64,000 nt of DNA from Komagataeibacter xylinus (GTDB lineage Bacteria; Pseudomonadota; Alphaproteobacteria; Acetobacterales; Acetobacteraceae): assembly GCF_004302915.1 (NCBI RefSeq), contig NZ_QQBI01000001.1, forward strand, positions 1-64,000, written 5' to 3'. The notes under the pieces were generated by a model, which was not told the origin of the DNA, searched no databases, and saw only the letters and a program-made list of their open reading frames with translations. The position numbers and the translations under genes were made by a program. This document shows positions 1-64,000 of this stretch, piece by piece; positions within the stretch are counted from its first letter, which is position 1, and every line of letters begins with the position of its first letter.

Positions 1-407
1 ATCATCCCTAAAGACAACAATCGCGCCGCCAGCATATCCCTTCCAGATACTCTCTCTATTCTCTTGTCAAAGAACCCTCAACCCAACAGGGCCGAGTAAC
101 CTAGCAAATCCACCAAAGAAGCTCAAGAAGTTTCCTCAGCGCCGCCGGTGATTGGGGATATAGGACCACCATCACATACCGTCAATCAGAAAATCGCAGC
201 AGAAGTGAAAAAACTTGTTCCGACATCCGGGAATACACCCAGAAAATGGCACCAGACTGCGGATTACGGGCCATGAAAAAACAACCGACAAAAAGGGGCT
301 TCCCCCATTCGGGGCATAAATCCTATCCATTTAAGGCAGGCGCAAAGTGACATGTTTTGAGACATACCGCCTCAATCAGTGTCATTCATTGCAAAAAGCA
401 GGGTCTC
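1..407. other. Non-coding left end, no gene seen
   Basis: No frame gives a convincing protein here, and the stretch is visibly richer in A and T than the rest of the window. A short G4/C4 hairpin near 297-318 followed by T residues on the minus strand could be a weak terminator for leftward transcription. The feature to which this region belongs probably lies outside the window. Confidence 0.5.
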
Positions 408-860
408 ATGACGAATCAGTCCCCCAAATCTTCCCTCGTGAGCGAGGTCAATGAGCGCGTTGCCGTGCGCATGACCATCATATTCGGCAGCATCTGGTGT
501 GTTTATGGCTTTCTGGTTTTTTCGCTCATTCCGCTGGCAGCTCCTGCATGGCAGAACACGCTGCTCTATATAAGCAACTGCATCCAGCTCGTTGCCCTGC
601 CTGCACTGATGGTGGGCAACGCGGTTCTGAGCCGGGGAGCAGACCAGCGCGCGGCGGAAGACCATGCGGCGCTGATGGAAATTCTCAATGACGTGCGTGA
701 TGAAGTGACCGAACTGAAAACGGTCATCAATGATCTGACCCGCAAAACGGATGAGGTGGCCCATCGGCCGCCGTCGGAAGTGGTGTCGATTTCCGATGAG
801 GCTGTTATCAACGTGACGGATGAGGCGCCGCATACCACTCCGCCTGCTCCGGCATCCTGA
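408..860 (+). CDS. Small two-helix membrane protein, function unknown
   Basis: This 150-residue protein has two hydrophobic segments, about residues 22-46 and 50-75, then a charged helix (about 85-115) with coiled-coil character and an acidic, Thr/Pro-rich tail. The topology, a short basic N-terminus before two membrane helices and a cytoplasmic coiled helix, resembles small DUF1003-like membrane proteins, but I cannot assign a family firmly. The ATG at 408 is preferred over upstream in-frame starts because the hydrophobic core follows at a normal distance. It lies 28 nt upstream of the hpxZ-like gene on the same strand, so the two may be cotranscribed. Confidence 0.65.
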   Translation: MTNQSPKSSLVSEVNERVAVRMTIIFGSIWCVYGFLVFSLIPLAAPAWQNTLLYISNCIQLVALPALMVGNAVLSRGADQRAAEDHAALMEILNDVRDEVTELKTVINDLTRKTDEVAHRPPSEVVSISDEAVINVTDEAPHTTPPAPAS

Positions 861-888
861 CCAGTCACATCTATTAAGGGAAAACCGT

Positions 889-1278
889 ATGCCACCGGAA
901 CTGAACCGCCATGAAATCGTAGCGGAGTTGACCGCCATGTCCGACCGCTACGAGCGTGCGCTGGGTGAAAACGACATCCCCGAACTCGATGCCCTGTTCT
1001 ATCACGGGCCTGAAACGGTGCGGTATGGCGTGGGCGAGACGCTTTATGGGTATGACGAAATCGCCGCCTTCCGCCGCAACCGCACGGGTGGCTCGCCGCC
1101 ACGCGACGTGCTGCGCCGGCACATTACCGCCATTGGCGCGGACCTGGGCACGGTTGACCTGGAATTCCGCCGCCACGGCAGCGAACGCATCGGGCGGCAG
1201 AGCCAGACATGGGTGCGCATGCCCGATGGCTGGAAGATCATCGCGGCGCACGTTTCCCTCATGGCGGATATTTCCTGA
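889..1278 (+). CDS. hpxZ: HpxZ/AtzH-like DUF3225 protein (SnoaL/NTF2 fold)
   Basis: The 129-residue protein matches the DUF3225 family (HpxZ, AtzH-like) in length and pattern: an N-terminal helix ending near ALGENDIPELDALF, a central RYGVGETLYGYDEIAAFR segment, and a C-terminal WVRMPDGWKIIAAHVS strand typical of NTF2-like folds. HpxZ proteins accompany the HpxW, HpxX and HpxY enzymes of oxalurate and oxamate breakdown. Those partners are present in this window but about 47 kb away, so this copy is physically detached from its operon. An AAGGG ribosome site ends about 8 nt before the ATG. It converges with thiM, leaving one base between the two coding regions. Confidence 0.72.
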   Translation: MPPELNRHEIVAELTAMSDRYERALGENDIPELDALFYHGPETVRYGVGETLYGYDEIAAFRRNRTGGSPPRDVLRRHITAIGADLGTVDLEFRRHGSERIGRQSQTWVRMPDGWKIIAAHVSLMADIS

Positions 1279-1279
1279 T

Positions 1280-2104
1280 TTAATCGTCTGCTACGCCCTG
1301 AAGCTGCGCCAGGGCATCGACAAACCCCGTGGCGAAGGAGGCCGGCCCCTGCGCTGGCCCGGCTGCTTTTTCAGCCGCGCGGGCATACAGGGCATGCACG
1401 GCTGCAACCGTTATCAGCCGCTCATCCGGCCGGGGCGTTACCGCAAGCCCTGCTGCAATCAGGCCGCCGAGGGCGCAGCCTGCGCCGGTTACGGCTGTCA
1501 ACCAACGATGCCCGCCTGGTATGATGATCTGCGCGCCGTCAGGGGAAAGGACATGATCCTCCGGCCCGCTGATGGCCACAATCGCGCCCAGCCTGCGCGC
1601 CAGCTCCTGCCCCAGCGGCACGGCCTGCGCGATCGAGGCCGTTGTTTCCACCCCGCGCGCGGTGGCAGCGCCACCTGCCAGGGCCATGACCTCGCTGGCA
1701 TTGCCACGAATGACAGTGGGCCTGCGCGCCGCCATGGTGCGAATAATATCATCATATTCCGCAACACCCGCCCCCATGGCGACGGGATCGAGCACCCATG
1801 GCACGTCTGCCGCATTGGCGGCATCGATTGCCGCGAGCATGTCGTGCCCTGTCGTATTGATCAGCCCCGCCGCGTTCACCCATAGCCCACCGGCATGCGC
1901 CCCGAAGCCGGCAGGCCAGCCGGGCGCCGCCCCGATGGCGGGGGCGGCACCAGCCGCAAGCAGCACGTTGGCGCTCAGGGTGGCTGCGACATAATTCGTC
2001 AGCCCATAAACAAAAGGTGCCTGCGTGCGAATGCGCCGCAGGACGGGACCACAATCGGGACTGTCATGCTGCATGCGGCGCGGGGCACATGTTACAGGAT
2101 GCAT
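1280..2104 (-). CDS. thiM: Hydroxyethylthiazole kinase
   Basis: ThiM phosphorylates 4-methyl-5-(2-hydroxyethyl)thiazole, salvaging the thiazole half of thiamine. The 274-residue product shows the family N-terminus with GLTNYVAATLSANVLLAAGA, the WVLDPVAMGAG segment, the IRGNASEVMALAG motif and the C-terminal VTGAGCALGGL loop holding the anion hole and catalytic Cys. The start at 2104 is chosen because a GGAAGG ribosome site sits about 9 nt upstream; in-frame starts further out lack one. I looked for a TPP riboswitch in the leader and did not find its conserved core. thiL, a later step of the same cofactor pathway, lies at 8.9-9.9 kb. Confidence 0.9.
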   Translation of the reverse strand: MHPVTCAPRRMQHDSPDCGPVLRRIRTQAPFVYGLTNYVAATLSANVLLAAGAAPAIGAAPGWPAGFGAHAGGLWVNAAGLINTTGHDMLAAIDAANAADVPWVLDPVAMGAGVAEYDDIIRTMAARRPTVIRGNASEVMALAGGAATARGVETTASIAQAVPLGQELARRLGAIVAISGPEDHVLSPDGAQIIIPGGHRWLTAVTGAGCALGGLIAAGLAVTPRPDERLITVAAVHALYARAAEKAAGPAQGPASFATGFVDALAQLQGVADD

Positions 2105-2272
2105 CGGTATGTTTCCTTCCCTTCCTGTCATGCAGGCAGAGGGCATGAAACAGACAGGGGTTGCCTTTTGATGATAATCAACTGAAAAACAAAGGACGAA
2201 GCCGGTCAACCATGCCGGAGCCCAGTGACGACCTTCATGCTCCCAGCCAGCCTATCGTAACAGGAACATATC

Positions 2273-2770
2273 GTGCGCCCAGTTCTTCTTTCCGCCCCTG
2301 TCCTTCTTGCAGCAGGACTACTGGCCGCCCCCTCCGCCCAGGCGGCTGACGCGCTGGGCCAGCCAACGGCTTCGCTCTGCTTTCGCCTGCATGACGCGGC
2401 CCTTGCCGGCGGTTATTCATGGGGCAAGGGGCGGCTTTATTTTGGCGGCCATTCCTACCCGGTCAAGATCACGGGCGGTGGCGCCGTGGGAATCGGTTAC
2501 AGCACGCTACGGGGCGAAGGAAAGGTCTATAACCTTGCCCGCCTGTCCGACATCAACGGCACGTACTGGTCGGTGCGGGCCGAAGGCACGATTGGCCGGG
2601 GCCGCAACGTGACGGTGCTTGATAACAACCACGGCGTTGACATCAAGGCGAGCATGCGCACGAGTGGGGCGCATCTGGCGGCTGCCGTCATGCGCCTGAC
2701 CCTGAAGGTCAATCCCGGTGGCGAGCGGGCCGAGGCCATGCCCGCGGCCTGCAGCTTCCCCATCCGCTAG
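2273..2770 (+). CDS. Secreted hypothetical protein
   Basis: The 165-residue product begins with a clear Sec signal peptide: hydrophobic core at about residues 4-18 and an Ala-x-Ala cleavage site (SAQA) near residue 24. The mature part is glycine-rich and looks all-beta, with alternating segments such as YSWGKGRLYFGGHSYPVKI and VTVLDNNHGVDIKA. I do not recognise the family. The start is a GTG preceded by an AGGAAC ribosome site, and the signal peptide begins directly after it. The gene stands alone, divergent from thiM, and converges on the ThDP enzyme downstream with a hairpin in the gap. Confidence 0.7.
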   Translation: MRPVLLSAPVLLAAGLLAAPSAQAADALGQPTASLCFRLHDAALAGGYSWGKGRLYFGGHSYPVKITGGGAVGIGYSTLRGEGKVYNLARLSDINGTYWSVRAEGTIGRGRNVTVLDNNHGVDIKASMRTSGAHLAAAVMRLTLKVNPGGERAEAMPAACSFPIR

Positions 2771-2773
2771 ATG

Positions 2774-2806
2774 TTTTGGGGCGCCTTTTTTCAAAAGCGC
2801 CCCCAA
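2774..2806. terminator. Bidirectional hairpin between convergent genes
   Basis: An imperfect inverted repeat (TTGGGGCGC against GCGCCCCCAA) with a T/A-rich loop fills the 40-bp gap between two converging genes. It resembles the shorter members of the palindromic repeat family found at other gene ends in this window. Confidence 0.5.
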
Positions 2807-2810
2807 TCCG

Positions 2811-4511
2811 CTAGAGCGTACTGATCACGATCTCGACGAGGTTGGGCCGCCCCGATGCCATCGCGGCCTCAATGGCCGGAGCAATATCGGCAGCCCGCGT
2901 GATCTGCCGGGCCTCCAGCCCGTATGAAGTCGCCATCGCCTGATAATCAATGGGCGGATCGCACAGATCCATCGCCAGGAAATTCCCCTGCCGGGCCGAG
3001 ACATAATGGGTCTGCCCGCGCATGAAGCCCTTGAGCACGTTATATTCGCGGTTGTTCATCACAACGAATGTCACGGGCAGCTGCTCATGCGCTGCGGTCC
3101 AGATCGCCTGCGGGGAATAAAGGGCCGCGCCATCGCCCACCAGGCAGACCACCGGCTCGCGCCCCAGCCCGAGCGAGGCCCCGACCGCAGCCGGCATGCC
3201 CCAGCCCAGCGCGCCGCCACGCAGGAAGGAATACTGAGCTGCCCAGTCGCTGTTGAGGAACATGCGCGTATAGGACGACGTGGCGATCGCCTCATCCACA
3301 ATGGCAACCTGTGGCCCAATGGCGCGCACGGCCTCGTGGGCGGCAACGCATGGGGCAATGACCGCATCATCCTGGTGGGCCGCCACCAGCGCCTCGGCCT
3401 CGAGGCGCCTGTGGGCACGGGCGGCCACGACTTTTTCACGGGCGGCGACATGGGCTTTGCGGCGCGGTTCGGTCTCGTGCTGCAACAGCGGCAACAGCAC
3501 ATCGAGCGAGGCGCGGATATTGCCCACGAGGGAGAGCGGCGTCTGGAACGTGCGGCCAAGGTCACGCGCATCGGCCGAGACCTGATAGACCGCGCAGCCC
3601 GGCGGCACGGGCGAGCCCTCGGAATAGAGGATGGTGATGAGCGACTTGCCGCCCAGCGCGAAGATCGCATCATAATCCGCAAGGCGGGTGGCGATATCGG
3701 TAGCGCGCGTGGGCATGTTGCCTGCCCAGAGCGGGCACGACGTGGCGAACGGAATGCGCGAGGGCCATGACGCGCCATAAACCGGCGCGCCCAGCATGTC
3801 GGCCACGGCGGCGACCTGTGCCGCGGCATCCGCCCCATGCACCTCATCGCCCGCGATGATGGCCAGCCGCCCCGGCGCAATGCCCGCCAGCGCGCGGGCC
3901 AGTTCGGGCAGGCCGCCTGCTATGGCCTCGCGGTTGATGACAGAGGGGCTGCCAATGTCGATATCGCTGGCCTCCTCCATCACATCCATGGGCAGCGACA
4001 GGAAAACCGGCCCTGACGGCGCTGCCATCGAATCGTTGAAGGCCCGGCGCACCAGCACGGGCAACTGGTCGGCATGCAGCACTTCCTGCGCCCATTTCAC
4101 GGCCGGGGTGGCGATGCTGACCAGATCGCCAAACAGCAGCGGGTCGGAAATGGTATGCCGCGAATCCTGCTGGCCCGCCGTCACCACCAGCGGTGTCTGC
4201 GATACGCTGGCATTGAGCAGGTTGCCCATGCCATGCCCCAGCCCGCCCGCCGTGTGCAGGTTGAGAAAGCCGGGGCGGCCTGCCGCCTGCGCATAGCCAT
4301 CGGCCATGGCCACCACGCTCGCCTCCTGCAGGGCCAGGATGTATTTCAGGTCCGGGCGGCGCTGCAGGGCATCGATCAGGGGGAGTTCCGTCGTGCCGGG
4401 ATTGCCAAAGATATAGCGGACCCCTTCACTTTCCAGAATTTCCAGAAGGATGTCGGCGCCGCGCCGCCCGCCTGTTCCCCTTGCCGCGACCTCAAGCGGT
4501 GTAATGGCCAT
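2811..4511 (-). CDS. ThDP-dependent decarboxylase, benzoylformate decarboxylase-like
   Basis: The 566-residue protein is a thiamine-diphosphate enzyme of the acetolactate synthase/benzoylformate decarboxylase superfamily. The N-terminal pyrimidine-binding domain has the activating Glu in LALQEASVVAMADGYAQ and a His in NLHTAGGLGHGMGN. The C-terminal domain has the cofactor motif from GDGAALYSPQ to VVMNN. It resembles MdlC-type decarboxylases more than IlvB, and no small-subunit gene is adjacent. The substrate is unknown; a 2-oxo acid is likely. AGGGA sits about 5 nt before the ATG. The Fur box 95 nt upstream could place it under iron control, which would be unusual for this family. Confidence 0.8.
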   Translation of the reverse strand: MAITPLEVAARGTGGRRGADILLEILESEGVRYIFGNPGTTELPLIDALQRRPDLKYILALQEASVVAMADGYAQAAGRPGFLNLHTAGGLGHGMGNLLNASVSQTPLVVTAGQQDSRHTISDPLLFGDLVSIATPAVKWAQEVLHADQLPVLVRRAFNDSMAAPSGPVFLSLPMDVMEEASDIDIGSPSVINREAIAGGLPELARALAGIAPGRLAIIAGDEVHGADAAAQVAAVADMLGAPVYGASWPSRIPFATSCPLWAGNMPTRATDIATRLADYDAIFALGGKSLITILYSEGSPVPPGCAVYQVSADARDLGRTFQTPLSLVGNIRASLDVLLPLLQHETEPRRKAHVAAREKVVAARAHRRLEAEALVAAHQDDAVIAPCVAAHEAVRAIGPQVAIVDEAIATSSYTRMFLNSDWAAQYSFLRGGALGWGMPAAVGASLGLGREPVVCLVGDGAALYSPQAIWTAAHEQLPVTFVVMNNREYNVLKGFMRGQTHYVSARQGNFLAMDLCDPPIDYQAMATSYGLEARQITRAADIAPAIEAAMASGRPNLVEIVISTL

Positions 4512-4605
4512 GCTGTTCCCTGCCTGCTTTGAAGGTGTGGGTCATGGCAACACGTTTTGGGGTGCGGGTCCAGCAGCAGCGGGTGAAGCTGGCGTCAATT
4601 TTTAT

Positions 4606-4636
4606 CTTGATAATGATAGTGATTATCATTATCAAG
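4606..4636. promoter_or_regulatory. Fur box overlapping a promoter
   Basis: This 31-bp interrupted palindrome, with arms CTTGATAATGATA and TATCATTATCAAG, closely matches the classical Fur operator of repeated GATAAT units. Only the central positions break symmetry. Reading rightward it contains TTGATA (4607-4612), a 17-bp spacer and TATCAA (4630-4635), a plausible sigma-70 promoter that bound Fur would block. Because the site is nearly symmetric, a similar promoter reads leftward toward the ThDP enzyme at 4511. Fur recognition of GATAAT arrays is established; binding here is inferred. Confidence 0.8.
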
Positions 4637-4640
4637 AATG

Positions 4641-4739
4641 CAACCCGTGGGTCACCCGACAGAATCCCAACCGTCGATTTCCCAACCCTTCCCACGGAAA
4701 CTTGCGGCATCACCTGCACCCGGGTGATGCCGTTTTTTT
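4641..4739 (+). ncRNA. Candidate iron-responsive small RNA
   Basis: A transcript starting about 6 nt after the promoter element in the Fur box would run some 99 nt to the terminator at 4705-4739 and has no credible reading frame. It would fold into a 7-bp stem (CCGTGGG at 4645-4651 with CCCACGG at 4691-4697) closing a C-rich loop containing ATCCCAACC and TTCCCAACCC, followed by the terminator hairpin. C-rich single-stranded loops that pair with Shine-Dalgarno sequences are a known design of alphaproteobacterial sRNAs, and RyhB-type iron sRNAs are of similar size. The start point is inferred; I did not recognise a named family. Confidence 0.55.
4705..4739 (+). terminator. Strong intrinsic terminator
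   Basis: Perfect 10-bp arms (CGGCATCACC and GGTGATGCCG) with an 8-nt loop are followed at once by seven T residues. No protein gene ends just upstream on this strand, which is the main reason to suspect a short RNA between this site and the Fur box. Confidence 0.88.
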
Positions 4740-4795
4740 ATGGGAAGGCGGCACCGGCATACATCATGTGATTGACCACCCGCCGCAACGCGAAG

Positions 4796-5290
4796 ATGAT
4801 ACACCCTTACGCGATCATGAAAGTACGCCCCTTGCCTGCCGACAGTCCCGCGCCCCTGACTGCCCAGACAACCGCCCATGGCACGCAGGCGGATCATGAC
4901 CCGGCACTTCCCCCCCTTATCGAGACCCTGCGCCATGATGGCATCATTACCGCCCGCCAGGTCGCGGCGGCTCGGTTCTGGGCCACGGATTACCGCATTG
5001 GCGTGATGGGGCTTGAAGACCCGCTGTTTGACCGGACATCGCTCGGCCTGTCGCGCCGCCCGCTCAACGGGCGGAGCGGATCGATCAACCGGTACCGGCA
5101 TATCCATGACATCATCGGGACGCGTTACGAGCGCGTGCTCATCGCCGCCATGATCGATCACCGCCCCCTGCCAGAACTCGCCCGCCATGCCCGCCATGAT
5201 CCCAAGCACATGGGGCAGGTTCTCGCCCTGCTGCTTGATTTCCTGACCCGGCATTACGATGCCATGCCCGGCCATCTGTGGCGCGGCTGA
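4796..5290 (+). CDS. Hypothetical protein, DUF6456-like C-terminus
   Basis: The predicted 164-residue protein is soluble and rich in Arg, His and Ala. Its C-terminal half runs from ITARQVAAARFWATDYRIG to LALLLDFLTRHYDA. This resembles the C-terminal module of alphaproteobacterial DUF6456 proteins, which usually follow a helix-turn-helix, but the similarity is judged by eye and no HTH is obvious. The start is uncertain: TTG 4772, ATG 4796 and ATG 4817 are all possible and none has a good ribosome site. It lies just beyond the sRNA terminator and converges with glk. Confidence 0.5.
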   Translation: MIHPYAIMKVRPLPADSPAPLTAQTTAHGTQADHDPALPPLIETLRHDGIITARQVAAARFWATDYRIGVMGLEDPLFDRTSLGLSRRPLNGRSGSINRYRHIHDIIGTRYERVLIAAMIDHRPLPELARHARHDPKHMGQVLALLLDFLTRHYDAMPGHLWRG

Positions 5291-5323
5291 AGCTGGTGGC
5301 AGCGCGGACTTCAGCCAATCCTT

Positions 5324-5358
5324 AAAAAAATGCCGCCCTTTTTGCAAAGAGGCGGCAT
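5324..5358 (-). terminator. Intrinsic terminator of glk
   Basis: On the minus strand, ATGCCGCC and GGCGGCAT arms close a 13-nt loop and are followed by seven T residues, about 50 nt past the glk stop. The GCCGCC...GGCGGC core and the nearby CTTTTATTCT string are shared with the dispersed palindromic repeats of this window. Confidence 0.8.
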
Positions 5359-5408
5359 CGGGATGCTTTTATTCTTTTTTATCAGTCAGCCATTGTCCAA
5401 ACCGGCTT

Positions 5409-6383
5409 TCAGTCCTGGCGGTAAGCCTCGGCAAAGGCCGCGGCCGCACCCAGCAGGCCGGGCTGCGGGTAGGTGATCAGCTTCACCGGCATTTCCGACA
5501 TCATGCCCTCGAACCGGCCCTTCGCCACGAAGCGTTCGGCAAAGCCGGAATTGGGCAGGTGCTTGGCCAGCCGCAGCCCAAGGCCGCCAGCAATCACCAC
5601 CGCGCTGCCGCCCTGTGCCAGCGCAAGGTCGCCCGCCACGGTGCCCAGGCTGAGGCAGAACCGCTCGAGGGCCGCCGCCGCCACGGGGTCGGAGCCTTCC
5701 AGCGCCATGGTCCACAGGGCCTTGTCATCACGCGCCTTGACCGAGAGTTCCCCCATCTCGGCAATCGCCTCATACAGGTTCAGCAGGCCCGGCCCGGACA
5801 CCACGCGCTCGACCGACACGCGGCGGTAACGGCGGCGCAGCACGGTCAGGATCCGGTCTTCCAACTGGTCGAGCGGCGAGAAGTCGATATGGCCGCCCTC
5901 GGTCTCGCACACGAAGTAACCATTCTTGCGCCGCACGATGTAAGCCGAGCCCAGCCCCGTGCCCGGCCCCACCACTGTGGTCACACCCTGCTCGGGCAGC
6001 GGAACGTCAGGCCCGCAGATATGCTGGAGGCTGTCCGCCCCCACCTGCGCCACGGCATGGGCCACGGCACCGAAGTCATTGACCGGGATCAGTTCATCCA
6101 CCCCCAACTTGACCGGCAGCCACGCGGGCTGGATCACCCACGGGTTATTGGTCAGCTTGAGGATATCGCCCTTGATCGGGCATGCCACGGCAATGCCGGC
6201 CGCCTTGGGCAACGGGCGGTTGACCACGCGCGCGAAGGCTTCCCATGCCAGCTGCAGGCTGGCGTGGTCGGCGCATTTCAGGGTCGTGGCCTCCCCCAGT
6301 GTGACGACACGCCCCTGGTCCACCTGGGCAATGGCGAACCGCGCATGGGTTCCGCCAATGTCAACTGCTACGATCTCTTTCAT
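5409..6383 (-). CDS. glk: Glucokinase
   Basis: Glk phosphorylates glucose with ATP in the cytoplasm, feeding the pentose phosphate and Entner-Doudoroff routes. The 324-residue product has the expected length of the E. coli-type glucokinase family, the N-terminal phosphate loop VAVDIGGTHARFAIAQ, the VNDFGAVAHAV segment with the likely catalytic Asp, VGPGTGLGSAYI, ETEGGHIDFSP for sugar binding, and the VIAGGLGLRL adenosine motif near the C-terminus. It stands alone with its own terminator downstream. The 255 bp before the next gene hold no other feature that I can see. Confidence 0.93.
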   Translation of the reverse strand: MKEIVAVDIGGTHARFAIAQVDQGRVVTLGEATTLKCADHASLQLAWEAFARVVNRPLPKAAGIAVACPIKGDILKLTNNPWVIQPAWLPVKLGVDELIPVNDFGAVAHAVAQVGADSLQHICGPDVPLPEQGVTTVVGPGTGLGSAYIVRRKNGYFVCETEGGHIDFSPLDQLEDRILTVLRRRYRRVSVERVVSGPGLLNLYEAIAEMGELSVKARDDKALWTMALEGSDPVAAAALERFCLSLGTVAGDLALAQGGSAVVIAGGLGLRLAKHLPNSGFAERFVAKGRFEGMMSEMPVKLITYPQPGLLGAAAAFAEAYRQD

Positions 6384-6638
6384 GTCCGGTCACGCTCCGT
6401 GGCCATACGGCAGCTTGCTGCCCGCATCATTGTAATAAAAATAGCCTGCAAGTGTGCCCGCCCTCGGCATTGCATGCAACAGGCGGATGAATTGAGGCTT
6501 CGCAGACCCGTGGGTTCACATCTCAGGCCTGAAAAGAGACCAGCCGGGTCGGCATTTCATTGATCGAGGTCACAAAATGGCCATAATCGCCACGATCAGG
6601 ACTAAAATACATTTTATAACCCCCGCGCATGGGCGCAA

Positions 6639-7436
6639 TCAGTCCGTCTGGTCCGCCCTGATGGCGGCAAGGATGCGCCGCTTGAGCGGCCACGGCACCA
6701 ATGTGTCGATCAGCCGCAGCACCGAGAACACGAACGGAAAGACCAGATGCGGCTGGTTACGCGCCACCGCGCGCGCAATGCGGCGGGCAGCAGAGGGCGC
6801 GCCCTGCAGGAAGGGCTTGGCCCCCACCACGCGGCGGCTCATGGGCGTATCGACAAACCCCGGCGAGACCAGCGTCACCCCGATGCCCAAGGGGGCGAGG
6901 GCCATCTGCTGGGCCTCGGCAAAGCGCTTGAGCCCAGCCTTGGAGCCGGAATAGGCCGCGGCAAACGGCAGCGCATGAAAGGCCGCGACCGAACTGAGCA
7001 TGACAATATGCCCCCGCCCGCGCGGCACCATGCATTCCGCCGCCGCCGCCGCCATGGCGGAAGGGGTGGCGTAATTGACCAGCCCCAGCCGCAGCACGTC
7101 CTCCGCCTTTTCCACCACCTCATCGCTGCGGCGCATGTCACCCAGTCCGGCAGCGAGGATGGCGATGCCGATGGGGTGGGCCGCATCATCGGCGCGCAGG
7201 GCTGCGATGGCGGCCGCCCCATCCGCCAGGTCAAGCACGCGGGTCTCGACCGCCACGCCGCAACCACGCGCGCGCGTGGCGACCGCCTCAAGCCGCCCCG
7301 CGTCGCGCCCCCACAGCACAAGCGGCCGCTCCTGGGCTGCATAGAGCCATGCCAGTTCCGCTCCTATCCCGCTCGAGGCCCCCGTAATCAGCACATATCG
7401 GCCTTCATCCGTGCGTGATGCAGAGCTTACTGTCAT
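6639..7436 (-). CDS. Short-chain dehydrogenase/reductase
   Basis: This 265-residue classical SDR has the nucleotide-binding TGASSGIGAELA motif near residue 18, an AILAAGLGD segment in place of NNAG, and the catalytic Ser-Tyr-Lys set: Ser in VMLSSVAAF and YSGSK. The C-terminal 40 residues are hydrophobic and basic (PHLVFPFVFSVLRLIDTLVP), suggesting membrane association as in SDRs acting on lipids. Substrate cannot be told from sequence. It is divergent from the gene at 7593; a doubtful 62-codon frame overlaps its start by ATGA. Confidence 0.82.
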   Translation of the reverse strand: MTVSSASRTDEGRYVLITGASSGIGAELAWLYAAQERPLVLWGRDAGRLEAVATRARGCGVAVETRVLDLADGAAAIAALRADDAAHPIGIAILAAGLGDMRRSDEVVEKAEDVLRLGLVNYATPSAMAAAAAECMVPRGRGHIVMLSSVAAFHALPFAAAYSGSKAGLKRFAEAQQMALAPLGIGVTLVSPGFVDTPMSRRVVGAKPFLQGAPSAARRIARAVARNQPHLVFPFVFSVLRLIDTLVPWPLKRRILAAIRADQTD

Positions 7437-7592
7437 TGTCCATCTTCCTTTTCAGGGTCCATCTGTGCCATGAGCACAACAACAGGACGGACCACCGAAT
7501 CATTTCTTTCAACCCATGCCTGCATAGCCTGCCCCGTTTCGCCACGGAATGAAGGTCGATGCCGGTAATGTTCAGGATGCAACGAACCGGTC

Positions 7593-8753
7593 ATGAACGA
7601 AACCGATCGTCTTACTATCATACCCGTTTCCGGCTTTCGTCAGATGACCACCTTCATCCAGTTGCCCCGCCACCTCTATGCGGGGCTGCCGGGTTATGTG
7701 CCCCCGCTCGACCTGACCCAGCGCGACCTGCTCACCCCGCGCAAGAACTCCTTTTTCCGCAACGGGCGGGCGCAGTATTTCCTGGCCATGCGCGGCAGGC
7801 GGCCCGTGGGCCGCATCTCGGCGCAGATCGACCCCATCTCGATGGAACATTATGGCGAGCCGATCGGCTTTTTTGGCGCGCTCGATGCGATTGACGACCT
7901 TGAAGTGGTTTCCGCCCTGCTCGATGCCGCCGGCACCTGGCTGCGCCAGCGCGGCATGAAGACCATGCGCGGCCCCCAGACGCTGGACAGCAATGGCGAG
8001 TTCGGGATGATGCTCGAAGGCCACCACGCGCTGCCCATGGTCGCCATGCCGTGGCACCCCAAATGGCTGCCCGGCATGATGGAGGCCTGCGGCTGCACCA
8101 AGGTGCGCGACCTCGTGGCCTACCAGATGCACACCGGCCCCGATGCGGAGGAAGCCCATCTCGTGCCCGCCAGCCTGCGGCTGGGTGAAGGCAGGCTGGG
8201 CAATGTCACCACGCGCGGCCTGCGCATGGACCGCATCAAGGAAGATGGCGAGATCCTGCGCCAGCTTTACAACGATGCCTGGCGCAATAACTGGGGTTCG
8301 ATCCCGCTGGCGCGCGAAGACATCGAATCCATGATCGTGGAGATGAAGCCGCTGCTCAAGCCCGAGCATTTCGTGCTGATCGAGCAGGCGGGCAAGCCGG
8401 TCTGCGTGGCGCTGGTGGTGCCCAACGTGTTCGACATCTCGGCCGACCTGAACGGCGACCCCTCGCCGCTGGGCTGGCTCAAGCTGGGCAAGCGGCTGCT
8501 GCGCCACGAGTTCCATTCCGCCCGCGTGATCCTGCTTGGCGTAAGTTCGGTGCTTGATGGCACCGCCCTTGGCGCGATCATGCCGGCCCTTGCCATTACC
8601 GAACTCATGAAGCGTGGCCGCAGCCTGCCCTACCGCACCATCGAACTGGGCTGGGTGCTGGAAACCAACACATCGATGCGCCGTCTGATCGAGCGCATCA
8701 CGCCTGAGCCATGCAAGCGCTACCGGGTGTATGACCGCTCGCTGGAAGAGTAA
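7593..8753 (+). CDS. GNAT-like acyltransferase, substrate unknown
   Basis: The 386-residue protein belongs to a widespread but uncharacterised bacterial family with an N-acetyltransferase-like fold. Visible features are an N-terminal FIQLPRHLYAGLPGYVPPL segment, YFLAMRGRRPVGRISAQID typical of the acetyltransferase beta strands, and a C-terminal half with LLGVSSVLDGTALGAIMPAL and ELGWVLETNTSMRRLIER, where a GNAT domain binds its acyl-CoA. No signal peptide or membrane segment is present. It is monocistronic and converges with thiL across a palindromic repeat. Confidence 0.6.
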   Translation: MNETDRLTIIPVSGFRQMTTFIQLPRHLYAGLPGYVPPLDLTQRDLLTPRKNSFFRNGRAQYFLAMRGRRPVGRISAQIDPISMEHYGEPIGFFGALDAIDDLEVVSALLDAAGTWLRQRGMKTMRGPQTLDSNGEFGMMLEGHHALPMVAMPWHPKWLPGMMEACGCTKVRDLVAYQMHTGPDAEEAHLVPASLRLGEGRLGNVTTRGLRMDRIKEDGEILRQLYNDAWRNNWGSIPLAREDIESMIVEMKPLLKPEHFVLIEQAGKPVCVALVVPNVFDISADLNGDPSPLGWLKLGKRLLRHEFHSARVILLGVSSVLDGTALGAIMPALAITELMKRGRSLPYRTIELGWVLETNTSMRRLIERITPEPCKRYRVYDRSLEE

Positions 8754-8790
8754 GAGACTGTTTGAAAACAACTCATTGATAAAAAATGAT

Positions 8791-8868
8791 AAAAGTTTTT
8801 GGGTGCCGCCTTTTTTCAAAAAGGCGGTGTTCTTTGAAGCTTTTTGAAAAAAGCTTCACAAAAGACTT
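8791..8868. repeat. Palindromic repeat element, full two-module copy
   Basis: This copy carries both modules of the dispersed family: AAAAGTTTTTGGGTGCCGCC with a hairpin CCGCC/GGCGG (8806-8827), then a second hairpin TGAAGCTTTTT/AAAAAGCTTCA (8835-8858). It lies between the convergent 3' ends of the GNAT-like gene and thiL and can act as a terminator in both directions because of its T and A runs. Confidence 0.75.
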
Positions 8869-8870
8869 CT

Positions 8871-9857
8871 TTATGTTTCAGGGTTGGCGATGTGGCTCCA
8901 GCCCAGGCGGCCCAGCTTCATGTCGCGACCTAGCCCATCACGCACCTGCACGCCGCTCCCCGGCACGATCTGGCCAATACGGGTCACGGCAACGCCCACG
9001 CGGGCTGCATGGGCCAGCAGGCGGGCTTCCTGTGCGGGCGGGACGGCCAGCAGCAGTTCATAATCATCGCCGCCTGTCAGGCATTGCGGCAACCATATGA
9101 GGCCAAGCGCGCGCACGGCGGCGGAAAGCGGTACCCGTGCAGCTTCGATCACGGCACCCACCCCGCTCTCGCGTGCCATGTGGCCCAGATCCTGCACCAG
9201 CCCGTCCGACACATCCATGCCAGCCGAGGCAATGCCACCCAGTTCAAGCCCCAGCCGCGGGCGCGGCAACTGGTAGCGGCTGGCCAGGAAGCCATCGGGG
9301 TCGGGCACCTGCCCCTGCCGGGCCAGCAGGCCCATGGCGCCATCGCCAATCGTGCCGGTCACCCATATGCCATCACCCGCCCGCGCGGTACTGCGCCGCA
9401 GCGCCATGCCAGGCGCCACATGCCCCAGTATGGTAAGCGAAAGCACCAGCGGGCCGGATGTTGCGGTCGTATCGCCACCGAGCAGGGTAATGGCAAACTG
9501 CTGCTGGTCCTGCGCGAGGCCCGCTGCAAAACCGGCAAACCAGGCCTCGTCACGCGCAGGCGGCATGGACACGGTCAGCAGATAGCCCAGAGGCGTCGCA
9601 TCCATGGCCGCAAGGTCGGACAGGTTGCAGCGCAGCAGCTTGCGGCCAATGGTGTGCGATGGGTCATCGGGCAGGAAATGCACGCCCTCGACCATGGCAT
9701 CCGCCGCAACGACAAGTTGCCGCCCGGCAGGCGGCGTGAACACGGCAGCGTCATCGCGCAGGTCCAGTGCGCCGTTGCCGGCCAGCGGGCGGAACACACG
9801 GGCAATAAAGCCGAATTCAGCCGGCAGGCCGTTCTCCTCGGCGCGATCCGGTGCCAT
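8871..9857 (-). CDS. thiL: Thiamine-monophosphate kinase
   Basis: ThiL converts thiamine monophosphate to the active diphosphate with ATP. The 328-residue protein shows the PurM-like AIRS fold motifs: LRDDAAVF near residue 35 with the metal-binding Asp pair, ADAMVEGVHFLPDD, NLSDLAAMDATPLGYLL, LLGGDTTAT, MDVSDGLVQDLGH, and GGDDYELL near the C-terminus. An AAGGAGGG ribosome site precedes the ATG. It follows nusB by 21 nt in an nrdR-nusB-thiL array, a conserved alphaproteobacterial grouping, though the riboflavin genes usually found between nrdR and nusB are absent. Confidence 0.94.
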   Translation of the reverse strand: MAPDRAEENGLPAEFGFIARVFRPLAGNGALDLRDDAAVFTPPAGRQLVVAADAMVEGVHFLPDDPSHTIGRKLLRCNLSDLAAMDATPLGYLLTVSMPPARDEAWFAGFAAGLAQDQQQFAITLLGGDTTATSGPLVLSLTILGHVAPGMALRRSTARAGDGIWVTGTIGDGAMGLLARQGQVPDPDGFLASRYQLPRPRLGLELGGIASAGMDVSDGLVQDLGHMARESGVGAVIEAARVPLSAAVRALGLIWLPQCLTGGDDYELLLAVPPAQEARLLAHAARVGVAVTRIGQIVPGSGVQVRDGLGRDMKLGRLGWSHIANPET

Positions 9858-9878
9858 GGCCGCCCTCCTTACTCCGTT

Positions 9879-10424
9879 TCAGGAAGCCGGGCTGTCGGGT
9901 GCTTCATCAACAATTTCCTGCACCACCTCGACGGGGGCTGCGGGGGTCGGTTCGTTCACGCGGCGTGACAGGGCATCGAGCACGCCGTTGAGCATGCGCG
10001 GCTCATCACCAGCCAGGAAGCCATGGCCGATATCCATGTATTCATTGATGATGACGCGCGCGGGTGCCGGGTCAGCGGCCAGCATCTCGCCGCCTGCCGC
10101 ATGCATGATGGCGCGCAGCACCGGGTCAAGGCGGCCCAGCGGCCACGATGCGGGCAGGATCTCGTGCAGCAGCGCGTCGATGCGCTCCTGCCGGGCCATC
10201 GCCCCGCGCACCACAATGCCGAACAGCCGCGCATCGGCCTCGGGCACCTGGCCTTCGGCATATTCGGACCCGGCCCCACCCAGCCGGTGGCGGTTGAACT
10301 GGTTGATGACCTGCTCCGCGCCTTCATGGCCCTGCTCGATCTGGAACAGGGCCTGCACCGCTGCCACGCGTGAAGCGGTGCGGGAACGGACCTTGGGCTG
10401 CCGGTCGCCGTCTGTCTGTGTCAT
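9879..10424 (-). CDS. nusB: Transcription antitermination factor NusB
   Basis: NusB binds boxA RNA together with NusE (ribosomal protein S10) to prevent premature termination in rRNA operons. The 181-residue product shows the all-helical family pattern: SRVAAVQALFQIEQ at the N-terminus, IDALLHEILPASWPLGRLDPVLRAIM in the middle, and VIINEYMDIGHGF plus MLNGVLDALSRR near the end. About 20 extra residues at each terminus are low-complexity. It is followed closely by thiL. Confidence 0.93.
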   Translation of the reverse strand: MTQTDGDRQPKVRSRTASRVAAVQALFQIEQGHEGAEQVINQFNRHRLGGAGSEYAEGQVPEADARLFGIVVRGAMARQERIDALLHEILPASWPLGRLDPVLRAIMHAAGGEMLAADPAPARVIINEYMDIGHGFLAGDEPRMLNGVLDALSRRVNEPTPAAPVEVVQEIVDEAPDSPAS

Positions 10425-10496
10425 GGCGCGTTACTCCTGCTGTGGCGTTGCTGCAAAATCACGGCTTCATCGCCTCTTTGGGCGGCGGGGTCCAGT

Positions 10497-11003
10497 TCAA
10501 TCTTTGTCTTTCGGGCCGGAAGGGGGAAAGTCCTCGCTGCTCCCGCCCGGCCCTGCGGTTGAAATCGTGGCCAGAATATCAGCAAAATCCTTGGTTTCAC
10601 GGAAATCCCAGTGCACGCTGGCAAAGCGGATATAGGCGACCGAATCAATTTCGCGCAGCGTTTCCATCACCAGCCGCCCGATATCGCGCGAGGGGATGTC
10701 CGTCTCCCCCATCGCCTCGAGCCTGCGCACCAGCCCGTTGACAATCCGCTCGATCCGCTCGGCATCAACCGGGCGCTTGCGCAGCGCGACCTTGACCGAG
10801 CGCGCCAGCTTGTCGCGCTCAAAGGGCACGCGCCGCGCATCGGCCTTGATCACAACCAGATCACGCAGCTGCACGCGCTCGATGGTGGTAAAGCGCTGCC
10901 CGCATGAGCCACAGATGCGCCTGCGACGGATGGCCGCCCCATCTTCATGCGGGCGGCTGTCCTTTACCTGTGTGTCGTCATGTCCGCAAAAAGGGCAACG
11001 CAT
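10497..11003 (-). CDS. nrdR: Transcriptional repressor NrdR
   Basis: NrdR senses dATP/ATP through an ATP-cone and represses ribonucleotide reductase genes. The 168-residue protein has the N-terminal zinc ribbon (CPFCG and CGSCGQRF), the [18 protein letters not shown] strand, and an ATP-cone running from about residue 45 to 135, with [20 protein letters not shown] and [11 protein letters not shown]. The C-terminal 30 residues are acidic and disordered. ATG 11003 is preferred over the TTG two codons earlier. It heads the nrdR-nusB-thiL group, with recQ immediately downstream on the plus-coordinate side. Confidence 0.95.
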
Positions 11004-11050
11004 GGGCAAGCTGTTCCTGATCTGGAGGCAAAAACACGCATGGCGCGACC

Positions 11051-12883
11051 TCAGGCCCCGGTCTGCGCCAGCACATCGAGCACCGCCTCGCCATAGCGGG
11101 CCAGCTTCGAGCCGCCCACGCCACGGATCATGCCAAGCTCATCCAGCGTGGTCGGGCGCTCGAGGGCAATATCATGCAGCACCGCATCATGAAAAATGAC
11201 ATAGGGCGGAATTTCCTGCTCACGCGCCTCGCCCAGCCGCCATGCACGCAGCGCTTCATAGCGGGCGGCGGCCTCGGGCGTGAGGTCGGCCATGGCGGGG
11301 CGCGTGCCGCTGCCAGTGCCACGTGCGGCCTTGAGGTCCTCGGTCGCGTCCTCGCGCAGCATGATCGGTTCCTCGCCCCGCAATATGGGGCGCGCGCGAC
11401 CTTCCTCAAGGGCAAGGGCGTTATATTCGCCCGTGACCCTGATTGCGCCGCGCGCAATGAGCTGGCGGATCACGCCGCGCCAGAACGGCTCGGGCCGGTC
11501 GCGGCCTATGCCGAACACGCTCAGTTTTTCATGCCCGTGCCGCGCCGTCATGTCCGATGTCTTGCCCCGCAGCACGCCCGCCACATGCACCGCGCCAAAG
11601 CGCTGGCCGGTGCGGTAGATGGCCGAGAGCACCTTCTGCGCCGCCACGGTGCCATCAAACGTGGCCACCGGGCTGCGGCAGTTGTCGCAATGGCCACAGG
11701 GCTGGTCGAGTTCCTCGCCAAAGCACGACAGCAGCGCCTGGGTGCGGCAGCCCGTGGTTTCGGTCAGGGCGATCATGGCCTCGAGCCGCGCGCTCATGAT
11801 GCGTTTCTGCGCATCTGGCGCATTGGACTGCTCCAGCCAGTAGCGCGCACGGGCCATGTCATCGCCGCCATACAGCAGCACGGTTTCCGCCTGCTCGCCA
11901 TCGCGCCCGGCACGACCGATCTGCTGGTAATACCCTTCGGGCGAGGACGGCATGTCCAGATGCACCACGGCGCGCACGTCGGGCCGGTCGATGCCCATGC
12001 CAAAGGCGATGGTGGCCACGATCACCACCGGCTCGCCCGAGCGGAAGCGCATCAGTGCCGCGCGTTTTTCCACTGGCGAAAGACCGGCATGGAACGGCAG
12101 CGCCGCATAGCCCTTGCCCGCCAGCGAACGCGCCACGCGCTCGGTCTTGCTGCGGCTGCCGCAATACACGATGGAGGCAGCCCCCCTGTGCCGGTCGAGG
12201 ATGGCCGTCAGCTGGCGGATTTCCGATGTCTTGGGCTTGACCGCGATATCGAGGTTGGAGCGATGGAAACTGGCCTTGAGCACCGTGGCATCGGGCATGG
12301 CCAGGGCTTCAAGAATGTCGCTGCGCGTGCGCGCATCCGCCGTGGCGGTGAGCGCTATGCGCGGCACATTGGGAAAATGCTGCGGCAGGGCCGCGAGTTC
12401 GCGGTATTCGGGGCGGAATTCATGCCCCCAGGCCGAGATGCAGTGCGCCTCGTCAATGGCGATGACCGAGAGCGTGAGCCGCCCGAGCCGGTCGAGCATG
12501 CCCGGCGAGAGCAGGCGCTCGGGCGAGACGTAGAGAATGTCGAGCCGGCCTGCCATCAGGTCCGAGCGCACGCGGGCGGCGTCCTCGGGTTCCTGCTCGG
12601 AATGCAGGGCCCCCGCATTGACGCCAAGCTGCCGCAGGGCGGCAACCTGATCATCCATCAGCGCGATCAGGGGGGATATGACCAGCCCCGTGCCGGGCCG
12701 GGCAAGGGCAGGCACCTGATAGCACACGCTCTTGCCGCCGCCGGTAGGCATGAGCACCAGGCAGTCGCGCCCGGCCATGACCTGGTCAACCGCCTGCTGC
12801 TGCAGGCCACGGAAATCGGGGAAGCCGAAAACCTCGGCCAGCACCACGCGCGGGTCGCGCGTGGTGCCGTCGGGCGCTGTCAT
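11051..12883 (-). CDS. recQ: ATP-dependent DNA helicase RecQ
   Basis: RecQ unwinds DNA 3' to 5' during recombinational repair. The 610-residue protein carries helicase motif [17 protein letters not shown] near residue 45, the DEAH box in [21 protein letters not shown], motif [11 protein letters not shown], and the zinc-binding Cys cluster (C-x..-CGHCDNC) near residue 395. The RQC winged-helix follows with [12 protein letters not shown], then a C-terminal HRDC domain ([33 protein letters not shown]). Length and order match full RecQ. It precedes nrdR on the same strand with 47 nt between them. Confidence 0.95.
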
Positions 12884-12906
12884 ATCATGAAAAGCGGGGT
12901 CTTCGC

Positions 12907-13281
12907 TCAGTGTCCGCCGACCTCGATCTCGACCCGGCGCGAGGCCAGCGCACCGTCCTCGTTGTTCATCGGGCCACGCGGCTGCTGGCTGATATGGCCT
13001 GCATCCACACCATCAACCGCAAGCTGGCGGGCCACGATCTTGGCGCGGTCGATGGCCAGCAGCTCATCAGCCGACAGGTCATGGCTGGCCGCGGCATAGC
13101 CTTCAACGCGCACCTTGGAATTGTTGGCCACCGCACGCTGGGCCGCCTGCGAGATCACGGTCTGGGCCGGGGCATCAAGCTGGGCCGAATTGGGGGTGAA
13201 GAACACGACATACTTGCCCGGATGGCCACCAGCGCATCCTGTCAGCAGACCAAGACCAAGAAGAAGGGACAGGCGACGCAT
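12907..13281 (-). CDS. OmpA-like domain lipoprotein
   Basis: The 124-residue precursor has a lipoprotein signal with lipobox LLTGC (Cys near residue 16), so it should be membrane anchored and periplasmic. The mature part is a single OmpA/MotB-like peptidoglycan-binding domain: VVFFTPNSAQLDAPAQTVIS, VRVEGYAAAS, then RAKIVARQLAVDGV and ASRRVEIEV with the conserved RRVEI ending. It is shorter than Pal and no tol genes are adjacent, so I do not call it Pal. It lies between cydC and recQ on the same strand. Confidence 0.78.
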   Translation of the reverse strand: MRRLSLLLGLGLLTGCAGGHPGKYVVFFTPNSAQLDAPAQTVISQAAQRAVANNSKVRVEGYAAASHDLSADELLAIDRAKIVARQLAVDGVDAGHISQQPRGPMNNEDGALASRRVEIEVGGH

Positions 13282-13415
13282 GATGGAGTTACTCCCGTTT
13301 CAGATATGCATGACGGACCGCGCCCAGCCTTGAGGTGTGTCCGATCCGGTTTTCCGCTACTTCGTGCCCGCTGGGGCGGGGCACGTCAATCCTTTCAGCG
13401 GGCATGGCGGCCCCT

Positions 13416-15113
13416 TCATGCCGTAGCCGCCACGGTTTTACCACCCACGATACGCCATGCCTGATCCAGCTTTTCCACACCTGTCAGCCGGTGCACGATC
13501 AGAATGACCGTGCGCCCCTGCGTAACCTCATTGAGGGTGAGCAGGAATTCACGCTCGGTCTGGGCATCAAGCCCGGTGGCCGGTTCATCCAGAATCAGGA
13601 TCGGCGCATGCGACAGCAGCACGCGCGCCAGCGCCAGGCGCCGCCCCTGCCCGCCTGATACACTCGCGCCCCCTTCCCCCAGCCAGCTATCCAGCCCATC
13701 GGGCAGGGCGCGGACCACATCGGCCACACGGGCCTGCTCGAGTGCCGCCCACAGCTCGGCCTCGGTGGCGTCCGGGCGGCCCAGCAGCAGATTGGCGCGA
13801 ATCGTATCGGTAAAGAGATGCGTCGCCTGTGACAGCCAGGCAATCCGCTCGCGCAGCGCCTCGTCGCGGATGGTGGCGATATCCTCGCCGCCCAGCGTAA
13901 TCCGCCCAGCCTGCGGCCCCACCACCTTGAGCAGCAATGCCGCCAGCGTGGACTTGCCCGCCCCGGAAGGCCCCATGACCGCAATGCGCTGGCCTGCGGG
14001 AATGCTCAGGTCAAGATGATCGAGGACGGGCGCACGCGCCGCATCCCACCGGAAGGAAACCTGCTCGAAGCGGATGTCGGTGCCCTCGGGCGCAGGCTGC
14101 GTGCCTTCGGGCGGCGCATGCTCGGGCAGGTCGCCCACCGCCACCACGCGCGCGGCGGCACGGGTGATGTTGCCCGCAAGGGCGCCCGCGCGTGTCAGCC
14201 CGCCAATGCTCTCGAAGGCTGCAACCGTAAGGAACAGCACGGCGGCAGCCTGCAGCGCGGGAATGCGCGGCAGGCCCAGCCCCAGGGCCGCGGCCAGAAC
14301 CGCCACAACCGCCGCCTGCCCGCACAGGTAGGAGGCAGCGCCAGCCAGGGCGAGCATGCGGGCCTGCTTCATCTGCGCGCGGTAAAGGGCGGCATCACGG
14401 TCGCGCACATGGTCGAGCATGCGCCCCTCCGCCCCGAAGGTCGCGATTTCACGCAGCCCCCCCACCATGTCGAGCACGCCCACGCGCAGCTGGGCCGCCT
14501 CATGGTTGACCAGCCCGCCTTCACGCCGCCCCAACATGGCAGCAAACAGCGGCAGCACGAAGGCCCCGCAGGCAAACAGCGCGCACACCACCACGGCCAG
14601 CACCGTGCAGACCATGTTGATGGCAATGAACAGGAACGGCAGCACAAGGCACGCGCCCGCCAGCGGCAGGATGATGCGCAGGTAAAGCCCGTCCAGCGTC
14701 TCGACATCGGACACGAGGCGCGAGAGCAGGTCGCCCGCGCGGCGGAAGCCAAGCCCCGCCGCCGCCCCGCGCGCAAGGTGGCGGAAGAACCATACCCGCA
14801 CATCGGCCAGCGCACGGAACATGGCATCATGCGCAACCAGCCGCTCCGCGTAGCGCAGGATCACCCGCGCACTGCCAAAGATTCGCAACGCCCCGGTCGT
14901 GACCACGATCATGCCCATGGTCATGGCCGCAACGCGGATGCCTGCCTCGCGCATCAGCACAAGGCCGATGATGAGCGCGAGCAGCGATAGCAGCGCGCCT
15001 GCCGTAAGCAGCGGCGCGCGCCGCTGCCAGATCTGCAGGATGCGGCCCACGGGGGCGAGCACGCCCTCGCGCTGCGCCTGACGGTTCAGTTCCCTTGTCT
15101 GTGAGGATTTCAC
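13416..15113 (-). CDS. cydC: Heterodimeric ABC exporter CydC
   Basis: CydDC exports cysteine and glutathione to the periplasm and is needed to assemble cytochrome bd oxidase. This 565-residue half-transporter has six membrane helices in the first 300 residues and an ATPase domain with Walker A GPSGAGKSTLAALLL, the Q-loop, signature VSGGQGRRLALAR and Walker B ILILDEPATGLD. It is the second gene of the pair, its ATG overlapping the cydD stop by 4 nt, the order that marks it as CydC. The cydAB oxidase genes are not in the window. Confidence 0.88.
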   Translation of the reverse strand: MKSSQTRELNRQAQREGVLAPVGRILQIWQRRAPLLTAGALLSLLALIIGLVLMREAGIRVAAMTMGMIVVTTGALRIFGSARVILRYAERLVAHDAMFRALADVRVWFFRHLARGAAAGLGFRRAGDLLSRLVSDVETLDGLYLRIILPLAGACLVLPFLFIAINMVCTVLAVVVCALFACGAFVLPLFAAMLGRREGGLVNHEAAQLRVGVLDMVGGLREIATFGAEGRMLDHVRDRDAALYRAQMKQARMLALAGAASYLCGQAAVVAVLAAALGLGLPRIPALQAAAVLFLTVAAFESIGGLTRAGALAGNITRAAARVVAVGDLPEHAPPEGTQPAPEGTDIRFEQVSFRWDAARAPVLDHLDLSIPAGQRIAVMGPSGAGKSTLAALLLKVVGPQAGRITLGGEDIATIRDEALRERIAWLSQATHLFTDTIRANLLLGRPDATEAELWAALEQARVADVVRALPDGLDSWLGEGGASVSGGQGRRLALARVLLSHAPILILDEPATGLDAQTEREFLLTLNEVTQGRTVILIVHRLTGVEKLDQAWRIVGGKTVAATA

Positions 15114-16825
15114 GATACTGTCTCCCCACTGGTCACGACATGGCCCTGCGCCAGGTCGATCCGCTGGCCGTCAAACCCCGCCACCGCGCTGGAATGGGTG
15201 ACCAGGATGACGGTGCGCCGGGCGGCAAGGCGGCGCAGGCTTTCAAACACGTCAGCCTCGGTGTCAGGGTCGAGATGCGCGGTTGGCTCGTCAAGCACCA
15301 CAAGCGGCGCATCCTTGAGGAAGGCACGCGCAATCGCCACGCGCTGCGCCTGGCCGCCAGACAGGCCAAAACCGCCCTCGCCAATAAAGGTATCGAGCCC
15401 GTTGGGCAGGCTGGCCACGAAATCCCCGGCCGCTGCGGCAGCAACCGCGGCATCAAGCTGCGCCTGCGTTGCATCGGGGCGGGCAAACAGGATGTTCTCG
15501 CGCAGCGTGCCTGCAAACAGCACCGGCTTCTGCCCGATCCACGAGGTCATGGCCACCAGCGCTTCAGGCGCCAGCGTGGCCATGTCCACGTCGTTGAACG
15601 TAATGCGCCCGCTGGCGGGCTGGATGAAGCCGAGCAGCAGCTCGATGATGGTGGACTTGCCCGAACCTGACGCACCGCACAGCAGCAGCGTCTGGCCCGC
15701 GGGCACGCTGAAGGAAACATCATCAACCGCCATGCCACGTGCGGCGTCCCATGCGAAGCTGACATGCTCGAAGGCGACCGCGACGCCGCCCGTCATGTCG
15801 CACACCGCCTGGCCGCCCACCCGCGCGGGCGTGGCATCATCGGGCAGGATGCGCATGGCGCTCGCGGCACCGGAGGCATGCGCCCGGTCCTGATAGGCCA
15901 GGGCAAGGCTGCGGAAGGGGGCGAAGAATTCCGGCACCACCAGCACCACGAACAGCCCGCGCGCGACCTGCCCCGCCATGATGGCGGCAGGCACGCCCTG
16001 CTCATGCAGGTCCATCAGGTGGGCGCCATTGCGCAGGGCGACGAGCACAAGGGCCACGACCATGGCGCAGTCGATGGAGGCCGAAGACAGGAAGGCCACG
16101 CGCAGCACCTTCATCGTGCGCAGGCGCAGTTCCTCAGCACTTGCGGCAAGCCTGCGGGTTTCATCCTCCGTGCGGCCCGACAGCACGATGGTGGCGATGC
16201 CGCGCACCCGGTCAAGGAAGCGGGCCTGCAGCCGGGTCATGGCCAGGAACTGGTTGCGCGAGGCCACCGCCGCCCCGATGCCGAACAGCGCCTGGCCAAA
16301 CGGCACGGCAAGGCCGCACACGGCCATGATCAGCGCCGAGCCAGGCTGCACGAATGCCGCCAGCACGCCAATGACAAGCGGTGCCGCCACCCACAGCACG
16401 GAAGCGGGCAGCCAGCGGGCAAAAAATCCGTCCAGCGCCTCGATCCGGTCAACGGCCAGCGCGGTCAGCTCGCCCGTATGGTGCTGGCGCAAAAGCCCCG
16501 GCCCGCCCCGCATGATGGCCTCGATCACGCCGCCGCGCAGCCGGGCGCGGCCCTTCATGCCCGCGCGCGCGGCCAGCGTGTCCGATGCCGCCTGCAACCC
16601 CGCGCGCGCCACTGCCAGCCCGACCAGCCCGGCCAGCGGCCACGCAACGACCGGCATGCCACCGGGCACCAGCACGCAGGCCAGCACGGTGGCGATGCAC
16701 CACACCTGCCCCACGGCGATGGCGGATATGCCCAGACCCAGCAACACGACAGGCATGGCCTGCCTGCGCCCCAGGCGCGACTGTGCCCGGGTCCACGCCT
16801 TCATCACTGTCTTGTCATCACTCAT
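15110..16825 (-). CDS. cydD: Heterodimeric ABC exporter CydD
   Basis: This is the partner of CydC in the cysteine/glutathione exporter required for cytochrome bd biogenesis. The 571-residue protein has an N-terminal six-helix membrane domain (about residues 25-310) and an ATPase domain with Walker A GASGSGKSTIIELLL, signature LSGGQAQRVAIAR and Walker B LVVLDEPTAHLD followed by the switch His in VTHS. It is the first gene of the two-gene operon and is coupled to cydC by an ATGA overlap. The general stress kinase gene ends 98 bp upstream on the same strand. Confidence 0.88.
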   Translation of the reverse strand: MSDDKTVMKAWTRAQSRLGRRQAMPVVLLGLGISAIAVGQVWCIATVLACVLVPGGMPVVAWPLAGLVGLAVARAGLQAASDTLAARAGMKGRARLRGGVIEAIMRGGPGLLRQHHTGELTALAVDRIEALDGFFARWLPASVLWVAAPLVIGVLAAFVQPGSALIMAVCGLAVPFGQALFGIGAAVASRNQFLAMTRLQARFLDRVRGIATIVLSGRTEDETRRLAASAEELRLRTMKVLRVAFLSSASIDCAMVVALVLVALRNGAHLMDLHEQGVPAAIMAGQVARGLFVVLVVPEFFAPFRSLALAYQDRAHASGAASAMRILPDDATPARVGGQAVCDMTGGVAVAFEHVSFAWDAARGMAVDDVSFSVPAGQTLLLCGASGSGKSTIIELLLGFIQPASGRITFNDVDMATLAPEALVAMTSWIGQKPVLFAGTLRENILFARPDATQAQLDAAVAAAAAGDFVASLPNGLDTFIGEGGFGLSGGQAQRVAIARAFLKDAPLVVLDEPTAHLDPDTEADVFESLRRLAARRTVILVTHSSAVAGFDGQRIDLAQGHVVTSGETVS

Positions 16826-16923
16826 GACCGCTCCCTATACCGAATGACACGACACAGGGACAGCCATCATGCGCCGCCATAAACTGCCCGTGAGATAACT
16901 CTGCCATGCATTTTTGCATGCAT

Positions 16924-18729
16924 TCAGTCGGCCAGCTCGTCCTGATCGGGCTGCTTTAACGGAAAAACAAGCACATAGCGGGTGCCGTTCTCCTCAAACA
17001 TCTGCAACGTGCCGCCCAGCTGCCGCGCAAAGCCGCGGATGAGCTGCATGCCGATCCCGCTGCGCCCGTCTTCCGCGCCCGTAAGGTTGCGGCCCGCCGC
17101 CATGCCCACGCCGTTATCGGCAATCCACAGGCACGCCCGCCCGCCATCAAGCGCGCGCAGGCCCACTTCAAGCGTGCCGTGCAACTGGTCGGGAAAGGCA
17201 TATTTGATGGTGTTGCTGACCGCCTCGGTCACGATCAGGGCCAGCGGCACGGCCTGGTCGGGCACCATGAGCAGGTCATCGACGCGGATATCGAGCGTGA
17301 TGCGGCCTTCATCGGATTCACCGATGGCGTGCATGATCTGACCACACAGTTCGCGCACGAAGCTCTGCATGTTCAGGCTGTACAGTTCGCCATCGGCATA
17401 AAGGTAGCGATGCAGGGTTGCCAGCGCGCGCACGCGGTCGCGCGCCTGGGCAAATTCCTCGCGCGCGCCGGGCTGGCGGATGCGGCCCGCCTGCAGGTTG
17501 AGCAGCGAGGCCACGATCTGCAGGTTGTTCTTGACGCGATGGTGCATCTCCTTGAGCAGCAGCTCCTGACGCACCTGCGCGCGCTCGAGGCGCTTCTCAT
17601 GCCGCGCCAGCCTGCGCGTGGCCTTGCTGAAGGCATGCGCAAGCTGCCTGACCTCAAGCGGCATGGCCCAGTTCGAGCGCACGTCATACACGCCCCCAAG
17701 CTGCCACTGATTGACCGAGGCCGTAAGCTGGCGCAGCGGCGTTATGACCAGCACGTCAGCACTTTTCGAGGCCCCCAGAAGCCCCACGAGCAGCAGCACC
17801 CCGCTGGTGACCAGCGAGATGGCGAACATGACCACCGCATGCCGCTCGCTGGCGTTGCGCCGAGTCATGGTGAGCACATACACGCCGCCCTGCACCCGCC
17901 CGATGGAATACGAGCCCTCCGGCAGGGTGATGTGGTCGTGCTCCACGCCATGCGTAACCTCGAAGCGCGCCCACTGCATGATCCGCGCCGGGGGGTGGTC
18001 GCGCCAGTTGCAATCCGCGCACAGCGGGGCCGTGGCGCGGGCGTGGCTGTCCATGACCCAGATTTCGATCGGGCCGTTCTGCTGCATCAGGTCAAGCCGG
18101 GGGTCGCTGCTCTGGAGCATGGCGCTGCGCCATGACAGCGGCATGATGGCCGTAAGGTAGCCCGAGCGCGCGGGCCTGCCCGCATCATCGCCAATCATCG
18201 CCGCAACCGTGATGCGGAAATGATCGGGCACGCCGGTCAGCACATCGGGTATGGCCACGAGCTTCACATCACCCTGAAAGCGCGGCATCTCGTCAATGGT
18301 CAGGGATGTCGCGTCATGGTCGGGGCCGACGGCGGCGGCGATATTGCCCCGGTCATCGGCCAGCGCGATCTGGCTGTAATGCCGCCCGGTCAGTGACTCG
18401 ACAAGCTGGAGCATGCGCGCAAGCCCGCCACTGTCGAGCCGCATGCGCGCCACCGCCTGCAGAAGGGATGCGACATGCTCGGATTCATGATGCAGTTCAA
18501 GGTCGATGCGCGCCACGGCCATGTCCGTGCGGTAGCCCGGGGCCTCGAGCGTATTACGATAGCTGTGCCACGCCTGCACGGCCCCGATCAGGGCGATGGG
18601 CATGGCCGCGAGCAGGATGATCGCCATCATCCGGCCACGGACGGCGTCGAACACACGCCCGACCCGCGTAAACAGGCTGCGATGGCGCCCCTGCCTGCCG
18701 CCCCGACCGGAGGAAGGTGGAACGGACAT
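16924..18729 (-). CDS. Sensor histidine kinase, HisKA_2 family, of the general stress response
   Basis: The 601-residue kinase has two membrane helices (about residues 34-54 and 297-320) flanking a large extracytoplasmic sensor domain, a HAMP-like linker, and a HisKA_2 transmitter. The phosphoacceptor His lies in EMHHRVKNNLQIVASLLNLQ near residue 395; the ATPase part shows IVTEAVSNTIKYAF and IADNGVGM. Kinases of this class phosphorylate PhyR in alphaproteobacteria. Its ATG directly abuts the nepR stop codon (TAG-ATG), so the two are translationally coupled, which with phyR nearby makes it the likely PhyR kinase. The signal sensed is unknown. Confidence 0.85.
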   Translation of the reverse strand: MSVPPSSGRGGRQGRHRSLFTRVGRVFDAVRGRMMAIILLAAMPIALIGAVQAWHSYRNTLEAPGYRTDMAVARIDLELHHESEHVASLLQAVARMRLDSGGLARMLQLVESLTGRHYSQIALADDRGNIAAAVGPDHDATSLTIDEMPRFQGDVKLVAIPDVLTGVPDHFRITVAAMIGDDAGRPARSGYLTAIMPLSWRSAMLQSSDPRLDLMQQNGPIEIWVMDSHARATAPLCADCNWRDHPPARIMQWARFEVTHGVEHDHITLPEGSYSIGRVQGGVYVLTMTRRNASERHAVVMFAISLVTSGVLLLVGLLGASKSADVLVITPLRQLTASVNQWQLGGVYDVRSNWAMPLEVRQLAHAFSKATRRLARHEKRLERAQVRQELLLKEMHHRVKNNLQIVASLLNLQAGRIRQPGAREEFAQARDRVRALATLHRYLYADGELYSLNMQSFVRELCGQIMHAIGESDEGRITLDIRVDDLLMVPDQAVPLALIVTEAVSNTIKYAFPDQLHGTLEVGLRALDGGRACLWIADNGVGMAAGRNLTGAEDGRSGIGMQLIRGFARQLGGTLQMFEENGTRYVLVFPLKQPDQDELAD

Positions 18730-18912
18730 CTATTTTGTCCGCTTCCGGTCTTCCTCAATAAGACGCAGCAGCTCCTCGGGAACAGGCTCTTTGGTCACAT
18801 CATCGAACAACTGGTGCAGCCCTCGCCTCAGCCATAGCTCGAACGCATCATCCGATCTGCTTGTGGACTTCTTTCCTGGTTGCCTGGGAGGACACTTGTC
18901 CTTCAGAGCCAT
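18730..18912 (-). CDS. nepR: Anti-sigma factor NepR
   Basis: NepR sequesters EcfG sigma factor in unstressed cells and is itself captured by phosphorylated PhyR. This 60-residue protein has the short basic N-terminus and the two-helix NepR core, LWLRRGLHQLFDDVTKEPVP followed by EELLRLIEE, which matches the family signature well. It sits between ecfG and the sensor kinase, all on the minus strand. The 148-bp gap from ecfG contains a widely spaced 11-bp inverted repeat that may matter for its expression. Small size makes it easily missed, but motif and context agree. Confidence 0.88.
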   Translation of the reverse strand: MALKDKCPPRQPGKKSTSRSDDAFELWLRRGLHQLFDDVTKEPVPEELLRLIEEDRKRTK

Positions 18913-19060
18913 CGCATTATCCCGAAGTAAATTCCCACTTCACACAACCCCTGCCTGTATGCCAGGGCCGCATCATTACCCTGTAGACTCCCGAGGTACT
19001 GACGAAGGTATCCGTGTCAGTGCGATATTCACGCCATAATTCAAAGTGGGAATTCCCGTC

Positions 19061-19633
19061 TCAGGCCGATGCCGTGTTCGTAGCCACACGGGCCTGCGTG
19101 CGCGAGCGCAGGCGCTGCACCGCCCCGCGCAGTTCAACGGTGGAGATATCGCGCTCCTCGCCATACAGCCACGTGGCGAGCTGGCGGCGGGCACGGAACA
19201 CGCGGCTCTTGGCGGTGCCCACGGCGCAGCTGGTTGCGGCGGCAAGCTCGTCATAGCTCATGCCCTGCATCACCACGAGCACCAGCGCCTCGCGCTGGTC
19301 GGCGGGCAGGCGGTTCATGGCCTCGGCCAGTTCCTTGACCATCAGGCGTTCTTCATGCGCGCCGCTGCCGGCCATGCTGGATGCGGGCACATCCTCGATA
19401 TTGCCGGTCTCGCGCTTCTTGCGCAGGTCGGAAATGAAACGGTTGCGCAGGATGCGGTGCATCCAGGCCGAGAAATTGGTGCCCGGCGTAAAGCTGTGCT
19501 GGGCGGCCAGCGCATTGCACACGGCATCCTGCACCAGGTCATCGGCTGCCGCCCGGTTGCGCGTGAGCGACAGGGCCTGCACGCGCAGTCGGGGCAGGAT
19601 TGCAATCATCTGGTCATGAAAGCTGCTGGTCAT
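19061..19633 (-). CDS. ecfG: EcfG-type RNA polymerase sigma factor (copy 1)
   Basis: EcfG (ECF15) directs RNA polymerase to general stress promoters. The 190-residue protein has region 2 with LTRNRAAADDLVQDAV and FSAWMHRILRNRFISDLRKK, and region 4 with LPADQREALVLVVMQGMSYD and CAVGTAKSRVFRARRQL. The start at 19633 is chosen because AGGGGAG stands 6 nt upstream; ATG 19639 and 19660 are alternatives. A good EcfG promoter (GGAAC, 16 nt, CGTT) lies just upstream, suggesting positive autoregulation. It is followed by nepR and the kinase. Confidence 0.9.
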   Translation of the reverse strand: MTSSFHDQMIAILPRLRVQALSLTRNRAAADDLVQDAVCNALAAQHSFTPGTNFSAWMHRILRNRFISDLRKKRETGNIEDVPASSMAGSGAHEERLMVKELAEAMNRLPADQREALVLVVMQGMSYDELAAATSCAVGTAKSRVFRARRQLATWLYGEERDISTVELRGAVQRLRSRTQARVATNTASA

Positions 19634-19689
19634 TTTCATCTCCCCTGTTTCGTCGTTCATGCCAGTGCAATGAACGGGAGGGATGAAAG

Positions 19690-19708
19690 GTTACATTTTC
19701 CATGTAAC
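19690..19708. promoter_or_regulatory. Dyad GTTACAT-N5-ATGTAAC at the ecfG start site
   Basis: A perfect 7-bp inverted repeat with a 5-bp spacer lies immediately downstream of the predicted EcfG -10 element, about where transcription would begin. Its size and position are those of a repressor operator, but I do not recognise the binding protein. Confidence 0.4.
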
Positions 19709-19711
19709 GAA

Positions 19712-19736
19712 AACGCGAGCACCGCGCGACAGTTCC
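19712..19736 (-). promoter_or_regulatory. EcfG-type promoter of ecfG
   Basis: On the minus strand GGAAC (19736-19732) is separated by 16 nt from CGTT (19715-19712), matching the established general stress consensus GGAAC-N16/17-CGTT. The -35 begins 2 nt after the stop of the second sigma gene, so copy 1 can be transcribed independently of copy 2. Confidence 0.75.
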
Positions 19737-19738
19737 CT

Positions 19739-20230
19739 TCAGCCTGCGCCGCCGGAGCCCGCCTGCATGTAGTCCATGATCTGGGCCCGCGCGCGTGACA
19801 CGCGGGCCTTGAGCGTACCCACCGTAACACCGCATACATGGGCGGCCTCGGCATAGGTCATTTCCTGCACGCCCACGAGCACCAGCGCCTCGCGCAGGCG
19901 GGGGGTGAGCTGCCAGATCGCGCCATTGAGGTCGCGCAGCACGTCGGCCTCCCCCGCGCCGGTGCCGCTTTCGGCCTGGTCGGGGCGCAGGGCATAATCC
20001 GACATCACATCACGCTCGCGCCGCCCCTTGCGCGCCTGCTCGTAAAACAGGTTGCGCGCTATGGTATAAAGCCACGCCTTCATGCTGGTGCCCGGCGTGA
20101 ACTGCTCGAGCGCGCCGAGCGCGCGCAGCACGGTTTCCTGCACCAGGTCATCCGCCGCCGCGGGCTGGCCGGTCAGGAAACGGGCAAAACCACGCAATTG
20201 TGGCAGGAGAGACAGCATCTCCCCACGCAA
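19739..20230 (-). CDS. EcfG-type RNA polymerase sigma factor (copy 2)
   Basis: This 163-residue protein is a second ECF sigma factor next to ecfG. Region 2 shows FLTGQPAAADDLVQETVLRA and MKAWLYTIARNLFYEQARKG; region 4 shows LTPRLREALVLVGVQEMTYA and CGVTVGTLKARVSRARAQI. Both regions are intact, so it should be functional. The start is uncertain: TTG 20230 is the longest option and ATG 20218 has GGGGAG directly abutting it. It is divergent from phyR, with 127 bp between them. Two clearly different EcfG paralogues in tandem suggest division of labour or partner-specific control by NepR. Confidence 0.85.
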   Translation of the reverse strand: MRGEMLSLLPQLRGFARFLTGQPAAADDLVQETVLRALGALEQFTPGTSMKAWLYTIARNLFYEQARKGRRERDVMSDYALRPDQAESGTGAGEADVLRDLNGAIWQLTPRLREALVLVGVQEMTYAEAAHVCGVTVGTLKARVSRARAQIMDYMQAGSGGAG

Positions 20231-20357
20231 GTGCGTGACCCGTGCCGGATCAGATGGTATTCTTGATTCCAGTTTGTTTACTCTTCAACTCTTGCAGCAC
20301 AGCCTAACGCTGTCATGATCCGGAGTGTAACAGTTTATCTGGGGAGATGAATGCCTC

Positions 20358-21098
20358 ATGCCGCTATCACGGCGTCAAGACCTGCTTCGCGCCCTGCCCT
20401 ATGCCCGGCGTTACGCCCGTGCGTTATGTGGCAGCCAGTCGAGCGGCGACCTTCTGGTGGCCGAAAGCCTGCGCGAACTCATGGCGGTGGATGACCCCAC
20501 CCTGCCACCGCGGCTACGCCTTTACCAATGGATTTCGCGCCACCATGCCCAGCACGGCGCGCAGGACGCGAAGGCGGGCGGCATGCCGCCACTGGCGCGC
20601 AAGCTGCTCCTGCTCACCTCGCTCGAGGAACTCAGCGTGGCGGACGCCGCCCGCGTGCTGGCCATTGCCCAGCCGCAGGCCGCCGCCATGCTGGAGGATG
20701 CCCATGCCCGCCTGCGCTCATGCGCCCAGACCAGCGTGCTGATCATCGAGGATGAACCGATCATCGCGATGGATATCGAGGAGCTGGTGCGCCAGTGCGG
20801 CCACACCATTGCCGGTGTTGCCAGCAGCGAGGAAGAGGCCGTGCGCCTTGCGCGCGAGACCCGGCCCGGCCTGATCCTGGCCGACATCAACCTCGGCGAT
20901 GGCGGCGACGGGATGAAGGCCGTCTCGGCCATATTGCAGCACCAGGATATTCCGATCATCTTCGTCACCGCCTACCCCGAGCGGCTGCTCACGGGCGATA
21001 CGATCGAGCCGGCCTTTGTCATCACCAAGCCGTTCGAGCCGCTGACGCTGGCGGTCTCCACCTATCAGGCCGTATCGGGCGGCGTGCCGCTGAACTGA
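20358..21098 (+). CDS. phyR: General stress response regulator PhyR
   Basis: PhyR combines a sigma-factor mimic with a receiver domain. Phosphorylation exposes the mimic, which binds NepR and frees EcfG. In this 246-residue protein the N-terminal 120 residues are an ECF-like fold (LPYARRYARALCGSQSSGD, LTSLEELSVADAARVLAI). The receiver begins at VLIIEDEPIIAMDIEEL, with the phosphoacceptor Asp176 in ILADINLGDGG, a conserved Thr in FVTAYPERL and Lys in VITKPFEPL. GGGGAG lies 11 nt before the ATG. It is divergent from the sigma genes and is followed by otsA. Confidence 0.95.
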   Translation: MPLSRRQDLLRALPYARRYARALCGSQSSGDLLVAESLRELMAVDDPTLPPRLRLYQWISRHHAQHGAQDAKAGGMPPLARKLLLLTSLEELSVADAARVLAIAQPQAAAMLEDAHARLRSCAQTSVLIIEDEPIIAMDIEELVRQCGHTIAGVASSEEEAVRLARETRPGLILADINLGDGGDGMKAVSAILQHQDIPIIFVTAYPERLLTGDTIEPAFVITKPFEPLTLAVSTYQAVSGGVPLN

Positions 21099-21223
21099 CA
21101 AAGCCGCATGCCAGTCCCGGCGCAACCGGCATCCCGCTGGCCGGCCAGATGTGTATGCTCCCCCTGTCGTGCTGCCGGACGAAGCTGGGCCGCCATGCGA
21201 CTGCTGAGTGAAGAGAGGGCAGA

Positions 21224-22603
21224 ATGAAACGGCTGGTCATCGTCTCCAATCGCGTTCCCGTTCCCAAGGAGGGGCTGCGGCCCGGTGGCCTCGCGGTGGT
21301 GCTCAAGGACCTGCTGGCCCGCCAGGGCGGCATGTGGTTTGGCTGGAACGGCACCTGCCACCCCGACGCCGCCCACCTGCCGCCTGAACACCAGCTGGCC
21401 GAAGGGGTGGAATACGCCACCATCGGCCTCACCCCCGCCGAGCACCGCAATTATTACACCGGCTTTTCCAACGCCACGCTGTGGCCGCTCATGCATTCGC
21501 TGCCCGAGCACATCCATTTCGAGCGCCGCGAGCTTGAAACCTACTGGTCGGTCAACCAGCGCTTCTGCGAGAACCTGCTGCCGCTGCTGCGGCCCGATGA
21601 CATCATCTGGATTCACGACTACCACCTGCTGCCGCTGCCCGCCCTGCTGCGCCGCAATGGCGTACGCCAGCCCATCGGCTTCTTCCTGCACACGCCCTTC
21701 CCCGCGCCCGACATGCTGGCCACCGCGCCCGATGGCGGCACCTTCCTGCGCGACCTGCTCAAGGCGGACCTGCTGGGATTCCAGACCGCCGATGACACCG
21801 CCAATTTCATCTTCGCCGCTACCCGCACGGCAGGCGCGGTCCTTGAAGGTGAAGACACGCTGGTGTTCGAGGGCCATACGGTGCGCGTGGGCACCTTTCC
21901 CGTCGAGATCGACCCGCAGGCCTTTGCCCGCGTTGCCGCCGCGGCCGCCGATTCGCAGGACCTGAAACGCCTTTCAGGCTCGCTGGCGGGGCGCAAGCTG
22001 ATCTTTGGCGTGGACCGCATGGACCCCACCAAGGGGCTGGACCACCGGCTGGCGGGCTATGAGCGCATGCTCGAGACCTACCCCGAACGCGAGCGGCAGG
22101 TCACCTTTTTGCAGATCGCGGCCGAAAGCCGCACCGAGGTCGAATCCTACAAGGCGCTGCGCAGGAAGCTCGAGCACCAGATCGGCAAGCTCAACGCCCA
22201 TCGCGGCCAGGCGGACTGGACGCCGCTGCGCTTCCTCACCCGCGGCAGCCCGCGCCCCACGGTGGCAGGCTACATGCGCCTGGCCGATATCGGCTACATC
22301 ACCCCGCTGCGCGATGGCATGAACCTCGTGGCCAAGGAGTTCATCGCAGCCCAGGACCCCGCGAACCCCGGCGTGCTCATCCTGTCGCGGCTGGCAGGCG
22401 CAGCCAACCAGCTTGACGCGGCCCTGCTGGTCAACCCGCTCGACCATGACGGCATGGCCGATGCGCTCGAGCAGGCGCTGGCCGTGTCCGCTGCCGAAAA
22501 GCGTGAACGCTGGCAGGCGTGCTGGAACGCCATCGCCAACCGCACCGCGCTGGGCTGGGGGCTGTCCTTCCTCAGGCTGCTCGAAAGCACCGCGCGCAAA
22601 TAG
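21224..22603 (+). CDS. otsA: Alpha,alpha-trehalose-phosphate synthase
   Basis: OtsA joins UDP-glucose and glucose-6-phosphate to trehalose-6-phosphate, the first step of trehalose osmoprotectant synthesis. The 459-residue GT20 enzyme shows LVIVSNRVPVP, the GGLAVVL loop, WFGWNG, IWIHDYHLLPLP, GFFLHTPFPAPD, GVDRMDPTKGL and the catalytic region RDGMNLVAKEF with the conserved Glu. No otsB phosphatase follows. Its position after phyR fits trehalose genes being typical general stress targets, although I found no EcfG promoter in the 125-bp leader. AGAGAGGG precedes the ATG. Confidence 0.94.
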   Translation: MKRLVIVSNRVPVPKEGLRPGGLAVVLKDLLARQGGMWFGWNGTCHPDAAHLPPEHQLAEGVEYATIGLTPAEHRNYYTGFSNATLWPLMHSLPEHIHFERRELETYWSVNQRFCENLLPLLRPDDIIWIHDYHLLPLPALLRRNGVRQPIGFFLHTPFPAPDMLATAPDGGTFLRDLLKADLLGFQTADDTANFIFAATRTAGAVLEGEDTLVFEGHTVRVGTFPVEIDPQAFARVAAAAADSQDLKRLSGSLAGRKLIFGVDRMDPTKGLDHRLAGYERMLETYPERERQVTFLQIAAESRTEVESYKALRRKLEHQIGKLNAHRGQADWTPLRFLTRGSPRPTVAGYMRLADIGYITPLRDGMNLVAKEFIAAQDPANPGVLILSRLAGAANQLDAALLVNPLDHDGMADALEQALAVSAAEKRERWQACWNAIANRTALGWGLSFLRLLESTARK

Positions 22604-22656
22604 GGGTTGCCCACACGGACCTTGCGCCCCGCCCGTGTGACACGACATAAGCGGGT

Positions 22657-24483
22657 ATGGCTCCTCCTCCCCTTCTCCTCCTCCAGGATATTACCCTGAC
22701 CCTTGGCGGCGCGCCGCTGCTTGATGGCGCGGGGTTTGGCATCGGCCCCGGCGAGCGGGTCTGCCTTGTCGGGCGCAATGGCTGCGGCAAGTCCACCCTG
22801 CTGCGCATTGCGGCGGGCGAGATCCAGGCCGATTCCGGCACGGTCTTCCTCCAGCCCGGCACCACGGTGCGCTACCTGCCGCAGGAGCCCGACCTCTCGG
22901 GCTTTGCCACCACGCTGGATTACGTGCGCGCGGGCATGGGGCCGAACGACCCGGAATACCGCGCCGAACTGCTGCTGGGCGAACTCGGCCTGAACGGCAC
23001 GGAAGACCCCTCGACCCTCTCGGGGGGCGAGGCACGCCGCTGCGCGCTCGCCCGCGCGCTGGCCCCCGAGCCGGACCTGCTTCTGCTCGATGAGCCGACC
23101 AACCACCTCGACATGCCCACCATTGAATGGCTGGAGCGTGAACTGCTCTCGCTCTCATCGGCCATGGTCATCATCAGCCATGACCGCCGCCTGCTTGAAA
23201 CCCTGTCACGCTCGGTGGTGTGGCTTGACCGTGGGGTGACCCGCAGGCTCGACCAGGGCTTTGCCCGCTTCGAGACATGGCGTGAGGAGGTGCTGGAGCA
23301 GGAGGAACGCGACAGCCACAAGCTCGACCGCCAGATCGCGCGCGAGGAAGACTGGATGCGCTACGGCGTGACCGCACGCCGCAAGCGCAACGTGCGCCGC
23401 GTGGCCGAGCTGGCCGAACTGCGCAACCAGCGCCGCACTGCCATCCGCCCGCAAGGTGGCCTGAAGATGGAAGCCCGCGAGAGCGACCTTTCGGGCAAGC
23501 TGGTCGCGGTGGCAGAGGATGTGTGCCGCGCCTACGACCCCGCCCACCCCGTGGTCAGCCACCTCGACCTGCGCGTGCTGCGCCGCGACAGGCTGGGCAT
23601 CGTGGGGGCGAACGGCGCGGGCAAGAGTACGCTCCTGCGCCTGCTCACCGGGCAGGACCAGCCGGATTCGGGCACGATCAATATTGGCAGCGCGCTCTCG
23701 GTCGTAACCCTGGACCAGCAGCGCCGCACGCTCAACCCCAGGGCCACCCTGGCCGATACGCTGACCGGCGGCGGTGGCGACATGGTGCAGGTGGGCGACG
23801 AGAAGCGTCATGTCATTGGCTACATGAAGGACTTCCTGTTCCGCCCCGAGCAGGCACGCACCCCGGTGGGCGTGCTCTCAGGTGGTGAGCGCGGGCGGCT
23901 GATGCTGGCCTGCGCGCTGGCGCGGCCGTCGAACCTGCTGGTGCTCGATGAGCCGACCAACGACCTCGACCTTGAAACGCTCGACCTGCTGCAGGAGATG
24001 CTCGCCGCCTATTCCGGCACGGTGCTGCTTGTCAGCCATGACCGTGACTTCCTAGACCGGGTCGCCTCCTCCATCCTGATGGCCGAAGGGGGTGGCAGAT
24101 GGGTGGAATATGCCGGTGGCTACAGCGACATGCTGGCCCAGCGGCAGGATGCAACCCTCGCCGCCCGCCCCCGCGCCGAGCGCAGTGAGGCCGCCCCCGC
24201 CCAGACCGATGTCACGCCCAGCGCCTCGCCCCGCCAGCCTGCCCGCAAGATGACCTACAAGGACAAGCATGCGCTCGAGCAGCTGCCGGGACAGATGGCG
24301 GCCCTTGAGGTGGAAATCGGGCGCCTGCGGGCCATACTGAGCGATGGCGGGCTTTATGCCCGCGACCCCGCGGCCTTCACCGCTGCGACGGCCGCGCTGG
24401 AAAAGGCGCAGGCCGACCTTACGGCAGCCGAGGAACGCTGGCTGGAGCTTGAAATGCTGCGCGAGACGCTTCAGTCCTCCTGA
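22657..24483 (+). CDS. uup: ABC-F ATPase, Uup-like
   Basis: ABC-F proteins have two ATPase domains and no membrane part and act on ribosomes or DNA. In this 608-residue protein the first domain has VGRNGCGKSTLLRIAAG, signature LSGGEARRCALAR and LLLLDEPTNHLD; the second has VGANGAGKSTLLRLLTG, LSGGERGRLML and LLVLDEPTNDLD. A charged linker lies between them and a C-terminal coiled-coil (about 520-600) follows, as in Uup rather than EttA. Its 3' end overlaps that of the convergent oxidoreductase gene by 13 nt. Confidence 0.88.
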   Translation: MAPPPLLLLQDITLTLGGAPLLDGAGFGIGPGERVCLVGRNGCGKSTLLRIAAGEIQADSGTVFLQPGTTVRYLPQEPDLSGFATTLDYVRAGMGPNDPEYRAELLLGELGLNGTEDPSTLSGGEARRCALARALAPEPDLLLLDEPTNHLDMPTIEWLERELLSLSSAMVIISHDRRLLETLSRSVVWLDRGVTRRLDQGFARFETWREEVLEQEERDSHKLDRQIAREEDWMRYGVTARRKRNVRRVAELAELRNQRRTAIRPQGGLKMEARESDLSGKLVAVAEDVCRAYDPAHPVVSHLDLRVLRRDRLGIVGANGAGKSTLLRLLTGQDQPDSGTINIGSALSVVTLDQQRRTLNPRATLADTLTGGGGDMVQVGDEKRHVIGYMKDFLFRPEQARTPVGVLSGGERGRLMLACALARPSNLLVLDEPTNDLDLETLDLLQEMLAAYSGTVLLVSHDRDFLDRVASSILMAEGGGRWVEYAGGYSDMLAQRQDATLAARPRAERSEAAPAQTDVTPSASPRQPARKMTYKDKHALEQLPGQMAALEVEIGRLRAILSDGGLYARDPAAFTAATAALEKAQADLTAAEERWLELEMLRETLQSS

Positions 24484-25472
24484 ACGGGGGGAATGATCAG
24501 CCCCGACGCCTCCATCCGCGCCCGTGTCGCGGCAATGCCCTGCGTTACCGCAAGGGCTGCCGCCAGCGCCCGGCGGCCTGCCGCGCCATCAACCAGCACT
24601 TTTGCGCCATCAAGGCAGGATGCGGCAAAGGCGGCGTGCTCGGCGGCCAGCGTGTCATGGTCGCGCCATGTGACCGATTCGCGGCGGAAGCCGCCAGTGC
24701 CCGGCAGCGGCAGGCCGCGCTCGCGCCCGATCATGGTCAGCTCGCGCTTCATGAAATCGGCGGAGAGATAACCCTCCTGCGAGAACACGCGCATGCGCCG
24801 CTCGGTCTTGAGCGAGATGCGGCTCGCCGCAATCGTGGCGACACAGCCATTTTCAAACCGCACGCGGGCATTGGCGATATCCTCGAACGGCGAACTTACC
24901 GCCGCCCCCAGCGCGTCCACGCTCTCGATCGGGCTGTCGACAATGGCCAGCACCAGGTCGAGGTCATGGATCATGAGGTCAAGGATGACCGATACATCCG
25001 TGCCGCGCGGCTTGTAGGGCGCGATGCGGGTCGCCTCGATATAGAGCGGGCGGGTGATGCGCTCGGTAATGGCCCGGTGCTCGGCGGAATAGCGCAGCAG
25101 GTGGCCCACCTGCAGCACCACGCCATGCCTGTGCGCCAGGTGCATCAGCTCATCGGCCTGCTCCAACGTCGCGGCCATGGGTTTTTCCACCAGCACGTGC
25201 TTTCCGGCCGCAAGGGCTTCGCGGGCCAGGTCGAAATGATATTCCGCCGGCGCCGCCACGATGATCGCATCGGAACGGACCAGCAGGTCGGGGTAGGACA
25301 GCACCGGCACGCCCCCGGCCTCATCAGCCACCCTGCGTGCCCGCGCGGCGTCGGGGTCATGGATGCCTACGAGTTCCTCCCGCGCGCCAGACAGCACCTT
25401 GAGCGCATGGAAGCGGCCAAAATGCCCCGCCCCCGCAATGCCGATGCGTAACCGCCGTGCTGCCTGCACCAT
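24471..25472 (-). CDS. Gfo/Idh/MocA-family oxidoreductase
   Basis: The 333-residue protein begins with a Rossmann motif GIAGAGHFGRFHALK for NAD(P) and contains the family's AGKHVLVEKPMAATLEQAD with the conserved Lys of EKP, and HDLDLVLAIVDSPIES in the C-terminal domain. Substrates of this family are sugars, inositols or related compounds and cannot be predicted here. The ATG at 25472 is used because a purine-rich AGGAAAGGCAGGA lies upstream and the Rossmann strand follows at once. It is divergent from secD and overlaps uup at the 3' end. Confidence 0.82.
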   Translation of the reverse strand: MVQAARRLRIGIAGAGHFGRFHALKVLSGAREELVGIHDPDAARARRVADEAGGVPVLSYPDLLVRSDAIIVAAPAEYHFDLAREALAAGKHVLVEKPMAATLEQADELMHLAHRHGVVLQVGHLLRYSAEHRAITERITRPLYIEATRIAPYKPRGTDVSVILDLMIHDLDLVLAIVDSPIESVDALGAAVSSPFEDIANARVRFENGCVATIAASRISLKTERRMRVFSQEGYLSADFMKRELTMIGRERGLPLPGTGGFRRESVTWRDHDTLAAEHAAFAASCLDGAKVLVDGAAGRRALAAALAVTQGIAATRARMEASGLIIPPVQED

Positions 25473-25764
25473 GTCCTGCCTTTCCTGCGTGCCGTTCTTC
25501 CGGGGCCGTTTCAAAACGACCATGCCTTTGAAACACCCTGCCGGATTAGCAGCCAGCACGGCGATAGCCCAGCCCCCGTCCTGCCCGCCTGCCGCCCCCA
25601 ATGCGGCAAAACGGCAACGCCGGGCAGGCGCTCGGCGCATCAGCGGTTGCATCATCGGGCGTGGGGCGGCATGTTCCCGCACTGATTTTACGTGCACACG
25701 ACACATTGACCATGCCGGGCAAGGGAACCGGCTCAGCCGGGCGCAGGGAGCTTTCCATCAAGTC

Positions 25765-27315
25765 ATGATGTATTACAGTCGGCTCAGAATGGCTTCGGTC
25801 ATTGGCGTATGTCTGGTCGGGCTGGCGCTGTGCCTGCCCAATTTCATCCGCCAGCCCAGCCCCGCCCTGCCCTGGCGCCAGATCCACCTGGGCCTTGACC
25901 TGCGTGGCGGCTCATACCTGCTTTTGCAGGTGGACATGGCCAGCGTGACCGCCGACAGGCTGCGCGGCCTGCAGGATGAAACCCGCCAGACCCTGCTCAA
26001 GGCAGGGCTGGGCTACCGCAACCTCGCCACCGGCCCGCATGACGTGACCTTCACGCCCCGCACGCCCGACGAGGCCCAGCCCGACCTCAAGGCGCTGCGC
26101 GCCATGCCGATGAACGCGCCGGGCGAGTTCCAGGTGGAACAGGGCGAAGGCGGCCAGATCGCCATCACGCTCTCCGCCGATGCCGCCCGCCAGCGCGCCT
26201 ATGATGCGGTGACCCAGTCCATCGAGATCGTGCGCCGCCGCATTGACGCCACCGGCGCCATCGACCCCGAGATCACCCGCCAGGGCGAGGACCGGATCAT
26301 TGTGGAACTGCCCGGCATCAGCGACCCCGAGCGGGTGAAAAACCTGCTTGGCACCACGGCGAAGATGACCTTCCACCTCGTGGCCGATTCCGCCATTGGC
26401 TCCGCCGTGCCGCCCGCAGGCGTGGAAATGCTGCCCATGAGCGATGGACAGGGCACACTGCCGGTGTTCTCGCACGTGGATGTGGATGGCGCCGACCTGA
26501 CCAATGCCAGCGCCTCGATCGACCCGCAGGGCGGCGAATGGGCGGTGAACTTCACCTTCGATTCGACCGGCGCGCAGGAATTTGGCGATGTCACCCGCGC
26601 CAATGTGGGCAAGCGCTTCGCCATTGTGCTCGATAACAAGGTGATCGAGGCCCCGGTCATCCGCACCGCCATTACCGGCGGCAACGGCCAGATTACGGGT
26701 GGCTTCTCCGCCCAGCAGGCCACCGACATCGCCCTGCTGCTGCGCGCGGGCGCCCTGCCCGCCCCGCTCAACGTGATCGAGCAGCGCTCCATCGGCCCCT
26801 CGCTCGGTGCTGATTCGATCCGGGCGGGCGGCTACAGCCTTGCAGCCGGTTTCGTGCTCGTGATCGCGTTCATGGCGCTGTTCTATGGCCGGTTCGGCTG
26901 GTACGCCAACATTGCCCTGCTGGCCAACCTGGTGCTGATGACCGCCATCCTCTCGCTGTTCGAGGCCACACTGACCCTGCCGGGCATGGCGGGCATGCTG
27001 CTGACCCTGGGCATGGCGGTGGACGCCAACATCCTGATCAACGAGCGCATCCGCGAGGAAGTGGCCCGTGGCCGCAGCGCGCTGCAGGCCATGCAGGCAG
27101 GCTTCGAACGCGCGACCGCCACCATCGTGGACAGTAACGCAACCGCCCTGCTGGCGCATGTAATGCTGTTCGTTTTCGGAACAGGGCCGGTGCGCGGCTT
27201 CGCGCTGACCATCACGATTGGTATCGTGACGACCCTGTTTACCACCCTTCTCCTTTCCCGGATGCTGATGGTGCGCTGGTATGCCCGCACACGCCCCAGC
27301 ACCCTGCCGGTCTGA
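25765..27315 (+). CDS. secD: Protein translocase subunit SecD
   Basis: SecD works with SecF and the proton-motive force to complete export through SecYEG. The 516-residue protein has an N-terminal membrane helix (about residues 8-26), the LGLDLRGGSYLLLQVD motif, a large periplasmic part including the GAIDPEITRQGEDRIIVELPG conserved stretch, and five C-terminal helices beginning near GYSLAAGFVLVIAFMALFYG, with MAVDANILINERIREE. Two adjacent ATGs (25765 and 25768) are possible starts. secF follows after 10 nt; yajC is not next to it here. Confidence 0.95.
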   Translation: MMYYSRLRMASVIGVCLVGLALCLPNFIRQPSPALPWRQIHLGLDLRGGSYLLLQVDMASVTADRLRGLQDETRQTLLKAGLGYRNLATGPHDVTFTPRTPDEAQPDLKALRAMPMNAPGEFQVEQGEGGQIAITLSADAARQRAYDAVTQSIEIVRRRIDATGAIDPEITRQGEDRIIVELPGISDPERVKNLLGTTAKMTFHLVADSAIGSAVPPAGVEMLPMSDGQGTLPVFSHVDVDGADLTNASASIDPQGGEWAVNFTFDSTGAQEFGDVTRANVGKRFAIVLDNKVIEAPVIRTAITGGNGQITGGFSAQQATDIALLLRAGALPAPLNVIEQRSIGPSLGADSIRAGGYSLAAGFVLVIAFMALFYGRFGWYANIALLANLVLMTAILSLFEATLTLPGMAGMLLTLGMAVDANILINERIREEVARGRSALQAMQAGFERATATIVDSNATALLAHVMLFVFGTGPVRGFALTITIGIVTTLFTTLLLSRMLMVRWYARTRPSTLPV

Positions 27316-27325
27316 GGCGCGCCGA

Positions 27326-28279
27326 ATGATGTTTGATCGTCCCCTCCTTCGGTTCGTGCCGCGTGGCACGAAAATCAACTTCATGCGCGGGCGCTTTATC
27401 GGGCTGGCCACGTCCGCCGTGCTGTCCATCGCCTCGCTGATCCTGTTCTTCCACCCCGGGCTGACGCTGGGGCTGGATTTTCGCGGTGGCATCGTGGTCG
27501 AGGCCCGCACGCAGGGGCCGGCTGATTTCAACGTCATCCGCGCGGCCCTTGCCGCCCAGCATGTCTCGGCTGCGGGCGTGCAGTCCTTTGGCGGCCCCGA
27601 TGACGTGCTGATCCGCCTCGACACGCCGCCTGACAGCGAGCCCGACCACGAGGCGCGCACGCAGGCCATGGTCGACTCCGTGCGCCATGCCATCGCCACC
27701 CTGCCCGGAGCCCAGGTGCTGCGGGCGGATGCGGTGGGGGCCTCGGTATCGAAGGAACTGTTCCGCAACGGCATGCTGGCGCTGGGCATCAGCCTGCTGA
27801 TGATCCTGGCCTATATCTGGTTCCGTTTTGAGTGGGAGTTCGCGGTCAGCGCGGTGGTGACGCTGGTGCTGGACCTGACCAAGGCCATCGGCTTCCTGGT
27901 CATTACGCATTTCGAGTTCGATCTGGTGATGGTGGCCGCCATCCTGACCATCCTGGGCTATTCCACCAACGACAAGGTGGTGGTGTATGACCGCGTGCGC
28001 GAGAACCTGCGCAAATACCGCACCATGCCGCTGGCCGAGCTGATCGACCTCTCGATCAACGAGACGCTGAGCCGCACGCTGGGCACGTCATGCACCGTCT
28101 TTCTGGCCGCCCTGCCGCTGGCCCTGTTTGGCGGGGCCAGCCTGTCCGGCTTTGCGTGGGTGATGCTGTTCGGGATCGTGGTGGGCACGTCGTCTTCCAT
28201 CTTCATCGCAGCGCCCCTGCTGCTGCTGATGGGCGAGAAGCGGCTGCGGCGGGATGCACGACCGCCCGCGCGCTCCTGA
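27326..28279 (+). CDS. secF: Protein translocase subunit SecF
   Basis: SecF is the smaller partner of SecD in the Sec translocase. The 317-residue product shows the first membrane helix after residue 20, LTLGLDFRGGIVVEART at the start of the periplasmic part, then helices with GISLLMILAYIWFRFEWEF, the conserved TILGYSTNDKVVVYDRVREN and ETLSRTLGTSCTVFLAAL. Length matches the family. It begins 10 nt after secD and ends before a truncated palindromic repeat that separates it from a convergent lipoprotein gene. Confidence 0.95.
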   Translation: MMFDRPLLRFVPRGTKINFMRGRFIGLATSAVLSIASLILFFHPGLTLGLDFRGGIVVEARTQGPADFNVIRAALAAQHVSAAGVQSFGGPDDVLIRLDTPPDSEPDHEARTQAMVDSVRHAIATLPGAQVLRADAVGASVSKELFRNGMLALGISLLMILAYIWFRFEWEFAVSAVVTLVLDLTKAIGFLVITHFEFDLVMVAAILTILGYSTNDKVVVYDRVRENLRKYRTMPLAELIDLSINETLSRTLGTSCTVFLAALPLALFGGASLSGFAWVMLFGIVVGTSSSIFIAAPLLLLMGEKRLRRDARPPARS

Positions 28280-28298
28280 GAATATGACCGATAAAAAG

Positions 28299-28350
28299 TA
28301 AAAGTTTCTGGGTGCCGCCTTTTTAAAAAAGCTTCACGAAAAAACTTTTC
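28299..28350. repeat. Palindromic repeat element, internally deleted copy
   Basis: The left flank AAAGTTTCTGGGTGCCGCCTTTTT is joined directly to the right half AAAAAAGCTTCACGAAAAAAC of the family, so the middle arms (GGCGGC and GAAGC) are missing. It lies between secF and the convergent lipoprotein gene. The deletion looks like loss between the T and A runs of the two modules. Confidence 0.65.
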
Positions 28351-28353
28351 ACA

Positions 28354-28806
28354 CTATCTGGGGGCAGGTCCGGCCGATGGCGGCACGACCTGCCCTTTTG
28401 CATTGACGGGCATGAGCGGCGCACCGGGAAGGCAGCGCGGGGGCGCCACGCCATTGAGCGTTGAGGGATCGGGCTGGTTGGCGCAGGCCACCATCAGGGC
28501 CACGGCCTGCTGGCCCTCGCGGCGCGCGTGGCGCGAGGGCTTCTGCAGCACGGCCATGATCGTGTGCTTGCCGTATTTGAGCGAGGCCGCCATGTCATAC
28601 ACCTGCTGGCCCGACAGCCCGCCATCCTGCAGGCGGCTGACAAGGCTGCCCTCGGCCATGAAATAGGTCGAGACCAGCAGGTAATCCTGGGCCGGGCCGG
28701 GCAGGCGCGCCATGTCCGGGCGCTGCGGGCCATGGCAGCCCGCAAGCAGGCTGGCTGCGGCCACAAGCAGCATGCCGGAACGGACATGTCGTCGAATATC
28801 AATCAT
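28354..28806 (-). CDS. Hypothetical lipoprotein
   Basis: Starting at 28806 the 150-residue precursor has a basic N-terminus, hydrophobic core MLLVAAASLLAG and a lipobox LLAGC with Cys near residue 24, so it should be lipid-anchored. The mature part has YLLVSTYFMAEGSLVSRLQ and MAASLKYGKHTIMAVLQKPS and a proline-rich tail. I do not recognise the family. Longer in-frame starts exist but would bury the signal peptide. It lies downstream of the mscL terminator on the same strand. Confidence 0.65.
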   Translation of the reverse strand: MIDIRRHVRSGMLLVAAASLLAGCHGPQRPDMARLPGPAQDYLLVSTYFMAEGSLVSRLQDGGLSGQQVYDMAASLKYGKHTIMAVLQKPSRHARREGQQAVALMVACANQPDPSTLNGVAPPRCLPGAPLMPVNAKGQVVPPSAGPAPR

Positions 28807-28983
28807 GTAGCGCCAACCCTGTAACGGCTGTGAAAACTCTCTCATGCACAATGCATGCCCCGCGCCGTGACCAGGCCCGGGGAGCACGTCATGGCCATCG
28901 GGTTACACAAACGCCGCAGCCGATCAACCCGCGCCTGCGATAGTGGGCACGCAGGCCACCGGGCACAAGGGCCCGAGAGGGCA

Positions 28984-29016
28984 CAAAAAAACGGGCACCC
29001 CTTACAGGGTGCCCGT
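28984..29016 (-). terminator. Intrinsic terminator of mscL
   Basis: Perfect 10-bp arms (ACGGGCACCC/GGGTGCCCGT) with a 6-nt loop are followed on the minus strand by seven T residues. It starts 28 nt after the mscL stop codon. Confidence 0.88.
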
Positions 29017-29043
29017 TCCTTGCGCTGCGCCCGGGGCGTGCGT

Positions 29044-29553
29044 TCAGGCCTTGGGGGCCTCGCCCTTCTGGGCGGCTTCGGTCTTGAGCACGTCGAGAAT
29101 GTCCTGCAGCAGCAATTCGCTGCGCGGGGGTGCGGGCGGCGTTGCCGGCTTCTCGGCTTCTTTCTTCGCGGTCAGGCGGTTGATGACCTTGACCACCCAG
29201 AAAATCACGAAGCCGATGATGACGAACTGGATCACGGCATTGAGGAACAGGCCCACGTTCAGGGTCACGGCGCCTGCCTTCTGCGCATCGGCCAGCGTGG
29301 CCAGATGCGGGCCGCGCAGGGTAATGAACAGGTTGGTGAAGTCGATGCCGCCAATGAGCAGGCCAAGGATGGGGGTGAAGATATCCTTCACCAGGCTGTT
29401 CACGATGGCCGTGAAAGCCGCGCCGACGATAACACCGACCGCGAGGTCAACCACATTGCCACGCATGAGGAAGTTGCGGAATTCGCCCAGCCAACCGGGT
29501 ACATGAATGTCCTTGACGTGCAGTTCAGGCACGTGATCCGGCAGTTTTGCCAT
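29044..29553 (-). CDS. mscL: Large-conductance mechanosensitive channel MscL
   Basis: MscL is the inner-membrane safety valve that opens at near-lytic tension. The 169-residue protein shows FRNFLMRGNVVDLAVGVIVG for the first helix with the Gly/Ala-rich packing face, the periplasmic loop, and the second helix NAVIQFVIIGFVIFWVVKVIN. It is longer than the usual 135-150 residues because of a N-terminal lead of some 20 residues and a Pro/Ala-rich linker before the C-terminal helix bundle (LLLQDILDVLK). An AAAGGA ribosome site precedes the ATG at 29553. Single gene with its own terminator. Confidence 0.93.
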   Translation of the reverse strand: MAKLPDHVPELHVKDIHVPGWLGEFRNFLMRGNVVDLAVGVIVGAAFTAIVNSLVKDIFTPILGLLIGGIDFTNLFITLRGPHLATLADAQKAGAVTLNVGLFLNAVIQFVIIGFVIFWVVKVINRLTAKKEAEKPATPPAPPRSELLLQDILDVLKTEAAQKGEAPKA

Positions 29554-29714
29554 TAACGCCAATCCTTTATTTCTCAGAAGATATTTACTCCTAGCAACAT
29601 TGGGCGCGCGTGACGACTGCATCAACGCCGCTTTTTTGCCATTCCGCGCCCCTGATGCAACGCGGTAACACCCTGCCCGCCCGCAACAGGCTTGGGTTTT
29701 CTTGCCATCGGGTG

Positions 29715-29744
29715 TTGATCTCGGGCGCCCATCTCGTCTATAGG
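29715..29744 (+). promoter_or_regulatory. Likely sigma-70 promoter of rpmE
   Basis: TTGATC and TATAGG are separated by 18 bp, giving a leader of about 50 nt before rpmE. The match is moderate and the call rests partly on position. Confidence 0.42.
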
Positions 29745-29802
29745 CCAGCCGAACATACGCCCCCGGTCGGCATCGGTGGGCCCAGCGCGAAAGTTTTTTG
29801 AA

Positions 29803-30033
29803 ATGAAATCCGGCATCCACCCCGACTACCACGAGATCAATGTCATCATGACCGATGGCACCGAGTACAAGACCCGCTCCTGCTACGGCAAGCCGGGCGA
29901 CACGCTCCGCCTCGACATCGACACCAAGTCCCACCCGGCGTGGACCGGCGTGCAGCGCATGATGGACACCGGGGGCCAGGTCGCCAAGTTCAACAAGAAG
30001 TTCGGCGCGCTGGGCCAGCGCAAGAAGGGCTGA
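29803..30033 (+). CDS. rpmE: 50S ribosomal protein L31
   Basis: The 76-residue product is bacterial L31: [20 protein letters not shown] at the N-terminus, [19 protein letters not shown] and [21 protein letters not shown]. Only one Cys is present, so this is the zinc-independent form lacking the CxxC ligand pair, as is usual in alphaproteobacteria. It is a single gene, divergent from mscL, with the heat shock gene downstream. The ATG at 29803 agrees with the conserved family start. Confidence 0.95.
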
Positions 30034-30085
30034 TAACCCTTACCTCCACCGAACATACACTGCGGTTACGGGCAATGCCCGGTCC

Positions 30086-30117
30086 CTTGAACGGGGGGCC
30101 GGGCATTCCCATGTCTG
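30086..30117 (+). promoter_or_regulatory. RpoH (sigma-32) promoter of the small heat shock gene
   Basis: CTTG at 30086-30089 is followed after 18 nt by CCCATGTCTG (30108-30117). This fits the alphaproteobacterial RpoH consensus CTTG-N17/18-CYTATNTNNG with one mismatch. It lies within a strong DNA dyad (AATGCCCGG 30074-30082 with CCGGGCATT 30099-30107) that may also help end rpmE transcription. Confidence 0.65.
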
Positions 30118-30121
30118 GACC

Positions 30122-30211
30122 ATGCGAACGCCCGAGCGGGTTCGCATCTTCCCCAAAGTGCGGCTCGCTCGACCGAGGAGCCGCCTACCGCAGACCTTGC
30201 TTCATGGAGGT
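30122..30211 (+). promoter_or_regulatory. ROSE-type RNA thermometer in the hsp20 leader
   Basis: The leader between the RpoH promoter and the ATG can form three consecutive hairpins: 30122-30147 (8-bp perfect arms), 30160-30184 (7-bp arms, extended inside) and 30194-30211. In the last, ACCTTGC pairs with GGAGGT, burying the GGAGG ribosome site and leaving one G (30199) bulged. A TTGCT sequence pairing with the ribosome site with a bulged G is the established hallmark of ROSE elements upstream of alphaproteobacterial small heat shock genes. Temperature control is inferred from this match. Confidence 0.7.
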
Positions 30212-30218
30212 TTTGAAC

Positions 30219-30731
30219 ATGGCTTATGATTTCGCACCGCTGTTTCGCAGCGCGATCGGGTTTGACCGGCTGGCCCAGCTGGTCGATACGGCGGCCCAGA
30301 ATCCGGTCAGCCCGTCCTACCCGCCCTATAATATCGAAAAACTGTCCGATGCCCGCTATGTCCTGACTATGGCGGTCGCAGGCTTCGGCCCCGATGACAT
30401 CGAACTGACCGTGCAGGACAATACGCTGATCGTGGCCGGTCGCGTGGCGGAAAACACGCAGGACCGCGAGATGCTCCATCGCGGCATCGCCACCCGCGCC
30501 TTCGAGCGCCGCTTCGTGCTCGCCGACCATGTGGTGGTGGAAAAGGCGGACATGACCAACGGCCTGCTGCGCATCGCCGTGCGCCAGATCGTGCCCGAGG
30601 CGCTCAAGCCACGCCGCATTCCCATCTCCTCAGGGCAGGTCATGGGCATGGAGGCCGCGCAGCCCGCGCCGGACTCCGTTGCAGCGCCTGCCATGGCGGC
30701 CCAGCCCGTCGCGTGTGGCTGCGCGGCCTGA
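30219..30731 (+). CDS. Small heat shock protein Hsp20 (IbpA-like)
   Basis: This ATP-independent chaperone holds unfolding proteins for later refolding. The 170-residue product has an N-terminal arm beginning FAPLFRSAIGFDRLAQLVD, an alpha-crystallin domain from about residue 35 (PPYNIEKLSDARYVLTMAVA, LIVAGR, FERRFVLADHVVV, NGLLRIAV), and a C-terminal extension with the anchoring I-x-I motif in RRIPIS. A Cys pair ends the protein. It is single, with GGAGG 9 nt before the ATG and strong signs of dual heat control at transcription and translation. Confidence 0.92.
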   Translation: MAYDFAPLFRSAIGFDRLAQLVDTAAQNPVSPSYPPYNIEKLSDARYVLTMAVAGFGPDDIELTVQDNTLIVAGRVAENTQDREMLHRGIATRAFERRFVLADHVVVEKADMTNGLLRIAVRQIVPEALKPRRIPISSGQVMGMEAAQPAPDSVAAPAMAAQPVACGCAA

Positions 30732-30752
30732 ACAGGGCCGATCAGGCAATGG

Positions 30753-30780
30753 CAGGGGCAGGCCAACCGGCTTGCCCCTG
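30753..30780 (+). terminator. GC-rich hairpin after hsp20
   Basis: CAGGGGCA and TGCCCCTG arms with an inner GGCC/GGC pairing lie 22 nt after the hsp20 stop. No T run follows, so it may only stabilise the 3' end or act with Rho. Confidence 0.4.
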
Positions 30781-30869
30781 TCGTGCAGGCTGCCACGCCC
30801 GGCTGGGGGCGCATTGCCAATAGCCGGGGCTGATGGGTGCGAAACATCCGGCGCGGGCGGATTGAAGTC

Positions 30870-30899
30870 TTGACCTTTGACGTCCTCAACCTTCATATC
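30870..30899 (+). promoter_or_regulatory. Possible promoter of the trcR-like gene
   Basis: TTGACC (30870-30875) is followed after 18 bp by CATATC (30894-30899). The -35 is good and the -10 moderate. The implied leader of about 125 nt includes the palindrome at 30994-31011. Confidence 0.4.
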
Positions 30900-30993
30900 A
30901 CTTCCACGAGTGTTTTCCGTTTCTGGCGCGCCAGCAGGTACGCACGGTTCCCGCTTCGGGATGGAGCCGTTTCAAACACCCTTTCAGGTGCCT

Positions 30994-31011
30994 GCGTGTG
31001 GCGCCACACGC
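30994..31011. promoter_or_regulatory. 18-bp perfect palindrome before the trcR-like gene
   Basis: GCGTGTGGCGCCACACGC is fully self-complementary and ends 18 nt before the ATG, directly upstream of the AGGA ribosome site. It could be an operator for a dimeric regulator, possibly the gene's own product, or act as a leader hairpin. Confidence 0.5.
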
Positions 31012-31029
31012 TGTAGGACCTGAGTGACA

Positions 31030-31617
31030 ATGACTGCCCTGCCCCTGATGCCCAAGGCAACCGCCGTGTGGCTTATTGAAAAGACGGCGCTGACCTTTAC
31101 CCAGATTGCCGAATTCTGTGGAATGCACCCCCTTGAGGTGCAGGCCATCGCCGATGGCGAAGTGGCGCAGGGAATCGTGGGCTATGACCCGATTGCCAAC
31201 CACCAGCTGACCCAGGCGGAAATCGACCGCTGCGAAAAAGATCCTGAGTCGCGCCTCAAGATCCTGCCGCCTGCCAACCCGATCAACCGCCGCTCGAAGG
31301 GCGCGCGTTACACGCCGGTGGCCAAGCGCAACGACCGGCCGGATGCGATTGCGTTCATCCTGCGCAACTTCCCGCAGCTGTCCGAGCAGCAGACCAGCAA
31401 GCTGCTGGGCACCACCAAGGACACGATCGAGAAAGTGCGCAGCAAGCAGCACTGGAACAGCCCCAACATCAAGCCGCGCGACCCCGTAACACTGGGCCTG
31501 TGCAGCCAGACCGACCTCAATGCCATGGTGGCCGCCGCCAATGAACGCCTTGCCCGTGAAGGGCAGGCCGTTCCCCCGCCGCTTGAACTTGATGACGACA
31601 GCGAGCACGCACTGTAA
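31030..31617 (+). CDS. DUF1013 cell cycle regulator, TrcR-like
   Basis: The 195-residue protein matches DUF1013, an alphaproteobacterial family named after the transcription regulator TrcR. It opens with an HTH-like region (AVWLIEKTALTFTQIAEFC, GMHPLEVQAIADGEVAQGI), has a basic middle with PPANPINRRSKGARYTPVAK, a second helix-turn-helix-like stretch (LSEQQTSKLLGTTKDTIEKV) and the conserved WNSPNIKPRDPVTLGLCSQ segment. It stands alone between a long leader and a terminator hairpin. Targets in this organism are unknown. Confidence 0.85.
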   Translation: MTALPLMPKATAVWLIEKTALTFTQIAEFCGMHPLEVQAIADGEVAQGIVGYDPIANHQLTQAEIDRCEKDPESRLKILPPANPINRRSKGARYTPVAKRNDRPDAIAFILRNFPQLSEQQTSKLLGTTKDTIEKVRSKQHWNSPNIKPRDPVTLGLCSQTDLNAMVAAANERLAREGQAVPPPLELDDDSEHAL

Positions 31618-31624
31618 GTCCTGA

Positions 31625-31669
31625 CCGCCCGGCGGCATCAGCCACCGGGCGGAAAGCAGAGCTTTTTTT
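31625..31669 (+). terminator. Terminator after the trcR-like gene
   Basis: Arms CCGCCCGG (31625-31632) and CCGGGCGG (31645-31652) form a hairpin 8 nt after the stop. A small AAGC/GCTT stem and seven T residues follow. The T run is 10 nt away from the main stem, and it abuts the stop codon of the convergent DUF465 gene. Confidence 0.5.
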
Positions 31670-31839
31670 CAGCCCAGCCTGGCCAGTCGCTCGATTTCTT
31701 CCTTTACGCGCAGTTTTTCCAGCTTGAGCCGCCTGATCGCGCCTTCATCGGGCAGCGGGCGGCGGTCTTCATCAAAAATGCGGGCATCAAGCCGCGCATG
31801 GCGAGTTTTGAGGCTGTTGATACGCGCTTCATACGACAT
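31669..31839 (-). CDS. DUF465 (YdcH-like) small coiled-coil protein
   Basis: A 56-codon gene reads leftward here. The protein begins MSYEARINSLKTRHARLDAR and ends with LKLEKLRVKEEIERLARLG, a typical DUF465/YdcH pattern: two amphipathic helices joined by a short acidic turn (FDEDRRPLPDEG). Function of the family is unknown. A GGAGGGTTCC-like ribosome site precedes the ATG. A second DUF465 gene begins 160 bp away on the other strand. It is short and easily missed, but family match and spacing support it. Confidence 0.75.
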   Translation of the reverse strand: MSYEARINSLKTRHARLDARIFDEDRRPLPDEGAIRRLKLEKLRVKEEIERLARLG

Positions 31840-31998
31840 GGAACCCTCCAGCGTCCTTGCTACGACCCGATCAGGCTAGACCAGACGCGCAGGCAAATTC
31901 CATGTTAAAATTGCAGGTCGTGGGGCAGGGTGCGCATTTCGCCTTTTGGCGCGGATATGCTTAGACTAGGGCCCTGCCCACCGAACAGATGAGCCGCC

Positions 31999-32199
31999 AT
32001 GCTGACAGATCGCGAGACCCTCCTTCGCAAGCTGCATGAACTGCGCAGCGAACATCGTGACCTTGATACGGTCATAAGCCGCATGGCGCTGCAGATATCA
32101 GACCAATTGCAGCTGCAACGGCTAAAAAAACGCAAGCTGCTGCTCAAGGACGAGATCACCTGGCTGGAAAGCCGCCTGATCCCCGACAGTATTGCCTGA
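31999..32199 (+). CDS. DUF465 (YdcH-like) small coiled-coil protein
   Basis: The 66-residue protein is a highly charged helical hairpin: [19 protein letters not shown], a short turn with VISRMALQI, and [20 protein letters not shown]. This is the DUF465 pattern, of unknown function. It ends 25 nt before purE and could be cotranscribed with purEK. It is divergent from a second, clearly different DUF465 gene. Confidence 0.8.
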
Positions 32200-32224
32200 C
32201 GACCTGACGAGAGTATTTCAAACC

Positions 32225-32734
32225 GTGAGCCACCCTTCCCCCGCCTCTTCCGCCTCCCCCCGCGTGGGCATCATCATGGGCAGCCAGTCCGACTGGGAAA
32301 CCATGCGCCACGCCACCGCCGTGCTGGAAAAGCTTGATGTTGCGCATGAGGTGCGCATCGTCTCCGCCCACCGCACGCCCGACCGGCTGGCGGAATATGC
32401 AAAAGCCGCGCAGGGGCGCGGGCTTTCGGTCATCATCGCGGGCGCGGGTGGAGCGGCCCACCTGCCGGGCATGTGCGCGGCCTGGACGGCGCTACCGGTA
32501 CTGGGGGTTCCGGTCGAATCGCATGCGCTCAAGGGCATGGACAGCCTGCTTTCCATCGTGCAGATGCCCGGCGGCATTCCCGTAGGCACGCTGGCCATTG
32601 GCAAGGCGGGGGCGACCAACGCCGCCCTGATGGCGGCTGCCATCCTTGCTTTGTCCGACCCGGCGCTGGGCGCGCGGCTGGCAGCGTGGCGCGCGGCCCA
32701 GACGGCGGCCGTGGCGGATGAGCCGACCCGATGA
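32225..32734 (+). CDS. purE: N5-carboxyaminoimidazole ribonucleotide mutase PurE
   Basis: PurE moves the carboxyl group of N5-CAIR to C4, giving CAIR in purine synthesis. The 169-residue protein shows the class I signature [13 protein letters not shown] with the substrate-binding Ser-Asp, the [12 protein letters not shown] motif with the catalytic His, and [17 protein letters not shown]. The likely start is GTG 32225; no strong ribosome site is visible, so it may depend on translation of the gene before it. Its stop overlaps the purK ATG by 4 nt. Confidence 0.94.
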
Positions 32735-33891
32735 GCATGCTGCCCCCCGGTTCCGTTCTGGGCATTGTGGGTGGTGGCCAGCTTGGCCGCATGTCCGCCA
32801 TTGCCGCCGCACGCCTTGGCTACCGCGCCCATATCCTGACCACCGAGGCCGATGGCCCGGCAGCCCAGGTGGCGCATGCCGTGACCCTTGGCGCCTATGA
32901 TGACCATGATGCCCTGCGCCGCTTTGCCGATGCGGTAGATGTCATCACCTTCGAGTTCGAGAACATCAGCGCCGACGGGCTGGACCTGCTCTCGAGCCTG
33001 CGGCCGGTTCACCCGGCGGGCGCGATCCTGCGCATCAGCCAGGACCGCATTGCCGAGAAAAGCTTCATGGGCGAGCACGGCATTCCCGTCGCCCCCTGGC
33101 ACGCGGTTGAAAGCCGGGCCGACCTTGACCGCGCGGCGGACGTGCTGGGCTATCCCTTCATCCTCAAGACCACGCGGCTGGGCTATGACGGCAAGGGGCA
33201 GGCCCGCATTCACAGCGCGGCCGATCTCGACCATGCCTTCGATACGCTACGCCCCCACCCGCTGGTGGCCGAAGGCATGATCCGCTTCGCCTGCGAGGTG
33301 AGCGTGATGGTGGCCCGCAACGAACGCGGCGATGTCAGCACCTTTGACGTGACCGAGAACCGCCACCGCAACGGCATTCTCGACATCAGCCTCGCCCCCG
33401 CCCGCATCAGCCCAGACCTTGCGGCGCAGGCCCGCGACCTGGCCCGGCGCATTGCCACGGCCCTTGGCCTTGTAGGGCTGCTGGGCGTGGAGATGTTCGT
33501 GGACCATGACGGCAGCCTGCGCGTGAACGAAATCGCGCCCCGCCCGCACAATTCCGGCCACTGGACCATGAATGCCTGCCCGGTGGACCAGTTCGAGATG
33601 CATGTGCGCGCTGTCACCGGCCTGCCCCTGCCACCTGCCACCCGCCATAGCGACGCGGTGATGAAAAACCTGATCGGCCCCGATGACATGGCGCTGTGGC
33701 CCGACATCATGGCCACCCCGCACCTGCTGGCCCACCATTACGGCAAGGCCGAGGCCCGGCCGGGGCGCAAGATGGGGCATGTGAACGTGATCTTTCCGCT
33801 CGGCAGCCTGCCCGGTGAGTTTGGCGTTGAAACCGCCCTTGGCCCACTGGCAACGCCCGTGAACCCAAAAGATGACGCGGCTGGCAAATAG
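32731..33891 (+). CDS. purK: N5-carboxyaminoimidazole ribonucleotide synthase PurK
   Basis: PurK makes N5-CAIR from AIR, ATP and bicarbonate, supplying PurE. The 386-residue ATP-grasp enzyme begins with [20 protein letters not shown], has the [10 protein letters not shown] segment, [14 protein letters not shown] for ATP binding, [13 protein letters not shown], and the metal-binding [19 protein letters not shown]. Length is normal. It overlaps purE by ATGA, forming a translationally coupled pair, and a palindromic repeat terminates the operon. Confidence 0.95.
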
Positions 33892-33966
33892 AAGTTTCTG
33901 CTGAAGCGTTTTGCAAAAAGCTTCAAAAAACGCCGCCTTATTAAAAAAGGCGGCACCCGGAACTTT
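33891..33966. repeat. Palindromic repeat element, two-module copy in reverse order
   Basis: Here the module TGAAGCGTTTTGCAAAAAGCTTCA comes first and GCCGCCTTATTAAAAAAGGCGGC second, flanked by GAAGTTTCTG and CCCGGAACTTT. This is the reverse orientation relative to the copy at 8.8 kb. It lies between the convergent purK and radC-like genes. Confidence 0.7.
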
Positions 33967-33983
33967 ATCCCGACCGCAATTGC

Positions 33984-34655
33984 TCAGGCAATCAGCCCCA
34001 TGGCGCGAAAGCTGTGGGTGCGCCCGTTGCCCACGATAATATGGTCATGCACCACAACGCCCATCAGCTTGCCGATCTGGGCAATGCGCATGGTCATCTC
34101 GATATCGGCGCCCGACGGTTCGGAGCGGCCTGCGGGGTGGTTATGGGCCAGCACCAGCTTTTCGGCACCCAGTTGCAGGGCGCGGTGCATGATCTCGCGC
34201 GGGTAGACGGGGGAATGGTTGACCGTGCCGGTGCCCATCAGGTCATCGGCCAGCAGGTGGCATGCCCCATCAAGGAACAGCACGCGGAACTGCTCGACCA
34301 CCTCATGGCCCATGCAGGCCTGCAGGTAGGCCTCCAGCCCCCTGCGGCCCGCAAGCACATCCGTGCGCCGCACCCGGCTCCGATACAGCCTGAGTGCCGC
34401 CTCGCGCGCCACCGCCAGCAGCGGCGGCACGAGGGCCGCGCGCCCCGCCACTTCATCAAGCCCGCCCACATGCGCCGACAGCGCCATGCCTGCCGAGCCA
34501 AAACGGGCCAGAAGGCTGGCTGCCAGCCGGTCAGGAGCGGGATGCGCCGTATCAAGCGTGCGAATGAGGCGATGCAGGAAGGCATGGTCCTGCGCGCGGC
34601 TGATGCTGCCGCCAAGCGGCACCGATGCGGGGGCGGGTGGCTTATGGTCGGACAA
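33984..34655 (-). CDS. radC: RadC/JAB-domain protein, intact catalytic motif
   Basis: The 223-residue protein has a short N-terminal helical region and a C-terminal RadC-type JAB/MPN domain. The metal motif is complete: Glu in HEVVEQFRVLFLDG, then LVLAHNHPAGRSEPSGADIE with two His and Asp, and VVVHDHIIVG. RadC was once linked to DNA repair, but its true role is unclear. A divergent-sequence RadC paralogue lies 0.8 kb away beyond a phosphatase gene. It converges with purK and is divergent from the phosphatase. Confidence 0.85.
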   Translation of the reverse strand: MSDHKPPAPASVPLGGSISRAQDHAFLHRLIRTLDTAHPAPDRLAASLLARFGSAGMALSAHVGGLDEVAGRAALVPPLLAVAREAALRLYRSRVRRTDVLAGRRGLEAYLQACMGHEVVEQFRVLFLDGACHLLADDLMGTGTVNHSPVYPREIMHRALQLGAEKLVLAHNHPAGRSEPSGADIEMTMRIAQIGKLMGVVVHDHIIVGNGRTHSFRAMGLIA

Positions 34656-34738
34656 AACGGCCCTTCCCCAACAATTGCAGGACAGAACGCGCCGCCATGG
34701 TGCATGATGGCGACAAAATAAGGAGGTTATGAACCTGC

Positions 34739-35431
34739 ATGCGTCTTCATCAGTCCCATACCGTACTTTTTGACCTTGATGGCACCATCATCCGCTCGCG
34801 TGATGGCATTGTCGAATCCATCCATGCCGTGCTGCGCGACCTCGGGCATGAGCCCGACCTGTCGATGGACCTGACCTGGGTGGTCGGCCCGCCGCTCGAG
34901 GAACTGATCGGCCACATCCTGGCCCAGTATGGCGATGACCGGGTGCAGGAGGCAATGGCGCTGTACCGCAGGCACTACGAATCGGCAGGCATGCACAAGA
35001 GCCCGGTTTTCGAGCATATGCGCGAGGTGATCGAGACCCTCTCGGCAGAAGGCGTGCGGCTGTTCGTGGCGACCTCCAAGCCGCGCTACCTGGCACGCAA
35101 GATCCTGCACATGCGGGGGCTGGTGCAGTTTTTTGATGGCCTGTCCGGCGCGCGCGAGGATGAAAGCGGAGCCGAAAAGCCCGAACTGATCGCCGCCGTG
35201 CTGCGCGAATACGCAGTCAACCGCGAGGACGCGCTGATGATTGGCGACCGCCGCTTTGACATCAGCGGCGCACATGCCAACCACGTGCGCGCGCTGGGCG
35301 TGCTGTGGGGCTACGGCACGCGCGAGGAACTGGTGCAGGCCGGTGCGGATGCGCTGGTCAGCCAGCCTGCCGAACTGCTGGCCGCCATCCGCCAGCAATT
35401 CGCGGCAGCCGAGGCCCATCCCCACACCTAG
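34739..35431 (+). CDS. HAD-family phosphatase, phosphoglycolate phosphatase-like
   Basis: The 230-residue protein is a haloacid dehalogenase hydrolase with motif I VLFDLDGTIIRSRDG (nucleophile Asp), an alpha-helical cap, motif II Thr/Ser in FVATSKPRYLARKIL, Lys in EKPELIAAVLREY and motif III IGDRRFDISGAHANHVRALG. This cap type fits Gph-like phosphatases acting on phosphoglycolate or similar small phosphates. AAGGAGG lies upstream of the ATG. It is enclosed by two radC-family genes, and its stop codon overlaps that of the second by 3 nt. Confidence 0.85.
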   Translation: MRLHQSHTVLFDLDGTIIRSRDGIVESIHAVLRDLGHEPDLSMDLTWVVGPPLEELIGHILAQYGDDRVQEAMALYRRHYESAGMHKSPVFEHMREVIETLSAEGVRLFVATSKPRYLARKILHMRGLVQFFDGLSGAREDESGAEKPELIAAVLREYAVNREDALMIGDRRFDISGAHANHVRALGVLWGYGTREELVQAGADALVSQPAELLAAIRQQFAAAEAHPHT

Positions 35432-36123
35432 TGCTCCATCAGCGCCCGCATGCTCACCACCTGCCCCGCCCCGCGCAGCAGGCAATCCTGAAACATCAGG
35501 CCGAGCAGGCGGGCATGGGCATGCAGCATGCGCAGGAAGCGCAGTTCGGGCAGGCTTTGTGGCGGTGGTGGCGCGTGCTGGCCCATGTCGCGCACCGCAA
35601 TGAGCGAGACCGCATGCAGTTCCAGCGCGCGGGCCAGCACCGTGCGGCACTGCGCGGGGGCCGGGCCTGCGGGCACGACCTCATCGGCCAGCATGTGGCG
35701 GGCTGAATCAAGGTAGAACAGCCGCATGCCATCAGGCTCGGTGGCAGGCAGGCGGTCGCAGTAATCGAGCAGCACCGCCATGTCGGTAAACACGACCTGT
35801 CCGCGCAGGTCGGCATGGGCCAGGCGCTGCGCCACCTCGCCCGGCACGCCCATCACCGCCACCCCGCGCGGCCCCAGCCCCGCGGCCCGCAGGGCGGCAG
35901 GGGTTGCCTCAAGCACCGCCTCGAGGCTGCCAAACGTGGCCAGCAGCGCCTTGGCCTGCGGCTTGGTGTCGCGCCGGGGGGTTGATGCGAACAGCAGCAC
36001 CTCCAGCAGTTCGTAATCGGCCAGCGAGTGCGCGCCCGCCACGCGAATGCGCTGGCGCATGCGTGCCCTGTGGCCGCCGGGGCCCACCCGTGCCGGTGTT
36101 TTTGCGGGTTTTGTTTCTGTCAT
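35428..36123 (-). CDS. RadC-family paralogue lacking the JAB metal motif
   Basis: The 231-residue protein keeps the RadC N-terminal UPF0758 helices (HRARMRQRIRVAGAHSLADYELLEVLLFAS, split here by families as RadC's HhH region) and the shape of the C-terminal domain (MRLFYLDSARHMLADEVVP). At the metal site, where the intact paralogue reads AHNHPAG, it reads VRDMGQH, and the later VHDH is MFQD. All metal ligands are therefore missing and peptidase-like activity is unlikely. It may serve a structural or regulatory role or be decaying, although the frame is intact. Confidence 0.75.
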   Translation of the reverse strand: MTETKPAKTPARVGPGGHRARMRQRIRVAGAHSLADYELLEVLLFASTPRRDTKPQAKALLATFGSLEAVLEATPAALRAAGLGPRGVAVMGVPGEVAQRLAHADLRGQVVFTDMAVLLDYCDRLPATEPDGMRLFYLDSARHMLADEVVPAGPAPAQCRTVLARALELHAVSLIAVRDMGQHAPPPPQSLPELRFLRMLHAHARLLGLMFQDCLLRGAGQVVSMRALMEH

Positions 36124-36186
36124 GACCCCTCCCCACGTCCGATAGCATTGGTGCGCACTGACTGGATTGGTATAGAAGAAAGCGTG

Positions 36187-38400
36187 ATGGACAGCCTTAT
36201 CCCTACCGGCAACGCGCCGGAATACCTCAACCGCCTCAACCCCGAGCAGCGTGACGCGATCGAGACAACCGATGGCCCGCTGCTGGTCCTTGCCGGCGCG
36301 GGCACGGGCAAGACGCGGGTGCTGACCACGCGGTTCGCGCATATCCTGCTCTCGGGCCGGGCGCGGCCCAACCAGATCCTGGCGGTGACCTTTACCAACA
36401 AGGCCGCGCGCGAAATGCGCGAGCGCGTGAGCGCGCTGCTGGGCGAACCGGCGGAGGGGCTGTGGCTGGGCACCTTCCACGCGCTATGCGCGCGCATGCT
36501 GCGCCGCCATGCGGAATATGTGGGGCTTACCAGCAGCTTCACCATCCTTGATACCGATGACCAGTTGCGCCTGCTCAAGCAGGTGCTCGAGCCCTACCGT
36601 ATCGACACCAAGCGCTGGCCGCCACAGGCGATCATGGGCGTGATCCAGCGATGGAAGGATCGCGGCCTCGTGCCCGACGCCATCACGGCCGCCGAGGACA
36701 CGGATTTCGCCAACGGTCGCTGCGCCGAGATCTATACCGACTATCAAAACCGGCTGAAGCAGATCAACGCCTGCGACTTTGGCGACCTGATGCTGCACAT
36801 GACCGAAATCCTGCGCAAACACCCTGCCGTGCTGGAGCAGTATCACCGCTACTTCCGCTACATCCTGGTTGATGAATATCAGGACACCAACACCATCCAG
36901 TACCTGTGGCTGCGCCTGCTGGCCCACAGGGAAGGCCAGCCGTCCAACATCTGCTGCGTGGGTGATGATGACCAGTCCATCTACTCATGGCGCGGGGCGG
37001 AGGTGGAGAACATCCTGCGCTTCGAGCGCGACTTCCCCGGTGCGCGCGTGGTGCGGCTTGAGCGCAATTACCGCTCCACCCGCCAGATCCTTGGCGCGGC
37101 CTCGGGCCTGATCGCCCATAACGAGGAACGCCTTGGCAAGACGCTGCACCCCGGCCGCGAGGATGCGGAAGGCGAGAAGGTGCGCGTGATTGCCGTGCAG
37201 GACTCCGATGACGAGGCCCGCATGGTCGGCGCCGAGATCGAACGCCTGCGCGCCGATGGCCACGCCATGAGCGAGATCGCCATCCTCGTGCGCGCGGGCT
37301 TCCAGACCCGCGCGTTCGAGGAACGGCTGATCACCCTTGGCCTGCCCTACCGCGTGGTGGGCGGCCTGCGCTTTTATGAGCGCGCCGAGATACGCGACGC
37401 CATTGCCTATATGCGCGTGGTCAGCCAGCCCTCCGATGACCTGGCGTTCGAGCGCATCATCAACGTGCCGCGCCGGGGCGTGGGGGCAACGGGGCTGCAG
37501 AAGCTGCACATGCACGCCCGCGAGCGCCAGGTACCGCTGACCGCCGCCGTGCTGGAAATGCTCGCCACCGGCGAGATCAGGGGCCGGGCGAAGGAGCAGC
37601 TCACCGCACTGATGCAGGCGCTGGCCACCGCGCGCGAGCAGGCCGGGCGCGAGGGGCATGTCGTGGCCATCGACCACCTGCTTGATGAAAGCGGGTATGT
37701 CGAGATGTGGAAGGCCGACAAGTCACCCGACGCGCCGGGCCGGATCGAGAACCTCAAGGAACTGGTGCGCTCGCTGGCCGACTATGAAAACCTTGGCGGG
37801 TTTCTCGAACATGTCGTCCTCGTCATGGATACCGAGGCGAAGGCGGGCGATGACAGCATGAGCATCATGACGCTGCATGGCGCCAAGGGGCTGGAATTCG
37901 ACACCGTGTTCCTGCCGGGATGGGAGGAAGGGGTGTTCCCCTCCCAGCGCACGCTTGATGAAGGCGGGCTGAAAGGGCTGGAGGAGGAACGCCGCCTGGC
38001 CTATGTGGGCATTACGCGCGCGCGCAGGCTGGCCATCATCAGCCATGCCGCCAACCGGCTCATCTATGGCAGCTGGCAGTCCGCCATTCCCAGCCGGTTT
38101 GTAGAAGAACTCCCCGCCGAGCACATTGAAAGCCGGGGCGACAGCGCCAACAGCCGCCGCAATTTTCTCGGCCGCCCCGCCGTGTTCGGCTCCTCCCCCT
38201 TCCCGCTCGTGGCGGCGCGCAGGGTGCATGATGTCACCCCTGCCGCCGCCGCCACGCCGGGCATGAAGGTGGGGGTGCGTGTGTTCCACCAGAAATTCGG
38301 CTACGGCACGATTACCTCGGTCGAGGGAAACCGGCTGGAAGTCGCGTTTGAAAAAGCAGGCCCCAAGCGGGTGATCGATAAATTTGTTGAGCAGGTATAG
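36187..38400 (+). CDS. uvrD: ATP-dependent DNA helicase UvrD/PcrA
   Basis: This superfamily I helicase unwinds DNA in excision and mismatch repair. The 737-residue product has LNPEQRDAIE (Q motif), Walker A LAGAGTGKTRVL, motif Ia VTFTNKAAREM, motif II ILVDEYQDTN, motif III VGDDDQSIYSWRGA, motif IV LERNYRS, motif V MTLHGAKGLEFD and motif VI RRLAYVGITRARR. The C-terminus ends with a Tudor-like RNA polymerase-interacting module (VFHQKFGYGTITSVEG). ATG 36187 follows a purine-rich AGAAGAAAG. prmA starts directly after the stop codon. Confidence 0.94.
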   Translation: MDSLIPTGNAPEYLNRLNPEQRDAIETTDGPLLVLAGAGTGKTRVLTTRFAHILLSGRARPNQILAVTFTNKAAREMRERVSALLGEPAEGLWLGTFHALCARMLRRHAEYVGLTSSFTILDTDDQLRLLKQVLEPYRIDTKRWPPQAIMGVIQRWKDRGLVPDAITAAEDTDFANGRCAEIYTDYQNRLKQINACDFGDLMLHMTEILRKHPAVLEQYHRYFRYILVDEYQDTNTIQYLWLRLLAHREGQPSNICCVGDDDQSIYSWRGAEVENILRFERDFPGARVVRLERNYRSTRQILGAASGLIAHNEERLGKTLHPGREDAEGEKVRVIAVQDSDDEARMVGAEIERLRADGHAMSEIAILVRAGFQTRAFEERLITLGLPYRVVGGLRFYERAEIRDAIAYMRVVSQPSDDLAFERIINVPRRGVGATGLQKLHMHARERQVPLTAAVLEMLATGEIRGRAKEQLTALMQALATAREQAGREGHVVAIDHLLDESGYVEMWKADKSPDAPGRIENLKELVRSLADYENLGGFLEHVVLVMDTEAKAGDDSMSIMTLHGAKGLEFDTVFLPGWEEGVFPSQRTLDEGGLKGLEEERRLAYVGITRARRLAIISHAANRLIYGSWQSAIPSRFVEELPAEHIESRGDSANSRRNFLGRPAVFGSSPFPLVAARRVHDVTPAAAATPGMKVGVRVFHQKFGYGTITSVEGNRLEVAFEKAGPKRVIDKFVEQV

Positions 38401-39303
38401 ATGAGCCTTTCCCCCCGGCGTCACGCCACCGAACTTGAAACCATATCGGTCACTGTTCCGCCCGATGCGGTCGAGGCCTATGAATCCGCCCTCGCCACCG
38501 TGTGCGCCACCATCGGCATCTTCGAACTCGATGACAGCCAGACCCTGTGGCGCGTGGAAGGGGTGAAGGACACCGGCAGCGGCGAGGACGAGCTGCGCGC
38601 GGCCCTGATCCTCGCCGCCCTGACCAGCGGCGTGGATGCCGAACTCGAGCGCAGCCACACCGAGGCCGAAGGCTGGCTGGCCCGCACGTATGAATCCTTC
38701 CCCGAGCAGCTTGCGGGCAAGCGCTTCGCCATTCGCGGCACCCACCTTGAGGATGCGCCCAACCCGCAGCGCATTACCATAACACTCGATGCGGGCGTGG
38801 CCTTCGGCTCGGGCGAGCACGGCTCCACGCGCGGCTGCCTGCGCGCACTCGAGAGGGTGGCCTACCGCAAGCCCCGGCGCATCCTCGACCTTGGCTGCGG
38901 CTCGGGCATCCTGGCCATGGCGGCGGCGGCACTCCTGCACCAGCCGGTGCTGGCCACCGATATCGACCCGTGGTCGGTGCGGGTGACCAGGCGCAACGCC
39001 GCCATGAACGGGCTGGCCAACCTGGTTGACTGCCATCTGGGCAATGGCTGGTCCACGCCCGCCATCCGCCACCATGCGCCCTATGACCTTGTGTTCGCCA
39101 ACATCCTCGCCCGCCCGCTATGCAGCATGGCCGCTGACCTCGCGCTCAACCTGATGCCCGGTGGCACCGCCATCCTGGCAGGCCTGCTCAACACGCAGGT
39201 GCGCATGGTGCTGGCCGCCCACAGACGCCACGGGCTGGTGCTCGAGCGCCACCTGCGCGAGGGAGACTGGGGCACGCTGATCCTGCGCAAACCCCATGGC
39301 TGA
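38401..39303 (+). CDS. prmA: Ribosomal protein L11 methyltransferase
   Basis: PrmA trimethylates several amino groups of ribosomal protein L11 using S-adenosylmethionine. The 300-residue protein has an N-terminal substrate domain and a C-terminal Rossmann methyltransferase: DAGVAFGSGEHGSTRGCL, motif I ILDLGCGSGILAMAAA, ATDIDPWSVRVTRRNA, and DLVFANILARPL, where Asn-Ile-Leu is the conserved active-site signature. Its ATG begins on the base after the uvrD stop and its end overlaps the GNAT gene by 8 nt, so the three are one operon. Confidence 0.93.
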   Translation: MSLSPRRHATELETISVTVPPDAVEAYESALATVCATIGIFELDDSQTLWRVEGVKDTGSGEDELRAALILAALTSGVDAELERSHTEAEGWLARTYESFPEQLAGKRFAIRGTHLEDAPNPQRITITLDAGVAFGSGEHGSTRGCLRALERVAYRKPRRILDLGCGSGILAMAAAALLHQPVLATDIDPWSVRVTRRNAAMNGLANLVDCHLGNGWSTPAIRHHAPYDLVFANILARPLCSMAADLALNLMPGGTAILAGLLNTQVRMVLAAHRRHGLVLERHLREGDWGTLILRKPHG

Positions 39304-39814
39304 CACGCCTGCCCTCCTGATCCGCGATGCGACGGATGATGACATCCCGGCCATTGTCGAGATCGTCAACCACGCCATCCGCAACAGCACCTCGATGTGG
39401 GAAACACAGGAAACCACCCTCGAGGCCCGGCTGGAGTGGCTGCACACCAGTCAGGCCAGCGGCTTTCCCGTGCTGGTGGCGCAGATGCCCGATGGCAATG
39501 TCGCGGGCTACAGTAGCTGGAAGATGTTCCGCCCGTTTTCAGGCTACCGCCATACGGTGGAGCATTCGCTCTACATCGCGCCCGCCTACAAGCGCCAGGG
39601 CATTGGCAGCGCCCTGCTGCAGGCCCTGTGCGAGCGGGCGAAGGCGGCGGAGGTGCATGTGATGATCGCGGGCATTACCTCGACCAACATCGCTTCGCGC
39701 AAGCTGCATGAGCGCTTTGGCTTCCAGCATGGGGGCCTGCTGCCTGAATGCGGCACCAAATATGGCCGCTGGATGGACCTTCTGTTCCTGTACCGCATCA
39801 TGTCGCCGGTGTGA
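39296..39814 (+). CDS. GNAT acetyltransferase, phosphinothricin acetyltransferase-like
   Basis: The 172-residue protein is a Pat/Bar-type GNAT: LLIRDATDDDIPAIVEIVNH at the N-terminus, FPVLVAQMPDGNVAGYSSW, HTVEHSLYIAPAYKRQGIGS with the acetyl-CoA loop, and the signature IAGITSTNIASRKLHERFGF. Proteins of this type acetylate methionine sulfone, methionine sulfoximine or phosphinothricin; the real substrate here is not known. It overlaps prmA by 8 nt and precedes the M24 peptidase by 26 nt. Confidence 0.85.
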   Translation: MADTPALLIRDATDDDIPAIVEIVNHAIRNSTSMWETQETTLEARLEWLHTSQASGFPVLVAQMPDGNVAGYSSWKMFRPFSGYRHTVEHSLYIAPAYKRQGIGSALLQALCERAKAAEVHVMIAGITSTNIASRKLHERFGFQHGGLLPECGTKYGRWMDLLFLYRIMSPV

Positions 39815-39840
39815 GTTCCAACCCCATCAAGGATACGCCC

Positions 39841-41613
39841 ATGTCGCCTGCTCCGAACCGCCCCGATGCCCTGCGCGCCGCCCTGAGCCGGATGGGCGTG
39901 GACGGCTTCATCCTGCCGCGTGGCGATGAGCATCTGGGCGAATATGTCGCCCCCTGCGCGGAACGGCTGGCCTGGCTCACCGGCTTTACCGGCAGCGCAG
40001 GGCTGGCGGCCATCCTGCCCGACCGCGCTGCCGTGTTCTCCGACGGGCGCTACATTACCCAGATGGACCAGCAGGTTGATGGCACGATCTGGGAGCGGCT
40101 GCACATTACCCGGACCCCGCCCGCAGGCTGGCTGGCGCAGCATGGGGCTAGACTGCGCATCGGCTACGACCCGCGCCTGATTGCCGAGAGCGCGCTGCGT
40201 CCGTTCAGTGATGCGGGGCTGACGCTCGTGCCACTGGCCCACAACCCGGTGGACCAGATCTGGACCGACCGCCCTGCTGCCCCCTGCACGCCCTGCGTGC
40301 CCCAGCCCGAGGCCTGGGCCGGGCAGGCAAGTGCGGCCAAGCGCGAAGCCATTGCCGCCAGCCTGCGTGCCGCGGGCGAGCACGCGCTGGTGCTGAGCGA
40401 CCCGGCCTCGATTGCGTGGCTGCTCAACATTCGCGGCACCGATGTGCCCTACACCCCGCTCAGCCTGAGCTTTGCCATCATGCGTGATGACGGACGGGTG
40501 ACGCTGTTCATCAACCCCGCCAAGGTGGCACGGCAGACACATGACTGGCTGGGGGCCGACGTGACCCTGCTGCCGCCATCAGCACTGGAGGAGGGCCTGC
40601 GCGCCCTCGCCCCGGCCCACGTGCAGGTGGACCCCGCCCGCAACGCGATATGGTTCATGCAGGTGCTCGAGGAAGCCGGTGCCATAGTCATTCGCAAGGA
40701 TGATCCGTGCCAGTTGCCCAAGGCCATCAAGAACCCGACCGAGCAGGACGGCAGCAGGCGTGCCCACCTGCTTGATGGCGTGGCCATCTGCCGCTTCCTG
40801 CACTGGCTGGATGACAATGCGGCCCGCACCACGGAACTGGACGCGGCACAGCAGCTCGATGCCTTCCGCAAGGAGTGCCCGGATTACCGCGAGGAGAGCT
40901 TTCCCGCCATCTCCGGCGCAGGGCCGAACGGGGCCATCATCCACTACCGCGTCACCCCCGAAAGCAACCGCGCATTGCACGCCAACGAGGTCTACCTGAT
41001 TGATAGCGGCGGCCAGTACCCCTTTGGCACCACCGACATCACCCGCACCATATGGACCGGGCCGGGCATGCCCGATACGGATGTGCGCGATGCCTTTACC
41101 CGCGTGCTGCGCGGGCATATCGCCCTTGCCCGCGCGCACTTCCCCACCGGTGTGACCGGGCATGCGCTCGATGCGCTGGCCCGCCATGCCCTGTGGGAGG
41201 GCGGGCTGAATTATGATCACGGCACCGGCCACGGCATTGGCAGCTACCTGTCGGTGCATGAGGGACCGGCCACGATCTCGCCCGTGTTCCGGCCTGTAGC
41301 ACTGCATGCGGGCATGATCCTGTCCAACGAGCCGGGCTATTACCGCCCCGGCGCGTTTGGCATCCGGCTTGAAAACCTGCATCTGGTCCAGCCCAGCACC
41401 GTGGGCGAGGCCGGCCGGTCATTCATGGAATTCGAGGTGCTGACCCTGGCCCCCTTTGATAGGCGGCTGATCGATGCGGCGAGCCTGTCAGCCGCCGAAA
41501 CGACGTGGCTCGATACCTATCATGCACGGGTTTTTGAAAGCATCGCACCGCATCTGCAAACTCAGGCGCGCACATGGCTTGCGGCGGCCTGCGCACCGCT
41601 GCACGCCGGATAA
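39841..41613 (+). CDS. M24B aminopeptidase P family protein
   Basis: The 590-residue enzyme has the three-domain long form of aminopeptidase P, which removes an N-terminal residue before proline. Domain 1 starts LRAALSRMGVDGFILPRGDE; the C-terminal pita-bread domain carries all five metal ligands: two Asp in DSGGQYPFGTTDITRTIW, His in DHGTGHGIGSYLSVHEGP, Glu in LSNEPGYYRPG and Glu in FMEFEVLTLAPFD. No signal peptide, so cytoplasmic. It is the last gene of the uvrD-prmA-GNAT run. Confidence 0.88.
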   Translation: MSPAPNRPDALRAALSRMGVDGFILPRGDEHLGEYVAPCAERLAWLTGFTGSAGLAAILPDRAAVFSDGRYITQMDQQVDGTIWERLHITRTPPAGWLAQHGARLRIGYDPRLIAESALRPFSDAGLTLVPLAHNPVDQIWTDRPAAPCTPCVPQPEAWAGQASAAKREAIAASLRAAGEHALVLSDPASIAWLLNIRGTDVPYTPLSLSFAIMRDDGRVTLFINPAKVARQTHDWLGADVTLLPPSALEEGLRALAPAHVQVDPARNAIWFMQVLEEAGAIVIRKDDPCQLPKAIKNPTEQDGSRRAHLLDGVAICRFLHWLDDNAARTTELDAAQQLDAFRKECPDYREESFPAISGAGPNGAIIHYRVTPESNRALHANEVYLIDSGGQYPFGTTDITRTIWTGPGMPDTDVRDAFTRVLRGHIALARAHFPTGVTGHALDALARHALWEGGLNYDHGTGHGIGSYLSVHEGPATISPVFRPVALHAGMILSNEPGYYRPGAFGIRLENLHLVQPSTVGEAGRSFMEFEVLTLAPFDRRLIDAASLSAAETTWLDTYHARVFESIAPHLQTQARTWLAAACAPLHAG

Positions 41614-41786
41614 TGTGACTGTAAAACCGCCAGCCCGGCCCCGTGGCCCGATTGTCACGCCGGACTGGGGGGCCTAGGACTTTTAACCAGTTCCGACGGG
41701 GCACCCGGCAACGAACCGGGTCCGCCAAGCCGGTGCGCATGCTGAAACGCTTTTCAGTAGCAAGCACTAAAGGGAGACGTTCGAGA

Positions 41787-42815
41787 ATGTCCGCAGAAAA
41801 AACAATTCCCGCTACCCTGATTCCCGGTGATGGAATCGGGCCTGAAATTGTCGACTCCGTTGTCGAGATCCTTGATACGGTTGGCGCCCCCTTCAAATGG
41901 GAAAAGGCGCTTGGTGGCGTTTCCGCCCTTGAGGCGACCGGCAGCCCGCTGCCCAAGGAGACGATCGAGAGCATCCGCCGCACCGGCCTTGCGCTGAAAG
42001 GCCCGCTGACCACGCCCGTCGGTGGTGGCTTCAAGTCCATCAACGTGACACTGCGCCAGGAGTTCGGCCTGTTCGCGAATGTGCGCCCCACAAAAACGAT
42101 CGTGCCGGGCGGCCGCTTCGAGAACATCAACCTCGTTATCTTCCGCGAGAACCTCGAGGGCTATTACGCCGCACTCGAAAACTACATTCCCGTTGGTGAT
42201 GACCCGCATGCCATCGCCACCAGCGCGGGCTACACCTCGCGCGCGGAATGCAACCGCATCGTGCGCTATGCCTTTGAATATGCGGTCAAGAACAACCGCA
42301 AGCGCGTGACGCTGGTGCACAAGGCCAACATCCTCAAGCTGCTGACCGGCCTGTTCCTTGAAGAAGGCCGCAAGGTCGCCAAGGAATATGAGGGCCGCGT
42401 GGAAGTGAACGAGCGCATCGTTGATGCCTGCGCCATGCAGCTCGTGACCGATCCTTGGCAGTATGACTGCATTGTCACCACCAACCTGTTTGGTGACATC
42501 CTGTCCGACCTGACCGCCGGCCTGGTTGGCGGGCTTGGCCTCGCACCGGGTGCGAATATTGGCGAGAAGGCCGCCGTGTTCGAGGCCGTTCATGGCTCGG
42601 CTCCCGACATTGCAGGCCAGAACAAGGCCAACCCGACCTCGCTGCTGCTTGCTGCCAACATGATGCTGCAGCATGTGGGCCGCCAGGACCTGGCCACCCG
42701 TATCGACAAGGCCATCGAGAAGGTCATCTCCTCTGGCGCCGTGCGCACCGGCGACCTTGGTGGCAAGGCCAGCACGACCGACCTGACGGCGGCGCTGAAG
42801 CAGGCTGTTTCCTGA
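41787..42815 (+). CDS. Isocitrate dehydrogenase, NAD-dependent type
   Basis: The 342-residue protein belongs to the isocitrate/isopropylmalate dehydrogenase family. SINVTLRQEFGLFANVRP carries the Ser-Asn-Arg set that favours isocitrate over isopropylmalate. Other motifs are LIPGDGIGPEIVDS, FRENLEGYYAALE with the conserved Tyr, VTTNLFGDILSDLTAGLVGG and EAVHGSAPDIAGQNKANPTS, whose Asp after Pro points to NAD rather than NADP. Such NAD-linked enzymes are known in acetic acid bacteria. AAGGGAGA precedes ATG 41787. It is monocistronic with its own strong terminator. Confidence 0.88.
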   Translation: MSAEKTIPATLIPGDGIGPEIVDSVVEILDTVGAPFKWEKALGGVSALEATGSPLPKETIESIRRTGLALKGPLTTPVGGGFKSINVTLRQEFGLFANVRPTKTIVPGGRFENINLVIFRENLEGYYAALENYIPVGDDPHAIATSAGYTSRAECNRIVRYAFEYAVKNNRKRVTLVHKANILKLLTGLFLEEGRKVAKEYEGRVEVNERIVDACAMQLVTDPWQYDCIVTTNLFGDILSDLTAGLVGGLGLAPGANIGEKAAVFEAVHGSAPDIAGQNKANPTSLLLAANMMLQHVGRQDLATRIDKAIEKVISSGAVRTGDLGGKASTTDLTAALKQAVS

Positions 42816-42860
42816 TCCTGCCATGGCCTGCGGCGGGGCAACCTGCCGCGGGTACATGCA

Positions 42861-42896
42861 AAAAGGGCCGTGGCATGACCGCCACGGCCCTTTTTT
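42861..42896 (+). terminator. Intrinsic terminator of the isocitrate dehydrogenase gene
   Basis: AAAAGGGCCGTGGC and GCCACGGCCCTTTT form a perfect 14-bp stem with a 6-nt loop and end in six T residues, 45 nt after the stop codon. Confidence 0.92.
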
Positions 42897-42897
42897 G

Positions 42898-43209
42898 ATG
42901 ATGGGATGGAGGCCGCATGACGGATATCAGGTAAAGACATCCGGGCCTTTGGCCACCTTTTTGCAGGGCGGATGCCAGAGGAAAAAACGCCTGTCCGCCC
43001 TGGAATATGTCGATTTCAATGAATGCCCGCTGGCCTTCGGGATATTATGCGATCACCTGTGTGATGAGAATGTGCCCCTGTCTGTCAGGGAATTCGCGCA
43101 GATCGTGGCGCTCAAGGCCCGGCTGCCCAATGGCGGCGTTGGTGCGCTGAGCCTGATCTATCTGGCCAGACTGGTTGTCGATACGCCCACCGCGCCCCCG
43201 CCGCGCTGA
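42898..43209 (+). CDS. Hypothetical small protein
   Basis: A 103-codon frame starts right at the end of the idh terminator. Its C-terminal part, YVDFNECPLAFGILCDHLCD and FAQIVALKARLPNGGVGALSL, looks protein-like, with four Cys residues and sensible codon use. The start is uncertain (ATG 42898 or 42901, or further inside). I do not recognise a family, and a promoter is not evident. Apart from this frame the 42.9-43.2 kb stretch shows nothing else. Confidence 0.4.
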   Translation: MMGWRPHDGYQVKTSGPLATFLQGGCQRKKRLSALEYVDFNECPLAFGILCDHLCDENVPLSVREFAQIVALKARLPNGGVGALSLIYLARLVVDTPTAPPPR

Positions 43210-43230
43210 GGCACGGTGAGGCGTTATGTC

Positions 43231-43266
43231 CTTTGAAGCTTTTGAAAAAAGCTTCACCAGAAACGT
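43231..43266. repeat. Palindromic repeat element, single-module copy
   Basis: Only the CTTTGAAGCTTTTGAAAAAAGCTTCA module is present. It lies between the hypothetical gene and the convergent uraH. Confidence 0.6.
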
Positions 43267-43273
43267 CTGGTTT

Positions 43274-43630
43274 TCAGCTACCGCGATAGGTCGAGAAGCC
43301 GAACGGCGAGGCCAGGAGCGGCACATGGTAATGGCCGCCCCTGCCATCGGCCCCCGCTGCCGCCATGCCGAATGCAATCGGCACCACGTCAAGGAAAGGC
43401 GGCTCGGACAAGGCAGCGCCCTGCGCGCGAAAATAGGCGGCTACGGCAAATTCCAGCCGGTAGGCACCGGGGCGCATCTCGCCCATCTGCTCGCCCAGTT
43501 CAGGGCAGCGGCCATCGGCATTGGTCACGCCACGGAACAGGCAGTCCTGCCCCGCCCACAGGCTGATGGCCATGCCAGCAGCAGGCCTGCCCGATACGAG
43601 GTCAAGCACATGGGTGGAAAGCGTGCTCAT
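43274..43630 (-). CDS. uraH: 5-Hydroxyisourate hydrolase
   Basis: This transthyretin-like enzyme opens 5-hydroxyisourate, the product of urate oxidation, to OHCU. The 118-residue protein has the N-terminal STHVLDLVSGRPAAG with the catalytic His, the central YRLEFAVAAYF, the HYHVPLLASPFGFSTYRGS end and the C-terminal Tyr-Arg-Gly-Ser that defines the family. It is the last gene of the urate operon and its ATG overlaps the uraD stop by 4 nt. Confidence 0.95.
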   Translation of the reverse strand: MSTLSTHVLDLVSGRPAAGMAISLWAGQDCLFRGVTNADGRCPELGEQMGEMRPGAYRLEFAVAAYFRAQGAALSEPPFLDVVPIAFGMAAAGADGRGGHYHVPLLASPFGFSTYRGS

Positions 43631-44154
43631 AGGTCATGCTCCAGGCGTTCGAGCACATCGGCCAGGCGGAGTGCTGCGATCTTGTTGATCTCGGCCAGTG
43701 CGGTCTGCTGCTCGGCCTCGGGCGTGTTTTCCAGCCGGCTGCGCAGCCCGTTCAGGATGGCCTGCTTGTCCGAGCGTCGCACGCAGATGATGAACGGCAT
43801 GCCGAATTTGGCCGCATAGGCCTCATTGAGCGCGCGGAAGCTGGAAAACTCATCCGGCGTCAGCCGGTCCAGCCCGGCGGAAGCCTGTTCCGCAGCCGAG
43901 GCCGAGGTGAGCGTGGGGTCCACCCCCATGCGCTGTGCCAGTTCAGGATGGGCGCGGATGAGGGCCATCTTTTCGGCCTCATCCGCCTGTTCCAGCACCA
44001 GCGCCATGGCGGCCAGCATGGCTTCGTGCCCACTGAAGGGCGCATGCCCATGGGCGCGCTGGGCCACCCATGGCGAATGCTCGTAAATCGGGCCAAACAG
44101 CTCGACAAACCGCACGGCGGAGAGTGAATTCACCCGGTCAAAGATGCGGTTCAT
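43627..44154 (-). CDS. uraD: OHCU decarboxylase
   Basis: UraD decarboxylates 2-oxo-4-hydroxy-4-carboxy-5-ureidoimidazoline to (S)-allantoin. The 175-residue helical protein shows FVELFGPIYEHSPWVAQRAH with the active-site His region, ALIRAHPELAQRMG, LTPDEFSSFRALNEAYAAKF and MPFIICVRRSDK, all family hallmarks. It is coupled by ATGA overlaps to both puuE upstream and uraH downstream, so the three enzymes from hydroxyisourate to allantoate are made together. Confidence 0.95.
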   Translation of the reverse strand: MNRIFDRVNSLSAVRFVELFGPIYEHSPWVAQRAHGHAPFSGHEAMLAAMALVLEQADEAEKMALIRAHPELAQRMGVDPTLTSASAAEQASAGLDRLTPDEFSSFRALNEAYAAKFGMPFIICVRRSDKQAILNGLRSRLENTPEAEQQTALAEINKIAALRLADVLERLEHDL

Positions 44155-45062
44155 GCCGGGTGCGTCTCCAGCCAGTGACGGGCAATATCCAGACGGGTGG
44201 CGACCCAGACCTTCTCGCGCTGGGCGATATAGTCGAGGAAGCGCGCCACCGCCCGCGCACGGCCGGGGCGACCCGCCACGCGGCAGTGCAGGCCGACGGA
44301 CATCATGCGCGGCCTGTCCGCCCCTTCCTCGTACAGTTCATCAAACGTGTCGCGCAGGTAGTTGAAGAACTGCTCACCCTCGGTAAAGCCGTTCAGCGCC
44401 ACGAAGCGCATGTCATTCACATCGAGCGTATAGGGCACGATCAGCTGCGCCCGGCCGGAACTGCGGTCGTAGTAGGGCAGGTCATCGGCATAGGAATCGG
44501 CGTCGTACACAAAACCGCCCTCCTCCGCCACGATGCGGGCGGTGTTGGGGCTGGTGCGGCCCTGGTACCAGCCCAGCGGGCGCGAGCCGGTCAGCTTTTC
44601 ATGCAGCGCGATGCATTCAAGAATGTGGGCACGCTCCACCGCCTCGGGCACGTGCTGGTAGTCGATCCAGCGCAGCCCGTGGGAGGCGATTTCCCACCCG
44701 GCATCCTTCATTGCGGCAACCGCTGCGGGGTTGCGCGCCATGGCGGCGGCCACGGCAAACACCGTGAGCGGCTGCTTGCGCTGCGTAAAGATGCGGTGCA
44801 GCCGCCAGAACCCGGCACGCGAACCGTATTCATACAGGCTTTCCATCGCAATGGCGCGGGCGCCGGGAATGGACTGCGCCCCCACCATCTCGGACAGGAA
44901 TGCCTCCGACCCACGATCACCATGGAGAACCGAATTCTCGGCCCCCTCCTCGTAATTGATGACGAACTGGACCGCGATCCGCGCCCCGCCAGGCCATTTT
45001 GCATCTGGCGGGTTGCCCGCATAACCAACCATGTCGCGCGGATAGGCACCTGTATCAGACAT
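44151..45062 (-). CDS. puuE: Allantoinase PuuE (polysaccharide deacetylase-like)
   Basis: PuuE hydrolyses allantoin to allantoate using a NodB-type fold unrelated to the amidohydrolase allantoinase AllB. The 303-residue product shows RIAVQFVINYEEGAENS, EYGSRAGFWRLHRIF, WEIASHGLRWIDY, GWYQGRTSPNTARIV and MMSVGLHCRVAGRPGRA, matching PuuE closely. It is followed by uraD with an ATGA overlap and lies 20 nt after pucG. Its presence means the degenerate dihydropyrimidinase-like protein at 58-59 kb is not needed as an allantoinase. Confidence 0.93.
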   Translation of the reverse strand: MSDTGAYPRDMVGYAGNPPDAKWPGGARIAVQFVINYEEGAENSVLHGDRGSEAFLSEMVGAQSIPGARAIAMESLYEYGSRAGFWRLHRIFTQRKQPLTVFAVAAAMARNPAAVAAMKDAGWEIASHGLRWIDYQHVPEAVERAHILECIALHEKLTGSRPLGWYQGRTSPNTARIVAEEGGFVYDADSYADDLPYYDRSSGRAQLIVPYTLDVNDMRFVALNGFTEGEQFFNYLRDTFDELYEEGADRPRMMSVGLHCRVAGRPGRARAVARFLDYIAQREKVWVATRLDIARHWLETHPA

Positions 45063-45082
45063 TACGCCGTGGTCTCCTGTTA

Positions 45083-46312
45083 TCAGTCGTTATAGGCGGC
45101 AAGGGCGGCATCAACGCCTGCGCCTGCGCCAAAGCCGTGGCCCTCATGGCGCAGCACGGTTTCGAGTGCGCCCATGGTCAGCAGCACCTTGTGCTTCTCG
45201 GCGTTGTAGCCCATGGCGCCAATGCGCCAGATTTTACCCTGCAGCGGACCGAAGGCGGAGCCGATCTCGATCTCGAAATCCTCGCGCATGCGGCCGCGCA
45301 CCTTTTCGCCATCAATGCCCTTGGGAATGTACACGCCGGTCACGTTGGTCATGCGGTGTTCGTCGCCACCAAACAGTTCCAGCCCCATGGCGCGCAGCCC
45401 GGCGCACACCGCGCGCGATGCCTTGGCATGGCGGGCGAAACGGGCCTGCAGCCCTTCCTCCAGCACCACGCGGGCGGCTTCACGCGCGCCATAGAGCATG
45501 GTGGTGGCCTCGGTGTGGTGGTTCAGCCGCTTTTCCGACCAGTAATCCATGATCATGGCCAGGTCGAAATAGTTCGAGGGAATGCGCGCGCGCGTGCCGT
45601 CCGTGGTGTCGCTGCCGCGGATGCCGGCCTCGACATGGCGGCGGGCGAAGATGTGCTCTGCCGCGCGGTCGGAGATGGTGATGGGGGCCGAGCCCGGCGG
45701 GCCGCCCATGCATTTCTGCAGGCCCGAACTCACCACGTCCACGCCCCAGCGATCGGTGGCCACTTCCATGCCGCCCAGCGTTGCCGTGGTGTCGACATAG
45801 GAGAGCACATCATATTTGCGGCAAAGCGCCCCCACCCCATCGAGCGGCTGTGCCATGGTGGTGGACGTATCGCCATGAATGCACGCCAGCACATGCGGGC
45901 GGTGGGTGATGATGGCCTCCTCGATCTGGTCAAGGCTGGCCACCTCGCCCCAGGGCAGGTCCAGCGTCACGATCTCGGCGCCGATGCGCTGGGCGATCTC
46001 GGAAAGCAGCAGGCCAAAACGCCCCGCGCGCACGATCAGCAGCTTCATGCCCGGCTCGACCAGCGAGACGAGGGCCGCCTCGATGCCCGCGCGCGCCGTG
46101 CCATCGACCAGCATGGTCCAACGGTTGTTGGTCATGAACACCTGACGGTAGAGGTCCATCGTCTGGTTCATGTAGTCGGTCATTTCGGGGTCGAACTGGC
46201 CCAGCATGTCGGCGGCCATGGCGCGCAGCACGCGCGGATGCGCGTTGACCGGCCCCGGCCCCATGAGCAGCCGGGCGGGAGGGTTGATCTGGCCGAAAAA
46301 TGTCTGGGTCAT
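45083..46312 (-). CDS. pucG: (S)-Ureidoglycine-glyoxylate aminotransferase
   Basis: PucG transfers the amino group of ureidoglycine to glyoxylate, giving oxalurate and glycine. The 409-residue class V aminotransferase has RLLMGPGPVNAHPRVLRAM, DGTARAGIEAALVSL, CIHGDTSTTMAQPLDGV, the PLP Asp-x-x-Thr region VDTTATLGGME, and the PLP lysine in SSGLQKCMGGPPG. A plain alanine- or serine-glyoxylate aminotransferase is the alternative, but the operon favours PucG, because oxalurate is what the HpxW/X/Y proteins act on. It overlaps the allC-like gene by 4 nt. Confidence 0.9.
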   Translation of the reverse strand: MTQTFFGQINPPARLLMGPGPVNAHPRVLRAMAADMLGQFDPEMTDYMNQTMDLYRQVFMTNNRWTMLVDGTARAGIEAALVSLVEPGMKLLIVRAGRFGLLLSEIAQRIGAEIVTLDLPWGEVASLDQIEEAIITHRPHVLACIHGDTSTTMAQPLDGVGALCRKYDVLSYVDTTATLGGMEVATDRWGVDVVSSGLQKCMGGPPGSAPITISDRAAEHIFARRHVEAGIRGSDTTDGTRARIPSNYFDLAMIMDYWSEKRLNHHTEATTMLYGAREAARVVLEEGLQARFARHAKASRAVCAGLRAMGLELFGGDEHRMTNVTGVYIPKGIDGEKVRGRMREDFEIEIGSAFGPLQGKIWRIGAMGYNAEKHKVLLTMGALETVLRHEGHGFGAGAGVDAALAAYND

Positions 46313-47559
46313 CCGAAATGTCTCTCAAAAAGTCCAATAAAGGCAATCATGGCCCGCAGCGCCGCATCCGTATCCGCATCGGTTACGGATTCCGCCGGAT
46401 TATGGCTGATGCCGCCCGCGCAGCGGATGAACAGCATGGAAACCGGGGCCAGATGCGCCATGATCATGGCATCATGCCCGGCCCCGCTGACCACAAGGCG
46501 CGGGTCAGCGCCCGTCACGTCGCGCACGGCCTGTTCCATGAAGGATGTCAGGCGCGGATCGCACGGGGTGGCGTCGAGATCCTGCTGCATGCTGATGGCG
46601 AGCTTCAGCCTGCGCGCCTTTGCCACGGCCTGGGCCACGGCAAGGATTTCGCGTGCCGCGCGGTCACGCACGGCATTGGTGCCAGCACGCACGTCAAGGG
46701 TGAACACCACCTCGCCCGGCACCACGTTGGCCGCACCCGGCATCACGTCAAGCGACCCCACGGTGGCCACCAGCCCGTCGGTGCCCGCACGGCCAATGCG
46801 CTCGGCGGCGAGGATGATCTCGGCGGCACCTGCCAGCGCGTCGCGCCGCAGGTCCATCGATACGGTGCCCGCATGCCCGGCCATGCCACGCAGGGTCATG
46901 CGGTAGCGGTGCTGGGCGGCAATGGCGCTGACCACGCCCAAGGCCCGGCCCTCGGCCTCGAGCACCGGCCCCTGCTCGATATGCGCCTCGACATAGGCGA
47001 GGACGTTTTCGCCCCTGCGTGATGCCTTGTGCATCTGGCCCACATCCAGCCCGAAGCCTTCCAGCGCGCTGGCCAGGGTTGCCGTCTCGGCCCAGTCGCT
47101 CATGGCGGGGTCAGGGGGTTCGAGCACGCCCGCCACGGCATGCGAGGTCAGCATGCCCGAGGGAAAGCGCGAGCCCTCCTCATCGCCAAAGCCGATCACT
47201 TCAAGCGCGAAGGGGAAGCGTCTGCCCGCTGCCGCGAAATGGGCCACGGCCTCGATGCCAAGGATGACGCCCAGCATGCCATCAAAAAAGCCGCCATCGC
47301 GCACGCTGTCGATATGCGAGCCGAGCAGCAGAACCGGGGCATCAGGCGTCTGGCCCTCATAGCGGCCCAGCAGGTTGCCTGCCGCATCCATGCGCGTGGT
47401 CATGCCTGCCGCGCGCATCCACGTGGCCAGCCGGTCGCAGGTGGCGCGGTAGGATGGGCCGAGATAGGGGCGGAACAGCCCGCCCTCCATCTCGGAATAC
47501 GGCGCGCGCCCCAGTTCGGCGCACCGCGCCACCGCGCGCTGGCCCGAAGGCTGATCCAT
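46309..47559 (-). CDS. allC: Allantoate amidohydrolase (M20 family)
   Basis: This enzyme hydrolyses allantoate to ureidoglycine with release of ammonia and CO2. The 416-residue M20 metallohydrolase shows all dinuclear ligands: His/Asp in LLLGSHIDSVRDGGFFDG, Glu in DEEGSRFPSGM, His in VEAHIEQGPVLE, and the C-terminal His in GGISHNPAE, with SGAGHDAMIMA as substrate loop. ATG 47559 is chosen for the AGGAGG site 5 nt upstream. Members of this family also include N-carbamoyl-amino acid hydrolases; context decides for allantoate. Confidence 0.9.
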   Translation of the reverse strand: MDQPSGQRAVARCAELGRAPYSEMEGGLFRPYLGPSYRATCDRLATWMRAAGMTTRMDAAGNLLGRYEGQTPDAPVLLLGSHIDSVRDGGFFDGMLGVILGIEAVAHFAAAGRRFPFALEVIGFGDEEGSRFPSGMLTSHAVAGVLEPPDPAMSDWAETATLASALEGFGLDVGQMHKASRRGENVLAYVEAHIEQGPVLEAEGRALGVVSAIAAQHRYRMTLRGMAGHAGTVSMDLRRDALAGAAEIILAAERIGRAGTDGLVATVGSLDVMPGAANVVPGEVVFTLDVRAGTNAVRDRAAREILAVAQAVAKARRLKLAISMQQDLDATPCDPRLTSFMEQAVRDVTGADPRLVVSGAGHDAMIMAHLAPVSMLFIRCAGGISHNPAESVTDADTDAALRAMIAFIGLFERHFG

Positions 47560-47573
47560 GCTGCCTCCTGCGT

Positions 47574-49166
47574 TTACCATGCTGCGACACACCCATCACT
47601 GCGCGGGTCGGTCGCCCCCTCCAGCAGGCCGGATTCATGGCGCACCAGCGCGCCCGCATGCCCCATGATGGAGGAAAACGGCGCCACGCGTTCCATCTGG
47701 TGGCCTGCGGCACTCATGCGGGCAATCACCTCGGGATCGAAGCGGTCCTCATATTTCAGGCTGACGCTGGATTCCCCCCATGTGCGGCCCAGCAGCCAGC
47801 GCGGCGCCGTGATCGCGCGCTGCAGCGGCATGCCGTAGCGCGCGTAGCGGGTGAACAGGGCGGCCTGTGTCTGGGGCTGGCCCTCGCCGCCCATGGTGCC
47901 GTACACCATGGTCCGGCCATCCTCGAAGCGCGCGCCCGCCGGGTTGAGCGTATGGAACGGCTTGCGGCCCGGCTGCAGCCCGTTCCACCCCTGCGGGTCA
48001 AGGCCGAAGCTGGTGCCCCGGTTCTGCCACACCACACCCGTGCGCGGCAGCACCACGCCCGAGCCATATTCAAAATACAGGCTCTGGATCATGCTCACGG
48101 CCAGCCCGTCGGAATCGATCACGCCCAGCCACACCGTATCGCCCTGCTGCGACTGCCACGGCCAGGGGGCCGCCTTGTTGGGGTCGATGCTCGCTGCCAT
48201 GCGGTCGAGCGCCTTGCGGTCATCAAGGATGTCCTGCGCCTGCACGGTCATGTAGGCGGGATCGCCCACATGCGTGTCGCGGTAGCGGAAAGCCTGCTTG
48301 GTCGCCTCAACCAGCCCGTGCAGGTAATCGAAATCATCCGCGTTCGCGGCCTTGAGCCGGTCAAACAGCGCCAGGATCAGCAGCGAGGCCACGCCCTGCG
48401 TGGGGGGGGCCATGTTGTACAGGTCCGCGCCGTGAATGCGGGCATGGAGCGCTGGCTGGTGCGTCGCCTTGTGGGCCTGCAGGTCGGCTAGGGTGAGCGG
48501 GCTGCCAAGGGCCTCCAGGTCGGCGGCGAGTTCACGCGCCACCGTGCCGCGATAGAAGCTGGAAAGCCCTTCATCGGCCAGCTGGCGCAAGGTCGTGGCC
48601 AGGCGCGGGTTGTGCAGGATGTCGCCTGCCTGCGGCAGCTTGCCGCCGGGCATGAACTGCGCGGCAAAGCCGGGCACGTTCCTGAGTTCCTCCACTTTCT
48701 GGCGGGTGATCTCGGCGGCTCCCGCAGTAACGGGCACGCCCTGCTCGGCATAGTACAGCGCATCGCGCAGCACGCGGCCAAGCGGCAGGCCCGGCGCCAT
48801 GGCGTGGCTCCATGACAGGGCCATCTCCCACCCCGATACCGTGCCCGCGACCGTATTGGCCGCAAGCGGGCCGCGCCACGGAATCGTGTCATGGCCCGCC
48901 GCGTGATAGAATGCGGCATCCGCCTTGCCTGCGGCCGCCCCGCAGGCATCAATGGTTTCGACCCGCCCATCGGGCCACATGGTCAGCCAGAAGGCGTCAC
49001 CGCCAATGCCGGTCATGTGCGGATAGACCACGGCCAGTGCCGCGGCGGTAGCGACAGCGGCCTCGATGGCCGTGCCGCCTGCCTTGAGCACGTCCAGCCC
49101 GGCCTGGCTGGCAAGGTGGTGGGGGGATGTGACCATCCCCCGGCATGAACGCGGCGTGTTCAGCAT
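47574..49166 (-). CDS. hpxW: Oxamate amidohydrolase HpxW (gamma-glutamyltransferase-like)
   Basis: HpxW is an N-terminal nucleophile hydrolase that converts oxamate to oxalate and ammonia. The 530-residue precursor has the gamma-glutamyltransferase layout: large-subunit part with SPHHLASQAGLDVLKAGGTA and MTGIGGDAF, then the self-cleavage site at Thr in QQGDTVWLGVIDSDG and the small-subunit part with MSGG-like TMGGEGQPQTQAALF. No signal peptide, unlike periplasmic Ggt. Its start overlaps the hpxY stop by 7 nt and the allC-like gene follows after 14 nt. Confidence 0.87.
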   Translation of the reverse strand: MLNTPRSCRGMVTSPHHLASQAGLDVLKAGGTAIEAAVATAAALAVVYPHMTGIGGDAFWLTMWPDGRVETIDACGAAAGKADAAFYHAAGHDTIPWRGPLAANTVAGTVSGWEMALSWSHAMAPGLPLGRVLRDALYYAEQGVPVTAGAAEITRQKVEELRNVPGFAAQFMPGGKLPQAGDILHNPRLATTLRQLADEGLSSFYRGTVARELAADLEALGSPLTLADLQAHKATHQPALHARIHGADLYNMAPPTQGVASLLILALFDRLKAANADDFDYLHGLVEATKQAFRYRDTHVGDPAYMTVQAQDILDDRKALDRMAASIDPNKAAPWPWQSQQGDTVWLGVIDSDGLAVSMIQSLYFEYGSGVVLPRTGVVWQNRGTSFGLDPQGWNGLQPGRKPFHTLNPAGARFEDGRTMVYGTMGGEGQPQTQAALFTRYARYGMPLQRAITAPRWLLGRTWGESSVSLKYEDRFDPEVIARMSAAGHQMERVAPFSSIMGHAGALVRHESGLLEGATDPRSDGCVAAW

Positions 49167-50533
49167 GCCTTTTCCTTCCGCGCGTAACCCGCATCAAGCG
49201 GGCGGCAGGCGGCAAGGCCCGCACGCTGCAGTTCGGCGGCCACGGCAAACAGTTTTGCCTCGGCTCCCGGCGCGCCGATCAGCTGGACGCCCAGCGGCAG
49301 GCCGTCCACGGCCAGGGGAGTTGCGAGCACCGGCAGCCCGGCCAGGCTGATGGGCTGGGTATAGATGCCCAGATTGGCCCGCGCGGAAACACTCCTGCCA
49401 TCCACCATGATGGAAGGCTGGTCGATACGCGGCGCGACACCCACCGTGGTGGGCGCCACCAGCACATCGGCCTGCGTGAAGGCCGCGTGCACCTGGGCGC
49501 GGAACCACCGGCGGAAGCGCTGCGCCTGCAGATAGGTGGCAGCAGGCAGCATGGCGCCTGCCATGAGGCGGCTGCGGGTGGCGGGGTCGTACTGCATGGA
49601 ACGCCTGCGCAGGCGGGGCAGGTGCAGGTTGCCGCCCTCCGCAGCGCTGATGAGGAAGGCCGATGCGCGCGCGCGCGCCACCTCGGGCAGCTCGATGACA
49701 GGGTCATGGCCCAGATGCGCCATCACGCCATCGATCGCAGCCGTCAGCTCGGGGCTGACATTGCGGGCGAACCAGCCCCCCAGCCGTGCCACTTTTACGG
49801 ATGCCACATCGGGCAGGGCTGACACGTCCCGCCCCGACATGATGCCGTACACCGCCATCAGGTCCTCGAGCGTATCGGCCATGGGGCCTGCGGTGTCGAG
49901 GCTGGCAACGAACGGATAGACCCCGCGCAGCGGCACCTGCCCATAGGTGGGCTTGAGCCCCCACACCCCGCACAGCGCGGAGGGGATGCGGATCGAGCCA
50001 TTGGTGTCCGACCCCAGCGTAAAGGGCAGCAGCCCCGCCGCCACGGCCGCAGCCGACCCGCCCGACGAGCCACCGGCCAGGCGGGCGTGATCATGCGGGT
50101 TGCGGGTTGTGCCGGTATGCGCGTTCTCGGTCGAGAAGCCGTAGGCGAACTCATCCATGTTCAGGGTAGCCACCGGCACGGCGCCGGCGGCACGCAGGCG
50201 GGCGATGACGGTTGCATCCTCGGAAGCGGGCAGGTTGTCGCGCAGCACGATGGAGCCTGCGGTGGTCACCTCGCCGCGCACGTCAAACAGGTCCTTGACG
50301 CCAAAGGGCACACCCGCGAGCGGGCCGGGGTCGCGGCCCGCGGCAATGGCCTTGTCCACTTCCTCGGCCTGCGCCACGGCGGCGGGGCCAAGGATGCGGG
50401 TCACGCTGTTGAAGCGGGTGTCACGCGCCTCGATATCGGAAATGACCGCCGTGACCACGCCCACGGCGTTGCGGCGGCCTGCGCGTATGTCAGCGGCGAT
50501 GCCAAGCGCTGCGCCCATGGCGTGGGCGGTCAT
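49160..50533 (-). CDS. hpxY: AtzE/HpxY-type amidase
   Basis: The 457-residue protein is an amidase-signature enzyme with the full Ser-cisSer-Lys triad: Lys in GVPFGVKDLFDVRG, LAGGSSGGSAAAVAAG, and the nucleophile Ser in LGSDTNGSIRIPSALCG. It belongs to the AtzE family, whose founding member hydrolyses 1-carboxybiuret in complex with small AtzG. Here it follows the AtzG-like hpxX with an ATGA overlap. In Klebsiella the same set (HpxW, X, Y, Z) is needed to use oxalurate, so oxalurate hydrolysis is the likely job. Confidence 0.87.
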   Translation of the reverse strand: MTAHAMGAALGIAADIRAGRRNAVGVVTAVISDIEARDTRFNSVTRILGPAAVAQAEEVDKAIAAGRDPGPLAGVPFGVKDLFDVRGEVTTAGSIVLRDNLPASEDATVIARLRAAGAVPVATLNMDEFAYGFSTENAHTGTTRNPHDHARLAGGSSGGSAAAVAAGLLPFTLGSDTNGSIRIPSALCGVWGLKPTYGQVPLRGVYPFVASLDTAGPMADTLEDLMAVYGIMSGRDVSALPDVASVKVARLGGWFARNVSPELTAAIDGVMAHLGHDPVIELPEVARARASAFLISAAEGGNLHLPRLRRRSMQYDPATRSRLMAGAMLPAATYLQAQRFRRWFRAQVHAAFTQADVLVAPTTVGVAPRIDQPSIMVDGRSVSARANLGIYTQPISLAGLPVLATPLAVDGLPLGVQLIGAPGAEAKLFAVAAELQRAGLAACRPLDAGYARKEKAC

Positions 50534-50766
50534 GGCGCGTACTCGTAGGCTGGCTCGCAGTCATCAGGCAGCACGAAGCCTGCCACGAGGTCGGCATAGC
50601 CATGCAGCAACGCCGTATTGGCCACGACATCGGGCAGGCAGGCCACCGGAATGCTCAGGCCGATGATCCGGGCCATGTCTGCCACGGGGGGAACCTTGTG
50701 GTCATTGCTTGCCCCCGCGCCGGCAACACCCGGCGCGGAAGGTGAAAGGCTTACAGCGCTGCTCAT
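50530..50766 (-). CDS. hpxX: AtzG/HpxX-type small subunit (DUF4089)
   Basis: The 78-residue protein matches DUF4089, small helical partners of AtzE-type amidases related to GatC. The core ADMARIIGLSIPVACLPDVV, NTALLHGYADLVAGFVLPDD and the terminal PAYEYAP are typical. It overlaps hpxY by ATGA, consistent with a stoichiometric complex that masks or forms the amidase active site. A Ser/Gly/Ala-rich N-terminal 25 residues looks disordered. Confidence 0.85.
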   Translation of the reverse strand: MSSAVSLSPSAPGVAGAGASNDHKVPPVADMARIIGLSIPVACLPDVVANTALLHGYADLVAGFVLPDDCEPAYEYAP

Positions 50767-50808
50767 CTACTCACTCTCTCCCGAATGGATAAATCTACCC
50801 GGGGCGCA

Positions 50809-52257
50809 TCATGCAACAGGAGGATCGAGACTGACTAGTTCCGCCACGTCATAGGACAGCAGACTTTCAAGGTGTTGCTGGCCATCGGCCACATACAGGT
50901 CACGCCCCAGCCCGTGGGCCAGGCGTTCCACGCCAAAGCGCATGCCGCTGATCGAAGCCCCCGACAGCCCCATGCTGGGCGTGGCCGAGAACGTGAAATT
51001 GTGAATGTTGGCCAGCATGGGCGCCAGCGGGTCATTCGGCTCGCGCGGCAGGAACTGGTAGCAGTCGCCCAGGTAGGGATAGCTTTCCAGCACCGCACTC
51101 TCGGCCCCTGCGGGCGCCTTGTAGCGCTCGCCCCACAGGGAGACGGAGGAGGCGAAGGATGCGGTCTCGGGCCGGCGGGACAGGTCGGTGGCGAAGCCCG
51201 TGCCAATGATCACGAAGTCAAAGCGCATCTCGCCGGTGGGCGAATCGACAACGATTTCATCACCCTCCATGCGGGCGCCCGTCCAGGGGCAGCCGGTGCG
51301 GTAGGAAAAGTTTTCATGCCGGCGGCACCGCCAGAACGTATCCTGCGGCGGCGGCTGGTTGAGCTCGAAGATACGGCGCATGAAACCCCAGCGCAGTTCA
51401 TCGGACAGGGCGGGGTAGTAGGCGAGGAAGCCGGTATTCTCCATCCACCGATACGGGTTGATGGAGGGGATTTCCTTGCGGCGCAGGCACAGCGTCACGC
51501 TGCTGGCACCGTCCTCGAGTGCCGTGGCGGCGTTATCGAACGCCGAGGCCCCGGCGCCCAGCACGCCGATGCGCTTGCCCTTCAGCGCCGCGAAATCGAT
51601 CGCCTCGGATGTATGGGCATAGCGCTCGCGCGGCAGGCCGTTGCGGATGAAGTCGGGCACGTGCCACGTGCCGCAGCCCTCGATGCCGGTGGCCAGCACC
51701 AGCTTGCGGGCATAATGCACGTGGCTCATGCCATCGGGGCGGCGGAAGGTCAGGCGCAGCAGGCCGTCCTCCCACGTAACACCGGTGAATTCGTGGTCAT
51801 TGGCCACCGGCAGGTCGAGGATGTCGCGGTACCAGTCGAGATAGGCCTGCCAGTCCCCACGGGGGATCTTGTCCAGCTTCTCCCACGCGGTGGCACCGTA
51901 CTGCGCCTCATACCATGAGCGCGGGGTGAGCGAGGGAACGCCCAGGTCGGGGCCGGTCACATATTTGGGGGTGCGCAGCGTGATCATGCGCGCGAATGTC
52001 ACCCATGGGCCTTCGCCGCCCTTCGCGGCGCGGTCAAAAATACGCACATTGGTGATGTTGTTGCGCTTGAGCGCAAAGGCCGTGGCAAGCCCGCCCTGCC
52101 CCGCGCCGATGATCGCGACATCAAGCACGCGCCGGCCATCACGTTCGATGGGGGGAATCCATTCCTTGCGCGGGTAGCGGATGATTTCCAGGTCACGGTG
52201 CACGGCTGCATCGAGTGCCGCCAGCCCCCCGTCTTTCGGCTGCATGTTGGTATCCAT
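50809..52257 (-). CDS. FAD/NAD(P)-dependent FMO-like oxidoreductase in the urate operon
   Basis: This 482-residue flavoprotein heads the nine-gene urate operon. It has two Rossmann motifs, VAIIGAGQGGLATAFAL near residue 48 for FAD and RIGVLGAGASAFDNAATAL near residue 230 for NAD(P), plus FVIIGTGFATDLSRR, the layout of flavin-containing and Baeyer-Villiger-type monooxygenases. HpxO-type FAD urate hydroxylases have a different fold with one Rossmann motif. No other urate oxidase candidate is in the window, so this enzyme is placed where urate oxidation is missing, but that role is only a hypothesis. Confidence 0.78.
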   Translation of the reverse strand: MDTNMQPKDGGLAALDAAVHRDLEIIRYPRKEWIPPIERDGRRVLDVAIIGAGQGGLATAFALKRNNITNVRIFDRAAKGGEGPWVTFARMITLRTPKYVTGPDLGVPSLTPRSWYEAQYGATAWEKLDKIPRGDWQAYLDWYRDILDLPVANDHEFTGVTWEDGLLRLTFRRPDGMSHVHYARKLVLATGIEGCGTWHVPDFIRNGLPRERYAHTSEAIDFAALKGKRIGVLGAGASAFDNAATALEDGASSVTLCLRRKEIPSINPYRWMENTGFLAYYPALSDELRWGFMRRIFELNQPPPQDTFWRCRRHENFSYRTGCPWTGARMEGDEIVVDSPTGEMRFDFVIIGTGFATDLSRRPETASFASSVSLWGERYKAPAGAESAVLESYPYLGDCYQFLPREPNDPLAPMLANIHNFTFSATPSMGLSGASISGMRFGVERLAHGLGRDLYVADGQQHLESLLSYDVAELVSLDPPVA

Positions 52258-52405
52258 CTGCGGGTCCCCATCTGTTTTCTGTCTGGCTGATGCAGCCCCG
52301 TATGACGTCCCCCGACGCCATACGGATATCCCCCAACCGCACCACGATGGGTTGATCTAATCAGCCCGCAGGCTGTTTCGTCCAGTAGAATGATTTCATC
52401 GTTCC

Positions 52406-52422
52406 GTTGCTTAAATCGCAAC
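52406..52422. promoter_or_regulatory. Likely LysR-type operator before the urate operon
   Basis: GTTGC-TTAAATC-GCAAC is a 5-bp dyad containing the T-N11-A pattern typical of LysR regulators. It lies 6 nt past the lysR stop and about 150 bp before the first gene of the urate operon, in the only intergenic gap of the region. Confidence 0.45.
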
Positions 52423-52427
52423 AGAGA

Positions 52428-53384
52428 TCAGACCGCGCGTTCGTCGCTCACACCCTGCACGCGGCGCAGCTCAAGGCGCAGCTCCTCGATCACGGTTTCC
52501 AGCAGGGGCGGCAGCCAGCGGGATTTGCGCACATACGCCCCGAGATCGGTCACGGCGCGGGTGTCACGCAACGGCACGTGGCGCAGGCTGTCCTGGCCGG
52601 GCTGCACGCCCACGGCCAGCGGCGACTGGAAGGCCAGCCCCGCGCCCGCAAGCACCATGCGGTTGGTCAGTTCGATCGAGCCGGTATGCAGCACCACGTT
52701 CAGGCGGTCCTGCCACGGGCGCAGCATCGGCTCCATCACGCGGTAGAGCGAGAGCGTGCGCGTGGGCAGGATCAGGCGGTAGGCCACGCATTCCTCCACC
52801 GTCACGGTGCGCAGGTGCGCCAGCGGGTGGTCGGCCCGCACCACGGCGCCAACGGGAAAATGCCCCACCGCCACCCGCCGCAATTCGGGGTAAAGGGCCA
52901 GCGAGAACGCAATGCCAAGGTCAACCCGCCCATCCTGCAGGGCCGAGACGATGGTCTTGGGCGCGCCGACCTCCACATGCAGCTCAACGGTGGGAAAGGC
53001 GGAGATGATGCGCTCGAGCAGCGCGGGCAGGAGCTGGCCTGCTATACCTTCCACCGCCATGATGCGCAGCCTGCCGTCATGCCGGCCGGACAGGGCGTTG
53101 ATCTGCTCCTCCGTGCGGGCGGCATCCTGCATCACGGTCACGATATGGCGGGCCATGATGGTGCCCACCTCGGTCAGGACCATGCCTTCGGGCAGGCGGT
53201 CGAACAGGGGCGCGCCAATTTCGGCCTCCATCTGCGCAAGCTGGCGCGTCAGCGCCGAGGGCGTGACATTGAGCCTGCGCGCCGCCTCGCGGATGGAGCG
53301 GCATTCCCGCACCGCATTGAAGTAGGAAATGCCCCGCGCGTGCAGGCGCATCATGCGGGGCGTGCGCGAAAGCGGATCGTTCAT
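52428..53384 (-). CDS. LysR-family transcriptional regulator
   Basis: The 318-residue protein has an N-terminal winged HTH (SIREAARRLNVTPSALTRQL, then MEAEIGAPLFDRLPEGMVLT) and a periplasmic-binding-like effector domain with GRLRIMAVEGIAGQLLPALL and GRVDLGIAFSLALYPELRR. It is cotranscribed with xdhABC, overlapping xdhC by 4 nt, and lies directly upstream of the urate operon, where a LysR-like dyad is found. It is therefore the probable purine-responsive activator; the effector could be urate or a ureide. Confidence 0.88.
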   Translation of the reverse strand: MNDPLSRTPRMMRLHARGISYFNAVRECRSIREAARRLNVTPSALTRQLAQMEAEIGAPLFDRLPEGMVLTEVGTIMARHIVTVMQDAARTEEQINALSGRHDGRLRIMAVEGIAGQLLPALLERIISAFPTVELHVEVGAPKTIVSALQDGRVDLGIAFSLALYPELRRVAVGHFPVGAVVRADHPLAHLRTVTVEECVAYRLILPTRTLSLYRVMEPMLRPWQDRLNVVLHTGSIELTNRMVLAGAGLAFQSPLAVGVQPGQDSLRHVPLRDTRAVTDLGAYVRKSRWLPPLLETVIEELRLELRRVQGVSDERAV

Positions 53385-54235
53385 AAGCGTCTCTCATCCC
53401 CATCTGCATCACCCTCTCCCCGCGGCGCGTGCAGGAAGCGCGTGACAATTTCCGCCGCCACCAGCGCCGCGATGACCGGGGGCCGCTTGTCGCGCACGCC
53501 CTCCCCCCCGATGGGGCAGACCATGGCATTGATGCGGTCTTCGGGCAGGCCGAGCGCGCGGAAGGCCATCTCGAAGCGGCGGCGCTTGGTGTGCGAGCCG
53601 ATCAGGCCCACATAGCGAAAGTCGCCCCGTTCGAGGATGGATGCAACAATCAGGCTGTCAAGCGCGTGGCTCTGTGTCAGCACCATCGCGCCGGAGCCAG
53701 CGGGCGCATCGGTTACAAGGCGCTGCCAGTCGCCATCATCATGCACCGCCACGCCGGGGGGAATGACGGGGCCGAATTCATGCGGGCGCGAATCGCACCA
53801 GGCCAGCCGCAGCGGCAGCGGGGCCAGCACATGGGCCAGCGCGCGCCCCACATGCCCCGCCCCGAACAGCAGGAGCAGCGGGGCCTCGCTGCGCTGGCGC
53901 TCGAGTTCCGCCATGACGGCGTCCAGCCCCCTGCCCTCGGGCACATCGATGCACAGCATCACCTCGCCCCCGCAGCACTGCCCGGAGTGGCCGCCAAGGT
54001 CGATGCGCAGGTCCTGCGTCCCGCCACCCGTGGCCAGCAGGGCGCGGGCGTGGTGGATGGCGTTCCATTCCAGGTCCCCACCGCCCACCGTGCCGGACTG
54101 CTCCGTGGCTGTCACCAGCATGAAGGTACCAGCCTCACGCGGGGTGGAGCCGCGCGCGGCTGACACGCTGATCCGGGCAACCGGCTGGCCCATGAGCCGC
54201 CACCGGGCCAGATCGGCGCGCATGTCCGTGCCCAT
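53381..54235 (-). CDS. xdhC: Xanthine dehydrogenase accessory protein XdhC
   Basis: XdhC binds molybdenum cofactor and helps its sulfuration and insertion into XdhB. The 284-residue protein has the N-terminal AARGSTPREAGTFMLVT and GTVGGGDLEWNAIHHAR, the CCGGEVMLCID Cys pair that contacts the cofactor, and a C-terminal Rossmann domain with LLLFGAGHVGRALAHVL and YVGLIGSHTKRRRFEMAF. It follows xdhB by 4 nt and overlaps the lysR start by ATGA. Confidence 0.93.
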   Translation of the reverse strand: MGTDMRADLARWRLMGQPVARISVSAARGSTPREAGTFMLVTATEQSGTVGGGDLEWNAIHHARALLATGGGTQDLRIDLGGHSGQCCGGEVMLCIDVPEGRGLDAVMAELERQRSEAPLLLLFGAGHVGRALAHVLAPLPLRLAWCDSRPHEFGPVIPPGVAVHDDGDWQRLVTDAPAGSGAMVLTQSHALDSLIVASILERGDFRYVGLIGSHTKRRRFEMAFRALGLPEDRINAMVCPIGGEGVRDKRPPVIAALVAAEIVTRFLHAPRGEGDADGDERRL

Positions 54236-54239
54236 GGGT

Positions 54240-56588
54240 TCAGCAGGCGGGAGGCTGGCCGCGGCGCAGGCGATCTGCCGTGCGCAGGATCATCTCCGGC
54301 GTGGCGGGGGCATCGAGCCGGGGGCAGGTGCGGTAGCCATCAAGGCTGGCCAGCGCATCCGATATCGCCTGCAGCACGGACACGCCATGCACGAAAGGCG
54401 GCTCGCCCACCGCCTTGGAGCGAAAGATGGTGTGCTCGCGGTTGGGCGCGTTTTCCAGCAGCTCGACATTGAACACGCGCGGGCGGTCGGAACAGGCGGG
54501 GATTTTATAGGTGCTGGGCGCATGGGTGCGCAGGCGGCCTGCATCGTCCCACACCAGTTCCTCGCAGGTCAGCCAGCCTGCGCCCTGCACGAAGCCGCCT
54601 TCGATCTGGCCGATGTCGAGGGCGGGGTTCAGCGACTGGCCTGCATCATGCAGGATGTCCACGCGGTCGATCTTCGTCTCGCCGGTCAGCAGGTCGATCA
54701 CCACCTCCGAACATGCGGCCCCGTAGGCGAAGTAATAGAAGGGCCGCCCCTGCCCCGTATCGCCATTCCACGAGATCTTGGGCGTTTTGTAGAACCCGTT
54801 GGCCGACATGGACACACGCGCGAAATACGCCTGCCGGGTCAGGTGCGAGAACGCGATGACCTTATGGCCCACATGCACGCCATCGGGCGCAAAACGCACT
54901 TCGTCCTCGCCCACGTTCCAGTGGCTTGCGGCAAATTCCACCAGCCTGCGCTTGATGCGGCGTACGGCATCAAGCACCGCCATGCCGTTGAGGTCCGCCC
55001 CGCTCGAGGCCGCCGTAGCCGATGTATTGGGCACCTTGCCGGTGGTGGTGGCGGTAATGCGCACCTGGTCGGGGCCAAGCCCGAATTCGCGCATGGCCAC
55101 CTGCACCATCTTGGTGTGCAGGCCCTGGCCCATCTCGGTGCCGCCGTGGTTCACCTGCACCGAGCCATCGGTATAGACATGCACCAGCGCGCCCGCCTGG
55201 TTGTAATGGGTGGCGGTGAACGAGATGCCGAATTTGACCGGGGTGATGGCGATGCCGCGCCGCAGGTAGGGGCTGGTGGCATTGAATTCGCGGCATGCCG
55301 CACGGCGCTGGACGTAATGGCAGCGCCGGGCCAGTGCGGGCAGCAGGTCGTGGGTGATCGAGTCCTCCACCACCATGTTGTACGGCGTGACATTGCGGTC
55401 ATGCGTGCCATAGACATTGCGCAGCCGGACCTCGAGCGGGTCGAGGCCGGTGGCGAATGCAATCTCCTCGATCACGCGCTCGGCGGCGACGATGCCCTGC
55501 GGGCCGCCAAAGCCGCGATAGGCGGTGTTGGACTGCGTGTTGGTGCGCAGCGGCTCCGAGCGCAGGCGCACATCAGGGTAGAAATAGGCGTTATCCGCAT
55601 GGAACAGCGCACGGTCGATGACCGGGCCGGACAGGTCGGCCGACCAGCCGCAACGCGCGGCGAGCACCATGTCGACTGCCACGATCCGCCCGTCATCGGT
55701 AAAGCCTGCATCGTAATCGATCACGAAGTCATGGCGCTTGCCGGTCATGGTCATGTCGTCATCGCGGTCGAGGCGCATCTTGGCCGCACGGCCCGTCCTG
55801 TCGGCCACGAGGGCGGCGAGGCAGGCACAGGCATTGGCCTGCGTTTCCTTGCCGCCAAAGCCGCCGCCCATGCGCCGCACCTCGACGGTGATGAGGCTGG
55901 CGGGGCGGTCGAGCACATGGGCGACCATATGCTGCGTCTCGGTCGGGTGCTGGGTGGATGAGGTGACATGCATCTCCCCCTCTTCACCCGGGCGGGCAAG
56001 GGCCACCTGCCCTTCAAGGTAGAAATGCTCCTGCCCGCCCACCGTAATGCGGCCCGAGAGCCTGCGGGGCGCGTGTTCCAGCCCGGCCAGAACGTCGCCG
56101 CGCTTCATTTCCATCTGTCGCCAGACCATGGGGCTGCCATTCTCACGGGCCTGCGCGATGTTGAGGATGGCGGGCAGGTCCTCGTATTCCACAACCGCCA
56201 GCCGCGCCGCGCGGCGGGCGGCACCGCGCGTGGTGGCGGCGACCACGAACAGGGGCTGGCCGTAAAACGAGACGATATCCCTGGCCAGCAGCGGCTCATC
56301 GCCCTTGCCCACCGGGCTGATCTGGTTCTCGCCCGGTATGTCGGTGGCCGTATAGACCGCCACCACGCCCTCGGCCTGCCGCACGGCGTCAAGGTTCATG
56401 GACACGATGCGGGCATGGGCGCGCATGCTCAGCCCCGGCACAAGGTGCAGCGTGCCACGGGGTTCGGGCAGGTCGTCAATGTAGCTGGCCGTGCCCTGCA
56501 CGTGCATGGCAGCACTTTCGTGCCGCAGGCTTTCCGACGCGCCGCCGGGCACGGGAGCGGCGGTGGCCGCGATGTTTGCATCAGCCAT
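54240..56588 (-). CDS. xdhB: Xanthine dehydrogenase molybdenum subunit XdhB
   Basis: XdhB holds the molybdopterin site that hydroxylates hypoxanthine and xanthine to urate. The 782-residue product shows the family sequence: MRAHARIVSMNLDAV region, VRRMGGGFGGKETQANACA for cofactor binding, TNTQSNTAYRGFGGPQGI with the catalytic Arg, HGGTEMGQGLHTKM, and KAVGEPPFVHGVSV with the active-site Glu. The ATG at 56588 overlaps the xdhA stop by 8 nt; longer in-frame starts would extend into xdhA. Cytoplasmic, heterodimeric with XdhA. Confidence 0.95.
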   Translation of the reverse strand: MADANIAATAAPVPGGASESLRHESAAMHVQGTASYIDDLPEPRGTLHLVPGLSMRAHARIVSMNLDAVRQAEGVVAVYTATDIPGENQISPVGKGDEPLLARDIVSFYGQPLFVVAATTRGAARRAARLAVVEYEDLPAILNIAQARENGSPMVWRQMEMKRGDVLAGLEHAPRRLSGRITVGGQEHFYLEGQVALARPGEEGEMHVTSSTQHPTETQHMVAHVLDRPASLITVEVRRMGGGFGGKETQANACACLAALVADRTGRAAKMRLDRDDDMTMTGKRHDFVIDYDAGFTDDGRIVAVDMVLAARCGWSADLSGPVIDRALFHADNAYFYPDVRLRSEPLRTNTQSNTAYRGFGGPQGIVAAERVIEEIAFATGLDPLEVRLRNVYGTHDRNVTPYNMVVEDSITHDLLPALARRCHYVQRRAACREFNATSPYLRRGIAITPVKFGISFTATHYNQAGALVHVYTDGSVQVNHGGTEMGQGLHTKMVQVAMREFGLGPDQVRITATTTGKVPNTSATAASSGADLNGMAVLDAVRRIKRRLVEFAASHWNVGEDEVRFAPDGVHVGHKVIAFSHLTRQAYFARVSMSANGFYKTPKISWNGDTGQGRPFYYFAYGAACSEVVIDLLTGETKIDRVDILHDAGQSLNPALDIGQIEGGFVQGAGWLTCEELVWDDAGRLRTHAPSTYKIPACSDRPRVFNVELLENAPNREHTIFRSKAVGEPPFVHGVSVLQAISDALASLDGYRTCPRLDAPATPEMILRTADRLRRGQPPAC

Positions 56589-58080
56589 GAGCGTGGTCTC
56601 CCGTGGCGGTGCAGGCGGCATGCACGCTGGTGGGCACGCGGGCGGCCTGCGGCCCGCAATCGGCATAAAGCCGGGTGAGCAGGTTGGCCGCCACGGTGCT
56701 GCGGTACCATGCGCTTGCCCGCATGTCGGTCAATGGGGTGAAATCGGCCATGATCGCCTCACGCGCGGCTTCCAGCGTGGCTTCATTCCACTTGCGGCCC
56801 GCAAGGGCCTCTTCCGTGCGGGCGGCGCGGCGCGGGGTGGCCGCCATGCCGCCAAAGGCGATGCGCGGATTGCTGATGGTGCCATCAGGCGCAAGCGTGA
56901 GCGAAAACGCAGCCAGAATGGCCGAGATATCCTGATCGAAGCGCTTGGACACTTTCCATGCGCGGATGACCGTATCGGGTGCGGGAACAGGAATGGTGAT
57001 CCCTTCCACGAACTCGCCCGGCGCGCGGTCCTGTTTGCCGTAATCGATGAAGAACTCTTCCAGCGCGATGGTGCGGCGCACATCCCCGCGGCGCAGGTGC
57101 AACATGGCCCCGGCCGCGATCAGCACCGGCGGGCCATCGCCAATGGGTGAGCCGTTGGCGATGTTGCCGCATACCGTACCTGCATTGCGCACCTGCACCG
57201 AGCCGATGCGGCGGAACACTTCCTCATCGGGCTGGGGCAGGATTTCCGCCAGGGCTGCGCGGGCTTCCTGCCATGTAACGGCAGCGCCGACATACAGCCC
57301 CTGCCCTGTCATCCCGATACGCCGCAGGTCGGCGATCTGGCCAATCGGGACCACATGCGGCAGGTCGCGCAGGCCCTTGGTCACCCACAGCCCCACATCG
57401 GTCGCCCCCGCTACGATGCGGGAATCGGGGTTTTCGAGCAGCGTGTGGGCCAGCGCATCCACCGTTGCGGGAATGGTCAGGCGGCCCGTGGGTCCGGTCA
57501 TGTCAACCGTGGCCCCGTCGCGCAGGGCGCGCAGGCGCCCGGCCATGTCATCGGCCATTGCATCGAAATGGTCAGGTCCCGCCTGCATGGCGTGGCGCAT
57601 GGCGCGCACGATAGGCGCATAGCCGGTGCAGCGGCACAGATTGCCTGCCAGCATGTCGTCAATGCCGCGTTCATCCTGTGCAAGCCCGGCTGCCTTGCGG
57701 CCCGCCACCATGGACATGACAAAGCCCGGCGTGCAGAACCCGCATTGCGAACCGTGATGCTCCACCATGGCCTGCTGCACCGGGTGCAGGCTGCCATCGG
57801 GCGCGCGCATGTCCTCGATGGTGAGCACCTGCGCGCCATCGAGCATGCATACGAACTGGATGCACGCATTGACCGCGCGCCACACCAGCCGCTCGCCCTC
57901 CAGCCTGACCACGAGCACCGTGCAGGCCCCGCAATCGCCTTCGTTACAGCCTTCCTTGGTGCCGGTCAGGCCCCGTTCCTCGCGCAGCCAGTCCAGCAGC
58001 GTGCGTGTTGGCGCGATGTTGGCCAACGCATGATATTCGTTTCCGACATAGAAACGGATATCGTGTCTGATCCCCGTCAA
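56581..58080 (-). CDS. xdhA: Xanthine dehydrogenase iron-sulfur/FAD subunit XdhA
   Basis: XdhA passes electrons from the molybdenum site through two [2Fe-2S] clusters to FAD and NAD. The 499-residue product has the plant-type cluster at the N-terminus (CNEGDCGACTVL, then FVCMLDG), the second cluster (SQCGFCTPGFVM and CRCTGYAPI), and the FAD domain with RIVAGATDVGLWVTKGL and GTVCGNIANGSPIGDGPPVL. Length and order are normal. It is the first gene of xdhABC-lysR, with a TATAAT element and dyad about 85 bp upstream. Confidence 0.95.
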   Translation of the reverse strand: MTGIRHDIRFYVGNEYHALANIAPTRTLLDWLREERGLTGTKEGCNEGDCGACTVLVVRLEGERLVWRAVNACIQFVCMLDGAQVLTIEDMRAPDGSLHPVQQAMVEHHGSQCGFCTPGFVMSMVAGRKAAGLAQDERGIDDMLAGNLCRCTGYAPIVRAMRHAMQAGPDHFDAMADDMAGRLRALRDGATVDMTGPTGRLTIPATVDALAHTLLENPDSRIVAGATDVGLWVTKGLRDLPHVVPIGQIADLRRIGMTGQGLYVGAAVTWQEARAALAEILPQPDEEVFRRIGSVQVRNAGTVCGNIANGSPIGDGPPVLIAAGAMLHLRRGDVRRTIALEEFFIDYGKQDRAPGEFVEGITIPVPAPDTVIRAWKVSKRFDQDISAILAAFSLTLAPDGTISNPRIAFGGMAATPRRAARTEEALAGRKWNEATLEAAREAIMADFTPLTDMRASAWYRSTVAANLLTRLYADCGPQAARVPTSVHAACTATGDHAHG

Positions 58081-58162
58081 ACCTGTTCCCTTGTCCTGTG
58101 GCCACGGACTGCCTCACCCCCCTCAAGGCAGACAGCCGGAACAGCCATTGATGTCTTCTGAT

Positions 58163-58177
58163 CCCATTATATGGGAA
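58163..58177 (-). promoter_or_regulatory. Promoter -10 and overlapping dyad before xdhA
   Basis: The minus strand has a perfect TATAAT at 58172-58167, embedded in TCCCAT-TAT-ATGGGA, a 15-bp dyad that is also present when read on either strand. A recognisable -35 is lacking, so an activator is likely needed. The implied leader is about 80 nt. The rest of the 227-bp gap shows no gene. Confidence 0.5.
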
Positions 58178-58307
58178 AGTGATCCTACCCTGTCACCCTG
58201 CCTGAAAGCAAAGGGGCAATGCCATGATGCGTTTTGCCGGGTGCAACCCAGACGCCACCTTCTTGAAAATAGGGGCGGCGGCAAAAATGTTCATTCCTGC
58301 ATCATTT

Positions 58308-59657
58308 TCAAACGGATAAGCGCGCCGCCTGCCGCATGCGCACCGACAGGCCGGGCCGGAATGCCGGGCATGGCACGTAGGCACCGCTGCCTGCCCCCTC
58401 ATGCGGCGCACCATCACGGAACGCCACCACCCCGCCGCGGATCACGCATTCTGGCTGCCCCCCCAGCGCAATGCCGCCATACAGGCCGCCCGCGCTGGCG
58501 GGGCGCATCTCCTGCGCATCGGGGTTCCACAGCACGAGGTCGGCATCCGCGCCCGGCATGATGGCGCCCTTGCGGGGGTAGATGTTGAACGCCCTGGCTG
58601 CTGCCTCCGACGTGGCGCGGACGAATTCCTCCGCCTCCATCACCCCCGCCTGCACGCCGTGCCGCCACACAACACGCATCCGCTCGGCCAGGCCACCTGC
58701 CACGCCATGGCCCGCCTGCCCTGCCGGGCTGAAGCCGCTGGCCACCATGCCCACCGCGCCACAGGCCAGCGCCCCCCATAGCGCCCGCCGGTGCGTCAAA
58801 TCCCGAAAAGGGGGACGTATCAGGTAAGGGGCGGGGTCACCGGCGTCATACACCGCCTCGTCAAGCACGAGATGCGGGGCCAGCACATGCGCCTGCACGC
58901 GCCGGGCCTGCGCGCGGGCGGCGATAATGGCGGCACACGCGCCTGCGGTCGAGACAGGCCCTACATGCACCGGCGCGCCCACCAGCCCCGCCAGCATGAG
59001 GGCCCGGCCCACGGCCTCACCCTCGATGGCGGGCGGGCAGGCCAGCGGGCAGGCCTCGGCCCCGCTCACACCCGCATGGTCAAGGGCCGCGTGCAGGTAA
59101 GCCATGGCCTGCGCGTTCTGCGCCTCGATCACGCATAATGCGCCAAGCCCTGCCGCATGGGCCGCCAGGTCAAGGATGGCACGATCCGCCATGCCCCCTG
59201 CCATGGACAGGTGAAAGCTGTTGACCCCATGACCCACCAGCATGTCCATGCCGCCCATGACAGCGCCCCCGGCATCCGGCAGCCCCATGCGCAGCCCGAC
59301 ATCAACCGGCGCGCGGGCCGCAGCCTGCCGCCAGTCGCGCCATGCCTGCGCCATGGCCTGCCCGTGCGGCCGCATCACATCGATCACGGTGGTGGTACCG
59401 CCTGCCAGGGCCGCAGCCGTTGCGGCAAAACCGGCTTCATCCGCGCCAATGCCGGTATGGGGGTCAACGCCGCCGGGCAGCACCAGCAGGCCACCGGCGT
59501 CGATGGTCGTGCAGCCGGTGGGCGCTTCAAGCGCCGGCCCCACGGCCAGAATTTCCCCCACGCCACCGCACAGCACGTCCACCCGCAGGCTGGCCTGCCC
59601 CGTGACCACCGTGCCGCCGCGGATCAGCAGCAGGTCGCGCTGCGTGCCGTGCTTCAT
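58308..59657 (-). CDS. Dihydropyrimidinase/allantoinase-like protein with lost metal ligands
   Basis: The 449-residue protein has the fold signature of cyclic amidohydrolases (LLIRGGTVVTGQASLRVDVL, VLPGGVDPHTG, AAALAGGTTTVIDVMRP, RAFNIYPRKGAIMPGADADL). The catalytic ligands of the family are replaced: DPHTH reads DPHTG, the carboxylated Lys of SFKM is His (SFHLSM), the MVHAEN His is Glu (CVIEAQN), the next His region reads VGPVST, and the SDH Asp is Gly (VASGFSP). It is therefore probably not a metal hydrolase. ATG 59657 or 59678 may be the start. It precedes xdhA on the same strand. Confidence 0.8.
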   Translation of the reverse strand: MKHGTQRDLLLIRGGTVVTGQASLRVDVLCGGVGEILAVGPALEAPTGCTTIDAGGLLVLPGGVDPHTGIGADEAGFAATAAALAGGTTTVIDVMRPHGQAMAQAWRDWRQAAARAPVDVGLRMGLPDAGGAVMGGMDMLVGHGVNSFHLSMAGGMADRAILDLAAHAAGLGALCVIEAQNAQAMAYLHAALDHAGVSGAEACPLACPPAIEGEAVGRALMLAGLVGAPVHVGPVSTAGACAAIIAARAQARRVQAHVLAPHLVLDEAVYDAGDPAPYLIRPPFRDLTHRRALWGALACGAVGMVASGFSPAGQAGHGVAGGLAERMRVVWRHGVQAGVMEAEEFVRATSEAAARAFNIYPRKGAIMPGADADLVLWNPDAQEMRPASAGGLYGGIALGGQPECVIRGGVVAFRDGAPHEGAGSGAYVPCPAFRPGLSVRMRQAARLSV

Positions 59658-59699
59658 GCTCGCCCCCGTTACAGACATATCTGAGCGTTATTGGGGAAA

Positions 59700-59743
59700 C
59701 GCCGCCTTTTTGAAAAAAGGCGGCACCCAAAAACTTTTATTCT
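59700..59743. repeat. Palindromic repeat element, GCCGCC module
   Basis: GCCGCCTTTTTGAAAAAAGGCGGC is followed by ACCCAAAAACTTTTATTCTG, a right flank shared exactly with the copy near 63.7 kb. It lies just past the 3' end of ppx and can terminate it. Confidence 0.7.
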
Positions 59744-59758
59744 GATTCAATTTTTCAC

Positions 59759-61255
59759 TTAATGGTCGCGGATGCGCACCGGCATGTTCATGGCACTGCC
59801 CAGGCGCTCGAGCCTGCGGCGCACGCTCTCGCCCTGCACCACATCGCGCCCCGGCGCGAAATGCAGCGACAGCGTGCCACCCGCCATTTCCAGCCGCGTG
59901 CCATCGAGCAGGGCCTCCGTGCCGCCACTCACCGTATAGGCCAGCCGCAATGCCTGCCCCAGCACCACGGCATGGGCAAACTGCGCGGGGTCAAGCAACT
60001 GGCGCGAGGGTTGCAGATACGCCACCGACAGGTCGGCCCCGTAGCGCACCGCCAGCGTAAGCGACAGGAAAGCCCGCGCCTGATGCGTAAAGCCCACCCC
60101 CTGCAGGCGCAGGATGCGCAGATAGGTCTGCTCGGCCCGGTATTCGGGGTGGTCATGCGCGCCCACATCCGACAGCCAGCACGCCACCGCGCGCAGGCGG
60201 CCTGCCACGGGGTCTTCATCGGGGAAGAGCGGCGCCGTCCAGTCCGCCAGGCGCTCGGGCAGCTGCATGCTGCGGCCAAGCATGCAGCACATTTCGCGGG
60301 CCACGGCATCCTGCGGGTCGTTATCGGCAACACTTGCGGCCACATTGCGCATGTACCACCCCTCGCGCAGGCCATCGACACAGAAGACCAGCCCGTTGGG
60401 CTGCGCATGCCGCATGAGCCTGCGCAGCACGGTGGCGGCAAAGGGCGCATCATCAAGCCGCTTGCGCGGCACGCCGGGCAGGCGCTCGATCGAGCGTTTG
60501 CTGGCGCCCAGGATCCAGTCCGTCATCTCGCGCGCGGTATCGGGCGCAAGCTGGTACAGGTGCACGATATTGAGCGGATAGGCCGTGCGCGCGATCTGCA
60601 GGCGGGCAAGTGCGCGAAAGGCGCCACCCACCAGGTACAGGTCCTGCCCGCGCACACCCTCCAGCCAGTCCACGCGGGCCAGGTCCTCATCCACCAGCGC
60701 GCGTGCGCGGGCCAGGTCGCCACCGGCGCGGTCATTGAGCCGGATCACGCCCAGCGGCAGGGTGCAGGCATCGCGCTTGCGCCCGTTCTCGATGCGGATC
60801 AGTTCAAGCGAGCCACCGCCAATATCAGCCACCAGCCCGTTGGCATCGGGGATGCCGCACAGCACGCCGGTGGCGGAATAATCGGCCTCCTCCTCCCCGC
60901 TCAGTATGCGGATCGGCACGCCGGGCAGGCGCGATTTCAGCCCCGCCACGAATTCCGGCCCGTTGGTGGCATCGCGCACCGCCGCCGTGGCCAGAACCTC
61001 GAAGGGGCTTGCCTCCATGCCGCGCGCAATGGCGTTGAAGCGGGCCATGACCTCCATGGCCAGCGGCACAGCCTCCTCGTTCAGCCGGCCCGTGGCGTTG
61101 AGCCCCCGGCCCAGCCTGAGCACCACCTTCTCGTTGAAAATGGGCGCGGGATTGCGCGAAATGCCGTCAAACACCACAAGGCGCACGGAATTCGAACCCA
61201 GATCAATGACCGCCGAACGGCGAAACCCGCCAGCCCCCGTCACATCGCGCCCCAT
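59759..61255 (-). CDS. ppx: Exopolyphosphatase / guanosine pentaphosphatase family
   Basis: Ppx removes terminal phosphates from polyphosphate; related GppA acts on pppGpp. The 498-residue protein has the actin-like ATPase fold motifs: AVIDLGSNSVRLVVFDG, EVLATAAVRDATNGPEF, IRILSGEEEADYSATG and GLVADIGGGSLELIRI. An HD-like helical C-terminal domain follows (YLRILRLQGVGFTHQARAF). It lies 45 nt after ppk on the same strand, so synthesis and breakdown of polyphosphate are encoded together; this pairing favours Ppx. Confidence 0.92.
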   Translation of the reverse strand: MGRDVTGAGGFRRSAVIDLGSNSVRLVVFDGISRNPAPIFNEKVVLRLGRGLNATGRLNEEAVPLAMEVMARFNAIARGMEASPFEVLATAAVRDATNGPEFVAGLKSRLPGVPIRILSGEEEADYSATGVLCGIPDANGLVADIGGGSLELIRIENGRKRDACTLPLGVIRLNDRAGGDLARARALVDEDLARVDWLEGVRGQDLYLVGGAFRALARLQIARTAYPLNIVHLYQLAPDTAREMTDWILGASKRSIERLPGVPRKRLDDAPFAATVLRRLMRHAQPNGLVFCVDGLREGWYMRNVAASVADNDPQDAVAREMCCMLGRSMQLPERLADWTAPLFPDEDPVAGRLRAVACWLSDVGAHDHPEYRAEQTYLRILRLQGVGFTHQARAFLSLTLAVRYGADLSVAYLQPSRQLLDPAQFAHAVVLGQALRLAYTVSGGTEALLDGTRLEMAGGTLSLHFAPGRDVVQGESVRRRLERLGSAMNMPVRIRDH

Positions 61256-61300
61256 ATGCTGCCAGCGCGTCCTGCCTTGAGCCTGCCCATGCCGTAATCC

Positions 61301-63598
61301 TCAGTCCTCAATAATCTGTTCCGCATGCCACGGCTGCGATGCGCTGACCCGGATCGGGGCTTCTGGCGCGCCACGCACCGGATAGCCCGGATGCTCCATG
61401 AAATACTCATGCGATGAAAAGGGCCTGCGCCCCGGCTCCAGCCGCCGCCAGACCCCGTTACGCTGTAGAATCCACGACTGCAGGTTGTCTTTGAGATCGA
61501 TCATCATGATCTGGTCAAGCACGCGGGCATGAATCTGCGGGTCAAGCATCGGCACCATGCTTTCCACCCGCCAGTCCATGTTGCGCTGCATCCAGTCCGC
61601 CGAGGAGATATACAGCTTCGCCTGCTTTGACGGCAGGCGGTGCCCGTCTCCAAACGCATAGATGCGCGCGTGCTCAAGGAAGCGCCCCACGATGGACTTG
61701 ACCTTGATGTTCTCCGAAAGGCCGGGAACACTGGGGCGCAGGCAGCAGATGCCGCGCACCACGGCCACGATGCGCACCCCCGCGCAGGACGCGGCATACA
61801 GCCGGTCGATCAGGTCGGGATCGACCAGCGAGTTCATCTTGAGCCAGATCTGCCCCGGCCTGCCGGCCTGCACATGCGCGATCTCGCCTGCAATCAGCTC
61901 TTCAAGCGTGCTGCGGATGGTCACGGGCGAGAACGCGATCGCCTCCATCTTGGCAGGCATGGCGTAGCCGGTCATGTAGTTGAACAGCCGCGCCGAATCA
62001 CGCGCAAGCTCGGGGTTGCACGTAAAGAACGACAGGTCGGTATAGATCCGCGCCGTAATGGGGTGGTAGTTGCCCGTGCCAAAATGCGCATACGAGCGCA
62101 GGCCATTGCCCTCGCGCCGCACCACGAGGCTGAGCTTGGCGTGGGTCTTGAGGTCGGAGAAGCCAAAGACCACCTGCACGCCAGCCGCCTCGAGCGCGCG
62201 GGCGAGGCGGATGTTCGCCTCCTCGTCAAAGCGGGCGCGCAGTTCCACCATGGCGGTGACCGCCTTGCCCGCTTCCGCCGCCTCGATCAGTGCCTTCACG
62301 ATCGGGCTGTCGCGCGATGTGCGGTACAGCGTCTGCTTGATCGCCACCACGGCGGGGTCGAGCGCTGCCTGCCGCAGGAACTGCACCACCACGTCAAAAC
62401 TTTCAAACGGGTGATGCACGATCATGTCGCGCGCACGGATGGCGGCGAAGCAGTCGCCCCCGCAATCGACGATCCGCTCGGGGAAGCGCGGCGTATAGGG
62501 CGGGAACAAAAGGTCGGGCCGGTCATCGACGATCAGCTGCTTGAGGTCCACCACCCCGATCAGCCCGGACTGCACGAACACTTCATCCGGCGGGGGGGCC
62601 AGGCCGTCGGCCATGGAGCGGGCCAGGTCCTCGGGCATGCGCGATTCGATATCGAGGTGAATCACCACGCCACGCCTGCGGCGCTTGAGCGCGCTCTCAT
62701 AGGAGCGGACGAGATCCTCCGCCTCGTCCTCGAACTCCACATCCGTGTCGCGCACCACGCGCATCACGCCCCAGTCGCCCGCCACGAGGCCAGGGAACAG
62801 GCGGTCGATGCACATCACGATCAGGCGCTCAAGCAGGATGAAGCGCGTGACGCCGGGCGGCGAAAGGGCGGCCGGCAGGCGGATGAAACGCTCGATGCGC
62901 GCGGGCAGCAGGATCAGCGCCTCCATCACGAACTGCCCGGTCTCGGCGTTCATCAGCCGCAGCGCCTGGGCTATGCCCATGTTCGGGATGAAGGGCAGCG
63001 GATGGGCGGGGTCGATGGCCAGCGGCGTGAGCACGGGGAAGACGCGCTCCATGAAGCAGCTATCCAGCCACTCCTGCTCCTCCGCGGTGAAGGAGACCTC
63101 ATCGCACACCACCACGCCAGCGCCCTCGAGCTCGCGCTGCAGGTCGCGCCAGATGCGCTGCTGCTCCTGCAACAGCCGCCCCGTGCGCTCGCGCACGGCG
63201 GAAAGCTGCTGCTGGGGTGTCAGCCCGTCGGGCGAGGTCTTGACCAGCCCCTCGCGCACCTGTCCCACAAGCCCCGCCACGCGCACGGAATAGAATTCAT
63301 CAAGGTTGGAGGCGCTGATCGACAGGAAGCGCACGCGCTCGAGCAGCGGGTTGCGGGGGTTGTCGGCCTCATCGACCACGCGCTGGTTGAAGTCGAGCCA
63401 GGATAGTTCACGGTTGATGAAGCGTGCGGGTGATGTGGCGTCGATCAGGGTTTCAGGCGCCTCGCGCAGGGCAACCTGCCGCCCTGCCGCCCTGGCGGTA
63501 GTGGCGCGGCTGCGCGCGCGGGGCGCCGGTTTTGCGCCCGTGGCAGGCTTGCGTGGCGTTCTGGCCAATGGATTCGCGCTCCCGTTCGGCGGTGGCAT
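61301..63598 (-). CDS. ppk: Polyphosphate kinase
   Basis: Ppk1 reversibly polymerises the gamma phosphate of ATP into polyphosphate. The 765-residue protein has [19 protein letters not shown] at the N-domain, [36 protein letters not shown], and the catalytic His in [17 protein letters not shown], followed by a second HKD-like part [20 protein letters not shown]. About 50 residues before the core are Ala/Pro/Arg/Thr-rich and likely disordered. ATG 63598 is preferred to the TTG four codons earlier; neither has a clear ribosome site. Confidence 0.94.
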
Positions 63599-63710
63599 TG
63601 CTTGTTGCAAGTGATTCTAGACGACAGAGCGCCCTCTTGGCCAGCGCCAAGCCCCTGCGTGTCCCCCGCAGCCTTCAGAGCCAGCATCCTGAAGTACGGG
63701 ATGGCGCTGT

Positions 63711-63775
63711 TTTCAAAACGCTTCGCTAAAACGCCGCCTTTTTTAAAACAGGCGGCGCCCAAAAACTTTTATTCT
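63711..63775. repeat. Palindromic repeat element, GCCGCC module with degraded second module
   Basis: GCCGCCTTTTTTAAAACAGGCGGC is flanked on the right by GCCCAAAAACTTTTATTCTGA and on the left by TTTCAAAACGCTTCGCTAAA, a decayed form of the GAAGC module. It lies downstream of the hda-like gene and upstream of ppk. Confidence 0.65.
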
Positions 63776-63824
63776 GAAAGGGATGCCTGCCAACATGCTT
63801 CAGGCTGTAAAGCCCATGAATTTT

Positions 63825-64000
63825 TTATGACACGTGCAAACCGCCGTTTTTCTGGTCCGAAGGCACCAGCGGCGGCTCGGCTGGCAACAGGTCGGCCAGA
63901 GCGCGTGCGGCCAGGGCGCGGGTGACCGGGCGGCCCGAGGCAAGGGCTGCATGGTCCAGCCGGTTCGCGGCCTCCTGCACGGCCAGCGCCGTGCGGGGCA
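63825..64000 (-). CDS. C-terminal end of an Hda/DnaA-like protein (partial)
   Basis: The last 58 codons of a leftward gene enter from the right edge. The visible part, PRTALAVQEAANRLDHAALA followed by SGRPVTRALAARALADLL, matches the C-terminal lid helices of HdaA, the DnaA-related protein that promotes hydrolysis of DnaA-ATP. In alphaproteobacteria hda commonly lies beside ppk, which supports the call. The protein ends with an unusual polar tail. Confidence 0.65.
   Translation of the reverse strand, partial: PRTALAVQEAANRLDHAALASGRPVTRALAARALADLLPAEPPLVPSDQKNGGLHVS

Follow-up and report, generated by a model that had tools for sequence, protein, structure and literature searches.

Positions 4606–4739 of the window, by which we mean the whole 64 kb (64,000-nucleotide) stretch of DNA analysed here, carry a Fur-type operator with a promoter inside it, followed by a predicted small RNA (sRNA1) that ends in an intrinsic terminator (Table 1). 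An earlier note on this DNA had described a near-perfect 31-bp Fur box with an embedded promoter, a strong intrinsic terminator about 70 nt beyond it, no protein gene between the two, and an RNA of about 99 nt whose C-rich loop is closed by CCGTGGG/CCCACGG; all of this agrees with what we find, the ends of the RNA being inferred. The operator, CTTGATAATGATAGTGATTATCATTATCAAG, is self-complementary at 28 of its 31 positions and is the top-scoring 31-mer of the window. It contains two overlapping matches to the 19-bp Fur consensus (17/19 each), the best Fur-type site in the window, compared with a best of 26/31 for the palindrome and 14/19 for the Fur match in 20 first-order Markov windows. The two promoter hexamers stand symmetrically inside the palindrome, so a bound repressor would cover the promoter. 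Our promoter scan missed this TTGATA-17-TATCAA arrangement because it demands that the second hexamer end in T, and TATCAA does not.

The terminator begins 68 nt beyond the operator end. Folding of 4641–4739 gave the CCGUGGG/CCCACGG stem and the terminator at −38.5 kcal/mol (z −5.15), and none of 200 shuffles was as stable. The small inner hairpin CGAC/GTCG appears in the consensus fold only; the single-sequence fold shows a different inner hairpin. Longer mechanical open reading frames overlap the segment, yet there is no convincing protein gene in it.

Table 1. Predicted features of the sRNA1 locus, in window coordinates
Feature	Positions	Strand	Basis
Fur-type operator; two 19-bp Fur boxes overlapping in a near-perfect 31-bp palindrome	4606–4636		Palindrome and consensus scores against Markov windows
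−35 hexamer TTGATA, inside operator	4607–4612	+	Sequence
−10 hexamer TATCAA, inside operator, 17-nt spacer	4630–4635	+	Sequence
Predicted small RNA sRNA1, about 98 nt	4642–4739	+	Ends inferred from promoter and terminator; conserved in 18/19 Komagataeibacter genomes
5′ arm of closing stem, CCGTGGG	4645–4651	+	Fold; covariation with 3′ arm across paralogue and other genera
Small inner hairpin, 5′ arm CGAC (3′ arm GTCG, 4673–4676)	4657–4660	+	Consensus fold
Targeting core CGTCGATTTCCC, complementary to sdhC ribosome-binding site	4672–4683	+	Sequence pairing
C-rich loop, 3′ part, TCCCAACCCTT; complement of sucB ribosome-binding region (second, weaker target)	4680–4690	+	Sequence pairing
3′ arm of closing stem, CCCACGG	4691–4697	+	Single-sequence and consensus fold, covariation
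Intrinsic terminator: 13-bp stem, 4-nt loop, T tract	4704–4739	+	Terminator scan, fold

Paralogues and relatives of the RNA

A DNA search of the genus found sRNA1 in 18 of 19 Komagataeibacter genomes, with weaker matches of its loop elsewhere, and a paralogue, sRNA2, in 15 of the 19; G015 has sRNA2 only, and G005, G008, G010 and G013 have sRNA1 only. In the genome from which the window comes (G000), the two genes lie on different contigs, sRNA2 at G000:C101. The sRNA2 box is spelled differently (TTGCAATTGATATTCGTTTGCAATATCAA in locus L020, where TTGCAA-17-TATCAA occupies the position equivalent to the sRNA1 promoter), and after the RNA come a stem and a T-rich tract that is less regular. The two RNAs have almost identical loops, TCCCAACCGTCGATTTCCCA; the closing stem (CCGTGGG/CCCACGG in sRNA1 versus TCACGGC/GCCGTGA in sRNA2) differs on both sides at four of its seven pairs, and all of them pair.

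A covariance search of the segment in related acetic acid bacteria, one of the checks proposed in the earlier note, reached both paralogues in the genus and four further genera of Acetobacteraceae. A first model, for which only the RNA portion of sRNA1 was used and the promoter left out, recovered sRNA2 and the relatives in other genera, and nine of the ten places that it matched outside the genus have the core and a TTGCAA-type box just upstream. Across 41 sequences, 14 of 24 pairs carry double changes and 96.4% of cells pair; the covariation score was 0.399 against a shuffled mean of 0.183, a value reached by none of 500 shuffles, with the caveat that the underlying alignment (A4) had been fitted to the model. 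A second model matched 39 of 397 sampled Acetobacteraceae genomes at E 0.01. The weak matches in G082, G162, G171, G248, G267, G303 and G376 (E 1.8e-4 to 0.006) have no box and were rejected as false. The credible set comprises 32 of the 397 genomes in five genera, 14 within Komagataeibacter and 18 outside it, with a box in all 18 of the latter. Among 289 sampled Alphaproteobacteria, the covariance-model search matched the window's own genome alone; searches of more than 40 genomes apply stricter filters, so absence from large samples is not proof.

A motif scan of named species found carriers that include Komagataeibacter, Novacetimonas (with Gluconacetobacter entanii) and Gluconacetobacter. 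In named genomes the box stood 56–65 nt upstream of the core in 35 of 37 Acetobacteraceae loci versus none of 36 loci elsewhere, two of which have a loose box match at −92 and −36. For the two Acetobacteraceae exceptions (L083 and L127) the script gave another site, and the box is visible in the corresponding L019 and L014. In G383 the core of the second copy deviates (ATCGATTTTCC); the sdhC gene of that genome lay outside our comparison.

The four weak extra matches within the genus that were read, in G004, G007, G008 and G009, have no box and were also treated as false. In three of these genomes (loci L340, L341 and L342 of G004, G009 and G008) the match is a common short stretch in which a C run and AACT are followed by a strong GC stem and T-rich sequence; without a Fur-type box, it is possibly a different terminated RNA or a leader.

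Complementarity to the sdhC ribosome-binding site

We examined sdhC because RyhB-type RNAs classically act on succinate dehydrogenase; it was the only classic RyhB target gene searched for. The earlier note had suggested comparing the C-rich loop with the start regions of TCA and iron-sulfur genes, and sdhC answers to this: its ribosome-binding site, GGGAAATTGACG, stands 8 nt before the ATG in 19/19 genus genomes and is complementary to the core of the RNA. The core, CGUCGAUUUCCC, can pair with GGGAAAUUGACG, a segment that runs across the Shine-Dalgarno region from −20 to −9 relative to the start codon. All 12 positions of GGGAAATTGACG and CGUCGAUUUCCC pair, with one G-U, in all 18 sRNA1 copies and in 14 of 15 sRNA2 copies; the fifteenth (G011) has the core CGUCAAUUUCCC and pairs with its sdhC site without a G-U, so that the sites pair 12/12 in 18/18 sRNA1 and 15/15 sRNA2. 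Cofolding of the whole RNA with the sdhC start region picks the core–sdhC duplex for both paralogues. The core is partly paired (GUCG) in the consensus fold, which counts against sdhC pairing.

Twelve contiguous pairs are kept in ten Gluconacetobacter and Novacetimonas genomes. In seven Gluconacetobacter genomes the sdhC site is GGGAAATCGACG, a Watson-Crick version that pairs free of G-U with an RNA reading CGUCGAUUUCCC; in three Novacetimonas genomes the site has its Komagataeibacter form. In two further genera, represented by G027 and G134, both the RNA core and the sdhC site are altered and pairing is retained. The G027 RNA CGUCGAUCCCCCG and its sdhC site CGGGGGACGACG form 7 bp, a bulge and 5 bp; the G134 RNA GUAUCGUCGCCUCGU and its site GCGAGGCGACGAUGC form 15 bp including wobbles, 12 of them contiguous and Watson-Crick.

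The case for pairing rests on uninterrupted helix length, a swap matrix of seven RNAs against 21 sdhC sites, and this joint change. The observed helix length was reached in shuffled loops once in 5000 for G000 (12 bp) and never in 5000 for G312 or for G134 (15 bp). The pairing of G027 alone is not significant (energy reached in 46/1000 shuffles, helix in 2604/5000), and G027 therefore counts only through the swap. There, the two changed RNAs pair best with their own site. For G134 the own pairing gives −33.6 kcal/mol, against −22.4 to −23.8 for its RNA on the six other RNA-bearing sites and −13.5 to −21.4 for its site with the six other RNAs; the corresponding values for G027 are −27.5, −16.6 to −21.4 and −16.6 to −23.8 kcal/mol.

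Energies are a weaker guide. The G000 duplex energy was reached by 5/1000 shuffles; with dinucleotides preserved, it was reached by 7/1000 loops and 17/1000 targets for sRNA1, and by 11/1000 and 34/1000 for sRNA2. For four of the seven RNAs (G000, G090, G140 and G230), some site from a genome without the RNA outscores the own site; the G000 RNA, for example, scores −24.7 on the G036 site and −21.9 on the G019 site versus −20.6 on its own, so energies alone do not separate the groups. Unconstrained duplex energies were discarded as a criterion, as they produced long composite helices and no discrimination. In 14 Acetobacteraceae without a credible RNA, the sdhC start region offers no more than nine contiguous pairs with the G000 loop (for G028, whose sdhC start could not be located, we took a default position), and three further RNA-less genomes gave no match to the sdhC family. 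Counted non-contiguously, G082, whose model match had been rejected, has an 11/12 wobble match overlapping the sdhC start codon, and G021 and G039 have 11/12 matches more than 80 nt upstream of the sdhC start.

A pattern search in the own genome (TTGGGAAA before ATG) first pointed to sucB, located 10 kb from sdhC; the same pattern also called up argS, a PepSY-like gene and an Rrf2-type regulator gene, named by eye. The sucB ribosome-binding region keeps AAGGGATTGGGAA in 19/19 genus genomes with varying flanking sequence, and the own-genome sRNA1 can pair with its AAGGG and TTGGGAAA around one bulged base. Outside the genus, in a comparison that covered 21 of its 27 loci, the complementarity is degraded in nine of ten Gluconacetobacter and Novacetimonas genomes with the RNA core unchanged (G140 keeps TTGGGAA). 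We therefore rejected sucB as the main target and retain it as a weaker, putative second one.

About 100 nt upstream of the sdhC start (e.g., L283 at ~1300–1450) are almost invariant in the genus, exceeding what a ribosome-binding site needs. The 12-nt GGGAAATCGACG also occurs at ~1500 in both L353 and L362, loci of two Komagataeibacter species in which it is conserved, and a succinyl-CoA:acetate CoA-transferase-like gene (by eye) lies ~500 nt downstream of it; on the opposite strand, this places the sRNA core sequence at the start of a phosphoesterase-like gene, which may be chance, a target or a decoy.

Neighbouring genes and alternative readings

Both RNAs have constant company. Downstream of sRNA1, on the same strand, lies P0002 (window 4817–5290), a 157-aa protein kept in 18/18 loci and without a Pfam or NCBIfam match. 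A conserved protein of ~325 aa (own genome L031:569–1543) follows sRNA2 in 15/15 Komagataeibacter loci, starting ~10–60 nt past the terminator in the loci measured, and adjoins the RNA in four other genera. Upstream of sRNA2, a divergent ferritin-like (Dps) gene is present in 12 of 15 loci (e.g., L020:735–1286) and also beside some Gluconacetobacter copies; given the divergent arrangement, both genes may be controlled from the Fur-type box. Elsewhere in the genus, further palindrome copies adjoin divergent genes (compared by eye only, except for L378).

The segment could be taken for something other than an RNA gene, or for an RNA that acts on its own transcript. A GTG-started frame, seen by eye, does traverse sRNA1 in the window and would be the basis for a small protein gene; that GTG is lost in sRNA2, however, the 18 aligned sRNA1 copies differ by gaps of 1, 2 and 4 nt within the segment and keep no frame, and stems are conserved where codons are not. 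Conservation of a frame in place of stems and loop was one of the outcomes that the earlier note had named as refuting its proposal, and with covarying stems and no frame kept, we consider a protein gene here practically ruled out. The proteins that follow the two RNAs so regularly would also suit a Fur-controlled leader or attenuator, the short RNA being the terminated 5′ end of a longer transcript that runs on into P0002 and is regulated in cis, and read-through at sRNA2 is not excluded. Yet each downstream protein is found only at its own type of locus, and the P0002 match starts at distances from the core that vary between 151 and 610 nt, without a constant spacing; moreover, conservation within the RNA peaks in the loop, which matches sdhC in trans and has changed along with it. 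We thus give a leader little credence and treat the product as a separate, trans-acting RNA.

The identity of the regulator and of the target can likewise be questioned. Boxes of the Fur family overlap, and the operator might serve another member (Mur, Zur or Irr), with an RNA that answers manganese, zinc or peroxide in place of iron; no protein-level evidence here identifies Fur, and G027 and some Gluconacetobacter carry drifted boxes such as TTGCAATTGCGATGCG. Against this, a similar palindrome in L378 has on one side genes for a PF10634 Fe2+ transport protein and a periplasmic binding protein, the Dps gene stands beside sRNA2, and the predicted target is an Fe-S/heme enzyme. These neighbours support Fur, which itself remains inferred, and a Fur-family relative is not excluded, although we find one rather improbable. 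An RNA that is real but meets sdhC only incidentally, its real targets being other mRNAs and the leader being conserved independently, has in its favour the near-invariance of the sdhC leader, which makes conservation of the site within the genus weak evidence alone, together with the equal or better energies at the sites of several RNA-less genomes and the 17 occurrences of GGGAAATYGA in the own genome. Two of the 17 belong to the sRNA genes; we read 14 of the remaining 15 (the last had no locus and was left out), and only the sdhC site falls in a ribosome-binding site, as judged by open frames. With both partners altered together in G027 and G134 as well, an incidental match has only a slim chance in our estimate, and sdhC stands as the predicted target.

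Proposed mechanism and comparison with known iron-responsive RNAs

We interpret 4606–4739 as the gene of a trans-acting, Fur-repressed sRNA, one of two paralogues, that pairs over the sdhC Shine-Dalgarno region and lowers succinate dehydrogenase, and we put the probability of this reading at roughly 85%. The anatomy of promoter, operator and terminator, the conservation, the stem covariation, the complementarity to sdhC and the joint change in two genera are established at the level of sequence, whereas we infer that the RNA is expressed under low iron, that the protein is Fur and that the outcome is repression. Through RyhB-type RNAs, Fur can lower iron enzymes during iron starvation even though it is a repressor. 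In the mechanism that we envision, Fe-Fur would, when iron is sufficient, occupy the palindrome containing both promoter hexamers and keep the RNA off; when iron is scarce, Fur would come off and the RNA would be made. The closing stem would then present the C-rich loop, whose core would pair over the sdhC Shine-Dalgarno region, so that translation of the sdh mRNA would be blocked, the mRNA probably degraded, and the iron of succinate dehydrogenase saved as less of the enzyme is made. The other loop segment, UUUCCCAACCCUU, may do the same to sucB (2-oxoglutarate dehydrogenase E2), in which case the oxidative TCA branch would fall as a unit.

Three features were asked of a member of the iron-sparing sRNA class. 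A Fur box over the promoter is present in the window and its relatives, without binding data; a short terminated RNA without a conserved reading frame is present as well; and pairing with the ribosome-binding site of an iron enzyme is met by complementarity and joint change, the effect on expression being inferred. The earlier note had proposed a Fur-controlled analogue of RyhB that belongs to no named family, and it is supported on both counts as far as sequence can support it, with expression, iron response, Fur binding and Hfq dependence inferred at most (the only Hfq-related feature seen at sRNA1 is the U-rich terminator tail). The second paralogue, the four further genera and the predicted sdhC target go beyond that proposal. 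Given the sdhC-complementary loop and its joint change with sdhC in two genera, Komagataeibacter-group acetic acid bacteria look like carrying one or two sRNAs, by inference controlled by iron, that form an unrecorded counterpart of RyhB.

An Rfam scan of the 64 kb window found no family at its gathering score. A relaxed search of 4560–4780 gave 16.7 bits for PrrF (gathering score 90), 13.6 for FsrA (80) and 22.8 for CcsR1 (RF02791; 65.3), and RyhB and NrrF were not among the matches. The RNAs would therefore resemble RyhB, PrrF and NrrF in their working without being members of those sequence families; judged by sequence, sRNA1 and sRNA2 are a new family of an already known working kind, the RyhB type. 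RyhB of Enterobacteria has a Fur-type box over its promoter, a length of ~90–100 nt, an intrinsic terminator and pairing with the sdh ribosome-binding site, all of which recur here, the pairing as a prediction, but its loop and seed are different and it had no match in the Rfam scans. PrrF1 and PrrF2 of Pseudomonas are also two paralogous Fur-controlled RNAs with a common core; they reportedly form a tandem pair (Wilderman et al.), in contrast to sRNA1 and sRNA2 on their separate contigs. NrrF of Neisseria is said to be a Fur-controlled sRNA required for sdhA/sdhC regulation, and thus shares the inferred control and the predicted target, yet it belongs to another class of Proteobacteria and lacks an Rfam-scan match. 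FsrA of Bacillus shares the inferred Fur control and a C-rich loop over the Shine-Dalgarno region and differs in the poor score of its model. RusT of Caulobacter is likewise an iron-starvation sRNA of an alphaproteobacterium, but one controlled by NtrYX and directed mostly at outer-membrane transporters. The Fur dependence and role of RyhB are described in PMC11005374 and PMC11475020.

Our searches of open-licence papers found no Fur-controlled sdh-targeting sRNA described in Alphaproteobacteria, and none such in acetic acid bacteria. Caulobacter goes a different way in that its Fur directly activates sdhCBAD, and a 1-kb RNA, R0117, is up in low iron and in the fur mutant (PMC6120978); no sRNA had been identified in the Caulobacter Fur regulon (PMC11005374), and PMC3751524 speculates about sRNAs in the CC0682-CC0681 operon. 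If our reading is true, an sRNA route using the classic operator and target also evolved or persisted within Alphaproteobacteria, and the joint change of RNA and sdhC in two genera would offer natural, ready-made compensatory mutants. Komagataeibacter is used for cellulose and vinegar, and its TCA flux is industrially relevant.

FsrA is described in PMC3751524 as a Fur-controlled RNA that works with small proteins. The Fbp proteins of FsrA are the model for a role that the ~325-aa protein beside sRNA2 might play: RNA and protein would form one Fur-controlled unit, with the protein as a dedicated partner of the sRNA pair, a chaperone or target selector. The idea is speculative and we think it unlikely to hold. 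Neither Pfam nor NCBIfam has a match to the protein, and PDB yielded no sequence match below E 0.8 and no fold match at E 0.001; were the unit real, a protein family without relatives in any of these would have been kept beside its RNA in five genera.
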